From positions 136,001 to 200,000 of the forward strand of contig CAUYUJ010016059.1 in assembly GCA_963575745.1 (NCBI GenBank): 64,000 bases of DNA. Reading direction: 5' to 3'. The translations under genes and the position numbers were made by a program. The first letter of the stretch is position 1. Every line of letters starts with the position of its first letter. This DNA comes from Prorocentrum cordatum. Its lineage: Eukaryota > Sar > Dinophyceae > Prorocentrales > Prorocentraceae. Under the pieces are notes generated by a model. The model was not told the DNA's origin and did not search any database. It saw only the letters and a list, made by a program, of their open reading frames with translations. Of this stretch, positions 1-64,000 are shown in pieces.

Positions 1-2338
1 AGACAAGGTTCGCCACCAACTCCGCCTCCCTCATCGCGAGAGCGACCCAGGCCAAGTCTTCTATGCTCATCAGCGCGCCGCCGATGTCGTCGGCGCAAGC
101 ACGCACGAGCCCGCGGCCCGTCTCTTCGATCACGTGCACAAGGTGGTACAAAAACGGGAAAGACGCAATAGCATAGAGAGAACCCGAAAGGGCGCGCCCC
201 TGGATGATCCCGCTTCGGACCCAGTATAAGTGAACACTGGGCCCCATGGAGACCGCTACGCCCTCGATGGCCTCATAGAGGAACCCCGCGAACTTCAAGA
301 TGGCCTCGGGAAGACGAAGGGCCTCGAGAATAAACAGCACGAGCTCCTGATTCAAAGAGGGGAAGGCTTGGCCGTAATCCAAGCTGTACAGTATGGGCAG
401 GTCCCGTGAGCCCTGCGGGGTGCACGAAAGCTGACGACCCGACACATCCAATTCCAGTACGTTCAGGCCGAAGTTCCTCCCAGGGACGAGGCCTCTCTGG
501 CACGGTGGGGCAATGCGCTCGAGGACGGGGCGGAGGGCGGCGTTCATGGTGGCCGAGAGGACCTTCACATCACAATTGCGGAGGCCAAGCACCCTCACTT
601 TGTCCGCACCCCTCGAGACCTGGCCGGCCTGAGCCTCATCTTCAGACACGTTCTTGGGTAAAAAGACCTGGAGGGTGGCACTTGCAGAGTCAAACAACGC
701 TTGGCCACACATCAACCACTCGAGGCAGTCCCAGAGGATGGTGGAGCCGAAGGGGATGGGGCGCCACGCGGTGTAGGAGAGCCCATCACACCCAGTGGCA
801 GAGTCGGACGCACGTGCTAGAAGAGCGCGGAGGAGGCGAGGCGTGGGAGTGGGGAGAACCACATCACCAATTGCAAGTAAATATTTGGCAGCGTGCTCGA
901 CGGCTCTGTTGTGGTCCCAAGGCTTCCTGGAGAAGACGGGGCCCCAGTAGCTCTTCAGCAGGTCCACGCGCTCGGCAGGGTCACATGCGGAACGTCCACT
1001 CTCATCGGTAACTGCCGACAGGCACACACGTCGATGTAGTGGGGGCCAAAAGCGGGCACGCCTCTCCAAAGACCGTAACTGCAGGCGGGTGGATCGCATG
1101 TCCTGGGGGGAGTCGCTCTTTCTCTGCAACTCAGCACGTGCACATTCAGCTGCTTCCCACTGGAGACGGTCGGACCAGGCATGGAATGATTCAGGGTGCA
1201 ACAATTCGACCACTGGCCCCTGGACACGGATGAAATCGGACGCAACGGGGTGGGATTCTAATAATCTCCAAGCAAGCTTCACAGCTTGACGCCACACAAC
1301 TCTGGCCAGTGAGCGGGCAAGCTGCAACAGAGTGGATGGGTGATGGGGGCGCCGTCGGAAATCATTATCACGTGCCTCACGAGCAGCTTCTTCCATGAGA
1401 TATTTGAAGTGCTCCAATCGATATGGCGGCGACATACTGTCCCAATCAGCACAATCAACCATGGCACGGATGCGGTTCAGGTAGCACTGGTCATGGAAGA
1501 GATGTCTGGCGAGAGGACGCTCGGCGGGGGGGCGAGCGGCGCGAGGAGTAATGGCAACCACAACTGCAGCATGATCCGAGACGATGGCATCCGAAACAGC
1601 GGCTGCGGAGTCGACAGTGGCAGCCTGCAGATGATGTTGACAAACCATCCAACCAGGGAGAGAGAGGAAGAGACGGTCGATCGCAGCCTCAGAGTTTGAC
1701 TTTTTCTCATAGCGCGACCCCAAATCGCACTCCACTTCGACGAGCTGCGAGAGAGCCCGTCGCCAAACTTGAGCCTGCCCATGATGTCGACGCGCCGCGC
1801 GCCGAACTGCGGCCTGTGGTAGGCGAAGGGCCACAGCATCTTCAGCAGCGAAGTTGAAGTCGCCCACGACCAGGACGAGCCGCTGGGAGGGCGCCCTGAG
1901 CGCGGCAGCGCGCGCCTCAAGGATGATCTCGACGATCTCCTTGACCTGCTTGCGCTTCAGGTCGCGGTTGTGAATGTTAAAGATATCCATGCAGATCGGG
2001 CCAAGTTCGACAGTGACCTGTAGAACATGCCCAGGCACAAGAGCCACCGCGCGACTTCGCGCACGTTCTCCAGCTGCCTGACAAAACTGAGGAAGAAGAA
2101 CGGCCACATCCCCACGGACACGATCCGCTCCAGAGTCACAACAAAATGACGAGTGCACCGTCACCGACTCACCCAAAGGGCCGAGAAACTCGCGAAGTTG
2201 AAGAGCGTCTTGCCTGACCTCCTGCAGGCACACAATGGAATGAGCAGGTTGGAGGCGGAGTAGGTAGTTGAATTTGCGAGCGCCATTCTTGCCAGCGTGT
2301 TGGAGCAATGCTCGCGCATTCCACGTGACAACCCTCAT
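1..2338 (-). CDS. Retrotransposon ORF2: APE endonuclease plus reverse transcriptase (partial at left edge)
   Basis: A single frame is open from ATG at 2338 to base 1, about 779 codons. Endonuclease signatures in order: TWNAR near the N terminus (about 2325), catalytic Glu in CLQEVR (about 2215), Asp and Asn in VVGDFN (about 1860), and SDH (1579-1571). Reverse transcriptase follows: motif A LDYGQAF (about 380), motif B with SGIIQGRALSG (about 195), and motif C as ADD rather than YADD (about 95). These landmarks share one phase by coordinate arithmetic. The enzyme would nick target DNA and reverse-transcribe the element RNA in the nucleus. ATG 2338 lies 55 bases after the ORF1 stop, suggesting a separate cistron or reinitiation. 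The C-terminal part is outside the window. Confidence 0.85.
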   Translation of the reverse strand, partial: MRVVTWNARALLQHAGKNGARKFNYLLRLQPAHSIVCLQEVRQDALQLREFLGPLGESVTVHSSFCCDSGADRVRGDVAVLLPQFCQAAGERARSRAVALVPGHVLQVTVELGPICMDIFNIHNRDLKRKQVKEIVEIILEARAAALRAPSQRLVLVVGDFNFAAEDAVALRLPQAAVRRAARRHHGQAQVWRRALSQLVEVECDLGSRYEKKSNSEAAIDRLFLSLPGWMVCQHHLQAATVDSAAAVSDAIVSDHAAVVVAITPRAARPPAERPLARHLFHDQCYLNRIRAMVDCADWDSMSPPYRLEHFKYLMEEAAREARDNDFRRRPHHPSTLLQLARSLARVVWRQAVKLAWRLLESHPVASDFIRVQGPVVELLHPESFHAWSDRLQWEAAECARAELQRKSDSPQDMRSTRLQLRSLERRARFWPPLHRRVCLSAVTDESGRSACDPAERVDLLKSYWGPVFSRKPWDHNRAVEHAAKYLLAIGDVVLPTPTPRLLRALLARASDSATGCDGLSYTAWRPIPFGSTILWDCLEWLMCGQALFDSASATLQVFLPKNVSEDEAQAGQVSRGADKVRVLGLRNCDVKVLSATMNAALRPVLERIAPPCQRGLVPGRNFGLNVLELDVSGRQLSCTPQGSRDLPILYSLDYGQAFPSLNQELVLFILEALRLPEAILKFAGFLYEAIEGVAVSMGPSVHLYWVRSGIIQGRALSGSLYAIASFPFLYHLVHVIEETGRGLVRACADDIGGALMSIEDLAWVALAMREAELVANLV

Positions 2339-2393
2339 GGCACACACCGGTGAGGCAGGGGAAGGGGGCGTACACTTGAACAACTTCCAAACG

Positions 2394-3794
2394 TCAAAGG
2401 CACCACTGCGGTTCCGCCTCGGGCTCGACAAGGGGGGCGAGCAGCGACACAAGCTCGGCTTTGACGAGGTCGTGCTTGGCGAGCTGCTGAGCGTCCCAGC
2501 AGAACACGGCGGGCTTGTTCCCAGGATGGACTTCCACGCGCATGATACGATCCCATCCAATGGAAAGGGTGGCGCGCTCCCTGTCAGTGAATAGTCGGAG
2601 GTTCGGGTGTCGCTCGGCGATGATGGCACGTGCCCGTCGTAGTAGGATCTCACTGCGGATCTGGCGCGGCGACTTGTCGGGGCCCAGGTGGATGCGGCAG
2701 CGTGGGCTGCCAGGGACCTCGGCCGCGAACTCTGTCCAGACGCCCTCGGAGCGCAAGGCGCCGAGAACTTTGGCCGCCATCCTGGAAGCGACCGCGATGA
2801 GGCCCTTGAAGCGGATGTGAAACTTCTTAGTCGGCACAGGGCCAACGGGGGCCGGGTCGTAGAGGTCGTCGGCGAGGCCGAGGGAAGAGATTCAGGGGCG
2901 TTGTTCAGCTTCGACACAGGCAGTGGTGGTAGGGCGCTGGGCCATGGCAACGACCAGCGAGGCGCCCACCTCCCTGTCAAAACCCTTCGGCTGGGAGAGC
3001 GGAGCGCGAGGGCGCTGCTCCGCCAAGTGGAGCTCTCGCTTGAGCGCCTCCACCTGGGCAAGGACGTCCTGCACCTGAGCCTCCACCTTGGACGCGCGGC
3101 CGTCAGTCTCGTTGAGCTGCGCCTGCTGGGCATCGAGCTGCGCTTGGAGGCGGCGAGTAGTGGTGTCGAGCTGGGGGCGGACAATCGAGGGGATCTTCTG
3201 GTCGAGATCAGCAGGAGGCTGTGCCAGCTGGGCACGAAGCTGGTCCAGCAGCTCGATGGTTGGCTTGTTCTGCACTTCAATATTCTGCTTGATGGTGTCC
3301 GTGAGGGACTTGCTGATGTCAGAGGCGAGCTCATCACGCATTCTGGCCAACATGTCGGCGCAGCACTGCTTGATGTAGTCCTCCGAGGCGTCGTCATCGT
3401 CGTCGAGGCGCGGGGGCATGTCGTCGTCCACGAAAGTGACAGTATGAGCACCGTGAGGAGGAAGAGCCCGACGCTTGTGGGCAGCGCAGCTGGCCGTGCG
3501 CGGAGGAGCGGAACCTTTGCCCTTGCCCGCCTTGCTCTCCTGGGAAGGGAAGGTCGGCATGGACTCCAGCACCCCAATCTGGGAGGCGGAGAGCTCACAA
3601 TCGGCGGCGCCATCAGCCATCGGAAGTGGTCTGGACGAGACAAGGGGAGAGTTGGCGGGGGCCCAAGTCCCGCAGTGGAGGCAGCACAGGAATGCGAGAG
3701 ACAGGCGAACAGGGAATGCACGTGGCCTCAAAGCGGAACCTCCCTCGCGCTCTGAGGACGCCCCGAAAGACTCGCGGTCGTCGGGGCGGTTCAT
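2394..3794 (-). pseudogene. Retrotransposon ORF1, one in-frame stop
   Basis: The start is well placed: the ATG at 3794 follows the spliced leader by three bases. The N-terminal half is acidic (a DDDDD run) with a Gln/Leu-rich coiled-coil stretch, roughly residues 150-270. A TGA at 2892-2894 then interrupts the frame. The same frame reopens and reads on to a stop at 2394. This second half has a basic conserved-looking block with the motif GPDKSPRQIR, of the kind I associate with ORF1-like proteins of dinoflagellate LINEs. ORF1 proteins usually bind element RNA. Whether the TGA is a real lesion, read through or a sequencing error cannot be told here. Confidence 0.65.
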
Positions 3795-3797
3795 AGC

Positions 3798-3819
3798 CTT
3801 GAGCCAAAATGGCTACGGA
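3798..3819 (-). other. Relict dinoflagellate spliced leader (DinoSL)
   Basis: The minus strand reads TCCGTAGCCATTTTGGCTCA followed by AG, identical over 22 nt to the DinoSL consensus (first base U/A/G). It is joined directly to GCT-ATG of ORF1, as in a mature trans-spliced mRNA. It marks the 5' terminus of the retro-inserted cDNA and is the strongest taxonomic evidence in the window. Confidence 0.93.
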
Positions 3820-4389
3820 CGAGGAGGAGGAGGATGAGACGGCAGTAGGAGGTGAGTCCAAGTCGCCCGAACCCATCTACACCAAAAGGCAAAATCTGAG
3901 GGGTCCCCCAAGCTAAATACAACCAGGACCCAGGACCCTCAACCGCTACCTATGCGGATCCCCACGCCTCAACCTCTTGAGGCGAGCCTTCTGGGCGCTG
4001 AGGGTCTTGGGGGCATCCGAGGGGCCTTTGCAAGGAGCCTTAAGGGCAGGCACCCTCCCCGACTCCCCGACCACACACGCTCGCAGCTCACAGAACGCAT
4101 AGGCCCCGACCTCGGCCACTCATTGGCCGAGGCTGTGAAAGAGGGCCAAGCCAGCCTGGCGACCCTCCACGGAGCTGGTCGCCAAGGCTGCCTCAGACCC
4201 CCCTCCACCAGAGCCCGAACGCGCGAACCCAACGTCGGCAGGACGGCGCTCCTCAGAGCCCTCGCCGCCACCAGAGTCCACCCCCGCGGGGCCCAAAGCG
4301 GCAAGGGCAGACACCCCCGAGCACACAGTGCCAACCGCCCCCCCCTCCCCCCCCCAGGAGGAGACGGACTAGCCGGGCTCTCGGGATTT

Positions 4390-4635
4390 TCAGGGCCCCC
4401 CCTCAAGGACCCTTGCCGCCGCCTCTAGGGCGACTCGGACCGCCTCAGACGTCATCGGCCTGAAATCTCCCGCGCGTGCAAACGCATGGGCTGCCTGCCA
4501 CTCCTGCAGCGCCGTTGGCGTACAGCGCGCCGAAGAGCTCCAGAGGGCGCGGGCGCCAGTCCGCCTTTTAGACGCGACTCCGCAGCACCTGCACCTCCAT
4601 TCCTGGGCACGGGCGGCCCCTCCGCCAGACATCAT
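4390..4635 (-). pseudogene. C-terminal Cys-rich tail of element B
   Basis: A short minus-strand ORF with WRCRCCG followed by a Trp/Ala-rich segment, located just 3' of the RNase H region. I infer it is the element's C terminus from position only. Confidence 0.3.
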
Positions 4636-4758
4636 GCCCCGACTGGGCCTGCTCAGGCTCTAAAATGTCAAACGCAAGGCCTGGCGGGGCAAGAGTCTTC
4701 AGACGACGAGCGGGCGACGAATCCGACGACGACGCACCAAGACCCAACTCGATCGCTC

Positions 4759-5316
4759 TTAGCCCCGCCCAGCCTGGTACTTTGCAAACTCCGGGTACAT
4801 TTTCAATGCCATCCTAAAGAGGTCAACCGCGCCCTGCCCCACCATCTCCGAGGCCTCTCCCGCTGAGGCGAAAAAATCCGCCCACGAGTTACCGACCACA
4901 TAAGCAAATGGAGGGCCCGAATCTCGGGTGGCAAGCGCAGCCTCCTGGAGATCGCTATGTGCTGGGCACCAGTGCACAAGAGAAGGGACCTGACCGCGGC
5001 TATGGAAAACGGCTCGAATTCGCCTCCACACCGCAGCATGCTTAGCCCCAGGTCCCTCCAATTCGTCATTCCAAGCGAGCGTCTCCTCTGCTAAACCAAG
5101 CAGGCCAGTGACGACGACTTGCAGCGACGGGACTTTCTCAATCGCACGCAAAAGCGCCACCCGCTCAGCCTCGCCAGCAGTCTGATTGGCGCCAACGAGC
5201 CTGCCATAGCAAGCTCTGATTTGTCTTCCTGCGCCGGCGATCTGGACAACCGCCCAGCCGCAGGCACGAATCTCGGGCTGACTGCTCCGCAGCCCTGAGC
5301 CATCCGCGAGCGCCAC
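4759..5316 (-). pseudogene. RNase H domain of element B
   Basis: The ORF begins ALADGSG, the DGS motif carrying the first catalytic Asp of RNase H. It continues with AERVALLRAIE (second acidic position) and ends with HWCPAHSD and a GNSWADFFA block resembling the C-terminal GNxxAD motif. Order and spacing fit a type I RNase H of non-LTR elements. It is separated from its RT by inserted repeat DNA. Confidence 0.62.
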
Positions 5317-5589
5317 GTTGCTCCGCGTAGCGGGATCCGAATCCCAATCACCCCACCCAGGACAGGCAGATCCCAGGGCGGGTCGAGGGCTTAGCAGGAA
5401 GGAGCGGGAGGCCCACCGAAAGCCAAAAATTCACCGGCCCAACGGGCCAGAGGCGTGCGAAGATCTCCGGTAACTGGTTCACAATTCTTCTAGTTCGGGC
5501 GCGCGGGGCGGCCCCTGGGGGTCCCCCGGCGAAAAGTACCCCGACCGCAGCCCGGGAAGGTCCCGGGAAGGTCTACTCAGAGATGGTTT

Positions 5590-6260
5590 TCCTCCTGGGT
5601 ACGGCCTCTCAGGCCCACCAGAGCGCGCCAAGAGGGCCCCAAGAGGCCCCCAAGACTGCCCAAGAGGCTCCCGAGACGCCCAAAGGACGCTCCAAGACGC
5701 CGAAGATGATCCCAAGACGGCCCAAGAAGCCGCCAAAACGCTCCAAGTGGCCTCCAAGACAAGAGCGCCCCGAGAGGCCAAAATCATAAATTGTACGATG
5801 ATTTTGGAAGGATTATGGCCTTGTCGCGTTTTCGGCTTTCCGATGCTCCAAGACGGCCCAAGAGGGCCCCAAGAGCGCACGAAGACGGCTCAAGAGGCCC
5901 CCAAGAAGGCCCCCAGAGAGCCCAAACGGGCCCCGAGACGGCCCGAGAGACGCCCAAGACGGTCCAAGAGAGCCCCAAGACGGCCCCAAAAGGGGCCCAA
6001 GATGGGGACCACGAACCGAAACCTCGAGCCTTCCGCCCCAAGAGGGCCCCAGGAGGCCCCGAGGGGCCCCCAAGATGACCCAAGATGCCGCCAAGAGGCC
6101 CCCAAGAGACCCCAGGAGGCTCCAAGGAGGCTCAAAAGAGGCCCTACAAGGCTTCAAAAATGTCTCCCAGGCGCCCCCGAACGGCCTCTCAACAGACCCC
6201 AGGGCCTCCCAAAGAAGCATCTGGACGACGGCCCTGTTTGGCCCCAAGAGCGCCGCAAGA
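5590..6260. repeat. CCAAGAGG-type degenerate minisatellite with adjacent TCC tract
   Basis: Irregular 9-12 bp units around CCCCAAGAGGC and AAGACGGC fill this stretch on the plus strand. A (TCC)n microsatellite follows at 6287-6345. Similar arrays occur at 12770-13265, 32405-32575 and 43545-43940. Long ORFs crossing it are repeat translations. Confidence 0.75.
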
Positions 6261-6471
6261 TGCCATCGAGAGGCTTCCTCCTCCGCCCTTTTCCTCTTCC
6301 TCCTCCTCCTCCTCCTCCTCCTCCTCCTCCTCCTCCTCCTCCTCATATTTATCTTCATCCTCCTCCGTTCCTTCTCATCCTCTTCTCCTCCTCCCCTCCC
6401 CCACCCCATCCTCATCTTCCTCCTTCCGGCGGCGCCGAAATGGCCCCGAGCCCGCGCCGAAGCAGTAGCGA

Positions 6472-6987
6472 TCATGCAATACGGGCCGGCGGAGTGAGCG
6501 AAGCGATTGAATAATCGGGGTCCGAGGCTCCACGGCCCCCACAAGGGCCCTGAGTCAAAAAGGGGTCCCGAATTTCCTCTAAGGATTCAATGATCGGCAC
6601 CTCCTCTTCAAACTTGAGGAGCTGCTCGCGAAGCACAGAGCATTCAAGCACCAATTGCCCACAACTTTCTGGCTCCGCCCCGCAGCCCCGGCACTTCGGG
6701 TCAGGTGCGAGGCCATGCTGATAAAGTTCAGCTCTAGGCCACCAGGAATCGGCCCAGAGGGGCCGAGCAACCCCCGCCGACCTCGGATTTTGAACCGCGG
6801 CCCTCTTGGGCCCAACACAGGCGCGGACCCCAAGGGGCCACAGTTCCGCGTCGGCAGGAAAGGTAGAACAATGAGCCTGGCTTCGGCGCATCTGCCAGCG
6901 CTGGATGCCAGCTCGCAGCAGGCTGACAAGACGCTGCGGGTCAGTTTGCATTAACGAGTAGGCTACACCTTGATCCGAGCGGATCAT
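6472..6987 (-). pseudogene. Zinc-knuckle region of element B
   Basis: The ORF includes W-rich blocks and then CRGCGAEPESCGQLVLEC, a Cys cluster of the kind found between RT and RNase H in LINE-type elements. It ends where the minisatellite/TCC tract begins. No activity is expected. Confidence 0.5.
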
Positions 6988-7370
6988 AACTGAAGATTAC
7001 ATATACCAGTCCACACGCAGCAAAGACAGGCCTACGACTGAGAGCGGGCCCGACGCATGCTGCGAAGTGAATTTATCTCGGCGCTTGTCAGCATGGGCCC
7101 TCCAAGCTCTCTCGAGCCTGCCGCTTTCTGAAGCGGGCGCGCTCGCCGCATGTGGCGTTCCAGTTTGCCGAGTCGCTGCAGGGTCAAAAGGCGCCGCCGA
7201 CCCCTGCCAGAAAGTTCGTGGCCGAGGTTTCGCATGTTACGTTCCATCTCGAGCCGAACAGCACGTGCCCAGGGTTTCGACGCTCTCAAGACCTTCCGAT
7301 CGGCCACTACCTGGCCTGACTTTCCAAAGGCCGAGTCCTGGAGAACAATCCCGAGTTGCTTAACATCAGC

Positions 7371-8045
7371 TTAGAACTTAGCGACATCACTCCACAAGTT
7401 CCGAACCCCCACCGCCCGCTCCCCCACCCACGGAATAGCAAGGTCATCTACCAAGGCTCGGGGCACGACGTGACGTGCACGCGCGCGCCGCACAGATCGT
7501 AAGGTGAGGAGGGTGAGAAGAGAGGTAGAGCGCGCGCATCCTGCGAGCATGCCTGGCCAAGGTATGAAGGGTCCCGAAAAAGATGCAAATGCTTTCGGGG
7601 CTCGCGACTGGCGGTGATTCTCGATGACCACCCATGCCGGCCGCAAAGGATATCCATGATGACGGGCTTCACAAAGGAGCTCACGTGGACTGATCGGCTC
7701 GGAGGCTTTCCACGCATCGACAGCAGCAGTCGCCGCATGCCAGCCCACGAGGGACGAGGGGCGCCACCTCCACCGCGATGCTGCGCTCGAGCGCCGCTGA
7801 CGCCGACGCGCGGCCCGCGCCTCCAGCGCCCCAAACATCGCGAAGACGTCACCGCGATGATGGTTGCGTTGGCGCCTTTGGGGCTCGGGCCTGCGCGGGG
7901 ACGAACGCCGTGTCGATGTGCGTGGCTGGAACTGGTACATTGACTTGCAATGTTCCACTCGGGTGGTATGATGTGTCCACAAGGACAGCCAGCAATATCG
8001 AGCACGTACCGACGCACGGCGCGAGCAAAGGATGGAGCCTCGCAA
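7371..8045 (-). pseudogene. Reverse transcriptase core of element B
   Basis: The minus-strand ORF contains GMLAGCA (motif B-like) about 25 residues before RALVDDLAI, whose VDD fits RT motif C (about 7440-7467). The AGC followed by xVDD spacing resembles the reverse transcriptases abundant in dinoflagellate genomes. The same pattern recurs in the element at 47-48 kb. Upstream residues (VDAWKASE) fit the motif A region without a clear catalytic Asp, so the copy is probably dead. Confidence 0.6.
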
Positions 8046-8160
8046 TCATGCCCGACGCGAAGCTGCGGCCAGTCTCTTTATGGGTGTTGCGATGGGTCGA
8101 AGAACGTCGTTGCGCTGCTGTGGGCGAGTCGCTCCTCATCGCGGATACGCCTTCTGCTGT

Positions 8161-8490
8161 AGCCCCCTCGCAGTCGGACCGGATGTCTGAGTCGAAGTGC
8201 CAGTTGGCTTGACAGCCGTAAGCACAAGCTACTTATGGAATGGAAGGTGGTACCGATCTGGAGGTGACGGTACGTGCGAATGTGCGTCCACACCGCACTC
8301 TTCGCACCTTCCGGAAATCGCGAGCCGGGATCGCTCCCAGCTCCGCTGCTTAACTCCATAATTGTGGGGCTTGGGGGCTGCGCGAAAAAACCATGGCGGC
8401 AATAAGATGTAGATTGCGGAGCTGTTTCTCTTCAGACGATATGTAGATATGCGTCGACGCTCGGGCCAAACAGCGGCGACCCCTCTGTTT
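8161..8490. other. No gene recognised
   Basis: Between retroelement B and the GGA tract I see no coding signal, RNA gene or clear repeat boundary. Confidence 0.4.
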
Positions 8491-8755
8491 TGAGTGAGGA
8501 GGAGGAGGGGGGAGGAGGAGGAGGAGGAGGAGGAGGAGGAGGAGGAGGAGGAGGAGGAGGAGGAGGAGGAGGAAGAGGAGGAGGAGAGGAGGAGGAGGAG
8601 GAGGAGGAGGAGGAGGAGGAGGAGGAGGAGGTGACGAGCGTAGAGAGGGGAGTCCGCGTCCGCCTAGCCGAAGCGGCCAAGGAGGAGGATGAGAAGGAGG
8701 AGGAGGTGGAGGAGAAGGAGGAGCAGGAGGAGGAGCAGGAGGAGGAGGAGGAAGA
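8491..8755. repeat. (GGA)n microsatellite
   Basis: Nearly pure GGA/GAG repeats, denser before 8635 and imperfect after 8690. It would lie in the intron following the exon that ends near 8777. Confidence 0.9.
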
Positions 8756-8776
8756 GGGGCCTCGAGATCTACGCCG

Positions 8777-9660
8777 CGTGGGGCGCACATCTGTCCGTAG
8801 ACGGTGCCGCCCTCGAAGAACTCGCACAGCAGCTGCCCGGCGCTCGTGGCCCCGGCGCGGCCGAACATCACCGTGATGGACGCAGACTTGCCCACGGACT
8901 CGCTGAGGCTGCGCGAGGGCCGAAAGCGAAGTGCGGGGCTGTCAACGCCGCGGTGTATGCGGTCCTTGACGTAGATCTGCGTGCCGGCGGGCGTGTCGTC
9001 CACGAAGAACCACTGGTCGCCGCCTCCTGTAGGCCCCTGCTGAGGAGTCAAATGGGTACCAGCACTGCTACCATCCGGACCTCTTCTGGGGCGCGTTCTG
9101 ACCAGAATGTTGAAGAGAATCCAGCCGTGGTGGCGAGGTCACCCCAGGACGAGCAGCGGTATCCGTACCTTCTCCTCCTCTGACCTGCGGCTCCACACAC
9201 AGGCTTGCCACGCTCACCAGCACGCCTGGCGGATACGCCAGGAGTTTCCTGATGCAGTCCCGCTCCAGGCCCGACAGCGGCCTCGAGGCGTGGCCTGGGC
9301 AGATCTGCGGCCTCAGGTGGAGCGGCAGCGCCGGCGGCGCACGCTCCACGGGCACCCGTTGCTTCGCGAACACCTGAAGGGCAACGTCAGTGGGGGACCA
9401 AGTCAAAGGGGGGAAACACAGCATCGACCTGAGCAACGAGAAGAAGCAGGTCTTGCGCGAGAACCTTACGCGGCGGCTTACGCGGACCGCCAGCGTGGCA
9501 CAGCGCGTGGAGAAGAGGATTACGCGGGCAACTTACGCGCAGTCGAACGCGGCGTCTTCCCTCGCTCACCTGGAACCCCCGATACCTCGCGCATAGATCT
9601 GCGAAAAGCCCCCGATGGCGAATCCGCACGGTCCTGGACGGGATGGGGCTATCGGGGTCC
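8777..9660 (-). CDS. Unknown gene, three consecutive exons with two introns
   Basis: Exons in minus order: about 9660-9570, 9428-9185 and 9036-8777. Intron 1 (9429-9569) is GT-AG, phase 2. Intron 2 (9037-9184) is GT-AG, phase 0. Both keep one frame open, and a further GT donor (GTAGATC) ends the third exon. Predicted segments include SQIYARGIGGS, DVALQVFAKQRVPVER, GDQWFFVDDTPAGTQIYV and SASITVMFGRAG. The last exon looks beta-rich and could be an immunoglobulin-like or similar fold, but I do not recognise the family. Upstream and downstream exons are not established. The phase agreement across two introns is the main evidence that it is real. Confidence 0.6.
9429..9569 (-). mobile_element. Introner-like intron, family 1
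   Basis: 141-bp intron. The minus strand reads CCAG|GTGAGCGAGG at the donor and CTCGTTGCTCAG|GTC at the acceptor, so donor and acceptor lie in near-perfect short inverted repeats. The core contains GCGGCTTACGCGG, shared with 12355-12515, 19845-20010 and the PIPK-PLC intron at 39435-39664. Confidence 0.75.
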
Positions 9661-9924
9661 TACCAGCGATGAATGGGCGATTCGGGGTCGATGCATCCCA
9701 CCCTGAGCCCAGACCCCGCTAACGTCGGCCTCTCTGGCTTTCGGGCCATCAAACTCGGCTCCCTGGCGGCCGTCGGGACGATGCGGGCAGGCCCGGAACG
9801 CCCTCGGCGAGGCGCAGCTTCTGAAAGGCATCCCGAGGCTGGAAAACTGCCGAGAATCTCGACGAAAACGCCCGAAAATCTCAGAGCTCGAGCCTCGTGG
9901 AGCCTCCTTGAGCTACCTATCCCT

Positions 9925-9985
9925 CCCAAGCACACCTCCACCAGCCCCACGAGTTTCGAGGAGTTGCCGTTGGCCACCGCCGTCG
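9925..9985 (-). repeat. Diverged duplicate of part of the 10.4-kb exon
   Basis: The minus strand encodes NGNSSKLVGLVEV here against TGNFSKLVRLVEA at 10425-10480, with clear base-level similarity. Probably a partial exon duplication now inside an intron. Confidence 0.45.
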
Positions 9986-10409
9986 GGGACGCCTGTCCCA
10001 GGGCGGCTGCATAATTCATACCCCGACGTTCCACTGTAAGGATATCAACTTTCCAGCCGCACTGAGGCACGCGTCCCTTTCAGCGGAACGACATTCCCGG
10101 ATAGCTCGTAGAGAGCAAAACGGTTGGAAAGAAGCCAGCAACGCAGGGTTGCCACGGAGCTCGCTCCAGCTTCGCTCCAGACACCTCGCAGCGCCTCCTG
10201 TGAACCGGAAATCTGTCCTGGCAGGCCTTTGTCCAACTGTTTCCCAATACGTTCGCTGTCAAGCTTTCCAGAAGATCTTCGGAACTCCTTCCAAGAACTG
10301 CCAGAGCTCCCTCAAAAGTACTAGAAAGCCTTCCTGGCGCCCTACTATCCGGGATGTGGACGCAACACGTAAGTATTTGCGTACTGCTCTTCGTCCGCGA
10401 CGCCTCCAC

Positions 10410-10645
10410 GAGCCTGACGAGCTTCGAGAAATTGCCCGTGGCCACCACCACGGGCCTGCCTTCCTGGTGCTCGCGGCCCAGGCCGAGCAGCACGCCCGCG
10501 TTGCGGTAGCTCTCGCGGGCGGCGTCGAAGTCCGAGGACACCGCCGGCAGCCCGGCGCGCGGCGCGCCCAGCGCGCGGCCGCCGCCCGCGCCAGGGGCCG
10601 CCGCCTCATCGCCACGGAGCTGCAGCCGCCCGCGGGGGGCCCACG
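10410..10645 (-). CDS. Candidate exon, unknown gene
   Basis: The minus frame gives a non-repetitive segment with SSDFDAARESYRNAG, LLGLGREHQEG and VVVATGNFSKLVRLVEAS. Amino-acid composition is protein-like, unlike neighbouring frames. A diverged duplicate of the last part sits at 9925-9985. It may belong to the gene at 8.8-9.7 kb. No family recognised and splice sites not fixed. Confidence 0.35.
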
Positions 10646-12170
10646 CCTCTGGCCATGCATCGGCAGGGCCCCAAGACCCGGAGGCTGCATTCCTTCGCAC
10701 CAGGCGTCTGCGCCCAGCTTCGGGCCCCGGGGCCCTCACAGATCGATCCGGCTCGAGAGCGGCAGCAGAGAGACGGGGTCCGAGGCTCTGGTCGTGATGT
10801 GTCACGATGTCGCATGTCTCAGCGGTGTCGGATCTCAGGGAGGGCCCCGCGGGAAGCCGCTGGAGCGCCCAGGTCCCCGACCTTGCCTGGGGCATTACCC
10901 CTCAGGACCAGCCCTGTCATCCCAGGCCGTTTTCCGACGGCCCCGGGGGCCTTGGGAAGAAAGCCCCCTGGGACCCCGAAGACGGCGAGAGGCCTCGGGA
11001 CCCGCTTCTCCCCAGGGCGCCATTCTCGGAGCAGTGCGAGCTGAGACAGCGGCAGATCACGATCGGCCCCTGGACCCTCCCAGGATCCAAACACTCAACT
11101 TTTCCGAGCTGCGTCCAGCCGTGGTCACGAGGGCCCCCCCCCCCCCCCGAAAGCCAACTACGCTGTCTCCCATCGCCCCGTCGCTGGTTTCCCGGTCGTT
11201 GCTCGTGTTTCTGGCGGCCCGGAACGCCCTCGGCGAGGCGCAGCTGCTGGCGAGCATCCCGAGGGTGGAAAGCCGCCGAGGGCGGACGACAACGTCGAAA
11301 ACCTGGCCGTGGCGACGCGTGGCCCATGGCCTTCCCCCCCCTGGAAGCCAATAGCCGCCGTCTCAACTCGCCGTCCTCTGAGTTTCTAGAGGCCTCCACT
11401 GGGGGGCCCTCCCTCTGTGTGCTGCCCACTTCCCTGATCGAGGCAATTCCTCTGGGCATCGTTTCTGGATGGGCTGGTGGGGTTACTTTTTTGGCTCGCG
11501 AGCGACGCGGTCAGCCGCGCGCTGTCAGTAAAGTCGAGACGGTAGCGCAAGCCCTGCTGTCGCAAGTGAGATGCGGAAAAAGGGGCCACAAGGGTGGCGA
11601 ACGCTACAGAGCGGAGACAAAGGCAGGCGAAGCGAAGAGGCACCGGAGGGCGAGAACCGAAGGGCGGACAAGCAACGAGAAGAGACAAGACGAGAGGGGC
11701 GAAGAAAGGCTGGTGGGGTTACTTTTTTTCGTCGCGGCCGCAGGCGAGCGCGCAAGCGGCGTCAAGGGTCGGGCGGGCTACGCGCGAACCTAATTGCATA
11801 GCGCGCCGACAAACAGGCGGCCTAAGCAGCACCTAGGCTGACCGAACTGCGCGAGGTGGTGCGGGCTGCAGCTGCCAGGAACCAGGTCCAGGAGCGAGCG
11901 CATGCATAATTAGCCAACCGAGGTTGGAGCGCAGCCAAGATGGCGCGGGAGCGATACCAGGATGGAACCAGGAGCACCATCACGAAGGAACGCTGACACC
12001 AGCTAGGCCAGGAAAAACTCACTGACCAGGAAAAACAGTGCATGGAAGTGGCGCCACCAAAGTCGCACACAACGAGACTCCTGAAGAAGGGAGTACTAAT
12101 CCGGACACTTGTCGTCAAACCGTGAACAGAGTGAACACGGCTGGTGGGGCTACGCGAGGCGTCGAGAATT
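10646..12170. other. No gene recognised; dispersed repeats
   Basis: GC-rich sequence. A segment at about 10735-10850 (GATCGATCCGGCTCGA then a diverged tail) recurs at 33705-33795. A motif resembling CCAGCCGTGG also appears here and near 9120 and 41525. No supported exon. Confidence 0.4.
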
Positions 12171-12176
12171 TCTAAG

Positions 12177-12347
12177 AGGCCTCCCAGATCGGTCCGAGTG
12201 GATGGAGTCGGAGAATCGCGCCGCATCGCCAGCGCATACACGATGCCTCGGCGCCGTCGGCGTGGAGAAATTCCGGCTCCACATCGAGCCGCATCGTCGA
12301 TGCGACGCGGTCCTTCGACCCCATCTACTCCGACTCGGTCTGATCGA
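12177..12347. mobile_element. TIR element, family 2 (diverged copy)
   Basis: Ends read GGCCTCCCAGAT and, inverted, a diverged form of the same sequence, with GATGGAGTCGG just inside. The centre has the CGCCGCATCG motif of this family. Better copies lie at 24466-24704 and 27117-27305. Confidence 0.6.
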
Positions 12348-12354
12348 CGAAAGG

Positions 12355-12515
12355 GAATGTGTCCCACGCGAGATGGCACGGCGTCCTTACACCGCGGCTT
12401 ACGCAGGCCGCCAGCGCGGCACGCAACATTCGAGACGAGGACGCTTACGCGCGACCCTTCGTGGGCAGCTTACGTGCGAGCCTCGGCGCAGACGACCTCG
12501 TTTTCTTGAGTCGCC
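12355..12515. mobile_element. Family 1 introner-like copy
   Basis: Contains GCGGCTTACGCAGGCCGCCA, GAGACGAGGACGCTTACGCG and GACCTCGTTTTCTTG in the order seen in the family 1 introns. I could not place it in a gene. Confidence 0.6.
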
Positions 12516-12597
12516 CGTCTGGAAGGCCTAGACTTTCCCTGCACGGCCGGTGATAAGCAATCGAAGTACCCCTAATCCATTGGGAGGGGGCCTGAGT

Positions 12598-12632
12598 TAT
12601 TTGTTGTTGTTGTTGCTGTTGTTGTTGATTTT
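12598..12632. repeat. (GTT)n microsatellite
   Basis: Short run of GTT with one GCT interruption. Confidence 0.75.
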
Positions 12633-12769
12633 CTGTTTGGGAAATGTCTCAGACGAAACCACTCACAAGATTAGGTATCCGCCACCGCCGTGCCCCCTGG
12701 CACGTCGAGGCGTGCTAGAATGCCAAGTGCTGTCTGTTAGGGTTCTGTCATCTCCTTAGGCGCCCAAGA

Positions 12770-13265
12770 TGGCCTCAGGATGGCGCAAGAAGCTTCCAGG
12801 GCGCTCTAACAGGCCTCCAACAGGCCTCCAAGAGGGCCCAAAGGTAAACATCAGTGTTGTTCCTTGCGTTTTTGATTGGCGTTCTCGCCTTTCGGTTTTC
12901 CAACGCTCCAAGACGGCCCAAGAGGCCCCTAAGACCACCCCAAAACGGGCCAAGAGGCCTCCACGAGGGCCCCAAGACGGCCTAGGAGCGCCCCCAAAAC
13001 GGCCGAGGCGCCCAAGACGGCTCCAAAAGGAGCCCCAGAGAGGGACCACGAACCGAGAATCCGAACCTTCCGCCCCAAGGGGCCCCTAGGAGGCTCCAAG
13101 AGGACCCCAAGAGGCCCGAAAAGGCCCGAGAGGCCCCTAGAAGTTCCCCAGAGGCCCCCAAGAGGCCCCAAGAGTTCCCCACGAGGCCCCCAAGAGACCC
13201 CAAAACGGCTCTCAAGAGGCTTCAAAACTGCCTCCAAGAGGCCCCCGAGAGGCCTCTCACGAAAT
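12770..13265. repeat. CCAAGAGG-type degenerate minisatellite
   Basis: Irregular units such as CCCCAAGAGGCCC and CCAAGACGGC, the same type as at 5.6-6.2 kb. ORFs in both directions are fortuitous. Confidence 0.75.
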
Positions 13266-13404
13266 TCCAGCGAACACCCACTGAGCTTATCACCCACGGC
13301 CCAGGCACGGCGGCGAGACTTGCCGTCAGCAGCCGGATGGAGCCCTAAAAAGCGAGGGGCCAAGTTGGGCTACGCATCTCCATTGTCTCCTTCGGGTTGG
13401 GGGC

Positions 13405-13640
13405 TGGGTGATGCAGAGCGCGCCGAGGCCTCGTCCACCTCGCCCACCGCCCGCAGCCTCCGCAGCAGCACCTCCACGAGGCTCACGGCGCCCTCCTCGT
13501 CCACGAGGCGCGGCGCCTGCGGCGCGGCCCAGCGCGCAAAGTCGGCGGCCACGGCGCAGCACAGGACCGCGCCCTCGGGCAGCGGCTCCCCGTGAAAAAG
13601 CAGCCTCGGCAGAGACTCGAGGTGAGGCAGCGGACACTGG
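13405..13640 (-). CDS. Candidate exon, unknown gene
   Basis: The minus frame reads LPHLESLPRLLFHGEPLPEG, then AVAADFARWAAP and AVSLVEVLLRRL, a compact helical-looking segment preceded by a possible AG acceptor near 13641. Codon use is protein-like compared with the C-rich repeat next to it. Family not recognised. Confidence 0.38.
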
Positions 13641-13744
13641 CGGCGCGCGCACGGGGGTGGAAGGAGGCGGGGAGGGCTTCTCAGAAGGAGGCTGCTTCTT
13701 AGAAGGCGCCAGCCATACATCTGAGAGAGCGCGCGCGCGGAACT

Positions 13745-14345
13745 CGCCCACCCCCCTCCCCCCTTTTTGGTCCCCTCCGGAAGCTACCCCCCCCCCCCCC
13801 CCTTTCCTGCTCCGGAAGCTACCCCCTCCCCCCCCATCCCCCCTTTCCAAAGGGGGGGGCTTAGCTCCCCCCCCCCTCCCCCCTTGGACCCCCCCCGCTG
13901 GAAGCTACCCCCCACTTTTTTGCCCCCCCCCCCCCCCCCCTCCGGAAGCTACCCCCCCTCCCCCCTTTTGTCGCTCCAGAAGCTACCCCTCCCCCCTCTG
14001 CACCCCCCCTGCTGGAAGCTACCCCCCTCCCTCCCCCTCCTTTGTCCAAAAAGAAGAAAAGAACTTAGCTACCCCCTCCCCCTTTGGACCCCCTCTGAAA
14101 GCTACCACCCCCCTCCCTTGAACTCCCCCTGCCGGACGATCCTCCCCCGTCGCCGTCGTCGTTGCCGTCGCCGTCGCTCGACGTTTTCGTGCGACGCCGT
14201 CGTCGTCCTCGTCGTCGTTGTCGACGCCGTAGCCGTCATTGTCGCCGTCTTCGCATGACCTCGTCGTGGTCGTCACGACGAGGACGAGGTCATGCGAAGA
14301 CGGCGACGGACGACGGACGACGCGCGACCGACGACGACGACGACC
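13745..14345. repeat. C-run repeats (GGAAGCTACCCCC) then TCG-rich tract
   Basis: About 13 copies of a GGAAGCTA motif separated by runs of 5-18 C make up 13745-14125. From 14130 the sequence is CGT/TCG-rich. The minus strand is G-run rich and could form quadruplexes. A related tract is at 19495-19730. Confidence 0.75.
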
Positions 14346-14349
14346 CAGG

Positions 14350-16030
14350 GTCAGAGAAAACGAGACCACGACTCAGGAGCTGAGAAAACGAGGAAACGAA
14401 GCAGGGTCTACCAAAACGAGACCACGGCCCAGGGGCTGAGCAAACGAGAAAACAAACCAGGATCCTCAAAAACGAGCCAGGGTCCAAGAAAACGAGACCA
14501 CGACGCAGGGGCCGAGAAAACGCGAAAACGAACCAGGGTCCGATAAAACAAGACCACGACTCAGGGGCCGACAACACGAGACAACGAGAAAACAAACAAG
14601 TGTCCGAGAAAACGAAACCACGTCCCAGGGGCCGAGAAAACCAGACAACGAGACAACGAACCAGGGCCCGAGAAAGCGAGAACACAACCCAAGGGCCGAG
14701 AAAACGATAAAAACGAGAAAACTCACCAGGGCCCGATAACACGAAACATAAACCCAGAAGTCAAGAAAACGAGAAAACGAAACAATGAACCAAGGTCCGA
14801 GAAAACACGATAACGACCCAGGGGCCGAGAACACGAGAAAACGATAAACCAAACCAAGGTCCGAGCAAACGAGACCACGACCCAGGCCGAGAAAACGCGA
14901 ATATCGGTCCTAGAAAACGAGACCACGACCCAGGAGCCGAGAAAACGAGAAAACGATAAAAAGGAATCAGGGCCCGAGAAAACGAGACCACGAACCAGGG
15001 GGCGAGAAAACGAGGCAACGCGAAAACAAACCAGCGTCCGAGAAAACGAAACCACGACCCAGGGGCCGAGAAAACAAGAAAACAATAAAACTAACCAGGG
15101 CCCGAGAAAACTTGACCACGACCCATGCGCCGAGAAAACAAGAAACGAGAACACGAACCAGGGACAGAGAAAACGAGGCCACGACCCAGGGGCAGAGACA
15201 ACGAGAAAACGAACCACGGTCAGAAAAAAACAAGTCCACGACCCAGGGGCGAAGAAAACGAGAAAACAAGAAAACGAACCAGGGCCCGAGAAAACCAAAC
15301 CACGACCCAGGGGCAGAGACAACGAGACAACGACATGGGGCCCGAGAAAACGAGACCACGACCCAGGTGCCGAGAAAACAAGAAAACGAGAAAAGGAATC
15401 AGGGCCCGAGAAAACGAGACCACGGCCAAGGGGCACAGAGAATGCGAAAACGATAAAACAAACCAGGGTCCGAGAAAACTGGACCACGACCGAGGGGCCG
15501 AGAAAACAAGAAAACGTGAAAACGAACCACGGCCCGAGAAAACGAGACCACAACCCAGGGGACGATAAAACAAGAAAACAGGACAACGAATCAGGGTCAG
15601 AGAAAACGAGACCACAACCCAGGGGTAGAGAAAACGAGAAAACAAAACAACGAACCAGGGTCCGAGAAAACGAAACAAAAACCCAGGAACCGAGAAAACG
15701 AGAAAACGAACCGGGGCCCGAGAAAGCGAGACCACGACCCAGGGGCCAAGAAAACGAGAAAACGAGAAAACGAACCAGGACCAAAGAAAACAAAACCACA
15801 ATCCAGGAGCTGAGAAACGGAGAACACGAGAAACCGAACCAGGGCCCGAGAAAACGGAACCACGATCCAGGAGCCGAGAAAACAAAAAAACGAACCAGGG
15901 TCAGAGAAAACGTGACCATGACCCAGGATCCGAGAACACGAGAAAACGAGAAGACGAACCCGGTCCGAGGAAAAATGGCACCATGACCCAGGAGCCGAGA
16001 AAACAAGAAAACGAGATCACGAACCAGGGC
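14350..16030. repeat. 56-bp minisatellite, array 1
   Basis: About 30 imperfect units of roughly 56 bp, built from GAGAAAACGAGACCACGACC and GGGGCCGAGAAAACGAGAAA segments. The 447-codon minus ORF here (14723-16066) is only F/S/R/L/V-rich repeat translation. The array ends in a (CAA)n tract at 16036-16070. Confidence 0.88.
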
Positions 16031-16079
16031 CCGAAACAACAACAACGACAACAACAACAACAACAATCATTTAAGACTG

Positions 16080-16590
16080 GGGACACTCCGTTCTCACCAG
16101 TGCCAGGGTTTTCATAGGAGGCGGGCAATACCCCCACTTTGTGGGGGGGCCGGTTCAAGCTCTACCAAGTTTCCAAACGACTCTTCGCCACCACCCACAC
16201 CCAGCTTCCCGCCCTATGACGTTCGGACACTTCACTTCGTGGCCTGCGGACGACCTTGGCTACTACACTGGCGCATGGGTACAGTGACTTGTCGTGGTAA
16301 CATTTTGTGGAAGCTAGCTTAGTATACGACTTTTCCCCCTGTTCCAACACTGGACACCTGCACCGTTCTCCGCCGTTTTTCCGTTTCTGTACCACACAAG
16401 CGAAGACACTTATTTTGAGTGGTACCACGTGCGTGGCGCCAACATACCACAGGACTTGTTTCCGTTGTTGTGAGACGATACATGCTCATTCTTGTTCTGT
16501 GGTTGTCGTTCCGGCCTCAATGTGCAATACTGGCTCATTCGTCTACGAAATACACGTGACTAGCTCTCTCTGGTTGGAGGTCCTGATGGT
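16080..16590. other. No gene recognised
   Basis: Low-GC unique-looking sequence with no defensible exon on either strand. Confidence 0.4.
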
Positions 16591-16594
16591 TGTG

Positions 16595-16845
16595 GTTGTC
16601 CCGACGGTTGTCGCGATGATTGTCCCGATGATTGTCCCGATTGTTGTTCCGATGGTTCTCCCGATGGTTGTCCCGATGGTTGTCCCGATCGTTGTTCCGA
16701 TGGTTGTCCCGATGGTTGTCCCGATGGTTGTCCCGATGGTTGTGGTTGTCCCGATCGTTGTCCCGATGGTTGTCCCCATGGTTGTCCCGATGGTTGTTCC
16801 GATGGTGGTCCCGATGGTTGTCCCGATGGTTGTCAGCGATGCCGG
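16595..16845. repeat. 12-bp tandem repeat
   Basis: About 20 units of GATGGTTGTCCC with T/C variants (GATTGTTGTTCC, GATCGTTGTCCC). It translates as VVPMVVPM or, reversed, TTIGTTIG, and is rejected as a gene. Confidence 0.9.
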
Positions 16846-16936
16846 ACCCTCACGCCCCCCGCCGGAGGAGGAGGAGGAGGAGGAGCAGCAGGACAAGGCG
16901 CGGCGGCTCTGGACACGTACGTGCTCTGGAGACATA

Positions 16937-17690
16937 CTAAAGAGACGAGTCTTTGTGCTCATCATCTTCTGGCGCACGCCTGTCTCTAATGGCACGCATC
17001 GGGCGCAATACTGCAAGCTGCGCTCCTGGCAGCAATACATCAGGGGCCAAGTGTCCAAGCATTGTGCCGATGCGCCTCCTCGCGGATACATCGCCCGTGC
17101 GTGCGTGGGGCGCCAATGCCGCCAGGACGCCCTGGACATGCGCCGGCATACCCAGATCCACCTGGTAATCCATGACATTCCCATACTCGGACTGCCCGAA
17201 AGAACGCCATACTGGCATGTGCCACCAATGGTCCTGCTTCGGGAAATAGGTAATACCATCCTTGACGTCGTCGGAGGCATTCCACAGAGCCATAGATGGC
17301 GGCTCCATACCCATGGATCCCGTGTGTGTTGCCACAAATACATCCAGGCTCGCCATGCGCCTGTATGACAGACCTGGAGCCGTGCTGCTCCTCCAGCTCC
17401 TTGGCGCTAGAAATACTGACCTTGCCAGGCACAACCCGCTACTTGACCCGCCAAACCTTGCACGCCTGGTGACTGACCTGGATACCCTTTGCAACGAGCG
17501 CCTGATGCAAATAAAACGGGCTGCCGCAGTCGGCCAAGGGAGGCCGCGACAGCTCTGGGCCATACTGCTCGTCAAGGGCTTTCGCCGACAAAGCCATGAC
17601 CCATCCAAGAACACAGGCGATACCTTGATCCGAGATGGCTACGGATGTGACAGTGATCAGTGATTTTGTTCGATGACGTGGTGACACACT
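16937..17690 (-). pseudogene. Broken ORF with HTH-like repeated segments
   Basis: Minus-strand pieces in two frames. The first contains ALSAKALDEQYG, then YLHQALVAKGIQVSHQACKVWR, and after a stop SISSAKELEEQHG, so a segment of about 50 residues seems repeated. The LHQAL-KGIQVS-CKVWR stretch looks like a helix-turn-helix. I recall similar tandem units in dinoflagellate mobile-element proteins, but that is memory. The second frame (17614-16937) continues with VFVATHTGSMGMEPP and QDHWWHMPVWRSFG. A stop and a frameshift separate the parts, so it is likely a decayed mobile-element gene. Confidence 0.4.
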
Positions 17691-17734
17691 GACTTGTTGT
17701 GGTACCATGCCGACAACGACGACGCGACGACGCG

Positions 17735-18360
17735 CGCATGTGTCCCGCATGATATTTTTTGCAAGGGATTGTGGCCCCTGGCAGGCGCGCGAACGCCGTT
17801 GAAAGAGCTTGCGAAAACAGCTCGCGCGAGCTCTATAACATAAATGTTGAAAAACCATTGGTTTTTAAGGATTCGGACAGCGCGCGCGGGTAGAAATTTT
17901 GAAAATTCGTACAGATGTTTTTCGAGAACCTACGGTGCGATTCGTATGATTTTATGTTGCGCGGTGCTAAAATTCATAAGAAACCCAATGATTTTTGAAG
18001 ATATCTGCGTGCGCGCGCGAAGAAAAAACGAATGTGTCCCACATGGAATTATTTGACAGGGATAATGGCCCTGGCAGGCGCGCAACCTTTGTTGCAGAAG
18101 TTCGAAGCACGTGAAAAAGTTGCTCGCAAGAGCCCGTTTGACAGAAATGTTGAAAAAGTATTGGGTTTCCTAAGAAATCCGCAAGAGCGCGCGGGGTGAA
18201 TTTTTGAAACCCTTTTTTTGAAAAACCATTGGGTTTTTCATGTTTTTATGTGAAAATCGCTACGAAGACTAAGGTTTTGGAAGGATTTCGTCTTGCGCGC
18301 GCGAATGTGCACTTCGTGTCATTTTTTGCAAGGGATTCTTGAAGTTTGGTCATGTTAGAA
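17735..18360. repeat. AT-richer tandem repeat, about 280 bp, three diverged copies
   Basis: Units begin near 17741, 18033 and 18305 with TGTCCC/GTGCAC-CATG...TTTTTTGCAAGGGAT, and the first two share GGCCCCTGGCAGGCGCGC. The region is poorer in GC than its surroundings and has no supported gene. Confidence 0.6.
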
Positions 18361-18544
18361 CAAGAAATGTCAACTTTGCCTTATTTTTTTGCAAGGGAAA
18401 ACCGATCGTAACAACACAACCGGATCTGGTATACCCCGTTTTGCCTGAGACTTCCTCACGAAAATGATGAAAATGTGGCTGCGGCCTAGGCGCGGCGGGG
18501 GGGGCGCGCACCAGGGGTCCCAACAATAATTATTCTTTAGAATT

Positions 18545-19070
18545 AAATATGTTCAACAACAACAACACAAACAAAAACGAGAAAACGAAACACCAAAACA
18601 ACGAACCAGGGTCCGAGAAAACGAGACCACGACCCAGGGGCCGAGAACACGAGAAAACAAACCAAAGTCCGAGCAACCGAGACCACGATCCAAGGGCACA
18701 GAAAACGAGAAAACGAACGGGGCGTAGAAAACAAAAAAACTAGAAATCGGACCAGGCCCCGAGAAAACGAGACCACGACCCAGGAGCCAAGGAAACGAGA
18801 AAACGCGAAAACGACCCACGACCCAGGGGCCGAGAAAACGAGAAAACCAGAAAACGAACCAGGGTCCGAGGAAACCACGACCCAGCGGCCGAGATCACCA
18901 GAAAACGCTTGGTTCGAGAAAACGAGACCACGACCCAGAAGCCGAGAAAACGAAGAAATGAGACAACGAAGCAGCGTCAAAGAAAACGAAACCACCACCC
19001 GGGAGCCGAGACAACGAGAAAACGAGAATGCTAACCAACGTCCGAGAAAACAAGACCGGGTCCCAAAAGA
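18545..19070. repeat. 56-bp minisatellite, array 2
   Basis: Same units as 14350-16030, in the same orientation. It starts in a short (CAA)n run at 18551-18570. Confidence 0.85.
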
Positions 19071-19440
19071 GTCCGACGGGGCTCCCATCCTAGGTGCGAG
19101 CGGTTCCTTCTTCGAAACTGGGCTATCGCCTTGCTTCGCGGCTTCGCCCTCCTAAGGGAAACCTCTGGAGGAGGAATCCATGGGAGCAGGCGGCTTCAAG
19201 GCTGGGGCCCCGAACCAAACAGGGCAACGAGGAGGAGACCCACAAGGATCCGACGCGGCCCCCATCCTAGGTGCGAGCGGTTCCTTCTTCAAAACTGTGC
19301 TCTCAATTGGCTCGCGGGCCCCTTAAAGGGATCCTCCGGAGGAGGAATCCCTGGGAGGAGGCGGCTTGAAGGCCGGGGCCCCGAGCCAAACAGCGCACCG
19401 AGGAGGAGACCCACAGGGGTCCGACGGGGCCCCCATCCAA
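19071..19440. repeat. Tandem repeat, about 175 bp, two and a part copies
   Basis: Copies start near 19071, 19248 and 19419 with TCCGACGSGGCYCCCATCC. The first two share GGTGCGAGCGGTTCCTTCTT. Confidence 0.7.
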
Positions 19441-19494
19441 GCTTCGGGCGCGCGCGACCTCGATAGCGAGCCCCCGCGTGACCCCGGCTGCAGA

Positions 19495-19730
19495 GGAAGG
19501 GGGGGGGTGTAGCTTCCGAAGCACCCCCCTCTTTAGGAAGGGGAGCCCGGGCTTACCTCTGGCCCCGAAAAGGGAGGAAGCGGGGGGTGGCAGCTTCGAA
19601 GCCCCCCCCCCTTTAGGCAGGGCCCCCCCAGCTCAAAAATGCTTCCACAAGGGAGGGGGGAGGGGTGTAGCTTCGGAAGCCCCCCCCTTTCGAAGGAAGG
19701 GGGGGGGGTAGCTTGAAGCTGGGTCCCCCC
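19495..19730. repeat. G/C-run repeat related to 13.7 kb
   Basis: AGCTTCNGAAGC alternates with runs of G or C and with TTTAGGAAGGGG. Runs occur on both strands. Confidence 0.55.
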
Positions 19731-19844
19731 TTTTAGTATTGAGTTCCGTACGGGCGCGCTCTTTCTTACATCTATAGATGAGGCCCGCGCCTTCTGAGAA
19801 GCAGGTGTGCTTCTAAGACGCCCTCTGCGCGTGGCTGAGGACAC

Positions 19845-20010
19845 GTGAGCGACGATCTGACAGAGCTCTTACGCGAGATGACTCAGCGGCCTTGCGCGGC
19901 GGCTTACGCGGGCCGCCGGCGCGGCAAGCCACATTGGAGACGAGGGCGCTTACGCACGACCTCACGCGGTCGGCGCAGGCGACCCCGTTTCTTTGCGCCG
20001 CTGACGCCTT
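19845..20010. mobile_element. Family 1 introner-like copy
   Basis: Contains GCGCGGCGGCTTACGCGGGC, ACATTGGAGACGAGGGCGCT and a CCCCGTTTCTTTG tail, the family 1 order. No flanking exons recognised. Confidence 0.6.
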
Positions 20011-20573
20011 GATCTGCAATGAGTGGGCCCCTACCCCTACGAGAGCGGACCCGAGCGTTCGAGGCCCAGGACATTAGGGCTATGGGGTCTGTTCTGCAGG
20101 TGTAGCACGGCAGAAAAAAAAACAAAACGTCCATAACAATGATCCCTGATGCCAAGGCGGGGACCTGACTCAGGCTACGCCTTCAGTGTGTTATTAGGTT
20201 TGGGGGACGTGCGGTGAGGCATGCTGCTGGAAGACATGCGGGGGCACACTCGCCGTCCGTGTTTCGCTTCACCAGGCGGCCCCGCCCCTGGGGCCTCGGG
20301 GCCTCGGGGAACAAGAGATCTCCGTGGGGCATCTGCTGGCAGGCGGGCGTCTTACTGCATGTGCCTGCCGCGCGAATGTCGCCGCTCCGCAGGACCCCTC
20401 TCCCATGGGCGCGTGCTGGCCAAGCTTCCGAGGCGAGTCCAGCCGCGAAGACGAGGCCCCCCCAAAGGCCCAGGCCGCCGACGTCGCGTTTTCCGTATAG
20501 CGTGGACCCTCAGGGCACTGGACCCCTTCCCCTGGGGGCCGGTTTCACAATCCTAGCCGCTCTTCTCTACGAC
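20011..20573. other. No gene recognised
   Basis: No convincing exon, RNA gene or bounded repeat on either strand. Confidence 0.4.
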
Positions 20574-20710
20574 ACGCAAGAGTGACCCTGGGTAAGAGTG
20601 ACCTCTGGTGCGCGGCAATAGTAGCGGCCACTGCCGTATCGCGTCCGGCGATCGGGGGACCCCAGTGGGCCCGCACCATAGGTCACTCTGGCGAAGGGCC
20701 ACTCTTACGT
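20574..20710. mobile_element. TIR element, family 6
   Basis: About 137 bp with terminal inverted repeats of about 37 bp: one end starts ACGCAAGAGTGACCCTG and has GTGACCTCTGGTGCG at its inner edge, and the other end is its diverged inverse. Relatives at 23558-23713 and 29158-29310. Confidence 0.7.
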
Positions 20711-20924
20711 GTAATCGGCCCTTCCTCCTCTGGGGTCTGGTTTTCCCTCCCGAGCCGATCTTCGCCAGCCCCAGGGTTTGATGAGGGCCCCCAGAGGCCG
20801 AAGAACCAGCAAAAACCTTCCGTCGCGATTGCTTCGCAGTGGGAGGAGTTCTGTGGAGGCCCAGGCAGGCGAAGACGCAAGACGGGCTCTGGCATCGGTG
20901 GGAGTTTCTTCCCCGAGCCTTGTG

Positions 20925-21082
20925 ATCCGACGGCCCGCGGGCAGGGACAAGTCGGCCTCGCAGCGGAGCGCGCTGGACAGGTGCAGCAGCCTCCAGGACT
21001 CCCCCGGCAGCGGCGACAGGCCCCTCTCGATGTGGTCTGTGAGCTCTTCGGCAGTCAGCTCGATGACCATGAGCTTCACCTG
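20925..21082 (-). CDS. Candidate exon, unknown gene
   Basis: After a good acceptor (GGCCAG|GTGAAG, about 21083) the minus frame reads VKLMVIELTAEELTDHIERG, then ESWRLLHLSSALRCEADLSL. Composition is protein-like and neighbouring frames are not. Function unknown. A family 6 TIR element lies about 200 bp downstream. Confidence 0.42.
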
Positions 21083-21236
21083 GCCGACCGAAGCCCAAGA
21101 TCAGAAATCAAGCTCACTGACCGCCCAAAACCGTTCACAGGTGGGCCTGGAGGATCCGGTCCCGACCTCAGATCCCCGTCGCAGAGTCGGACGGAAGGGC
21201 GCTGGCCTCCCGCGTCGGCTCTAGATCGCCACAGGG

Positions 21237-21237
<1 letters not shown>

Positions 21238-21278
<41 letters not shown>

Positions 21279-21295
21279 CTCGTCGTCGTCGTTCG
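21238..21295. repeat. (TCG)n microsatellite
   Basis: About 18 TCG units with a CTCG interruption. Confidence 0.9.
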
Positions 21296-21439
21296 CAGCT
21301 CGCGTGTGGAAGCTTTTGGACCAGGACTCGGCTGGCGATGGACCATGTCGCCGGAGGACGCGAACCAGAGCTCCAACTCCGCAAAGGTGATGTCTCCAGG
21401 GGGGACCACCTTCAGAGGATCAAACAACGGCATGCGCAA

Positions 21440-21560
21440 TATTTCTCGGAGGTCCGCGCGGATTTCTTCGATCGGCGCTGGACCCCGCTCCCTGTCGCGC
21501 GCAGCGCGCCAGGGGCGGCGTCGCCAGGAGGGCCCAACTCCGATTCCTGGGAGACCACGC
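21440..21560. mobile_element. Fold-back element, family 10 (diverged)
   Basis: Carries CCGCGCGGATTTCTTCGATC and CGGCGCTGGACCCC as in the clearer copies at 42.7 and 43.3 kb. The second arm is weak. Confidence 0.5.
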
Positions 21561-21599
21561 CCGCATAGAGGACGGCGGCTACATTAAAGAATGTGAGCG

Positions 21600-22335
21600 G
21601 GCTTCCGCCAGCCCCCTGCACCAGACACGCGCGTTCCACTACTCACGAAGCAACTGCTCTCAAATGGCCTGGATCCGCCGCGGGGGATTTACGCTACGTT
21701 ACATCGATGCAGACATGATTTTGTTCGGACCACGGCTGTCCTCTTTGCTGACCAGAACAAGGCCATTGAACGGCTCTCCAAACACTGGCTCGAGCTCGTT
21801 TTCCGCAAGGGGTTACCGCCAGGGCTTCGCCGGGCCTTCCTCACCGTGGTTCAAGAATTCCGGGCTGAGCTCCGAATATGGCCGCGCTCAGTTTGTAGCG
21901 TTGCCATCATGCGGCAATCACGCACCCGTGTTGGCGGGCATGTTGCGTGATCCCTCTCGGCAGCCCTCGGGAGCCCAACGGGACTGATGTGACTCCGCAT
22001 TGGCCCCGTGACCCAACGGGGCTGTGTGACCCCGTGTTGGCCACGACAGCTAGCCCAATACAGAGCCCATGTGACGCGAATACAATTGACGGAGCCGTAT
22101 GTATGTTCTTGCTGCTTTTTCTCGTCCTCAAGCCTTTTCCCCCGAGATGCTGTAGGCCTGCAAGACGCAGGCGTCGAGACGCAAGCGCCGACGCTGACGC
22201 GGGCCCCGGGTCACGGCGCCTGCGAGGTCGGGCAGCATCTCCTGGGGCGGGGCCCAATCCAGGACAAGAGGAATGGGGGGGGAGTGACTCCTTCCCGTCG
22301 TCGCCCTCGTCACCATCCTCCCACAGAGGGCGTCC
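21600..22335. other. No gene recognised
   Basis: No supported exon. Short ORFs on both strands lack protein-like composition. Confidence 0.35.
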
Positions 22336-22337
22336 TC

Positions 22338-22502
22338 GTCACTATCCTCCTCCTCCTCCTCCTCCTCGTCGTCCTCCTCCTCCTCCTCGCCCCTCTTTCT
22401 CTTACCCGCCCTCCCCTCTCCTCCTCCATGCTCCTCCTCCTCCTCCTCCTCCTCCTCCTCTTCCTCCTCCTCCTCATCATCCTCCTCCTCAATGTCGTCC
22501 TC
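22338..22502. repeat. (CTC)n microsatellite
   Basis: Imperfect CTC/TCC repeats with CGTC and CATC variants. Confidence 0.85.
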
Positions 22503-22649
22503 GTCAACCACCTTCCTTTCTTGCAAGTAGCTCCTCCGCGTCGCAGCACCAGACGAGTCGGCAAGGCTGGACGAGCGTTTGTGTCGCCAGTACTGTCGTG
22601 TTAGTGGTGCGCTTGTTTTCAGAATGAAGCTCTCGCCTTAACGCCGCGC

Positions 22650-22960
22650 GCCGCCCTCTTCGAACATTCCACCAATTACACTGGCGGAGGGCGTATGATT
22701 TTCAACATGTGGTTCTCGCCTGAGAGCTGCGCATTCTCACCCATGAAGCTTCGAACCACTACGCGGATGGAGCGCGAGTGGTTCTCAAAATGTGGCTTTC
22801 GCCAGAAGCGCTGCGCACACTCGCAACAGTTTCACGGATGGAGGGCTGTGCGTTCATTCAACTGGGCTCTCGCTTGAGTCTCCTTTGACGTGACCACAAG
22901 GCAATCAAACATCTGTGAAAGTCTAACCGGTGGAGGGCGGCTCGTGTTCCAAAAGGTGCT
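22650..22960. repeat. Dispersed tandem repeat (also at 50.6-50.9 kb)
   Basis: Units of about 75-90 bp with GAAC/GCGAACTGTT-like, GTGGTTCTC and GGCGGAGGGC elements. A related array lies at 50590-50935. Confidence 0.5.
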
Positions 22961-23204
22961 CTCCTGAGGAATTGCACAATGCTTGCGACCAGCAGTTCGC
23001 AATTGCGCAACATCTACATGGCTCTTCACCAGCACGGGGCGAGACAGTTCGAGAAGCTATCTGATTATGTTTCCTTCCATCTCTCCTTCCAAGATCGGAG
23101 GATGTCAGATGCTTCTCAGGCAGGCCGACGAGGGGGCGTCGTTCAAGGGAAGCGCTTCCCGCCGTGAGTAAGGAATGTTCGTAAAGTAGGGACTTATGAG
23201 GAAG

Positions 23205-23312
23205 GGGCTTTGGAATGGGAGGGTGTATTGCAACATTGTCGATGCATCTTGGGTTTACTCTGACCCCTCCTCCTCCTCCTCCTCCTCCTCCTCCTCCTCC
23301 TCCTCCTCCTTC
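23205..23312. repeat. Conserved 50-bp motif ending in a (CTC)n tract
   Basis: GGAGGGTGTATTGCAACATT and TCGATGCATCTTGGGTTTAC directly precede (CTC)n. Inverted relatives occur at 49115-49190 and 50268-50330, also followed by CTC-rich DNA. Confidence 0.55.
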
Positions 23313-23374
23313 CTTGTCCTCCTCATTCTCCGCATTCTCGCCCCCGTCCCTCTCATTCAGACGACGATGACAAC

Positions 23375-23490
23375 AATTCGAAGGTCCGCGCGGATGTTTG
23401 TAGCCGCGCTGGGCTCCCCTCCCTGGCCAGGGCGGCGCCTGAAGCGCCGCCCAGGGCGTCGGGCGCAGATCCGCGAAACCCTCGCGGCCC
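23375..23490. mobile_element. Fold-back element, family 10
   Basis: GGTCCGCGCGGATGTTTG at one end and GGCGCAGATCCGCG at the other, with GGCGCC...GCGCCGCC arms in the centre. Confidence 0.5.
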
Positions 23491-23557
23491 TTCGAAAACT
23501 CATTCTGTTTATGCTTTTGTTTCTTCTGAGATGTTTCTCCTCCGCTTCGACAGGCTA

Positions 23558-23713
23558 CACGCAAGAGTAAACCAAGGCAAGACTGACCTTCGGTGCGCGG
23601 CCTTAGGGAACGGCGGGGGGGCGCTCAATCCAAGCGCGCCGGCCAGCGCTTGGGGGGGGGGACCCATGTGGCCCTGCACCAAAGGTCACTCCAGCGAGAA
23701 GCCACTCTAGCGC
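23558..23713. mobile_element. TIR element, family 6
   Basis: Ends ACGCAAGAGTAAACC and, inverted, CTAGAGTGGCTTCTCG, with CTTCGGTGCG/TTTGGTGCA at the inner edges. It directly abuts the candidate exon at 23715, as expected for a TIR-derived intron. Confidence 0.65.
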
Positions 23714-23714
23714 T

Positions 23715-23915
23715 TATCCGACTCTTCCATCCCCCCCGCGCCGACGCCGGCGAAGACGGAGACGACGACGAGCTCCACGGCGGCGTCGCAGACGAAGCTC
23801 ATCAGCGGGCTGTCCCCGAAACGCACGGTCTGCTCCCGGGAGTCCAGCTCCACGCTCGTCCGGCCCACGCGGCGCCCGAACGCGTCAGCCATGAGGCGGT
23901 CGTACCTGTCCTTAG
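23715..23915 (-). CDS. Candidate exon with a hydrophobic end
   Basis: The minus frame reads DRYDRLMADAFGRRVGRTSV, then REQTVRFGDSPLMSFVC and AVELVVVSVFAGVGAGG; the last could be a membrane segment. An AG acceptor (GACAG|GTACGAC or CTAAG|GAC) is available near 23915. Family not recognised. Confidence 0.42.
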
Positions 23916-24135
23916 GAAGGGGCTCAAAAGGCGGGTTGGGAGGGAGGAGAGGGAGGAGAGGGAGGGCGCCATAACGGCGGCGTCGACGATCGGCGATCCA
24001 CGATGCAGGACGGAGGCTCTGATATCTCGTATAACTCTTCGATTTGTGAAGACCCCAGAGGCATCGGGTGACCTCCAGAAACATCCTGAGACCTCCAACG
24101 AGGCGAGAGGTAAGAGGATGAAAACCTCACAAATA

Positions 24136-24313
24136 AATGGGATCCGAGCAGATGGGGTCGGATGATCGCGCCGCATCGCCGATGCATCGGCGACGTCTGC
24201 GGTAAATCGGCGACGTCGGCTCGGAGAAAATCGACTCCTCATTCAGCCGCATCGCCGATGGATCGGCGATGCAGCGCAATCCTCGGACTGCGCTCCCATT
24301 TACTCGGTCTCTT
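24136..24313. mobile_element. TIR element, family 2 (diverged)
   Basis: GATCCGAGCAGATGGGGTCG at the left, inverted GGACTGCGCTCCCATTTACT at the right, and repeated CGATGCATCGGCGA inside. Confidence 0.65.
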
Positions 24314-24465
24314 TTTAGGATGCCTCGACGCCTCAAATGCACGATGGATGTAGGGTCGGCGCTGGCGTCAAGCAAGCGTGTCATAAGCTTCGCCGGAGGC
24401 CGTGGCGGGCACCCGAGGGCACGGGCGTTGCCACGGACACGACCACCGTCTGAGATGGATACCTA

Positions 24466-24704
24466 GAGGCCTCCTAGATGGGGTCCGAGTAGATGGGGTC
24501 GGAGGATCGCGCCGCATCGCCGATGCATCGGCGATGCATCGCCGATGCATCGGCGATGCATCGGCCATGCATTGGCGATGTCGGCGGTGCATCGGCACCG
24601 TCCGCGTGGAGAAAACCGTGCTCCGCATTCAGCCGCATCGCCGATGCATCGGCAATTCAGCGCGGTCCTCCGACCCCATCTACTCGGATCCCATCTGGGA
24701 GGCT
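24466..24704. mobile_element. TIR element, family 2 (best copy)
   Basis: About 239 bp. The terminal inverted repeats are about 40 bp: the left begins GAGGCCTCCTAGATGGGGTC and continues with AGTAGATGGGGTCGGAGG; the right is the near-perfect inverse. The left third is a run of the palindrome CGATGCATCG at 11-bp spacing (24513-24575). No coding capacity, so MITE-like. Confidence 0.85.
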
Positions 24705-24709
24705 TAGAA

Positions 24710-25670
24710 TTCCCAGGTATCCGATGGTGTGTTGTTACACTGCGCGGCCCCAAGGAGGCTCCGACCTGTTCCTCGGGACAGTGTTTCGCCCCAGATCCAT
24801 GTTTGATTGCCCCAGAGCCCGATCAAGGGCCCCAAAGGCCGAAATGTATGACAAACGTATGGGTTCAAAACCTCAGCTCACGGCTAGCGTGTCGCGGCGG
24901 CGGCCCCGGGAGACTGGGCAAAGCTCGGGGCGCAGACGCTGGGGAATCGGGAGGTGGTTGAGCGTGTCGCGCCGAAGCGGGGTGGGCCGGAACCAGCGGC
25001 GCGACACGCTGCGCCAAAGTTCCTCACCACAGGCGGTGTCCCACCGCCCCGGCCGCGCTCCGCGCGCCGGAGGGGGGCGGCCGAGCGCCGATCCAAGGAA
25101 TGACCTCTGGCAGAACGAAGGCCCCCTTTGAGAGCCCAGATGCGCCTCGACTTGGAAAGGGGCGCCCGAGGAAGCACGCCAGGGAGGCGAGGATCACTTT
25201 TTTTGTCGCAGAGAACGGTGGCAGCGGCAGGAGAAGGGAGAAGTCCCCTGCCCCTCGTGGGGGCTATCCCGCAGAACACTCAAGCCGACTCAGCTCAAGC
25301 ACCCGCGAAGGCCGACCGGACAGTGTACTGGACAAAAGACAGGGCCCACGCGAACGGCTCGACCACGACCAGAAACTTGACTGTCTGTATGTGCACACAG
25401 CTCGCGCTGCAAAACGTCGCTGCTTCGCAGTCCAGGGTAATGAGGGAGGAGAAAGAGGACAAGCGAAAAACCAGATGGTAAAAGATACGACTTAGCCCGA
25501 AAACGTATCAGCGCCTGGCTGGCCACACTGTTGTGCGACAGACCCGTATTGAACAGCCTCGACGGCCCAAAAATACACTCACCATGGCAGGAGGAGAGGA
25601 GGGAGAGGGAGCAGAGAGAGGACGACGACGAGCAGGAGGAAGAGGAGAAGAGGAGGGAGAGGGAGCAGAG
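24710..25670. other. No gene recognised
   Basis: Dispersed repeat fragments only (for example a GGGCCCCAAAGGCCG-like motif near 24828). No supported exon. Confidence 0.35.
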
Positions 25671-25676
25671 AGAGAA

Positions 25677-25748
25677 CGACGAGGATCTGCAAGTCGAACG
25701 AATACCCAAATCGAACGAGGATCTGCAAGTCGAACGAATACCCAAATC
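25677..25748. repeat. Perfect 36-bp tandem duplication
   Basis: Two adjacent identical copies beginning AACGAGGATCTGCAAGTCGA, at 25677-25712 and 25713-25748. Confidence 0.85.
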
Positions 25749-26423
25749 GTCTACTCGGTTTGGGCCCCGGCGCCCATCGCCGGACCGGACCGCCGAGCGG
25801 CAGCGATCGCCGGAGCCAGCGTGCGGCACCCCGGGGGGCGCGGCCTGCTGGCGTCGAGCGGCCGGGTGCGAGCCGGCCGGCCTCCCGGATGCAAGCGGCG
25901 CCGCAAGCCCACTCGCGGAGCTCGTGCACGGGAGGAGGAGAAGGGGAGGAGATGAGCCCAGCAGCACGGAAGTCCCGGAAGGCCTCGTCCTGAGGCTGGC
26001 TACAAAAAGGAAGGCCAGAGCTCGAACGAGAAAGGGAACTGCCCGGGAATGTCATGGCTGTCAGAAACCTGCTGCTCGGCGTCGAAATTGGAGCGGGCAT
26101 CGAAGAAGAGCGAAGCCAAGACCGCCGCTGGGGCAGCGCTTGGGCTCGCGGCCGTAGCTGGCGTCTGCAGCGCGGCCCGAGCTGGAGTCAGAGCCAGAGT
26201 CGGAGTACGAGCCACCATTTTCGCAGGTGACGCTCAGGCGAGACTGTGGGGCAGCACGTGTCAGATCCTCCAACCGAGCGATTCGGGGGATGCCAGCCCA
26301 TCCTTCAGGAGGTGGCCAACCGCATCCCCAGAGAGCATCATGCTCGTCACGGTAATTAGGTCACCCTGGCGGCAGGGACGGCTCTGTGTTCCTGCTGTCG
26401 CTGCCGATGAGCCATGGAACTGC

Positions 26424-26576
26424 TGGCCGCCATGGTCGTGCCAGTCCTCGTCGTAATGCGTACCAGTGGATGTCGGGGTGAAGGTGCTGCCCGCAGTCGT
26501 GCGGGGACAGCACGACGAGGGCCCCGACATCCGCTCAAACGCATCACGACGAAGACTGGCACGACCATGGCGGCCA
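26424..26576. repeat. Long hairpin (inverted repeat)
   Basis: Arms of about 55 bp (26424-26478 and 26522-26576) starting TGGCCGCCATGGTCGTGCCA, with few mismatches. The 43-bp loop has its own short arms (GTGCTG...CAGCAC). Confidence 0.8.
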
Positions 26577-27116
26577 GGGAGGCGAGGATCAGAGATAAGG
26601 AGAAGGGAGGCGGAGAGAGGGGGAGTAATGAGGAAAAAGAAGAGGGAGGATGACGACCAATGACCCATGATCCACGACCGAGGCCCGATCAGAGGATCGC
26701 GGCCCTCTGGGAGCGTGTCCACCAAGCCTGCCATCTCGGCGTCGATGGCGGGGGGGCGAGAGACACGCTTGTCCCGCCGCCCTCTCTTTTTCCTCCCACC
26801 TGGTCCAAGAACATCTGTCCTCGACTTTGGACGCTGGAGCCCTGACCCAGGGAGGCGGGGCATGTGCCGAATGACGAAAAACGGCAGAAGCAAAAACTTC
26901 CGAAGGTCCCGCATCCGCTCTGGATCCTAAAGGCGGCGCCTCGGGGGGGCCGTCCCAGGTGCGCTTTGTGCGCCAGGAGCAGGGGTGTCCAGCGCCGACC
27001 TCAGATGCAGTGTTTTTTTTGGGGGGGGAGGGGGAAACCAAACAATACCGATACTGCCACTCTCTGGACCTCTCCCAGGATGCGTTCTGCCAGAATTTCG
27101 GGGCGAATCCATAGAT

Positions 27117-27305
27117 GCCTCCTAGATGGGGTCCGAGTACATGGGGTCGGAGGATCGCGACGCATCGCCGATGCATCGGCGACACATCACCGATGCATCG
27201 GCGACGTCGGCGATGCATCGGCGCAATCGGCGTGGAGAACATCAGGTTCCACATCGAGCCGCATCGGCGATGCGGCGCGAACTTCCGACCCCACCTGGGA
27301 TGCCT
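27117..27305. mobile_element. TIR element, family 2
   Basis: Left end GCCTCCTAGATGGGGTCCGA, right end inverted GGCATCCCAGGTGGGGTCGG, with CGATGCATCGGCGA repeats inside. About 190 bp and noncoding. Confidence 0.8.
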
Positions 27306-27594
27306 AGAATCCAGCCGTGAGGCAGGGGGTCGCGGTATCGCTTGGAAGTCGCTGGGGGGCAACGTTGTTTCCAGGGCCAGGTCCCAATACTCTCGGCCGG
27401 CGCGGTTGATCAGTCAAGATCAATCCTCACGACCCCATTCGCAGGAAACTCGGATCTTAGGGTTGCTCTTACTGACGGTTGTGCAACTACGGTTCGCTCT
27501 TACACGACGTGCATTGCCCCCTCCTCCGTCGTCCCAGAAACACAAATCACTTTCGCTGCCCTTCAGCGAGCTTCAAGGTACCGCTACCTTCCCT

Positions 27595-27765
27595 TCCTCC
27601 GTTGCGAGCGTGCGTCTCCTGACCCCCCCGCGGATGGGCACGCCGCGCGTGACGTCGAAGCGCTCGCACTCGGAGGCGACGACCTGGCCGTGCTGCAGGT
27701 GGATGGTCACGTGCGACAGGTGCTTGAAGTCCGATCCGCTCTTGACCTTGGCAACTTTCATTCAT
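27595..27765 (-). CDS. Candidate exon, unknown gene
   Basis: The minus frame reads KVKSGSDFKHLSHVTIHLQH, GQVVASECERFDVTRGVPIR: alternating hydrophobic residues typical of beta strands and quite unlike repeat translation. Splice sites not fixed. No family recognised. Confidence 0.42.
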
Positions 27766-27799
27766 CCACCACCACTTAGGTAACTCCAACACGAAAGCT

Positions 27800-29157
27800 A
27801 AACAATGTCTCATCTAACGTGACTTCGAGTCGTGCCCTGTTTGGGTCAAGGATAGCTACACTCCTGCTTCACTTCAGCTTCTGCGCATACTGAAACCTGT
27901 CGAGCACAAAGGCTGACCTCGGCCGCAGCCACCACCTCCTCCTCCTCCTCCTCCTCCTCCATCCTGGATTGACTGGCATATATGCTCGAGTCGGGATCAC
28001 AATCAAAACCGAGGGCTTGTGGCGGCTTCCGGAAAAAAAACTGAACCCCAAATGTTGCCACCTCGTCGGGGCGCACCATTCACTTCTGCCGCCTGCCGCC
28101 GAGCTTCCGCCGAGGAAGAGATCGCAACTCCTTCGATCCTGGAAGGCGAGGCCCTTTCTGGAACGCCTCACATTGGGCACACGATTTTTGTACACCACCC
28201 CCACGAACAAGCTGGTCCAGCACACCACCGTGGAGCCGGGGCTGTGTGCAAAAATGGCGTCACCCGGGGGCACGACTCCTGTACACCATCCTTACAAACC
28301 AGCTGGTCTGGCACAGAGTGCGCGAGCGGGGGCGGTGGACATACATCGGCCCCCGACAACGGGAGGGGGCCCAAAAACATGCTCGCGTCGTGAGCACAAT
28401 CAAGACCGAAGGCTTGCAGCAATCTTCAGGGCCTCCGTGGGCCCGCGCTGGGCCCCGGGACCGTCAAAAGAACGACTCGGGATGAAGAAAGAGCCGGCCC
28501 TCGGGAACGGGCCGGGACTTCCGGGGGGTCTTTCCTGCGCCCCAGCACAACCAAACAGGGGATCGGGGCGAAGGGCCGGTCTCGGGGAAAGCTCGGGGTC
28601 CAGGACCTCCTTCCCGAGCCAAGGGATTCAGATGGTGTGGGATTTCCTGGGAGGCCCTCGTCGCCACGACCAGATTCGCCACACAACCCTGCTCACGACT
28701 TCGGATGCAGCCCCCCTCTCGAGGGGTAGGATGATCCATGAGGGGGGAGGGAGGGAGGAGAATATCAAAGTTTTGGATGTCCGTGTCTGTCTTGAACCTT
28801 CGCAAACCTTCGGATGCTCTGGAGGCCACAGGGGGACCTCTGGAGGGCCTGTAGGGACCTCCGGAGAGGGAATGGCATCTATGGTTGCTTGCCTCTTGTA
28901 GTGCGGCCCTCGTGGCCACAACAGGACCCGCCAGTCCTGGTTAGGACGCGCTCCAGGGCAGGCCAGGGCCGACTTTAGCGAGGATAAGCCGCTCTTGAAC
29001 TCAAATGCGCCTTCTATCGAAGGGGAGGGGTGGGGGGTGGGGGGGGCAAAACGTCTTGCCGTAGGCCGAAACGGTCCTAAGCGGGCCCTGGACATCCCAA
29101 GGCTCCCCTGTACAAGTTTTTCGCCCCGGGTCGTTTTCACTGGCCCGGGGTTGGCTG
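27800..29157. other. No gene recognised; dispersed repeats and a short (CTC)n
   Basis: A CTC tract at 27939-27961 and several diverged repeats, including about 28430-28490, which resembles 33560-33620. No supported exon. Confidence 0.35.
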
Positions 29158-29310
29158 CGTTCAGGAATGACCCTAACCAAGCGTGTCCTTTGGCAGGGAA
29201 CCTTTGGGGGCGGAGGAGGGTGCCAAATCCGAGCGCGCACGTCAGTGGTGGAGGGGCGCCTGTGGGCCCGCATCAAAGGTCACCCCGTCGGGGGACCACT
29301 CCTGCGCGTA
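29158..29310. mobile_element. TIR element, family 6 (diverged)
   Basis: Ends TTCAGGAATGACCCTAACC and inverted GCAGGAGTGGTCCCCCGAC, with CATCAAAGGTCA at the inner right edge. Confidence 0.5.
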
Positions 29311-31740
29311 GCCGACTGCTTGGGGGGACGGGACCCTTGACGAAGTTTAGCGCTGATGCAAATGTTTTGTTACGCCCGTGGTAACTCCAAACGCGTTCCA
29401 AACAGGTCCACAGCAAACCATGCCAATGTGGTCTATGATGGTGTATGTTCTGCTCAGTCAATATGAAGGTCGCGATGCCCACTGGGATTGGCTTGATGTA
29501 TGAACCACGTCGTTTGGTCGGCGTATAGAATGGGACGCTGGAGCGTCTATGCTCCGAATTCCTTCGCCGAACTCCCTGGCTCCCTGGCCGACCAGACGAC
29601 GTGGCGCATAGATCGACACCCTCCGACTCACGATCGGTTCCGTCGTGGGCGCACGAGCCCAAGTCAGTTATGGTGCCCGAGCTGTGCCCGAATGGCTCCC
29701 GAATTGGAAGCCAGATTTTTCAACGTTCGCCTGGTGCGCCGTCGTTTTCCCACGCCCGTGGTTCAGTTCGTACGGACGGCATGGCGCGCGACTCTCAAAC
29801 TGGCGCCAACGTCGCAACGACAACGACGCACATCGCAGCAGGAAGTGCGCATGTCAGTTGAGGGCTGCAACGTTGGAGCTACGATCGCGCGCTGGAATTC
29901 GACGGGCGAACGCGCGCGTACGCTCTCGCACGATGCCCGGGCAGCCAAACGTGGCCCTGGAATGGCGCGCGCGCGTCCACTGGGGCCGCGGGAGGTAGAC
30001 GCGGCGGCAGGCCCCCAAGGGGACCCTGTCGGGGGGGAAACCTCTCTGCGCGCTCAAAGTACACACAATGGGCCACCGTCGGATAACCCCCTTGGGGTTC
30101 ACCGTCGGTGTCTTCGTGAACCCACACGGTAGCCCCCAACCGCGCCCTTAGCAGTGGCCCCCGACGGTTGCACCCCACGGCGGCGGCACCCCTGCCGCAG
30201 ATCACAAGCCTCGGGGCGGCGGGTCGCATGCGCCAACCACCGCTCGGCGCGCTCGAAACCACCCGCTCGTGTGCCGGGAACTCCTATGTGGAATCGGCGG
30301 CAGTACGGTACGTGCCCGAATCGGTGCCCAAATCATGTGCGCGAGTCGGTTCCTGAACGAAAGCGAGATTTGGCCCGAATGGAAACGATAATGCGCCCGA
30401 GTGGCAGTGTAATGAAACAGTGATGCGCCCGAATGGAAATGATGATGCGCCCGAAGGGGACTGCAATGAAAACGATTATGTGCCCGAGTGAAAAATTATG
30501 TACCCGAACACAAACCACTCATTACATGACATGATACACCCTCCAACCGCATTGTACACCATTCAAACCGCGACCCGCCCGGGCACGCCAAAACGACCGC
30601 ATTGATTCGGGCATCGATTCGGGCGTCGATTCGGGCACCGATCGGGGGCGGCCCCGTGCACTTTTGGCCCACCTTTTCGGGCGCCATTCGGGCGCGGCCG
30701 TACGACATGCGGGCTGACGGCGGGCATGTCGGGGAGTTGGCCGCGTGAGCGCCAAATTCGGACACGCCGTGGCGGTGGCGGCAGTGGCGGGGATCTGGGC
30801 AGCGGCGGCGGCGCTGGAAGCTCTCGCGCCACCCCCGCGACGCGCGTTCTGTCACGATAGATTCGAGACCGCGCCAGGCATGTTAGCGCGCGGGGTACGC
30901 CAAGTGCCAAGCGCGTCGCGTGCGCCAGATACGCGCGAAACACGCCATGTGCTGCTCCAGCCGCGCCAGGGGTGCCAATTACGCCAGGCTCGCCACTGGC
31001 ACCAGGAATGGCAGGCGTGCCATGCACACAGGCGCGCAAGGCGCGGAAAAGCCTAACCAGACGCGCAGCAAACGCCCCGCAAATAACTTCCCAAAGCAAG
31101 GCCGGAAACACTCTCGCGGCCCCGAACGCCACCACGAACCATCCGTCAAGACCTAGCCATGTCATTGCACGTCAGAGCATCAACGCTTCTTTCCCAGCGC
31201 CAGAAACGATCAGCAACAACCTATCGTTAAGAACGACGGCCAACGGGAAACTGCAACCGTGCACCACTCACAACGCACGTGCTGATCCAGACCGCACGCA
31301 CGCCGCACAACGCAGCAGACGTACTCTTAAGATCGCTAGATCCACGGCGCGAGCACAAAAACGCATTCGGGCAGGCCCTGTTCGGGACCTGGGCCCGTGC
31401 GCCCACGACTTCTGTGTATAGATGCCATTGGGCGCACGGCGATGCAGTGCAATGGAGCCCCGAGAACAGCCCACGTGGAAGCCGAGAGCGGCGACAAGTC
31501 TCATGGCGCCCCCCCTCGGCTTGGGTCGGGGAGACATAAGCCCCAGATTCGGGGGACTCGGGTTGGCCCGACGGGGGCGTCAGGAGAATGATGAGACCCA
31601 GCCTGAAATTTGACAGGAAACGATGGACCGTCGACAATCAGACACGGGCCCGTCAAACAGCGTCAGCAGACCTGGGCTCCAGCCAACTCGAGCTTTACGT
31701 TTCCCCGATTCTGGCGAGGTCCTGACTTGTCCACGGCGAG
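29311..31740. other. No gene recognised; CCCGAATGG-rich DNA
   Basis: From about 29640 to 31550 the sequence is littered with CCCGAATGG, GCCCGAGTGG and TCGGGC-CGAT motifs, locally tandem at 30350-30510 and 30600-30645. It looks like a decayed interspersed tandem repeat. No exon supported. Confidence 0.45.
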
Positions 31741-31752
31741 CCCGGGGGGGAA

Positions 31753-32935
31753 GTGAGAAAGGGCAGGCCTTCTCAGAAGGCTCGCAAGTCCCCCGGCCTT
31801 CTGAGAAGATTCCTACGCCTTCCCCGAAGACACACCAAACTTCCCAGAGGGCGCGAGGACTTCTCGGGCCGGGCGAAAGTGGGGGATAGCAAACAGGGGG
31901 TTTGAGAATCGGCTCACGTAACTGGTTGTTCCCCATATCCAAAGGATGGGGTTCTTGTTCCCCGTATCCAGAGGATGGGGTTATTGTTATTCTCCGACCG
32001 CGCCGGAACACCCATACCAATGATTATTGTCATGGTGATGATTATGGTATGGTGAGAGTATGGTGTGAGTATTATGGTGACGGTGAATGATGGATGAGTA
32101 TGATGATGCTGCTGATGATGATGGTGGTGATGATGATGAGGCAACAGGAGTGGCTCCAATCCCATGTGTTTTACGTGTGCTCCTATAGATTGGGCCTCAC
32201 CTGGAGCACGCCTCCTTGATGTTACCCGTATGTTTCTATATGTTGTCCTTCTCCTATGTATGCAACCCTACATGTTTTACAAATGTTCTTATATTTTGGG
32301 CCTCCCCTGGGGCACGAGTCCTTGGTATCTTACGTTCTGTGGCTCCAATCCGCAATGTTTTATGTACGTCTGTTCCTATAGATCGGGCTTCTCCTGGGGC
32401 ACGGATCCTCCCTGGGAGGTCCCAGGAGGCTCCAGGAGGCTACGCGAGGCTCCAGGAGGCCTCAGGAGGCCACTCGAAGCCCCAAGAGGCCCCAGGAGGC
32501 CCCAAGAGGCTCCTGGAGGCCCCAGGAAGGCCCATGAGGTTTCTGGAGGCCCCAGGAGGCCCCAGGCTCATGCGCAGAGACGCGCTCGTACTACCGAGAC
32601 TCATTCACGCTCCAACCCGTTCGAAGTTAGATTCATGACCAGACCGTCACAATTCAAGCCCGCTTATATTCGAAAACTCTTGCGCCTAGACTCTCACGGC
32701 GGACAGGTCCATGCGAATAGATGCACATATGGGGAGCTCCACGCAGTGAATAATTTTCCCGGCGCCTCCCAGCGCCGGAGGCGGCTATGTATCGAGGAAC
32801 GGGCCCTTCGGTGGGGCCGAAACCAGCTGCATGCAGCAGATTTCGTAGCCCCCCCTTTCCCAATCCCCCCCTTTCGTCTGGCCCGAACTTCTGAGAAGCC
32901 CCGCCGTCTTCTGAGAGGGCCTTCTCCTCCTCATT
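31753..32935. mobile_element. Nested TIR elements: family 4 containing family 5, itself split by about 825 bp
   Basis: Family 4 left part (31753-31872, starts GTGAGAAAGG, with CTTCTGAGAAG motifs); family 5 left part (31873-31925, GGGCGAAAGTGGGGGATAGC); unrelated insert (31926-32751); family 5 right part (32752-32889, CGGCGCCTCCCAGCGCCGGA); family 4 right part (32890-32935, CTTCTGAGAAG then GGCCTTCTCC). Intact references are 35756-35909 (family 4) and 40941-41140 (family 5). Confidence 0.65.
32030..32575. repeat. Three tandem repeats inside the 825-bp insert
   Basis: GAT/ATG-rich tract (32030-32150), then three diverged units of about 85-106 bp around TGTTTTA...CCTATAGATYGGGC (32166-32405), then CAGGAGGCC minisatellite (32405-32575). 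Confidence 0.65.
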
Positions 32936-33109
32936 TCCCCTCCTCGCCTGCCGCCGAACCTGGGCTTCTGAGCCAGCCTCGCGCGCGCGCGGGGCCCCCG
33001 CAGGAAGGGCGCGCAACGGCACGCGGCAGAAGACGCAGGGCAGGCGCACGCCGGCCCGCGCCGCGGCGGGCGGCTGCCGCCCCGGCTGCACCAGGCCCAG
33101 ACTTCGGTG

Positions 33110-34200
33110 GGTGGGCAAAAAGTGTCCACACCCATCGCGCCAATACGATACACCGAATTGCGTCGAACAGATATCCATCGCCCCCGCCCCCCGCCAAACC
33201 AAAGTTGACGGGGTTGGGTGCGAGGCGACGCGCGGGGCACAAAATATGGACACTTCAACTTTGAGTTTAGGGGTGAGGGGGGGCGAGCCACATGTATATT
33301 GCAAGTGCCGTTACCATCATATCATGCCTGATTGTCTTCAAGCCGTCGGTGTGGACACTTTTTGTCCGGGCACCGTTGCTCTCGTCGTAGGAAAGGACCT
33401 TGCGATCCCTCGGAGTCCACTCCCAGTGCCATTTTTAGGCTTCGTGTTTGCATTTCTTTTGCAGGATGAGCCGAGATGCTTCGCGATGGTCCTCGCCGAG
33501 GAAAAGTGCACGCGTCCGAACGATGCCAAGGAAGACGACGGGAACCTTCTGGCCGTTTTCGGCCTCTGGGGGCCCTCGCCGGGCCCCAGGACCGTCAAAG
33601 ACTGACTCGGAATGGAACACTGGCCCTGGGGACAGGTGCCCGTCCGGCCCTCGAGTCCTGGCGTTGCAGGGGTCAATTGGCCTTGTTTCGGGCCCCGGGA
33701 CCTCTCAGATCGATCCGGCTCGAAACAGTCCACGGCTGTGGTCTTGATTCTACGCGATGTTGCATTTTTGTTCGCGCCGTCGGCTCTCAGGGAAGGGTAT
33801 AAACACGCCCACCGAATCCCCCCCCCCGGCAGTCCAACCCCACATGCTCCACGAAGGACAGTTCATTCCCACACTCCCACGCGATCCACCTCCCACGCTT
33901 ACTGAACAACTCGGAGTGAGATGACGCATCAGAGCTGCTCATGAACATGTGCGTGTGTGTGCGCGCGGGCCCAAATTTGCGAAGTCGGGGTGTCTCGTAG
34001 GGGCGAGGGCGGGGAACACGAGGGTGTCGGGCCTCTCTGGAAACCCAGATCTCGCCGAAATCGGCGCGTTCCCTCCAGACGACGACTACCGCCTCTCCAA
34101 CATGGTGGAGATCCATAGATACCTCGGCTGGCGCCCACATCGTCTCTTGGAGACAGGGAGGACGGAATCTCTCGCGGCCGGTGAGGAGAGGAATGAACAA
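33110..34200. other. No gene recognised; dispersed repeats
   Basis: The segment 33478-33540 (GATGGTCCTCGCCGAGG, AACGATGCCAAG) is also present inside the last PIPK-PLC intron (about 36485-36545). The segment 33705-33795 matches 10735-10850. No exon supported. Confidence 0.4.
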
Positions 34201-34204
34201 CAGC

Positions 34205-34350
34205 ATAAGTATACCTAGATTATCGGAGCTCCGCGGGGACTTCTTGGATCGGCGCAAGGCCCTCCTCCCCGGCTCCGCGCGGCGCCGGAGGCGCCGCCAG
34301 GAGCCCAGCACCGATCCAGAAATCCGCGCCGAGGGCCGAGAGCTTATGCT
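34205..34350. mobile_element. Fold-back element, family 10
   Basis: GGAGCTCCGCGGGGACTTCT at the left, inverted in the right arm (GCACCGATCCAGAAATCCGC), with GGCGCCGGAGGCGCC at the centre. Confidence 0.6.
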
Positions 34351-34904
34351 GATTCAACTCTTGGTTCTTCGAGTGACGGGGGGAAGGGGGCGGAAAGGGC
34401 TGCACAGTCCGCGTCGATGCCCCTCCAGGGTGGGCGCAGCCCTGTCGACGCTGGGCGGGGCTCGTGCCGTGTCAGACCAAGGGGACGGTCGATGGGCAAC
34501 GTCAGGGCACGACCAGCTCAGGGAAGAAACAGCGAGCTTGAATCGGCGATGCACCGCCGATCAGTCGCCGATTACCCACCCGATAGCGCAACGGGCACGT
34601 ACCTGGTCGGGTTGGACTGTCAGGCCCCTGTCGACGACAGGTTGGCGATGGAGGGTCGATGCATTCCCCTCCTGGGCTTCTCCCCCCCTGACGTTGCCCC
34701 TGGGGGGTAGCACAGTCACTGCGCCACCGCATGAGGCTCCCGTCCCGGGAAGTCGGTGCTCGTGAAGGTTGGGTGTACGCGCCTTCTGGATGTTCAGTCT
34801 GGCGCACGGGCTGAATTCCGCAGGGAGGATGATGATGAGGGGATGGAGGTTCCAGGTCGAATTGGACTCTGAGGGGTCCTTCTCCTCGTCTCTCCCCTTC
34901 TGCG

Positions 34905-35045
34905 CAGGTATCCTCCTCCTCCTCCTCCTCCTCCTCCTCCTCCTTCGCCCTACCTGTCCTCCGTCGTCGTCGCCCTCCTCCTCCTCCCCTCCTCCTCCCC
35001 CTCCTCCTCCTCCTCCTCCTCCTCCTCCTCCTCCTCCTCCTCGTC
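34905..35045. repeat. (CTC)n microsatellite
   Basis: Two CTC runs (34908-34945 and 34975-35042) separated by mixed sequence. Confidence 0.88.
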
Positions 35046-35544
35046 ATCATCATCATCTGAGAAGCTCCGAGCATCCGGAGGAAATCGCCGTTTACCTCTC
35101 CTCGGGGTCTTATGCGATTCCGCCTGCTTCCGCCGGTTCCGCTGGCGAAAGCCCCTTTGTCATGCCTCCGCCAACATATGCGGGCCTTCTGCGAACATGA
35201 GCATGTCCAGAGCTGCTCATCCCCAGAGCTGCGAACAGTGGCAGTAGAGAAATGAGCAGGTTTGGGGATGTCTGCACAATGCAAATCCAGCACCAGCATC
35301 TGCTGGGAAGGTCTACGAGCCGGTTCAGCGGACCATATTCGGCTTTATTCGCCAGCCTGAGTCATGCTGCCACGGTGACAAGGCGGATCACGATGGCTGC
35401 ACAAGATGCAGGGGAAGTAGTGGCAGTGCCACTGCGTTCCATGTGCAGCTTCCGCCGATGCAGCAGGATGGGACCTTTGGCTGCCGCGAAGAGGCCAAAG
35501 GACGGCTGGCAGAACCTGGCGACTCCAGGCCCACCCCCGGCCTC

Positions 35545-36053
35545 GCGGCGGCGCCTCCCTTCACCCCGCAGCGACCTGCACGGACACCAGGGGCCCGCTG
35601 TGTGGCATGGTCGTGCTCGGCCTGCCCCCCGTCAAGGGGCAGCCGCCGGGACCCTGGACGGCTGGTGATCCCAGGCCCGCCCTCGCAGCAGCGCCGCCTT
35701 CCACTCCGCCACGAACTGCATGAACACCAGGAGTCGGCCGCGAGCGAGGGGGTTAGTGAGAAGGGACGGGCCTTCGCAGAAGGCTCGCAAGCTCCCCAGC
35801 CTTCTGAGAAGGTTTCTAAGTCTTCCACGAAGACACGGAGAACCTCTCAGTAGGCGCGAGGTCTTCGGAGAGGTCCCGAGGTCTTCTGAGAGGGCCTTCT
35901 CCTTCTCAGTCCCCCCCCCCCTCGCCTGCCGCCGACAAGGAGCCCTCTGTGCGGGATCGTCGTGCCCGGAATGCTCTGGAGGGGCAGCCGCTGGAGCCGC
36001 CAGGCGGACGGCGGAAGAGATGCCCGGCCCCGCTCTCGCGGCAGCGCCGCCCC
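35545..36053 (-). repeat. Tandem partial copies of the terminal PLC exon
   Basis: Downstream of the PLC stop codon, about 146-bp units repeat the last coding segment: CACGAACTGCAYGAACACCA (C2 end) and GGAGGGGCAGCCRCYGGA recur near 35935-36090, 35640-35731 and, weaker, 35546-35645. The second unit is split by a family 4 TIR element. They encode diverged versions of the PHSGLLVFVQFVAE end and are probably noncoding. Confidence 0.7.
35756..35909. mobile_element. TIR element, family 4
   Basis: Begins GTGAGAAGGG and ends CCTTCTCAG, with internal CTTCTGAGAAGG and TCTTCGGAGAGG motifs. It is inserted within the duplicated terminal-exon repeats. Confidence 0.7.
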
Positions 36054-36272
36054 TCACTCCGCCACGAACTGCACGAACACCAGGAGCCCACTGTGCGGGA
36101 TGGTCGTGCCCGACCTGCTGTGGAGGGGCAGCCACCGGAACCCCTCGCGGACGGCGTCCAGCGCCACGGCCCGCCTCGCCATCGGCCTGCCAGTGGGCGC
36201 GTCGCGCACCTCGAACGTGAGGATGTGGAGCGGGCTGTCGGACACGTGGAAGCCGACCTCGTGGTTGAAGAC
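36054..36272 (-). CDS. PIPK-PLC exon 7: C2 end and stop
   Basis: After CTAG| the frame reads GYRPVFNHEVGFHVSDSPLH, then TFEVRDAPTGRPMARRAVAL, REGFRWLPLHSRSG and GLLVFVQFVAE-TGA. This is the second half of a PLC-type C2 domain (FEV, VRD, GFR..PL, LLVFVQF) with a natural end. The exon is followed by tandem partial copies of its own end. Confidence 0.8.
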   Translation of the reverse strand, partial: VFNHEVGFHVSDSPLHILTFEVRDAPTGRPMARRAVALDAVREGFRWLPLHSRSGTTIPHSGLLVFVQFVAE

Positions 36273-39200
36273 GGGGCGGTACCTAGGGCGAGAATGATGT
36301 CATGATGTGATTGGCTCTGGATGCGTTCCAGGATTTCCAGAGCATCTAGCGGTGCAACCTGTGCGGCACACAAGGGAATATGGGAAATCCGAGAAATCTG
36401 GGAAATCCTGGAACGTATCATTATCATGATCTCTTCTCGCCATCGCTCGGAGGTGCATCATTCACCAGATAAGCCACGATGATCCTCGATGGCCCTCGCC
36501 GAGAAAACATGCACACGTCGGAGCGATGCCAAGTCTCTCTCTTCTGGGTACCCGTCGCAGGCCACCGCGGGCGTCTGGGAAGACTGCCCGCCAGGCTCCA
36601 GCCCCACCACCACCAGCGGGCTGCTCACCGCCGCGCCCCACGCCGCGGCCAGCCCGGCCTCCAGATGTCGACATCCGAACACTACCCCACCCAACCAGTG
36701 CTTCTACGGGTCCCAAGAATGTACACCACCACCACCACCACCTCCATTCCCCCTCCCTCCTCTACCCTCCTCTTCCCCTCCTCTCCCCCTCCTCTCTTCC
36801 GGGAGAGGGACAGGGTGCGGCAGGTGGTGGTGGTGGTGCATCTTCTGGGGCCCCGTCGACTCTCCTGAATCGATGGCAGGCGGCGGTGGGGTTCGGACCT
36901 CGCCCCGTGCTCGCCGAACTCCGAACCCCGCCCCCGCCGCTCAGCGAGCTGCCTGCACCGTTGCTCGGCGAGGGCCGGCTTCGCACTGCGCCGCCGAGCC
37001 TCGTCGTGGCCCAGCGGCGCCTCCGGCCGCGGCAGGCGGTGCCCGCAGCAGACCACGAGCCGGAGCACGGAGCCGCGCCGGCGGCAGCCCGGGCGCGCGC
37101 CGTGGCCCGCCCCGGCCAGCTCCGGGGGCTTCAGCACGTAGCCGCAGCCGCCGTTGTAGCTGCGGAAGAGCCCCTCGTCGGCGGCGGACAAACCTCCCTT
37201 TCGTAAACCTCCCCTGAGGGAAAGCGGCCTATAGGACCGAAACCGACGGACCTGGACCCGCAGAAATGACGGCCGCGACGCCCTCTCGCGAACCGAAAAC
37301 GGCGAATTCCTTAATCGACGTGTCAGGGTAGGAGGTCTATCAACCTCCGACCTCGTTCATGAGGAGGCCGGCGTCGGGCGTCTGGTAGTTCATGGCGACC
37401 ATCTGCACCCCACAGGACCAGAGCGGGAGCGGGTCCACGTTGCCAGAGGCGATCCTCGTGCCCTCCGGGTAGGCCCGCTGCAGGTACTGCGAGTTCCAGG
37501 CCCTCAGGGAGTCCTCTCCCGCGGAGTGGCGGAGCTTGAGCACCTTGCTGGCCGTCATCGAACTGACGTGGCAGTGCCACCTCGCGTCCGGGTCAGCCGC
37601 GCAGCACTCCCTGGGCGACTCTGCTGGCCCGAGCTCCGGGCCTCCTGGCTGCCGGATCTCGGTCTTCTCGCGGCTGAGTAGCTTCTTCGTGGGCAGCGCC
37701 ACGCACCGGTCGTAGCTTGGCAGCGGCCGATTGCAGCGGTCGCAGCAGCCCAGGGCCGACTTTACCAGGAAGCGCCCCCTGGCCGCCCAGGGTGACACCA
37801 CGCCGAACCTGTCGAAGTCGATGCTGCCCCTCTCCTCGTCCCAGGGCGGCATCAGCAGGCGGCTCCCTAGCACCCTCACCAAGATGTCTCCCTGCCTTAT
37901 GCGCTGCAGCGACGAGCAGTGCTGCTCGACGGAGATTATCACGGGGTACTCCGACGCCACGAAGGCGTGGTCGGCGATAGCCTGAATGACGTCCTCGAAC
38001 AGAACCTCCGTCGTTACTGCATACCCGTGCTTCACCACAGGCTCCCCGTCCGCGCCGTCCCAAACATCGACTTCGACGCTGCGGCAACCGGTTCGCAGGA
38101 CCTCCACGTAGCGCAGGACCGAAGACCGGCTGCTCAGCTGGTTACCCTCCAGGTAGGTGTTGTGGGACGTCTCCACGAAGTACGCCGCGAGCGGGCGCGT
38201 CATGTCCTGGAAGACGGGGCGCTTCGCGGGGTCCATGAGGGAGTTGCCTGGGGAGCACAGGAGGTGCGCCAAGCCGACCGGCGAGAGGCACTTGTTCTTC
38301 GTGACCAGGGGTGGTAGCATGCTCGCGAGGAGCCGCCTCACCTGGCTGACCGACGGCGCCGGGGCGACTCGCTGCACCTCCGCGAAGAGCCTGACGATTC
38401 CATCGATCGGCACGCAGTCCTCGGGCTCGTGTCGCGCGTCTGCCGAGGCGAGGCGGTGGACAAATCCGAGGACGACCTTGCCGTGCGCGCAGTCGATGTA
38501 ACGCAGCATCCGCCGGAAGTCTGCCAGCTGGACCACCCGCCCAGCGCCGATCTGCCTGCCCCCGCGCGCCCGGCGGCCCTCCCGCGCCTCGCGCATGTAC
38601 CGGGAGAGCACCTCCTGGCCCTCCGCGTCGTTGATGTTCATCTCCCGCCACAGCGCTTTGACCTTTGGCAGCCCCAGGCTGCCCGTGCCGTCCGTGTCGA
38701 CGAAGCCGAAGATCCACTTGACGCGCCGCTTCTCCTTGGGCGTCCCTCAATGGGGGGGGCGATACGTAAATGGGGGGGAAGAAAGGTGCACCCCTCGGGC
38801 CCCGAACCCCCTCTTGGGCCCTAAAGGACCCCTTTCAAGGGCCCTAAAGAGCCCCTTTTCTGTAGCACCCTTTGCCCCCCCATTTAGCGCCCCCCCCCAT
38901 TACGCGATGCCCAATCTCCCAGCGGCGCTCCGCCTCTGGGCCCGTGAGGTAGGGCTCCAGCGGGCCCAGGCGGACGCACCTTGCCGCCAGCAGCACGGCC
39001 CCGACCTCGGCCTCGGACAGGTAGCCCTCGGCGGACCCCAGGAAGGCCGACGCCGCCGGGGAGAGAGCCAGGTGCGGCTGCGCGTCCGCGGTGGCATGCC
39101 CCTGCGACCTGGCGGCGGCGACGGCGGCGGACGTCACCTCCTCCACGTCCTCGACGTTCGCCTCCGCGTATGCCGCTGCCACCTCCAGCGCGGTGACCCA

Positions 39201-41369
39201 TAACTTCGCCTGGCGCCGGCTGGGCGCTGTGCAACGCAAAGGAGCGTCGTCGGCCTCGACCGTGAAACGCCGCGACTCAACGGGCTCCGCCTCGACCTTG
39301 ATGGGGGTCTTGCACGCGATGCAGTAACGGTCGCTGGGCCGGTGGTTGGTAAGGGATAAGTAGACGCGGCGGATCTTGTAGCACGCCACTGCGGAGGTCG
39401 GCCGCTTCTGCCCGAAAAGTCCCCTGGACATCACCTGAGCGATGACAAGAAACGGGTCTTACGCATGATGGAATATCCATCTCACGCTGCGGCTTACGCG
39501 GGCTGCCAGCGAAGCACGCTACATTGGAAGCGAGAGCGCTTGTGCGCGAGCTTTTGCGGGAAGCTCGCGCGTGAATGGCGGCGCAATCGACCTCGTTTTG
39601 ATATGTTTTGCGTTGATGTTTGTTGTTGTGTTTGTTTGTGCTTCTTGTTGTGTGCATCGCTCACCTGAAAGACGAGCGCGTGGCGGTCCATGTCCAAGAA
39701 CGCCTCCACCTCCTCGGGTTGGCTGCGGAATAGCCCCCCCGTGCCGCGCAGGAGCTGCAGGTGCCCCCCGCACCTCACTGCAAAATCCACCGACTCGTCC
39801 ATCGTCACCTCCTCGCTGCCGCCCTGCGGCAGTCCGACGGCCAGCGAGAGCCTCGCCATGGGGAGGGGGGGCACGGAGGCGACCAGGCTGTCGTTTTCGG
39901 ACGTGTCTGGCTGGGTCGCCTCTTCAGCGTGGCCCACCCGTCCCCGGGGCACCGCAAACGTCGGGCGAGGGATTGTGCCGTTGTCTATGCCCGTCTGCAA
40001 GCGGTGGACGAACCTGGCAACACGGTCTCCAGGCTCCCGGAAGGTCTGCACCTTGCCCAGGAACGAAGTTTTGAAACGCCTCGCGTAGTAGTCAGGGGGC
40101 GCAGTGTCGATCTCGTGCACCCAGCCCAAGCTCATGGACTTCACAGCGTGGGCCAGACACTTGCGCACGTCGTAGGATTGCAAGATGTCTATGATGCCAA
40201 TGTGGTACACCACCCGCCTCGCCGCCTGGTCCCTCACGAGGGTGCACTGGTAGTGCGGCTCGAAGCCCCGCACGACCGCCAATGGGGATGCGATGCCCAG
40301 CTGGGGCACGAGCTGCTCTGCCTTCGGCCGGCAGTCCTCCTCACAGTAGTGGACACCGAGTGCGACGGAGTAGTCCATCACGCGCCAGCCGCGGAGGAAG
40401 CGGGTGTCCTTCTTCAGCGCGTGCAGGAGTTCTACCTTGTGCTTGAAGTCGGCGATGCCGATGATCTTGTCGGCGAAGTTCAGGTCTTTGAGCACAACGC
40501 CCGACCTTGGATTGACCCAACGGTCCTCCGTGGTGCCCTTGAGATCGTAAATCCAATGCGGCTTGAAGCGTGCCGTGCAGAACACGTTGTTCATGACCAC
40601 CAGTGTTAAGCGCTGGCGCTCGTGCCTCACATCGAATGCGCCGAAGAAGCGGCAGATCAGAGAGTTCCTATTCGCCGCGAAGTGCTGCGCGTAGCCGTCC
40701 AGCCCGTCGAGCAGCGTCCTGAGCTCGCCCCTGCTGATGGACTTGATGACGAAGAGCCCGTCCGCGGAATACCAGAACAGGCTGCCGCTCTTGCCGGCGG
40801 CCTGCAGGGAGCCCCCCTCGAGCTCCTCGTCGCAGAGGCTCGCCCAGAAGGCGTCCTCGGACATCCCCCACATGGAGCGGAGCTGCATGAACTGGCGCGG
40901 CTCTATCGCGGCCAGCTCGCAGTCGGCCCCGCGCTGCTCTCGGGTCGGGCGAAAGGGGGGGATAGCAAAAGGGGGGTTTGGGAATCAGCTCACGTAGCTG
41001 ATTTTCACGGCGCCTCCCGGCGCCGGAGGCGGCTACGTATCGAGGACTGGGCCCCTCGGTGAGGCCGAAGTCAGCTGCACGCAGCAAATTTCGTATTTCC
41101 CCCCTTTCCCAACCCCCCCCCTGTCGTCCGGCTCGATGCTCGTGCGCCTGCCCCGCCCCCCCGCACGTGCGCACGGCCCGCAGCCCGGACCGTATGCGCT
41201 CCCGCAGCTCCGCCGCCGCTGGGCTGACCCGGGCCTTCTCGGGCTTGCCCCTGCCCTGCGCCCGCTTCGAGCCGCAGGCCTGGCTCTGCAGCAGCAGCTG
41301 GGCCCGCCCGTGTTCGTCCTCTCCCCGGCGGGCCAACCAGCGCGCCAACCGGCGGATGTCGGAGGAGAG
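36054..41369 (-). CDS. PIP kinase - phospholipase C fusion protein (PIPK-PH-EF-X-Y-C2)
   Basis: Minus-strand exons: 41369 to about 41139; 40933-39665; 39434-38906; 38745-37352; 37173 to about 36861; about 36703-36552; 36272-36054 (TGA). Together about 1,365 residues. The kinase should phosphorylate phosphatidylinositol monophosphate to PI(4,5)P2. The C-terminal part is a delta-like PLC that cleaves PI(4,5)P2 to IP3 and diacylglycerol at membranes with Ca2+. The kinase and the start of the PH domain share one uninterrupted exon of 423 codons, so the join does not depend on splice prediction. The next intron is phase 0 and completes the PH domain. Catalytic residues of both enzymes are present. 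The N-terminal start is not established and more 5' exons are likely. Boundaries of exons 1, 5 and 6 are approximate. Confidence 0.82.
36273..36551 (-). other. PIPK-PLC intron 6
   Basis: 279 bp, GT-AG, phase 2 (GACGG|GTACCC ... CCCTAG|GTACC). It contains GATGGCCCTCGCCGAG and AGCGATGCCAAG, shared with the intergenic repeat at 33478-33540. No clear terminal inverted repeats. Confidence 0.65.
36552..36703 (-). CDS. PIPK-PLC exon 6: C2 middle
   Basis: It reads LEAGLAAAWGAAVSSPLVVV, then GLEPGGQSSQTPAVACDG. This aligns in order with the PLC C2 strand that carries the first Ca2+-binding loop and the RQT segment before NPVW. It ends GACGG|GTACCC (phase 2), which joins the next exon to give ACDGYRPVFN. 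Confidence 0.62.
36704..36860 (-). mobile_element. TIR element, family 8, forming PIPK-PLC intron 5
   Basis: About 157 bp. The ends carry GTCGACGGGGCCCCAGAAGA and, inverted, CTACGGGTCCCAAGAATGTA, both followed inward by (CCA)n. The inverted repeats of about 35 bp cover both intron ends. The interior is CCT-rich. Confidence 0.72.
36861..37173 (-). CDS. PIPK-PLC exon 5: end of Y and start of C2
   Basis: It begins GLFRSYNGGCGYVLKPPEL, the invariant end of the PLC Y domain, followed by SVLRLVVCCGHRLPRPEA, the first C2 strand. The acceptor GACGAG|GGG continues phase 0 from exon 4. The region beyond LPRPEA (an Arg/Ala-rich stretch) is not typical of C2. The donor is uncertain: GTCGACGG at the edge of the TIR element is attractive, but its phase is one base off the next exon. 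Confidence 0.72.
37174..37351 (-). other. PIPK-PLC intron 4
   Basis: 178 bp, GT-AG, phase 0 (AACGAG|GTCGGAGG ... GACGAG|GGG). Only weak inverted similarity at the ends (AGGTTGATAGACCTCC near one end, GGGGAGGTTT near the other). Not assigned to a family. Confidence 0.65.
37352..38745 (-). CDS. PIPK-PLC exon 4: EF-hand, PI-PLC X and Y catalytic domains
   Basis: 1394 bases, 464 codons in the predicted phase. It starts KRRVKWIFGFVDTDGTGSL, an EF loop with D, D, T and S at positions 1, 3, 5 and 7 but Lys at position 12. The X domain has FVETSHNTYL with the first catalytic His (about 38165), EVDVWDG (Glu and Asp Ca2+ ligands, about 38070), KHGY with the second catalytic His (about 38025) and ISVEQHCS (Glu ligand, about 37925). 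All five key PLC-delta positions are kept. The Y domain has RAYPEGTRIASGNVDPLPLW and VQMVAMNYQTPD. The X-Y linker is short and lacks SH2/SH3 domains, so it is delta-like. Confidence 0.9.
38746..38905 (-). mobile_element. TIR element, family 7, forming PIPK-PLC intron 3 (GC-AG)
   Basis: About 160 bp with long imperfect terminal inverted repeats: plus-strand AATGGGGGGGGCGATACGTA at the left, and AATGGGGGGGGGGCGCTAAA on the minus strand at the right, each followed inward by ATGGGGGGG and a GGTGC motif. Frame continuity requires a GC donor at 38905 and AG ending at 38746. Confidence 0.75.
38906..39434 (-). CDS. PIPK-PLC exon 3: rest of PH domain and EF-region start
   Basis: It continues in phase 0 as KIRRVYLSLTNHRPSDRY, and then RFTVEADDAPLRCTAPSRRQ and AKLWVTALEVA. 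The last block matches the end of PLC-delta PH domains, where a Trp helix follows the APS motif. A helical stretch with YLSEAEVGAVLLAAR follows, probably the first degenerate EF-hand. The PH domain would target PIP2 or a related headgroup. The donor reads C|GCGTAATGG: taking GC as donor (phase 1) restores the frame with the next exon, whereas GT two bases later does not. Confidence 0.78.
39435..39664 (-). mobile_element. Family 1 introner forming PIPK-PLC intron 2
   Basis: 230 bp, GT-AG, phase 0, splitting the PH domain. Minus strand: TTTCAG|GTGAGCGATG ... CATCGCTCAG|GTGATG; TGAGCGATG and CATCGCTCA are exact inverse repeats. The core GCGGCTTACGCGGGCTGCCA and GACCTCGTTTTG match the other family 1 copies, including the intron at 9429-9569. 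Confidence 0.85.
39665..40933 (-). CDS. PIPK-PLC exon 2: PIP kinase catalytic domain, linker, start of PH domain
   Basis: Kinase landmarks in order: LRSMWGMSEDAFWASL (fold entry, about 40880); G-loop GKSGSLFWYSADG; catalytic Lys in FVIKSIS (about 40740); VVMNNVF; YDLKGTTEDRW (DLKG motif, about 40545); VLKDLNF; MDYSVALGVHY (about 40380); GIIDILQSYD with the metal-binding Asp (about 40190); and an activation loop HEIDTAPPDYYARRF (about 40090). All the hallmarks of type I/II PIP kinases are present. I cannot decide between 4- and 5-kinase specificity. A linker of about 110 residues follows, then GGHLQLLRGTGGLF and AFLDMDRHALVFQ, the first PH strands. The exon ends at a GTGAGC donor. Confidence 0.85.
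40941..41140 (-). mobile_element. TIR element, family 5, forming PIPK-PLC intron 1
   Basis: About 200 bp. Left end CGGGTCGGGCGAAAGGGGGG, right end inverted GAGCCGGACGACAGGGGGGG. The interior has CGGCGCCTCCCGGCGCCGGA. It is shared with the split copy at 31873-32889. The acceptor GAGAGCAG is clear, the donor is not. Confidence 0.68.
41139..41369 (-). CDS. PIPK-PLC exon 1 (N-terminal part of the kinase)
   Basis: After an acceptor CGCGCAG|CTCTCC the frame reads LSSDIRRLARWLARRGEDEH, a Gln/Ala-rich helical stretch, and ELRERIRSGLRAVRTCGG, which corresponds to the helix opening the PIP kinase fold (pattern IQ.GI). It precedes the FMQLRSMWGMSEDAF block of the next exon at the spacing seen in PIP kinases. 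The donor side has no GT; a GA start (GAGCCGGACG) at the TIR element edge is the best guess. Confidence 0.55.
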
Positions 41370-41463
41370 CTGCGCGAGACCACATCGGTGAAACAAAAGC
41401 GCCTCCAATTCGCTCAAAATCGGTCCCCCGGCCTCTCCCGGGGTCCCAAAGTGGAGAAACAAA

Positions 41464-41596
41464 AAGGCACCGATACCGCTGCTCCCTAGTGTGCGTGCTG
41501 ATCAGGATCTCGAGGCGAATCCAGCGGTGGCGACGAGGGCCTCCCAGGAGGCCCAAAGGGGCCAAACGAGACAATGGTGGCGGTATCAGTGCCTTT
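41464..41596. mobile_element. Small TIR element, family 13
   Basis: 133 bp with 17-bp inverted ends AAAGGCACCGATACCGC and GCGGTATCAGTGCCTTT (one mismatch). It lies just upstream of PIPK-PLC exon 1, possibly in a further 5' intron. Confidence 0.7.
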
Positions 41597-41839
41597 CCAG
41601 TTTGCCGAGCTGCGTTCAGACGTGGCCACGAGGGCCCCCCGAGGGCCAACAAGGGACCCTTGCCTCAGCGCCTCAGCTGCGCCGATGCGCCACACGCAAC
41701 ACGTAGCGTTTCGATACGGAACTCAACACGCAGATTGGTAACGTCGGTTTGACGCGATGCGTTCGCCAAAATGTGGGCCAATACGTTGAGCCAACACGCA
41801 ACGCAACGCATTGGCACGGACGTTTTGAGAATTGTACGT

Positions 41840-42160
41840 GCTGCGTTTCAGCACGGGCGCATCAGGGCAGCTAAGCTCCGCGGGCCTTCCTCCGAGGATG
41901 GCCTCCGCGGCCACGGCCAGGGCGGCGAGCTTCGCCGAGCGCAGCGCCGCCGCCGCGAGCAGCGCGAGCACGCCGCCGCGGCGCCTTGGCGTGGGGGCGA
42001 GGCCGCGCGCAACGGCGGCCGCCGCCGGGCCGGCCCGCGCGGCAGGCGGCGGCCGTGTGCCGCGCATGCAGCGCGGGGCGCGCCGCGGGCCGCGCCGCCG
42101 CGCCGCAGGGGGCCCTCCGCGAGGCTCCAGGCCATGGCGGGCCGCTGCCGGGGCTCGGGC
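41840..42160. other. Very GC-rich segment, coding on either strand possible
   Basis: All six frames are largely open because of the base composition. The minus frame GGVLALLAAAALRSAKLAAL resembles a hydrophobic helix and could be an upstream PIPK exon. The plus frame resembles an Ala/Arg-rich leader. Neither is supported by splice sites. Confidence 0.2.
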
Positions 42161-42674
42161 GGCTCTGCGCCCCAAAAATGGCTACAGGCAGAATTGGTTT
42201 CCCAGGACACGCGACAGGACACGAGGCTATTCCGCGGGCAGCGTGGCCTCCACGACCACATGACCCAAGGGTACCCTGGCCTCGGGACTGCAGAGGGCAC
42301 GACGCGCGATGCACAGGACGCAAGGGTACCCTTGATTTGGCAGGGTCGACCAACTGCTCCGGGCCGACTGTATGGTGCGGTCACGTGTTGCGGCGGCCCG
42401 TGCGCTGGCTTCTCCGCACGGGAAAGACGTCGTGATGCGATCGGCTCAGGATGCGTTCCAGGAATTCTGGATTAGCCAGCGGTCCTCGTTTCTGCAGCCT
42501 GTCAGGAACATTGGGGCACCTGGGGGAGCTAGGAAATCCTGGCACGTATTGCTACCCTGATGTCCTGCACCGCGTGGATCGTTCAGCCTTGGGCGACCCT
42601 GGCCTTCTGACAGCCGGGACCGTTCAGCCCTGACCGAGCACAGTGCACAGGCCGCCTGTGGCCCTAGACCTGCA

Positions 42675-42918
42675 GCGCACGCGCTGGCGTCGCGTAGAGG
42701 AGCAGACACCAGCATGAACATGAGATGTTGGAGCTCTTCGCGGATTTAGTGGATCTGCGCTGAACCCACCTCGCTGGTGCGCGAAGCGCGCAAGGGACGG
42801 CGCCCGAAGCGCCGCCAGGGGAAGCCAGCGCCGATCCAAGAAATCTGCGCAGAGCTCCGACCATTGATGCTCATGCCATTGATTCTTCGTCGACTGGCGC
42901 GCACGCGCTGGCGTCGCG
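42675..42918. mobile_element. Fold-back element, family 10, with 20-bp direct repeats
   Basis: GCGCACGCGCTGGCGTCGCG occurs identically at 42675-42694 and 42899-42918. Between them lie inverted arms (GTTGGAGCTCTTCGCGGATT and inverted GGTCGGAGCTCTGCGCAGAT) around a GGCGCCCGAAGCGCC centre. Confidence 0.7.
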
Positions 42919-43249
42919 ACCGCGCCAGCACGACGCGAATCCGCTGTGCGAGCCGTGCGAGCCTCCCGGGTCGCCAGCCCGGGCAGCTACGCTCGAAGCG
43001 CGGGTATCCCTGGGAACCCCCTTCTCGTCCGTCGCTAAGACGAAGCCTGGACAGGGACAAAATCGGACCAGACAAATCGGTGATCTCTGAAATCCTGCGG
43101 TTCTGGACGATGTATCGGGCGCCGCGGCCTCCTCTGAGCATCCTGGAACGCTCTGAGAGCGTTCTGGGACACTTTGATAACGATTCATCCATGGCCTAGC
43201 CCAGCCCGATTCTCCCTCCCCGTGTCCCTGGATAGGAGCACGCAGAAAC

Positions 43250-43365
43250 ATATGGTAAACATAAACTCTTCGAGCTCCGCGCGGATTTCTTGAATCCGCG
43301 CTGGACCCCTCTCCCTGGCGGCCCTGGCGCCGATCCGCGCGGAGCCCCGAACGTTTGTGTTGATG
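43250..43365. mobile_element. Fold-back element, family 10
   Basis: CTTCGAGCTCCGCGCGGATT and inverted CGTTCGGGGCTCCGCGCGGA, with a GGCGGCCCTGGCGCC centre. Confidence 0.6.
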
Positions 43366-43544
43366 CAATTTGCTATTTGTCGTCCCTGGAAGCGGTCTGC
43401 CCGAGCCAGTCCGCTTGCCCGATCGGCACCGAATCGTGCCGGCCTGGCTCGCGCCGAAGCGCGGAGCATTCCTCAGATCGAGACCCCGACCGATCGAGCC
43501 GATCAGGAATGACCGATGGGTGAATGGCTTGATTCAGCTCCAAG

Positions 43545-43945
43545 ACGCAAACAGACAACCCCCAGGCACTCCCAGGCAGCCCCAGAGGCTCCGAAGAGGC
43601 CCCGAGGTGGCTTCCAAGAGAAACCGAGATGGCCCCCGCAAGACACCATGATGGCCACAACGCTCTTCCTCCTCCTGTCCCTCGCCGCTCCTTCGTGCAG
43701 CAGCCAGGGCACACGTGCCACTGTTGTATTCGGACGTGGGAGAACAAGTCGCGCCACAGGGCCCCCTCTTCATTTCTCGACGCCGCAGTGAGGGAACGGC
43801 CGCAGGGCGCCAGCCTTGGGATCACTGCGCCTGGGGCCACACCGGGCACCCTTCCCCTCGGGGTTCCTGGAGATCCCTGGAGGCCCCGAGAGGCCTCCAG
43901 AGGCCCCTGGAGGACCAGGAAGGCCTCTGGAGGCCAAACCACGCA
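43545..43945. repeat. CCAGGAGGC/CCCCAGAGGC minisatellite fragments
   Basis: Two blocks (43545-43665 and 43855-43940) of GAGGCCCC-type units, as at 5.6, 12.8 and 32.4 kb. The stretch between them and 43940-44480 hold no supported exon. A CT dinucleotide run is at 44290-44315. Confidence 0.5.
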
Positions 43946-44483
43946 CGGCTGATCCCTTTCTGTGCGAGGTCTGTTTGCCTGTGCGGGTAACTCTCATCCT
44001 CGACGCGCGCGATCCTCACGATCAGTTGCTCGCCGGGGACTGGCCCAAAAAGCCTCGCACCTCCCCGTCTCCCCCTCTCCCCCCCTGGCAGCTTCCTGGC
44101 AATCATCAGCATTGTTCCGTGGGACCGGCAGCTTCGCTAGATAGTATTTATGGTATTGGGCTCGACGGGTGGACCGGCGTGCCAGCGCTCGTCGCCAGAT
44201 CCGATGCCTTCGGCATGCCCGCCCGTTTGATGGAAGGATCGCCTCGCAGCTGCAGCAGGGGCCGCACCTCTTGGAGCAGCCTGGGCCAGCTCTCTCTCTC
44301 TCTCTCTCTCTCTTTCTCAGCTCTTTCTCGGGCAGGGTCGTGAGCAGACGCAACACCATCCTGCACTCGCGAGTCTTCGCACGCGCGGCCGAGAAGCAGG
44401 GCCAGGGGCCAAGCACGTGGGTAGAGGGCGAATGAGCACCACCCGCACGGTGACCACTCGGCGGCGAGCGAAGGAGGGGGGGA

Positions 44484-44632
44484 GTGAGAATGAGAAGGCC
44501 ATCTCAGACGGCGGCGGGACTTCTCAGAAGCCCTCGCGCCTTCTGAAAGATTTTCTGTGCCTTCGGGGAAGGCTCCGAGAACTTCTCAGAAGGCCGGGAG
44601 ACTTCGGAGCCTTCTGAGAAGGCCTTCTCTTC
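44484..44632. mobile_element. TIR element, family 4
   Basis: Starts GTGAGAATGAGAAGGCC and ends GGCCTTCTCTTCC, with CTTCTCAGAAG and CTTCTGAGAAGG inside. Confidence 0.65.
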
Positions 44633-45114
44633 CCCCCACGCTCGGCGCCGTCATACAGACGAGGCCCTTTCGCAAGCGCGCCCCAAAAAGAAATCGAGCA
44701 GGACGGTGTTGTCCAGTAAACGCGAGGGACCGTTTCTAAAACACCAATAACTCTGAGGGTCGGGATGTGTTTGCTCCTCCCTCGAGCGGAGGCAGTTAGG
44801 AATACGTGGGGCCCAGACGTCGAGGGGATGCTCCAGAGTTCAATGTTTTGCCCCTGCTGTGCAGCAGCACCGCTCTTGGCCCAGCCAGCCCCCGGGATCT
44901 CTCGGACAGCTGCTCCCCAGACCTCTCCCGGGGCGCGCTCTACCCAGCAGGTGCGTCCGGCCAGGGCGACAAGGGACGGGCAGCGGTATCGGCGTCTCTC
45001 CCCGCTCGGTGTCAGCGGATGGCTTGCGTCCCCCCGATCGCGGCTGGCACATCTGTTGAACTCCGCGGGCGGTCTATGATACGCGGGCCCTTGCAGAGAG
45101 GGACCAGGGCCCTC

Positions 45115-45198
45115 TGAGGCCATGGCGATGTTCCTCTCGCGGTCGTAGAGGTAGAAGTGGTCGTGGCCGCCCAGTAGCATGTCGATGCCTGGGCGATA
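45115..45198 (-). CDS. Orphan exon of a metallophosphatase (5'-nucleotidase-like)
   Basis: After CATCAG| the frame reads YRPGIDMLLGGHDHFYLYDR, then ERNIAMASEG. The GID.LLGGHDHFY block is the GGHDH motif that supplies metal ligands in calcineurin-like phosphoesterases of the 5'-nucleotidase type. Upstream is an 86-bp GGA/CTC-rich stretch. The other metal-binding blocks were not found within the window. The retroelement at 45.4-49.2 kb lies where upstream exons would be expected. It could also be an isolated pseudo-exon. Confidence 0.6.
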
Positions 45199-45235
45199 CT
45201 GATGATGAGGAGGGAGGAGGAGAACTAGGAGAGAG

Positions 45236-45283
45236 GAGAGAGGAAGAGGAGGAGGAGGAGGAGGAAGAGGAGGAGGAGGAGGA
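45236..45283. repeat. (GGA)n microsatellite
   Basis: GGA/GAA repeats adjoining the metallophosphatase exon acceptor. Confidence 0.8.
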
Positions 45284-46069
45284 CCAGCGCACGGCTTGAA
45301 GAATTCGAGTTCCCGACGCACCCGCGCCGAGACAGCAGTACACTGCTGAAACTGAAATCCGCCCGACCCCCTGGGGGTGTTTAACTCCTTTGGCGATGTG
45401 CCGGGAGCAGTGGCGACCGCCAACGCTTGGCGGTAAAAAAAAAATCAGGAGGCACTGGCGGGCGAAATACTTGGCAGGCACGAGATCCTATCCTCGGATG
45501 TGCCAGCGCCTGCGCACGAGCCAGTTGCGCGATGGCATTGTTTGACCGTGGCGCACGAAGACACTCGCGGAACAGCAAGACCCTGATTCCCGTTTCGGAA
45601 TAAGGGCCACAGTCGAAACACATGATGACCGTGCTCGAATTGAGCAGGTACTCGAAACAAAAGACGATGGCCCCGTGGGATTTGCGCAAAAGAGGCGGGT
45701 CCCGCACAATATCCAGAGCATCATTCAGACAAGATGATGTGATACCTGATCGTTCTTGGCTGCAGAACGGCACAGTGTACAAAAGAGAGGGCCATTGATA
45801 AACTCCCACCGGCGGGTTTCTCCCGCTTCCTCAGGGGCAGGGGGAGGGGGAGGAAGAGGCCTCGGAGGAGGGCAGGTTCCCGGGCGTAGGCTGCGGAAGC
45901 TGCTCCCATCGTTGGGTTTCTACCCTGCGGCTTAGCTAAGGCTTTCTTCCCTGGGCGGGGGGCCAGAGCAGGCCACTTGGGTACAATCTTCGCGACAAAG
46001 AACAGGAAACGGCGCAGGAGGCTTTCATCGTACTTGGCAAGCTCCCGCTCGGCCTCTGAAGGCCTGCAA

Positions 46070-46484
46070 AACTTCATGGCAGCTCTCTTGGCCGTTTTGT
46101 CGTTACCTTGGGCGTGGTTGAAATCTTCCTGATCATTCGAATCCTGGCTGAGGTTATGATGGGCTTTGAGTTTGACAAGACAACGCTCGGGCGGCACAAC
46201 AGCTTTGCACAACACCTGCATGCACATTCTTCCTGGGGTAACCTGGGTGATGATACAGCTGTATCGCACCTAGGTAGTCTGCGTGAACTCTGTGTACTTG
46301 TGGCGATCTGGAGCAGGCTGCGATTGTTAACAGCATCTCCGCCACCCCAGAGCCTCGGGGATAGATTCGTCCTACTTGTCCTGGGAGGATGACGTGGGGT
46401 TCTCCTTCCATCATAAAAAAACAACTGCCCAGCCTGCGGTGCGCGTGGGTGATGGGACAGGTCGCTGCTGCCGTCCACATACAC
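46070..46484 (-). pseudogene. RNase H of element C
   Basis: One frame starts YVDGSSDLSHHPRAPQAG, with the DGS catalytic motif. Another frame supplies VKLKAHHNLSQD and QGNDKTAKRAA, the C-terminal GN..A..A helix of RNase H. The change of frame inside the domain marks it as decayed. Confidence 0.6.
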
Positions 46485-47197
46485 CTGTCCCTCAAAAGGC
46501 TTCTTCTAGAGTGCAGGAGGGATCCCTGCACCAAAAAACGCAACAGCTTAATCCTGTGCCCTCGGGAGTTCCGATGTCCAAGTCTGGCGCCTGCTAGTAT
46601 CCAAACTTGATGAGCGGGTCTCTTCCATGATTGACAAGCGGCTCCAGCGCTTCGGTCGTGAAGGCTTGAGCTCTCTCCTCTTGGGATAAGGGGCAGGCAA
46701 AAAGATGGTGTCAAATTGAGCCCGAGGGGGCTCCACACTCGCACGTGCATTCTATGCTGTATCCTGCGTCTCTGGCCCTGGCCTTCGCCCAGCAGCCTTG
46801 CGTGAGACAAGTTAACAAACTGCCCCTCCTTTGCTTGCCGAGGAGCGGGCTGGCTAAAACTCTGGAGGCGACTCTGTAATCGAGGGTGGACCCATGGTGG
46901 CCGAGCTTTGAGGCCGCGATTTCAGCAAGCTGCTTCTCCCAGCCCTGGCGAAAAGGTTGCGCACAAAACCTGGGGACCAACAGGTGGGAGGGCATTCGCG
47001 GCCTTCTCTGCTCTGAAAGACTAGTGGGGAGGCCAGCTTCCATCCAAGACGTTGTAAGGATAACTGCGTGGCACCGGAAGGCCCGCGCACGCTGTCCCAG
47101 CAGGAAGGGGCTTGGCCCATAAGATCCTCCCCGCGGGCCCGCAGCCAAGGTACGGTAGCAAGCCCTTGTCCTCTGTTGGTGACGGCCGTCCACACAC

Positions 47198-48371
47198 TTA
47201 AATTAAATGCCAATGCCGAACAGGACCCAAGGCCATCTGCCAAGTAGGGTCTCCAACCAACATCAAACTGAGGGCTCTGCTTCTGGTGGCACATTTGGGC
47301 CCCGCTAGCTTCAGATACTGCTGTCGGGCGACTGTTAGCTGCGTGTTGTTAAGACCTGTGACTTCGTGACCACCGAACGATGTTGCCGCGAAGATGTCTG
47401 TGTTGCAGATATTATTGCTGTCTTCTCCTGCCCTCCTGATAGCTCCTGATCTCCTCATCATGTTCTTGATCTTGTTCGTCCTAGCGGTGGCGAGGCGGTC
47501 CTTTCTCCATCGGCACAAGGGGGGGGGGGGGGGGGCACCTGCGGCGGTCTCGCAGCCGAGGTCGGGGCCCGAGATGTCCAGCGACGCGCCTGCTCGATAT
47601 CGAAGTTTGTGCTTGAGATCCTTGCGCAACTTTGCGCAGGAGGCTAGCATCTGGGTCTTGGCGGGGGCGACCGAGCTGTCTAGATCCCGCTGGATGCACT
47701 GGATGAGGCTTCTCGGCCCTCGGTCTAACCTCAGGATGGCATTATTCATGTGGACCGAATGCGACTTAATGGGGAGGTCGTCTATGAACATGTGGAAGTC
47801 TAAAGTGGGGTTCTGCTGGGTCCAGGAGCCGAGGGGGTCTATGGTATACATTTGTATGTGGTGCGTAACAAACCCACACCCTGCCGCTATCCCGTGTACG
47901 GTGTTACCGACCGAAACGACTAAGCCCTGGAGGGCGACGAACCTGGGGCTAGCGCAGATGCTGGGGATGATCCTAAGAAGTGTAGCTGGACACCCATTAT
48001 TGAACGCTCTGGTTGCAAGCTTGCTGTGGTTCATCTGCTCATAGTAGTTGTTGGGATCGTAAAAGGATCATACCAGAAAGTAATTGCTCATTGCGCTTGC
48101 TGTAACATTCGCAGTCTAGGCTTTGCCTGAAAACGAGCTCGACTATGGAGTGGCCTGCTTGACGGGCTAAACATTTCTTCGTGTGATGCCGCTCCCATTC
48201 TCGTGCGGCTGGCTGACGAATTCTAGCCCGCACTCGATACAAGCCTGACATCATCCCAATAGAGCGCATCGCTGGTTTAGTGGCTGATGGGTCTTGCTGC
48301 TTGTGTTTCATGATGAGTACTGAAAGTATGGCCTGTATCTGATAGGGCATGAAACCGAGCCTTTCAATCAT
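47198..48371 (-). pseudogene. Reverse transcriptase of element C
   Basis: The fingers frame has TKPAMRSIGMMSGLYRVRAR, the RPI-like motif preceding the palm. After a frame change, ALQGLVVSVGNTVHGIAAGC gives the motif B region and MFIDDLPIKSHSV gives motif C as FIDD (about 47785). The AGC then xDD arrangement equals that of element B. The frameshift at 48034-48039 inactivates this copy. Confidence 0.72.
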
Positions 48372-48643
48372 CAGGAGCCACTGTGCGATCAGGTCCGCCT
48401 GCTGCTCTGTGATCAGGGTGAGGAGCCTAGGGTGGACTCCGTTCCACGTGGAACCCGTATTCGTGGCGAAGCTTTTGGCGGCGTGTTGGATTATCTAGCC
48501 CGACATGGGCCCCAGGGCAACTCTATCGTCGATGTCCCCTGGAATCGAAGAAACTTGCGGTTCCGAGGTAGTGTCCCAAAGATTCGCAAGCCGTTCAGCT
48601 TCACCTGCAAGGATGCTGAGGGGTCGTCCTGACCACTTGCCAC

Positions 48644-49084
48644 TCATAAAGGTGGTGGCTGGCTTACAATCGTCAAGGTCCCTCGTCCATCTATGGGCCC
48701 ACCCGACACTTCCCAGGAGAGAAATTTGGACCACGAGGCCCAGGATTTGGACGCCTCTGACAAACTCTTCTTGCGCTCGTACTCGATGTTTTTGTCCAGG
48801 TCCTGGAGGATGGCGCCGATGGCTTGGTCGGCTGTGCCCACGGATAGGACTCCTGCTGCAACATCTGCTTGCAACAGGTCGCGTAGGCTGGTGGCAGCGG
48901 CCGGGCTGTCCTTCAGGCTCAGGACAGTGTGAAACTCCGCTGGTAGGTCCTGCAGGCTCGCGATTAGATACGTTGCCTGCGAAAAGTTCGGAAAAGCAGG
49001 ACGAGGAGGAGCAGGAGGACGAGGAAGAGCAGGAGCAGGAGCAACAGGAGAAGGAAGAGGGAGGAGAAGCAGGAGGGTCAACAA
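48644..49084 (-). pseudogene. N-terminal region of element C
   Basis: The ORF carries TYLIASLQDLPAEFHTVLSL, DLLQADVAAGVLSVG and SLSEASKSWASWSKFLS, a helical non-repetitive protein. The downstream frame reads RPLSILAGEAERLANLWDT, as expected shortly before the RT fingers. The function of the N-terminal region is unknown. Confidence 0.45.
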
Positions 49085-49244
49085 GAGAAGGAAAAGGCGG
49101 GATGAGCAGGAGGACCTGAGTAGATCCAGGATGCATTAACGATGTTGCAGAGCACCCCTCCGTGCCAAGTCCCCTCCACTTCCAGAACCATCTCGCGCGA
49201 CTTTGGCTCGCGACGCCTGGATGTATGGGTACTGCCAAGCCCGT

Positions 49245-50175
49245 CGTCGTGGGAACAGTGCAGCGCCGTGAACAATCACGAGCACACCCCTCGACCCCTT
49301 CTGCAACATTTCTCTAGTCGAATCCGTCTGTGGGGCCCCGGGGCCTGACCCTCGAGCAGGGGATCGACTACAGAATTGACTCACCCTAAAATTCACTGTT
49401 CCGTCGGACCCACGGAACATTCTACGTATTGTTACGCAGATTCGACGGAACAATCCGTTGTGGGCCGCGATCATCAGCATCGGTCTCCAAAGCCCTCCCT
49501 GGGTCCATTCGGGCTACCTGTTCGCCTGGGATCGATTTCTGACGCCCCCAGGGCCCGAAAACCGCTCCCAGACGCCGAAAACAGCAAAAAACTAAGATCC
49601 TACTTTTCTTGTTATCGATGCGCCCGTCGCTCGCTGTGGGGAAAAAGAACAGACGAGCGCGCGGCTGCCCGGGCAGGACTGCATCAACACCTGGTCGGTT
49701 GGCTCGTCCGCCGGTCCGGTCAGGGGCAGATGCGTCACGGCGAGCACGACCTGAGGCTGTGAGGGGCATCCTCGTCATCGTCGTCGCCGTCGCCGTCGTC
49801 GTCGTCTTGGTCGACGTCGTCGGTGTGAGAGCTGCCGCATCCTGTTGTGGCGCACTTCATGGCCTTGTTGCCTTGTGGCTCAAAGAGGGCCCCGGTGTCA
49901 GCTGGCGACGCCAACGTGGCCCCTGGCTGGGGAGGCACGCCAGCTGCGTCATGGTTTCATTTTCGGGGGGGGGGGCGGCGGAAGAAGATCTGAGATCTTG
50001 TACGCTTTAAACCCTTTATGCGCCTCTGGGCCTTCATGGACCTTTGGAGGGGCTACGGGGACCCTGCAGGGAACGCCGGGCATCTGTGGACCACCCGGGG
50101 CAATCACCATCATCGCCGCAATCGTCGGAAGGCACGGAAAGGCCCTGCGGAGGAGTATGAGGGGGTGGAGCAGGC
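49245..50175. other. No gene recognised
   Basis: A (CGTCGC)n-like tract lies near 49770-49815 and a G run near 49965. No supported exon. Confidence 0.35.
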
Positions 50176-50177
50176 GG

Positions 50178-50330
50178 AGGAGGAGGAGGGAGGGAGAGGA
50201 GGAGGAGGAGGAGGAGGAGGAGGAAGAGGATGAGGATGAGGAGGAGGAAGAGGAGGACCAGCGTAAAGCAAACATTCACGAACGATATTGCAATACACCC
50301 TCCCTCCAAGTTCCCTCTTCATGATGTTCC
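50178..50330. repeat. (GAG)n microsatellite plus conserved motif
   Basis: A GAG tract (50178-50262) followed by GATATTGCAATACACCCTCC, the inverse of the motif at 23.2 kb. Confidence 0.7.
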
Positions 50331-50589
50331 TGCAAATATTTCATTCTCATTGAGGGAAGAGCCCTGGTGGACGACAATCGCCTGAAAATCCTGAACCGTA
50401 CTGGAACACCATCCCTGGGACTTCAGCGCCGCGAAGCAACGTTCTTGTTGCGTCGTGACAATCCAGAGATCCAGAGTCGTGCAAGAACACCGTTCCTAGA
50501 ACATCAACACAGCGAATCGGCGTAACTGTTGCGCCCTGACGGTCCGACATCGCTCCAATACACCATTTTCTGCACGTCCAATATAAGGA

Positions 50590-50935
50590 TCCCTCAGGTG
50601 GATGTAAACTCTTGGGGCAAATGCTCGCGTCGCTAAGGCGAGAGCCAGCATTTGAGAAGGTACCGTCCTCTATCCGTGAATCTATTGCGAACTGTTAAAC
50701 GAATGTGCGGGGCGCTAGGGCCTAAGGCGAGAAACTCATTTTGAAAACCGCCCGCCCTCTGTCCGCGAAGCGCGTGCAAATGTTGACGACGACTGCTCGC
50801 GGCGCTACGGCGAGAACGACATATTGAAAACCGCCCGCCCTACATCCGTGAACCTGTTGCGAATTTCTGGCTGAGGGGTCGTACATGGTGAGGAATCTCA
50901 GGCGAAACGCCGGGCCCGCCCTATCCACACGTCTC
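50590..50935. repeat. Dispersed tandem repeat, about 85 bp units
   Basis: Repeated GAAAACCGCCCGCCCT, GCGCTA-GGCGAGAA and TGTTGCGAA elements, related to 22650-22960. Confidence 0.55.
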
Positions 50936-50959
50936 GGGGTACGAGTACGACATGGAGGA

Positions 50960-52000
50960 GCTGTTTAGAATGAGAAGGGATGGAGGAGGAGGACGAGGAG
51001 GAGGACGAGGACGACGAGGAGGAGGAGGACGAGGTGGAGGAGTGGGGGGAGGAGGAGGAGTGGGAGGAATAGGGGAAGGGAAACCGCGTGGAGAAATGGG
51101 CGATGGACCTCTCGATCACGAGGCGACTGTCTGAACAACGAAAAACTGTCCCAACGGCTGCACTTCCAGAACCAGCCGGGTTCTCGATTCCGATGGTGGG
51201 GCGGAGGTGGAGGAAGAGGAGCAGCAGCATCAGCAACACCAGCAGCAGCAAGAGGAGGGGGGGATGACGATTAGGAGGCAGGACGAGCCGCAGCCGGAGC
51301 AGAGGAGGGGGGAGGGAGGATGGACGGAGGTGTGGAGGGGAGGGACAGGAGGGAGTAAGAGGAGGAGGAGGAGGAGGAGGAGGCAAAAGGGAGGAGAGTA
51401 GAAGGAGGAGGGATAGACGGGAGCAGGAGGAGGATCCGAGCAACAGCGCCAACCGCAGTCGTAGCATGAGGAGGAGAGAAGGAGAGTAGGCGAGGAGGCG
51501 CGCTAGCCCATGCTCGTTCCACTGCGACTGGTCTGCTGCTCCCTCGTCCTCCCACCTACGTATTTTGGGGAAGGCGCACGTGCAAAAAGAGAGAGAGAGA
51601 GAGAGAGATGGAGAGAGAGAGAGAGAGCACCCCTGCAGGAAGGCGCCTGGGAGGAGAGGAAGGAGGAGAATGGGGGACATAGGAGGGGTAAGAGGCAGAT
51701 GAAAAAGAAGACCCGCGGCGGATTGGGATAAATGGGGACTAGAGGCAATGAGGGGGGGGGGAAACATTGATGGAATAGGTGGAATAAGGGGAGGAGGAAG
51801 ATGAGAAAGATGAGGAGGAAAATGACATGTGAGATGAGGAGGAAGAGGAGGAGAAAGAGGACGACGAAAGGAGGCGGAAGTGAGGAAGGTATGCGAGGAG
51901 GGAGGAGGAGGAACGGAGGAGGAGGGGGCTGAGTGTGCTGACTCCATGGGGCAGGGCCCGTTCGCCGCAGAGACGCAACCCTGCCTAGGCAGGTTCTTCA
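50960..52000. repeat. GGA/GAG-rich polypurine region
   Basis: Long imperfect purine tracts (50970-51080, 51190-51470, 51590-51920), including (GA)n at 51590-51625. The 393-codon minus ORF across it is Pro/Ser/Leu low-complexity and not accepted as a gene. Confidence 0.75.
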
Positions 52001-52097
52001 GGAACATCAGACTCCTCACCCTCGGCTTCAAGGTAGCAACGAAAACCACTACATCTGAGGGGGATCCGAAACCGAGCACTCTGGCAACCGCCCAATC

Positions 52098-52349
52098 CTA
52101 GAGCTCGGGCACGGCCGTGCCATAAACCTCCTTCGTCTGAGCTGCCTCTGACACATTCACCTGGCTGCCTTCCTCCCGCCTCCCCGCGCCTGCGGCGAAG
52201 GACGGGAAGCGAGGCGTCCACTCGGCGATTGTCGCCGTGCCTGGACCTCGCACGTCCACGACGCTGGCGGTGAGGCGAGGGGCCAGCCCCCCTCGCAGGC
52301 GTGAGCGCTGCGACCGCAGCCCAAGATGGTCCCAAATCCGACACGGCAA
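52098..52349 (-). CDS. Candidate C-terminal exon, unknown gene
   Basis: The minus frame reads LAPRLTASVVDVRGPGTATI, AEWTPRFPSF and QVNVSEAAQTKEVYGTAVPE, ending in a stop at 52098. Composition is balanced, unlike the repeats around it. It may follow the candidate exon at 52403-52660. Family not recognised. Confidence 0.33.
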   Translation of the reverse strand: MPCRIWDHLGLRSQRSRLRGGLAPRLTASVVDVRGPGTATIAEWTPRFPSFAAGAGRREEGSQVNVSEAAQTKEVYGTAVPEL

Positions 52350-52402
52350 GCCCAGCCCCCCCCCCCGAGCGAACGAGCTTGTGCACCGAAGGCCAACAGG
52401 TT

Positions 52403-52660
52403 TACAGCAACAACAAATCTGGCAGCATAGCTACCTTGGGCTCCTGAGGGGCTACTGTGGCCTGAACAACCGAATGGACGTTGACCACCCACGGCGTCCC
52501 CGAGTGAGCCTGCAACTCATCTTGGGCAGCGACGGCGAGCACCGCAGCAGTGATGGCGTCAGCGGCTGCAAGGGCGGGCCATGGTAAGGGATGCCTGACG
52601 GCAGCCTCCCGCAGGAAAGACCCCTGGCACATCTCCGAAAGGCAGAACTTCAGGGTTTGC
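52403..52660 (-). CDS. Candidate exon, unknown gene
   Basis: The minus frame reads LKFCLSEMCQGSFLREAAVR, ALAAADAITAAVLAVAAQDE and PWVVNVHSVVQATVAPQEPK. Protein-like, with a (CTC)n tract immediately upstream that could be an intron. Not identified. Confidence 0.35.
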
Positions 52661-52900
52661 CCAGGAGGGAGGAGGTGGAGAAGGAGGAGGAGGAGAAGCA
52701 GGAGGATGAGGAGGAGGAGAAGGAGGAGCAGGAGGAGGAGAAGGAGAAAGAGGAGGAGAAGGAGGAGGAGAAACAGCAGGAGGAGGAGGAAGAGGATGAG
52801 GAGGAAGAGGATGAGCAGGATGAGGAGGAGAAGGAGGCGGAGGAGGAGGAGGAAGCGGAGGAGCAGGAGGAGGGGCAAGGAGGGGCAGGAATGAAGATGA
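52660..52900. repeat. (GAG/AGG)n tract
   Basis: Imperfect trinucleotide purine repeat. Glu-rich or Ser-rich ORFs are artefacts. Confidence 0.85.
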
Positions 52901-53154
52901 TGAGGAAAAAGGATTGCAAGGAGGAATGGGTGTGAGCCCGCGTCCCATCAGCGCGCGTCCCGGCCGCCCCTACTTTCCCTTGCACCTGCAACCCCCTCCC
53001 CTCCCTGGTCACGTCCCTTGCACCTCCACCCCCCCCCCCCTCCCTGGTCACGACAGGCGAGCTGACATTACTGATTGTGTGTAATCGGGCATCGGAGAGG
53101 GGGCAGGGCACGGCTCCAACTCACACCTGCAAGGTATCATCCAGAGTGTTATCC

Positions 53155-53280
53155 TCCCCTCCACCTCCTCCTACTCCCCCCTCCTCCCTCTCCTGCTCCT
53201 CCTGCTGCTCCTCCTCTTCCTGCTCCTCCTCCTCGTCCTCCTCCTCCTCGTCGTCCTCCTCCTCCTCTTCCTCTGGCTTG
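53155..53280. repeat. (CCT)n tract
   Basis: Imperfect CCT/CTC repeat with CTGCTC and CGTC variants. Confidence 0.85.
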
Positions 53281-53315
53281 ATTTAGGGCGGGGTTTTCGG
53301 ACTCAACCGACTCAA

Positions 53316-53545
53316 CCTGTTTTTGCATCATCGTCATCATCATCGTCATCATCGTCATGTTATTCATCGTCGTCCGCCCTGGGCCGACGACGATTGTAAT
53401 GATGGTGGTTATCAAATCGTAGCGCTGATGGTGGTGGCGATGGTGATGGTGATGATGGTGGTGCTCATCACATCCGGAAAAACCATCATCACCATCACCA
53501 TCATCACCATCACAACCGCCCTCACCATACCATGATCACCATCCC

Positions 53546-53604
<59 letters not shown>

Positions 53605-53605
53605 C
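53316..53605. repeat. (ATC)n tract
   Basis: ATC/CATCGT repeats with an inverted GATGGT block near 53400-53465. The last 60 bases are pure (ATC)n. It directly precedes the palindromic satellite. Confidence 0.88.
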
Positions 53606-53633
53606 CATCCATACCATCAGCATGTTCCAGTAC

Positions 53634-56600
53634 GTTAGAGCTCCGTGGGAGCTCTAACATGGCTTGTTAGAGCTCCAACGGAGCTCTAACATAACATGTT
53701 CGAGTATGTTAGAGCTCCCTGGGAGCTCTAACATGGTATGTTAGAGCTCCGTGGGTGCTCTAACATGGTATGTTAGAGCTCCAACGGAGCTCTAACATAG
53801 CATGTTCCAGTATGTTAGAGCTCCCTGGGAGCTCTAACATGGTATGTTAGAGCTCCGTGGGAGCTCTAACATGGCTTGTTAGAGCTCCAACGGAACTCTA
53901 ACATAGCATGTTCGAGTATGTTAGAACTCCCTGGGAGCTCTAACATGGCATGTTAGAGCTCCAACGGAGCTCTAACATGGCATGTTCGAGCTCCAACGGA
54001 GCTCTAACATTGCATGTTCCAGTATGCTAGAGCTTCCTGGGAGCTCTAACATGGTATGTTAGAGCTCCGTGGGAGCTCGAACATGGCTTGTTAGAGCTCC
54101 AACGGAGCTCTAACATAGCATGTTCGAGTATGTTAGAGCTCCCTGGGAGCTCTAACATGCTATATTAGAGCTCCCATGTTAGAGCTCCCTGGGAGCTCTA
54201 CAAATACCGAGCTCCACGGAGCTTTAACATAGCATGTTAGAGCTCCGTGGGAGCTCCTGGGAGCTCTAACATGGTATGTTAGAGCTCCGTGGGAGCTCTA
54301 ACATGGCTTGTTAGAGCTCCAACGGAGCTCTAACATAGCATGTTCCAGTATGTTAGAGCTCCCGGGAGCTCTAACATGGTATGTTAGAGCTCCGTGGGAG
54401 CTCTAACATGGCTTGTTAGAGCTCCAACGGAGCTCTAACATAGCATGTTCGAGTATGTTAGAGCTCCCTGGGAGCTCTAACATGCTATATTAGAGCTCCC
54501 ATGTTAGAGCTCCCTGGGAGCTCTAAAATACCGAGCTCCAACGGAGCTTTAACATAGCATGTTAGAGCTCAGTGGGAGCTCCCTGGGAGCTCTAACATGG
54601 TATGTTAGAGCTCCGTGGGAGCTCTAACATAGCATGTTCCAGTATGTTAGAGCTCCCTGGGAGCTCTACATGGCATGTTAGAGAGCTCTAACAGAGCTCC
54701 AACGGAGCTCTAACATAGCATGCTCCATGTTCCAGTATGTTAGAGCTCCCTGGGAGCTCTAACATGGTATGCTAGAGCTCCGTGGGAGCTCTAACATGGA
54801 TTGTTAGAGCTCCAACGGAGCTCTAACATAGCATGTTCGAGTATGTTAGAGCTCCCTGGGAGCTCTAGCATGCTATATTAGAGCTCCCATCTTAGAGCTC
54901 CCTGGGAGCTCTAACATACCGAGCTACAACGGAGCTTTATCATATCGTGTTAGAGCTCAGTGGGAGCTCCCTGGGAGCTCTGACATGGTATGTTAGAGCT
55001 CCGTGGGAGCTCTAAGATGGCTTGTTAGAGCTCCAACGGAGCTCTAACATGGTATGTTCGGGTATGTTAGAGCTCTCTGGGAGCTCTAACATGGTATATT
55101 AGAGCTCCCTGGGAGCTCTAACATGGCTTGTTAGAGCTCCAACGGACCTTTAACCTAGCATGTTCGAATACGTTAGAGCTCCCAGGGAGCTCTAACTTGC
55201 TATTTTAGAGCTCCCATGTCAGAGCTCCCTGGGAGCTCTAAAATACCGAGCTCCAACGGAGCTTTAACATAGCATATTAGAGCTCAGTGGGAGCTCCCTG
55301 GGAGCTCTAACATGGTACGTTAGAGCTCCAAAAGAGCTCTAACATGGCTTGTTAGAGCTCCAACGGAGCTCTAACATAGCATGCTCGAGTATGTTAGGGC
55401 TCCCTGGGAACTCTAACGTGGTATGTTAGAGCTCCAGCGGAGCTCTAACATACCATGTTCCAGTATGTTAGAGCTCCCCGGGAGCTCTAACATGGTATGT
55501 TAGAGCTCCGCGGGAGCTCTAACATGGCATGTTCCAGTATGTTAGAGCTCCCTGGGAGCTCTAACATGCTATGTTAGAGCTCCCCTTAGAGCTCCCTGGG
55601 AGCTCTAACATACCGAGCTCCAACGGAGCTTTAACATATCATGTTAGAGCTCCGTGGGAGCCCCCTGGGAGCTCTAACATGGTATGTTAGAGGTGGAGTC
55701 TAACGGAGCTCTGACATCCATATGTAGAGCTCCCTGGGAGCTCTAACATGGTATGTTAGAGCTCCGTGGAGCTCTAACATGGCTTGTTAGAGCTCCAACG
55801 GAGCTCTAACATAGCATGTTCGAGTATGTTAGAGCTCCCTGGGAGCTCGAACATGGTATGTTAGAGCTCCGTGGGAGCTCTAACATGGCATGTTAGAGCT
55901 CCAGCGGAGCTCTAACATAGCATGTTCCAGTATGTTAAAGCTCCCTGGGAGCTCTAACATGGTATGTTAGAGCTCCGTGGGAGCTCTAACATGGCTTGTT
56001 AGAGCTCCAACGGAGCCCGAACATAGCATGTTCGAGTATGTTAGAGCTCCCTGGGAGCTCTAACGTGCTACGTTGAGCTCCCATGTTAGAGCTCCCTGGG
56101 AGCTCTAACATACCGAGCTCCAACGGAGCTTTAACATAGCATGTTAGATCTCAGTGGGAGCTCCCTGGGAGCTTAACATGGTATGTTAGAGCTCCCTGGG
56201 CGCTCTAACATGGTATGTTAGAGCTCCCACGGAGCTCTCACATAGCATGTTCCAGTATGTTAGAGCTCCCTGGGAGCTCTAACATGGCATGTTCGAGCTC
56301 CCAGGGAGCTCTAACATGGCTTGTTAGAGCTCCAAAAGAGCTCTGACATAGCATGTTCGAGTATGTTAGAGCTCCCTGGGAGCTCTAACATGGTATGTTA
56401 GAGCTCCGTGGGAGCTCCATGGCGTTAGAGCTCCAACGGAGCTCTAACATAGCATGTTCGAGTATGTTAGAGCTCCCTGGGAGCTCTAACATGCTATATT
56501 AGAGCTCCCATGTTAAAGCTCCCTGGGAGCTCTAAACTACCGAGCTCCCACGGAGCTATAACATAGCATATTAGAGCTCAGTGGGAGCTCCCTGGGAGCT

Positions 56601-56962
56601 CTAACATGGTACGTTAGAGCTCAAGCGGAGCTCTAACATAGCATGTTCGAGTATGCTAGAGCTCCCTGGGAGCTCTAACATGGTATGTTAGAGCTCCAAC
56701 GGAGCTCTAACATGGCATGTTAGAGCCCCAACGGAGCTCTACCATAGCATGTTCCAGAATGTTAGAGCTCCCTGGGAGATCTAACATGGTATGTTAGAGC
56801 TCCGTGGGAGCTCTACCATACTATAGCATGCTACGTTAGAGCTCCATTGGAGCTCTAACATACCATGTTAGAGCTCCCAGGGAGCTCTAACATACTCGAA
56901 CTTGCTATGTTAGAGCTCCCTGGAAGCTCTAACATAGCATGTTAGAGCTCCCACGGAGCTTT
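53634..56962. repeat. Palindromic satellite array (GAGCTC-rich)
   Basis: About 3.3 kb made almost entirely of short palindromes of about 29 bp, with arms TGTTAGAGCTCC and GGAGCTCTAACA around a variable 2-5 base centre (CTG, GTG, AA, and so on), spaced about 32 bp. A loose higher-order unit of about 106 bp has three palindromes and a GTTCGAGTATG or GTTCCAGTATG spacer. No ORF of note. Each unit could fold as a hairpin or extrude as a cruciform. Confidence 0.95.
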
Positions 56963-57089
56963 ACACGTCGGTCGGAAGAAGTGCGTAAAACATGAAGTAG
57001 GAAGGCGGAAGAAGTAGATTGCGTTCGAGGCCGCCCGAAAAACATCAACAACAATTACAAGAAGTAGATTACAAATCTTCCGGGCCCTG

Positions 57090-59560
57090 TCTCAGCGGCA
57101 CGCAATTGCCCTGGGTCGATCGGACCCTCGACCAAGGAGCGGCTGGGCCGAGGGCAGAGCGACCGAACAGGCAGCCGAGGGGCCAGGCGCGACCAGAGCC
57201 ACCGACGGGCAACAGCAACCAACGAAAAACAGCAAAAGCAGCTAAGGAGTGGCGGGGCCGACGGGCAACAGAAAATAACCAAAAACAGCCGAAAACAGCC
57301 GAGGAGTGGCTGGGCCGACGGCAGAGCGACCGATGAGGCAGCCGAGGGGCCAGGCGCGGCTCTCGGTCGCTCGGCCCCTGGGGCGCCCCTTCCCTGTCTG
57401 GTTTTGGTTGGATTTGGTTGTTTTCGGTTGTCCGTCGGGTTTTCTGGTCGCCCGTGGCCCTTGGGCTGGCTCTCGGTCGCTCGGCCCCTGGGGTGCCCCT
57501 CCCCTGTCTGGTTTTGGTTGTTTTCGGTTGTCTGTCGGTTGTTCTGGTCGTACCTGGGCCCTGGGCTGGCTCTCGGTCGCTCGGCCCCTGGGGGCGCCCC
57601 TTCCTTGTTTGGTTGTGGTTGTTTTCGGTTGTCCGTCGATTGTCCTGGTCGTCCCTGAGTCGGGCTGGCTCTCGGCCGCTCGGCCCCTGGGGGTGCCCCT
57701 TCCTTGTCTGGTGTTGGTTGTTTTCGGTTGTCTGTTGGTTGTTTCGGTCGCTCCTGGACCCTGGGCTGGCTCTCGGTCGCTCGGCCCTTGGGGTGTCCCT
57801 TCCGCGTTTGGTTTTTGTTGTTTTCGGTTGTCCGTCGGTTGTTCTGGTCGCCCGTGGCCCCTGGGCTGGCTCTCGGTCGCTCGGCCCCTGGGGCGCCCCG
57901 CCCCTGTTTGGTTTTGGCTGGTTTCGGTTCTCCGTCGGTTGTTCTGGTCGCTGCTGGCCCCTGGGCTGGCTCTCGGTCGTTCGGCCCCTTGGGGTGCCCC
58001 TTCCCTGTCTGTTTTTTGTTGTTTTCGGTTGTCCGTCGGTTGTTTCGGTCGCCCGTGGCCCCTGGGCTGGCTCTCGGTCGCTCGGCCCCTGGGGGTGCCC
58101 CTTCCCTGTCTGGTGTTGGTTGTGTTCGATTGTCTGTCGGTTGTTCTGGTCGTCCCTGGCTCCTGGGCTGACTCTCGGTCGCTCGGCCCCTGGGGGTGTC
58201 CCTTCCTTGTTTTGTTTTGGTTGTTTTCAATTGTCTGTCAGTTGTTTCGGTCGCTCCTGGCCCCTGGGCTGGCTCTCGGTCGCTCGGCCCCTGGGGGTGC
58301 CCCTTCCCTGTCTGGTTTTGGTTGTTGTCGGTTGTCCGCGGGTTGTTCTGGTCGCCCCTCGCTCCTGGGCTGGCTCTCGGCCGCTCGGCCCCTGGGGCGC
58401 CCCTTCCTTGTCTGGTGTTGGTTGTTTTCGGTTGTCTGTCGGTTGTTCTTGTCGCTCCAAGCCCCTGGGTTGGCTCTCGGTCGCTCGGCCCCTTGGCTGC
58501 CCCTTCCTTGTGTGGTTTTGGTTGTTTTCGGTTGTCTGTCGGTCGTTTCGGTCGCTCCTGACCCTGGGCTGGCTCTCGGTCGCTCGGCCCTTGGGGGGTC
58601 CCTTCCCTGTTTGGTTTTGGTTGTTTTCGGTTGTCTGTCGGTTGTTCTGGTCGTCCCTCGCTCCTGGGCTGGCTCTCGGTCGCTCGGCCCCTGGGGCGCC
58701 CCTTCCCTATCTGGTTTTGGTTGTTTCGGTTGTCTGTCGGTTTTTTCGGTCGCTCCTGGCCCCTGGGCTGGCTCTCGGTCGCTCGGCCCCTGGGGGTGCC
58801 CCTTCCTTGTTTGGTTTTGGTCGTTTTCGGTTGTCCGTCGGTTGTTCTGGGCGCTCCTGGCCCCTGGGTTGGCTCTCGGTCGCTCGGCCCCTTGGGGTGC
58901 CCCTTCCCTGTCTGGTTTTGGTTGTTGTCGGTTGTCCGCGGGTTGTTCTGGTCGGCCCTGGCTCCTGGGTTGGCTCTCGGTCGCTCGGCCCCTGGGGCGC
59001 CCCTTCCCTGTCTGGTTTTGGTTGTTTTCGGTTGTCCGTCGGTTGATCAGGTCGCTCCTGGCCCTTCGGCTGGCTCTCGGTCGCTCGGCCCCTGGGGGTG
59101 TCCCTTCCTTGTTTGGTTTTGGTTGTTTTCGGTTGTCTGTCGGTTGTTTCGGTCGCCCGTGGCCCCTGGGCTGGCTTTCGGTCGCTCGGCCCCTGGGGTG
59201 CCCCTTCCCTATCTGGTTTTGGTTGTTTTCGGTTGTCTGTCGGTTGTTCCGGTCGCTCCTGGCCCCTGGGCTGGCCCTCGGTCGCTCGGCCCCTGGGGGT
59301 GCCCCTTCCTTGTTTGGTTTTGGTTGTTTTCGGTTGTCTGTCGGTTGTTCTGGTCGCTCCTGGCCCCTGGGCTGGCTCTCGGTCGCTCGGCCCTTGGGGC
59401 GCCCCTTCCCTGTCTGGTTTTGGTGTCTGGTTGTCGGTCGCTCGGCCCCTTGGGGTGCCCCTTCCCTATCTGGTTTTGGTTGTTTTCGGTTGTCCGTGGG
59501 TTGTTCTGGTCGTTCCTGGCTCCTGGGCTGGCTCTCGGTCGCTCGGCCCCTGGGGGTGCG
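57090..59560. repeat. Minisatellite of about 100 bp with an inverted segment
   Basis: About 22 direct units contain CTCGGTCGCTCGGCCCCTGG and TTGGTTGTTTTCGGTTGTC. The first 250 bp (57090-57345) hold units in the opposite orientation, so the array has a head-to-head junction near 57350. Unit length varies (about 98-103 bp). The 754-codon plus ORF (57306-59570) and the long minus ORF are repeat translations without family features. Confidence 0.92.
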
Positions 59561-59569
59561 CGGGGGTTA

Positions 59570-59980
59570 GATTTAAGACTATGTGGCGTGCGCTGTTTTC
59601 TCGCGCGAAGCTGGTTTTCGCGCGGCATCAATGATGCGAGCTTGCTCGCGTGCACAATTGTAGCACACGCATCCGAACATCAGATCTATCAGTAGTGAAT
59701 GTGGTTGTATACCTGATTAGTCATGTAACTACTACAATGATGCTTCGTTCATGCTCATACGTCTGCCCGTTGTCCTACAAATCCTTCTCGCTCTATCACC
59801 ATGCAGGCATAAGCGACAGCGGCAGGGAATGTAGCGCGGAAGGCGTTGCATTTTTTCGCCTAAAACAGTCCAGCGTCCACCCGCAGCTTAAAAACGAGAA
59901 CCTGGACCCCTTCTCACAAGGTTCTCGCCGCCTGCCCTACATGGACCAGATGCATGCACCCACCTTCTGGCATGCGCGCC
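59570..59980. other. No gene recognised
   Basis: Lower-GC unique sequence between the minisatellite and the transposase. Possible 3' flank of the latter. Confidence 0.4.
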
Positions 59981-59981
59981 A

Positions 59982-62441
59982 CTAAGACCGCCGATGCCTC
60001 TTGGCCCCCTGCGGCAAGGCGTTCTCGTCGACACTGGGGTTATGGCGCGTCTTGCCGCGCATCCGCGGCCGCACTGTTAAGTCTGGAGGGCTGCCTGCGA
60101 TGCTGCTGAGAGCGTAGCGCAAAACCTCGTGTTCCTCCCGACGGACGTCTGCGAGGTTCGGAATGCGCTGCATCCAGCCCGCCAGCAACTTCGCATACGT
60201 GCACACGGCGGCGACCATCTGGGCGTTGCGCCCAGTCGGGTGGAGCACGTTCCTGTAGAAACTCTTCGGTTGATTGTGCGCGGCCTCGTTGCGCGTTGTG
60301 CCGTAGGGGACGTCGACCTCGGGGTGCCTGGCTGCAAACCGCGAAAGGTTGAGGAGGTACTCGACCTGGCGCGGCGACGTCGCGAACGCCAGGCTGGCGC
60401 GCACCTGTCGCGGCCAACGGCAACGGCCGCTTCTCAGACAGAGGCTGCGCGCTGGCAACTAGCGCGCCCTGCTGCTCGGGCCGCCGCCAGCCGCCGACGC
60501 ACTGCCCCCGTCGGAAAGGCAACCGTTGTCATCGGGTACCGTTGAGCCGCTGTTGGTCTTGCGAGGCAGCTCGTCTGGGTGCTCCATGCACAGAGCGGCC
60601 ACGTCCTCCAGGAAGTAAGATGCCCCTTGGCACGGCCTGTCGGAGTAGGTGTCGCCCGAGATGCGATGCAGCACAATTCTCTTGCGGCTGGCCGGCATGC
60701 TGCCGATGACTTCTCCCAGCGACGCGATGTTCACGAGTTGCCTCTGCCCGCGGAAGTACCGCTTGCCGTCATCGCCCCCGACCACGAACTTCCGCAGGCA
60801 CTTGCGCAAGAGGCGAGACATCGGGGTCACCCGCTCGTTGGCTGCGCTCTCCACTTTCAGGGCCACGTGGAGCGGGTCCTTCGCGACGAACAGCACCCGC
60901 GGAAGGTACTCCCGAACGACGGGGCACAGAACCTCAGGCGAGTCCGAGCACACCAGGCGGGGCTGATTGTGCCCGTCGGCCCCGATCGCCTCCAAGAGCG
61001 CAGAGATCATGTTCGGAGCTGACTCCGAGGAGTACGGCTTCACCAGCAGCACGCTGCCTCGTAAATTTAACCAAACAACGGAATGTCATAATTCTTATCA
61101 TCAGCGAGATAGATAATGGGTAACGGATTTAAGCGCTCAGTGCCTAAACCCGTTCCTTCAAATATGAAGTCATGTGGTGCTTTTATTAAGATTGGAGTTA
61201 CCGCGTGCGTTTCGCCCTCGTTCCGCCTGGGCACTGCACCGGGAGCTGCGCGTGCAGGCCAGGGTTGTCGGAACTCGCCACGGTCCTCTTCCCGTGCTTT
61301 TGCTGGTAGAGCACGGAGAGGAGGGTGCTGTACTGCCCGTCGATGCCAATGACGGTCTTATCAGCGGTGCGACGACAGATCTCACGCATCCTCTGCATGA
61401 TAGGATGGCGCAGCATGTCCTCAGCCATCGTATGGAAGACAGCTCGGTCAGACGGAAGTAGGTAGCGCGTATACCCTGCCTTCTCACCCAGCGCTGCGAG
61501 CACGCGCTCGCCAGCGCCCTTCGTTGTTGGGTGCAGCAACGTAGCAACAAAGTTGAGAAAGTAGGCGTCCGTGTACAGGAAATGCGCGCTCGCGCGGTGG
61601 TAGCGCTTCTCGTCGCAGCGCAAGATGTACCGGGTCTCGCCATCAGCGTCAAGGAGTAGCTCAATGTCCCTGTCGAGCCGACCACCCGATAATGTAGTCA
61701 GCGCGTCCTTCTTCTTCGGCCAAGACGGGCTCTTCTCCAGGCCGCGACGAATGATCAGCGCTGACTCGTGCAGGAGCATGCCGTCGGACTGGGCGGGGCG
61801 CTCAACGCCACGCAACAGTGCTTGCGCCCATATGTCCGTGGTCTTGAAATTCCAGAGCCTGGGTGATTAATTGGATGCCCCACGATCGGCGATCCTGGCC
61901 GCATCATACGATCGCGGGTCTGATCGGAGCGAGTTGGGCAGAGGATCGGCGCTGCTCTCGATCGGAGGTCAATACTCGATCACTCCCAATCTGTTGGCGG
62001 GGGCGTGGGCCAGATCGGGCGCGCGATCAGGCCGCAAACAGCGCTGGCTGAGCACGCCGCGCTGAAACCACGCGCCTCTGCCTGAGACTAGCGATGCCGC
62101 CCTCCTGCTCGGCGCGCTGAACCTGCCTGTGGTGCACGAGGCGGCTCTGCCTGTCACTGTTGAACTCCTTGACGGCGCACATCGGGCATCGCCACGCCCC
62201 GTCGGGGCGCAACTCTGTCGGCATGTCGCCCCTCTTGGCTCTGTCCTGCCAGATGCCGATCTCCGCTTGCACGGCCGCGCAGAGCTCCGGGGGCCATCGG
62301 CCAACGTGGCATCCCGCGGGAGAAGCCGCAGGCATGGCCGCGGCGGGCCCCTACTTGTACACAGCGATGGCAAATCGGAACGCAACCGCCAAGCGCGCAA
62401 GCTTGAAAGACAACGTCTGCATGGCATGTCAAGCAGGGCAT
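59982..62441 (-). CDS. DDE-type transposase gene, split and possibly broken
   Basis: Minus-strand pieces: zinc-finger-like exon (to about 62027), exon 61866-61202, GT-AG phase 2 intron 61055-61201 (147 bp, AT-rich), and exon 61054-59982. The middle exon has TVIGIDGQYSTLLSVLYQ, fitting a first catalytic Asp. The last exon has RLVCSDSPEVL and LFVAKDPLHVALKVE (second Asp region) and YGTTRNEAAHNQPKSFYRNV (a Glu suited to be the third). One in-frame TAG at 60459-60461 interrupts the last exon unless a short intron lies there. Enzyme role: cut and paste of DNA. The superfamily is not certain and terminal inverted repeats were not found. Confidence 0.6.
62027..62335 (-). CDS. Zinc-finger-like N-terminal exon of the transposase
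   Basis: It contains AWRCPMCAVKEFNSDRQSRL followed by VHHRQ: a C-x2-C ... H-H arrangement. The preceding frame has more Cys residues (MPCLTCHADVVF and ICHRCVQV), so the true start and frame upstream are unsettled. Assignment to the transposase rests on position and strand. Confidence 0.42.
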   Translation of the reverse strand: MPAASPAGCHVGRWPPELCAAVQAEIGIWQDRAKRGDMPTELRPDGAWRCPMCAVKEFNSDRQSRLVHHRQVQRAEQEGGIASLRQRRVVSARRAQPALFAA

Positions 62442-62444
62442 AGA

Positions 62445-62850
62445 AGGCTGGCGGAGCGAGGACGATAGAAGCCTATACAGTCAAAATCTATAATAAGGAC
62501 GCAAGGTAAGAGCGCACGGCCCTTGGGAGTGCAAATTGGACGTCCTTGGGCGCCAAGATTGGATGGGCATGGGCCTAGGAGGCAAGGACGCAAGGGTGCC
62601 CTTGCAGAGGTCCTGCGTCCCTACTATTGGTTTTGACTGAAGACTCGAACAGAAAACCGATATGAATGGGCGGACATCTGCCATGGTGCCAACTCAACAA
62701 TGGATGATGGCAGCGCGCTTTTTCCGATGTACATTTAGCATGAAAAGGAATGGGCGTTCTCATGCATTGAGGTGAATGTTCTCCCATCACCAACCCAATT
62801 GCCCCACAGGCGCGCCCAAGTGCACCTACGCCCGCCTACGCGATCTGCAC
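62445..62850. other. No gene recognised
   Basis: Includes GGACGCAAGGGTGCCCTTGC (62583-62602), a short near-palindrome also seen near 42320. No exon supported. Confidence 0.4.
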
Positions 62851-64000
62851 TCACTCCTCTCCCTCCTGAAGGTCGAACTCAGCCTGGCTATCGTCCATGG
62901 AGTTGGTGCGGGGCAAACCCTGGCCAGGGACTTCGGCGTCGTCGAGGTCGATCGGCCCCTTGTTGACGACGCTGCTCAAAGAAAGGAACTTGCGCTTCGC
63001 TGCCCACGGCGGTTCAGGAAGCGAGGGCACGGGAGGCTCGCCAGGGTCGGGGCCGTCACCCCGCGCGTGCTTCATCCAAGCAATCTCCCAAGTGACCGCC
63101 TCAGCCCAGCACGACGGCTTGATAGTCTTGTCGCCCTTCTTGAAATTGTTGTAGAGAGGCTTCCATGCTTCGACAAGCCAATCCTTTTTCTGGCCTGCCA
63201 TGTGCAAGCGGGGCACATCGACTTTCTCGTGCCCTGCCAATCTGCAGTATAGGCATTCGTTGGTGGGCATCACCACGTTGGCCCTCTTCAAATAGGCCAA
63301 GCAATCTGAAGGAGTAGCGTCCTTGTGAAAGGCAACGGCCACCATGCGCATGAACCCCTCGTGGGTGATCGTATCAGGGCACGCAGTCGGTGGGCGATTG
63401 ACGTCTGGCTCCCAAGGTGACCTTGTTGTCGATGGCTTGTGAGAAACATCCAGTTGCGAACCTGCATCCGCCCCATCTCGCCCAAGTCGCCCTGTCCTCG
63501 GCCGCGACGTCTAAAAACACCTCATCGCCTTCACTGGAACCGACGAACTATCGAAGTCGTCCAGAATGACGGGGCACTTGGGCGTCGACACGAGCTGACA
63601 AAAGAAGTCCATTTCAGACGCAGTGATACAAGACGGTTCGCCTCCCAACTCCCTGCTGCGCGCCAGGGCGACGGTGATAGAAGCGGGTGTCTTGCCCACG
63701 CCTGGCACGCCGAACCACATGATGGACGTGTCATCGAGGCTGGCCCAAATCATTTTCAGGACCCGCAACAGCGAGGGTTCGAGCGCGGCAAGTGTCATGG
63801 GCCAATTGTGCAGAACTTTGGCCAAAGATCCCTCGGTCGCGATGGTGTTCAAAGCCTTCTCGATGGTACCGTGCGGCCAGTTGAAGATCGGAGAGGCCTC
63901 GTCCTGCGCCTCCATGTGGATCCAGCGCATCATGCCCAGCTGCCTTCGGTCGGACAAAACCTCCTGGGCCTTCGCCGCGATGTAATCGAAGCCTTCGTCA
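62851..64000 (-). CDS. P-loop (SF3-like) helicase / Rep-like ORF, partial at right edge
   Basis: One minus frame is open from base 64000 to 62851 except for a TAG at 63511-63513. The first part has MWFGVPGVGKTPASITVALA (Walker A, about 63705) and PVILDDFDSSS (Walker B, about 63555) at the spacing of superfamily 3 helicases, including Rep-type proteins. The second part has NECLYCRLAGHEKVDVPRLH and a charged C-terminal region. The TAG follows GATGAG|GTGTTT, so it could lie in a short intron. The N-terminal half, which would show whether a nicking domain is present, is outside the window. Whether it is a mobile element, a viral relic or a host gene is unknown. Confidence 0.5.

Follow-up and report, generated by a model that had tools for sequence, protein, structure and literature searches.

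A putative single gene joining a PIP kinase to a delta-like phospholipase C in the dinoflagellate Prorocentrum cordatum

Introduction

Enzymes that make a lipid messenger and those that destroy it are normally separate proteins, brought together by scaffolds. A stretch of 64,000 nucleotides from Prorocentrum cordatum (contig CAUYUJ010016059.1, positions 136,001 to 200,000; hereafter the window) carries coding sequence for a phosphatidylinositol phosphate (PIP) kinase directly followed by that of a phospholipase C (PLC), which raises the question of whether both are parts of one polypeptide and, if so, which lipid the PLC half would cut.

The first-pass annotation of this DNA knew of no such fusion, a claim of novelty that has to be given up: a 2023 report on 15 Symbiodiniaceae datasets (PMC9909359) mentions a protein that combines a PIPK with a PI-PLC domain and has no BLAST match in other species. 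Like the window, it describes both domains in one dinoflagellate protein. Its account, in the text that we drew on, is a single sentence without the PH/EF/C2 order, an active-site check or relatives outside the Symbiodiniaceae. Our searches of open-access journal papers found no other report of a PIPK-PLC fusion. New here are the fusion beyond the Symbiodiniaceae (in Polarella and in the organism of the window), the domain order, the change at the position of Lys440 (rat PLC-delta1 numbering) and its likely timing.

Gene model and domain organization

Six exons on the minus strand between 40936 and 36054 join into one open frame of 1,226 codons, uninterrupted by any stop, in the domain order PIP kinase, PH-like, EF-hand-like, PLC X, PLC Y and C2. 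Exon edges were placed by tblastn of relatives; we infer where the kinase exon starts and two of the boundaries within C2. From 5' to 3' along the gene the exons are:

39665..40936, minus strand: exon with the PIP kinase (about 40912-40060), a linker and the first PH-like strands (PIP5K profile, E=3.1e-57; frame; 5' edge inferred)
38919..39434, minus strand: exon with the remaining PH-like domain, including a CxxC loop, and the start of the EF-hand-like region (tblastn of relatives; hhalign)
37352..38734, minus strand: exon with the EF-hand-like region, PLC X (about 38203-37757), a Cys-containing X-Y linker and most of PLC Y (about 37591-37352) (Pfam; tblastn)
37000..37173, minus strand: exon with the end of PLC Y and the start of C2 (tblastn and frame; 3' edge chosen as a GC donor)
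36552..36658, minus strand: exon with the middle of C2 (tblastn of P0001 residues 1279-1305 to 36628-36548, 70%; 5' edge chosen by frame)
36054..36282, minus strand: last exon, with the end of C2 and the stop codon (tblastn of P0001 residues 1305-1377, 70% identity, E=2.7e-25; frame)

By tblastn, the relative P0001 is 64% identical over 40942-39665 (kinase exon) and 62% over 38734-37352 (X/Y exon), and the spliced model aligns with a Polarella glacialis protein at 62.8% identity from residue 3 to 1224. The end of the kinase and the first PH strands, annotated as sharing a 423-codon exon, do share one, here of 424 codons. In 5' to 3' order the five introns are GT-AG, GA-AG, GT-AG, GC-AG and GT-AG. 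The first (39664-39435) fits the GT-AG phase 0 intron that had been proposed, whereas the second, read in the first pass as a phase 1 GC-AG intron, is moved by homology to a phase 0 junction at 38919/38734 with a GA-AG boundary. We prefer this join because it yields the continuity of ERRW with (E/Q)KRR seen in relatives. For the same intron, neither a GC donor at 38910 nor a GT donor at 38903 was accepted, since relatives run ERRW directly into (E/Q)KRR.

On single exons, Pfam profiles identify the kinase (PF01504, PIP5K; 194.5 bits against a curated cut-off of 27), PI-PLC-X (E=2.3e-47, 160.7 bits against 23.1) and PI-PLC-Y (E=6.5e-21, 75.2 bits against 28.8), the last two on 38734-37352. A previous version of the spliced model, in which one join within C2 was approximate, gave E=9.3e-56 for PIP5K, 1e-46 for X, 9.4e-30 for Y and, for C2, 8.5e-4 (20.0 bits, just below the 22-bit cut-off). 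Support for the EF-hand-like region comes from the fold of one relative, P0011.

The PH-like region gave no Pfam PH match, whether searched exon by exon or as a 130-residue spliced piece. Compared by hhalign with 12 PH segments of other PLCs, an uneven sample in which seven belong to same-type sequences that are either PLC-like or unnamed, it scored E=2.4e-5 (probability 51%), against 0.53 and 0.75 for the controls, a kinase segment and the reversed sequence. Seven strands followed by a helix are predicted, with middling confidence, in the same region of P0010. A viral fold library returned nothing at E<=0.001; two of its four top rows were PH-domain proteins, whose E values of 0.014 and 0.16 we regard as too weak. 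The best 50 PDB fold rows for P0010 included no PH domain and, as they matched the kinase range only, are uninformative on this point. The CxxC inside the region is present in 14 of 15 rows and absent from P0016.

Relatives of the fusion protein

A single gene joining kinase and PLC, as first proposed, is borne out by the open linker, the six in-frame exons and relatives with the same pairing. PIP5K and PLC-X domains occur together in at least 14 proteins among the 120 listed of 161 found (P0001-P0010 and P0013-P0016); P0011 and P0012 are PLC-side fragments. Other dinoflagellates thus carry the pairing, with a best match 63% identical over the whole query; the named sources are Polarella glacialis (Suessiaceae), Durusdinium trenchii (Symbiodiniaceae), Symbiodinium natans and Symbiodinium sp. 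CCMP2592. Because P0008 (Durusdinium) and P0009 and P0010 (both Symbiodinium) are close relatives of the window protein, the family is very probably that of the Symbiodiniaceae dual-domain protein, matched here by its description in the portion of PMC9909359 that we drew on.

In a FastTree phylogeny of the PLC part (447 columns, rooted on P0085, with P0010 excluded as too short), the 16 family rows form one clade (support 0.955), which is sister to the lone PLCs P0017-P0019 (support 0.988) in an outside sample biased to animals.

A kinase-first protein search returned eight matches, seven from the family (one being the query itself) and one plant FAB1, and a profile search returned 26, of which ten are fusions and the other 16 have no listed PLC domain; these searches, like the homology search above, select candidates by shared words, and the homology and profile searches also stop at about 8000 candidates, so fusion counts outside the family are lower bounds. 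In the organism's own 4.13-Gb genome, at least six PLC-X profile matches lie on five contigs and only the contig of the window also carries PIP5K matches, all of these counts being lower bounds. Elsewhere in this genome the PLC loci are similar to the lone PLC P0017, and a comparison with P0001 at a threshold of E<=1e-4 revealed no kinase similarity in about 20 kb around the locus on C15853, in 10 kb around each of those on C5758 and C15896, or in the 3.4 kb covered at that on C1391.

Outside the family, the closest comparison on the kinase side is a lone PIPK of Perkinsus olseni (P0122), which has the motifs GKSGS, DLKGTTEDR and HEIDTEPP in common with the window and a profile match across the kinase. 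It differs in being 607 residues long with only PF01504 listed, and the alignment stops at the end of the kinase. Apicomplexans, which are related alveolates, are described in the consulted part of PMC10543664 as having a PI-PLC with PH, EF, X, Y and C2 domains and a PIP5K with a Ca2+-binding domain; unlike the fusion in the window, that PI-PLC and the NCS/EF-hand PI4P5K are separate proteins.

The kinase half and the N-terminus

All the kinase hallmarks listed in the first pass (GKSGS, FVIK, DLKG, MDYS and IID) are present in the window. We take GxSGS to be the glycine-rich loop and the lysine of FVIK to be the ATP lysine. Across 15 rows, made up of the window and those 14 relatives that have a kinase (P0011 and P0012 lack it), GKSG is retained in 13 of the 14 rows that cover the region, DLKG in 14 of 15, and DYS and I[IV]D in all 15. 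The exception is P0005, where GKSGS has become GKGDN and DLKG has become SLKG; two active halves are therefore not universal in the family. A PDB fold search with P0010 matched the kinase region (ranges 76-407), its scores tying between PI4P 5-kinase and PI5P 4-kinase types. From type I and II PIP kinases such as PIP5K alpha and PIP4K2A, the window kinase differs by its fusion to a PLC.

Relatives with an intact N-terminus start more than 100 residues ahead of the kinase, so the window gene probably starts upstream of its kinase exon, the first-pass limit of 41369 being one candidate. One further feature is placed there:

41130..42067, minus strand: tentative upstream exon or exons with a possible start codon, a hydrophobic stretch near 42067 and a segment resembling the pre-kinase region (exon edges approximate)

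The segment, near 41270-41169, has a weak tblastn match to residues 86-118 of P0005 (E=0.46), and the hydrophobic stretch, downstream of the ATG at 42067, reaches a Kyte-Doolittle value of 1.79 over 19 residues. Among the 13 relatives with intact starts (P0011, P0012 and P0015 have no N-terminus and were left out), eight reach 1.6 or more over 19 residues within their first 200, and in nine the N-terminal stretch tops all later ones. Hydrophobicity is strongest in P0013 (2.94) and P0016 (2.73), and weak in the Symbiodiniaceae-type P0006, P0008, P0009 and P0010 (0.96-1.35, below their own later maximum). The stretch is a candidate membrane anchor, a role that we regard as possible to probable.

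The PLC active site

The claim that all catalytic residues of the PLC are present needs one correction: ten of 11 tested positions are kept and the remaining one is changed. The catalytic and Ca2+-site residues H311, N312, E341, D343, H356 and E390 are identical in the window, as are the phosphate contacts Lys438, Ser522 and Arg549. The exception is:

37754..37756, minus strand: Ala codon equivalent to rat PLC-delta1 Lys440 (alignment column; nucleotide position counted)

Lys438, Lys440, Ser522 and Arg549 are given as the contacts of the 4- and 5-phosphates in the relevant passage of PMC12195575, and Lys440 is counted among the residues of catalysis in that of PMC11174929.

Of the 17 family rows, P0010 stops before this column and 16 were used. 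The residue is non-basic (Ala, Glu, Ser or Val) in 14, Arg in P0015 and Lys in P0016, whereas 96 of 103 other PLCs have Lys (90) or Arg (six), the rest being three Pro, three Gln and one gap; this comparison set (104 taken, with P0111 dropped as its HN motif was not found) includes many animal orthologues and 30 sequences without His356, and its members are neither independent nor all active. The lone sister PLCs P0017-P0019 retain Lys. Just after the site, 15 rows, all except P0016, carry a Cys cluster (GCCxRC...YDRC or a variant, without the last Cys in P0003), and many have a second Cys-containing motif between the cluster and Y.

P0016, the most divergent fusion, has kinase and PLC fused, keeps Lys440 and has none of the Cys features. 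Loss of Lys440 thus probably came after the fusion, and the simplest order, drawn from this one row, would be fusion first, then the Cys features and the loss of Lys440. Compared with rat PLC-delta1, the window adds an N-terminal kinase and a Cys-containing X-Y linker, has no Lys440 equivalent and has an atypical first EF loop. With Ala at the Lys440 position, we class the PLC half by its sequence as a eukaryotic PI-PLC of delta-like domain order rather than as a PIP2-selective PLC-delta.

In the window the last residue of the first EF loop is Lys, where P0013 and P0016 have Glu, and Ser occupies a C2 position at which the two aligned animal PLCs have Asp. With this non-acidic loop end and the Asp-to-Ser change, Ca2+ control at the EF and C2 sites may differ from that of PLC-delta and is perhaps weakened; the catalytic Ca2+ ligands remain.

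Discussion

On balance, we favour a reading of the locus as one gene for one polypeptide, with a PIP kinase ahead of a PLC of delta-like order, perhaps anchored at its N-terminus, and with both halves active and coupled. Both would act on one membrane patch: the kinase would phosphorylate PI4P (or PI5P), the PLC would cut phosphoinositide, PI(4,5)P2 included, into diacylglycerol and a soluble inositol phosphate, and lipid supply and hydrolysis would be physically coupled. That the module makes PI(4,5)P2 and then hydrolyses it is plausible, a proposal weakened by the loss of the Lys440 equivalent in the window and in most family rows.

The same loss sustains a possible, distinctly less probable alternative, namely that the single polypeptide has a PLC which no longer favours PI(4,5)P2 and mainly cuts PI4P (or PI), so that the halves compete for or divide one substrate. 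It draws on the contrast between the family and other PLCs at a residue named, in the text consulted of PMC12195575, as a contact of the 4- and 5-phosphates, on the Lys retained in P0016 and the lone sister PLCs, and on the Cys cluster that every one of the 14 rows with the loss carries immediately after the site. The other three phosphate contacts are kept, however, P0015 has Arg, seven of the 103 other PLCs are likewise non-basic there, and the pocket could be occupied by a different basic side chain. A more elaborate version, which we hold to be doubtful, is that after the fusion the PLC lost its grip on the 5-phosphate and gained a metal-binding Cys loop by the active site, becoming a switch at a PI4P branch point.

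It is improbable that one of the halves has lost its catalytic activity and acts as scaffold or lipid sensor for its partner. The degraded kinase motifs of P0005 and the changed Lys440 equivalent would suit such a role, but the window keeps every kinase motif examined besides its ten PLC positions, and both parts align across wide divergence.

Dinoflagellates trans-splice a leader and often hold genes in close arrays, but two neighbouring genes with separate trans-spliced mRNAs, or a joining error in assembly or annotation, are highly unlikely here: the kinase end, the coding linker and the PH start form one open frame, other genomes have the fusion intact, as do ORFs labelled by source as transcripts (P0002, P0007 and P0016), and seven more (P0003-P0006 and P0013-P0015) lie on contigs that exceed the ORF by just 75-530 bases and would on that account fit transcripts.

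Under the favoured reading of one coupled polypeptide, a conserved natural fusion would allow substrate channelling or competition to be tested directly with one purified protein. Were the branch-point version true, the kinase arm would take PI4P to PI(4,5)P2 and the PLC arm would take it to diacylglycerol and Ins(1,4)P2, so that the diacylglycerol signal of dinoflagellates would be uncoupled from IP3. The fusion occurs in algae that include coral symbionts, and a phosphate-binding residue, apparently lost after the fusion, offers a specific handle on a possible change of PLC substrate.

Relatives of the fusion and other PLC-X loci

In P0005, a relative that carries the fusion, the kinase motifs are degraded (GKGDN, SLKG, VVDYS) and the PLC core positions are retained except Lys440 (rat PLC-delta1 numbering); P0005 may be a pseudokinase form of the fusion. 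The Symbiodinium natans protein P0009 (2050 aa), whose public gene model is named TFCD, contains the fusion together with additional Pfam domains, and this model probably joins adjacent genes in annotation.

Within the window's own genome, the other PLC-X loci on contigs C5758, C15896, C1391 and C15853 (L009-L011 and L013-L018) are similar to the lone PLC P0017, those on C5758 and C15896 resemble each other, and no kinase was found beside them within the examined stretches (3.4 to ~20 kb).

Repeats and introns in the window

14331-16034, degenerate tandem arrays, periods of 28 to 241 bases
38918-38735 and ~41120-40937, minus strand, introns with inverted-repeat-like ends (inspected by eye only)
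53619-56964, long tandem arrays, units of 32/74/106 bases
57358-59424, tandem array, 101/201-base unit

The degenerate arrays consist of CGAGAAAACGAGA-like units and lie in a stretch of strong AT skew. Units of the long arrays are composed of palindromic segments (ATGTTAGAGCTCC...GGGAGCTCTAACAT), and the neighboring array comprises ~10 copies of its 201-base unit with 86% match. By eye, G runs lie toward one end of both introns and C runs toward the other, and the ends resemble inverted repeats of the kind found in introner-like elements.
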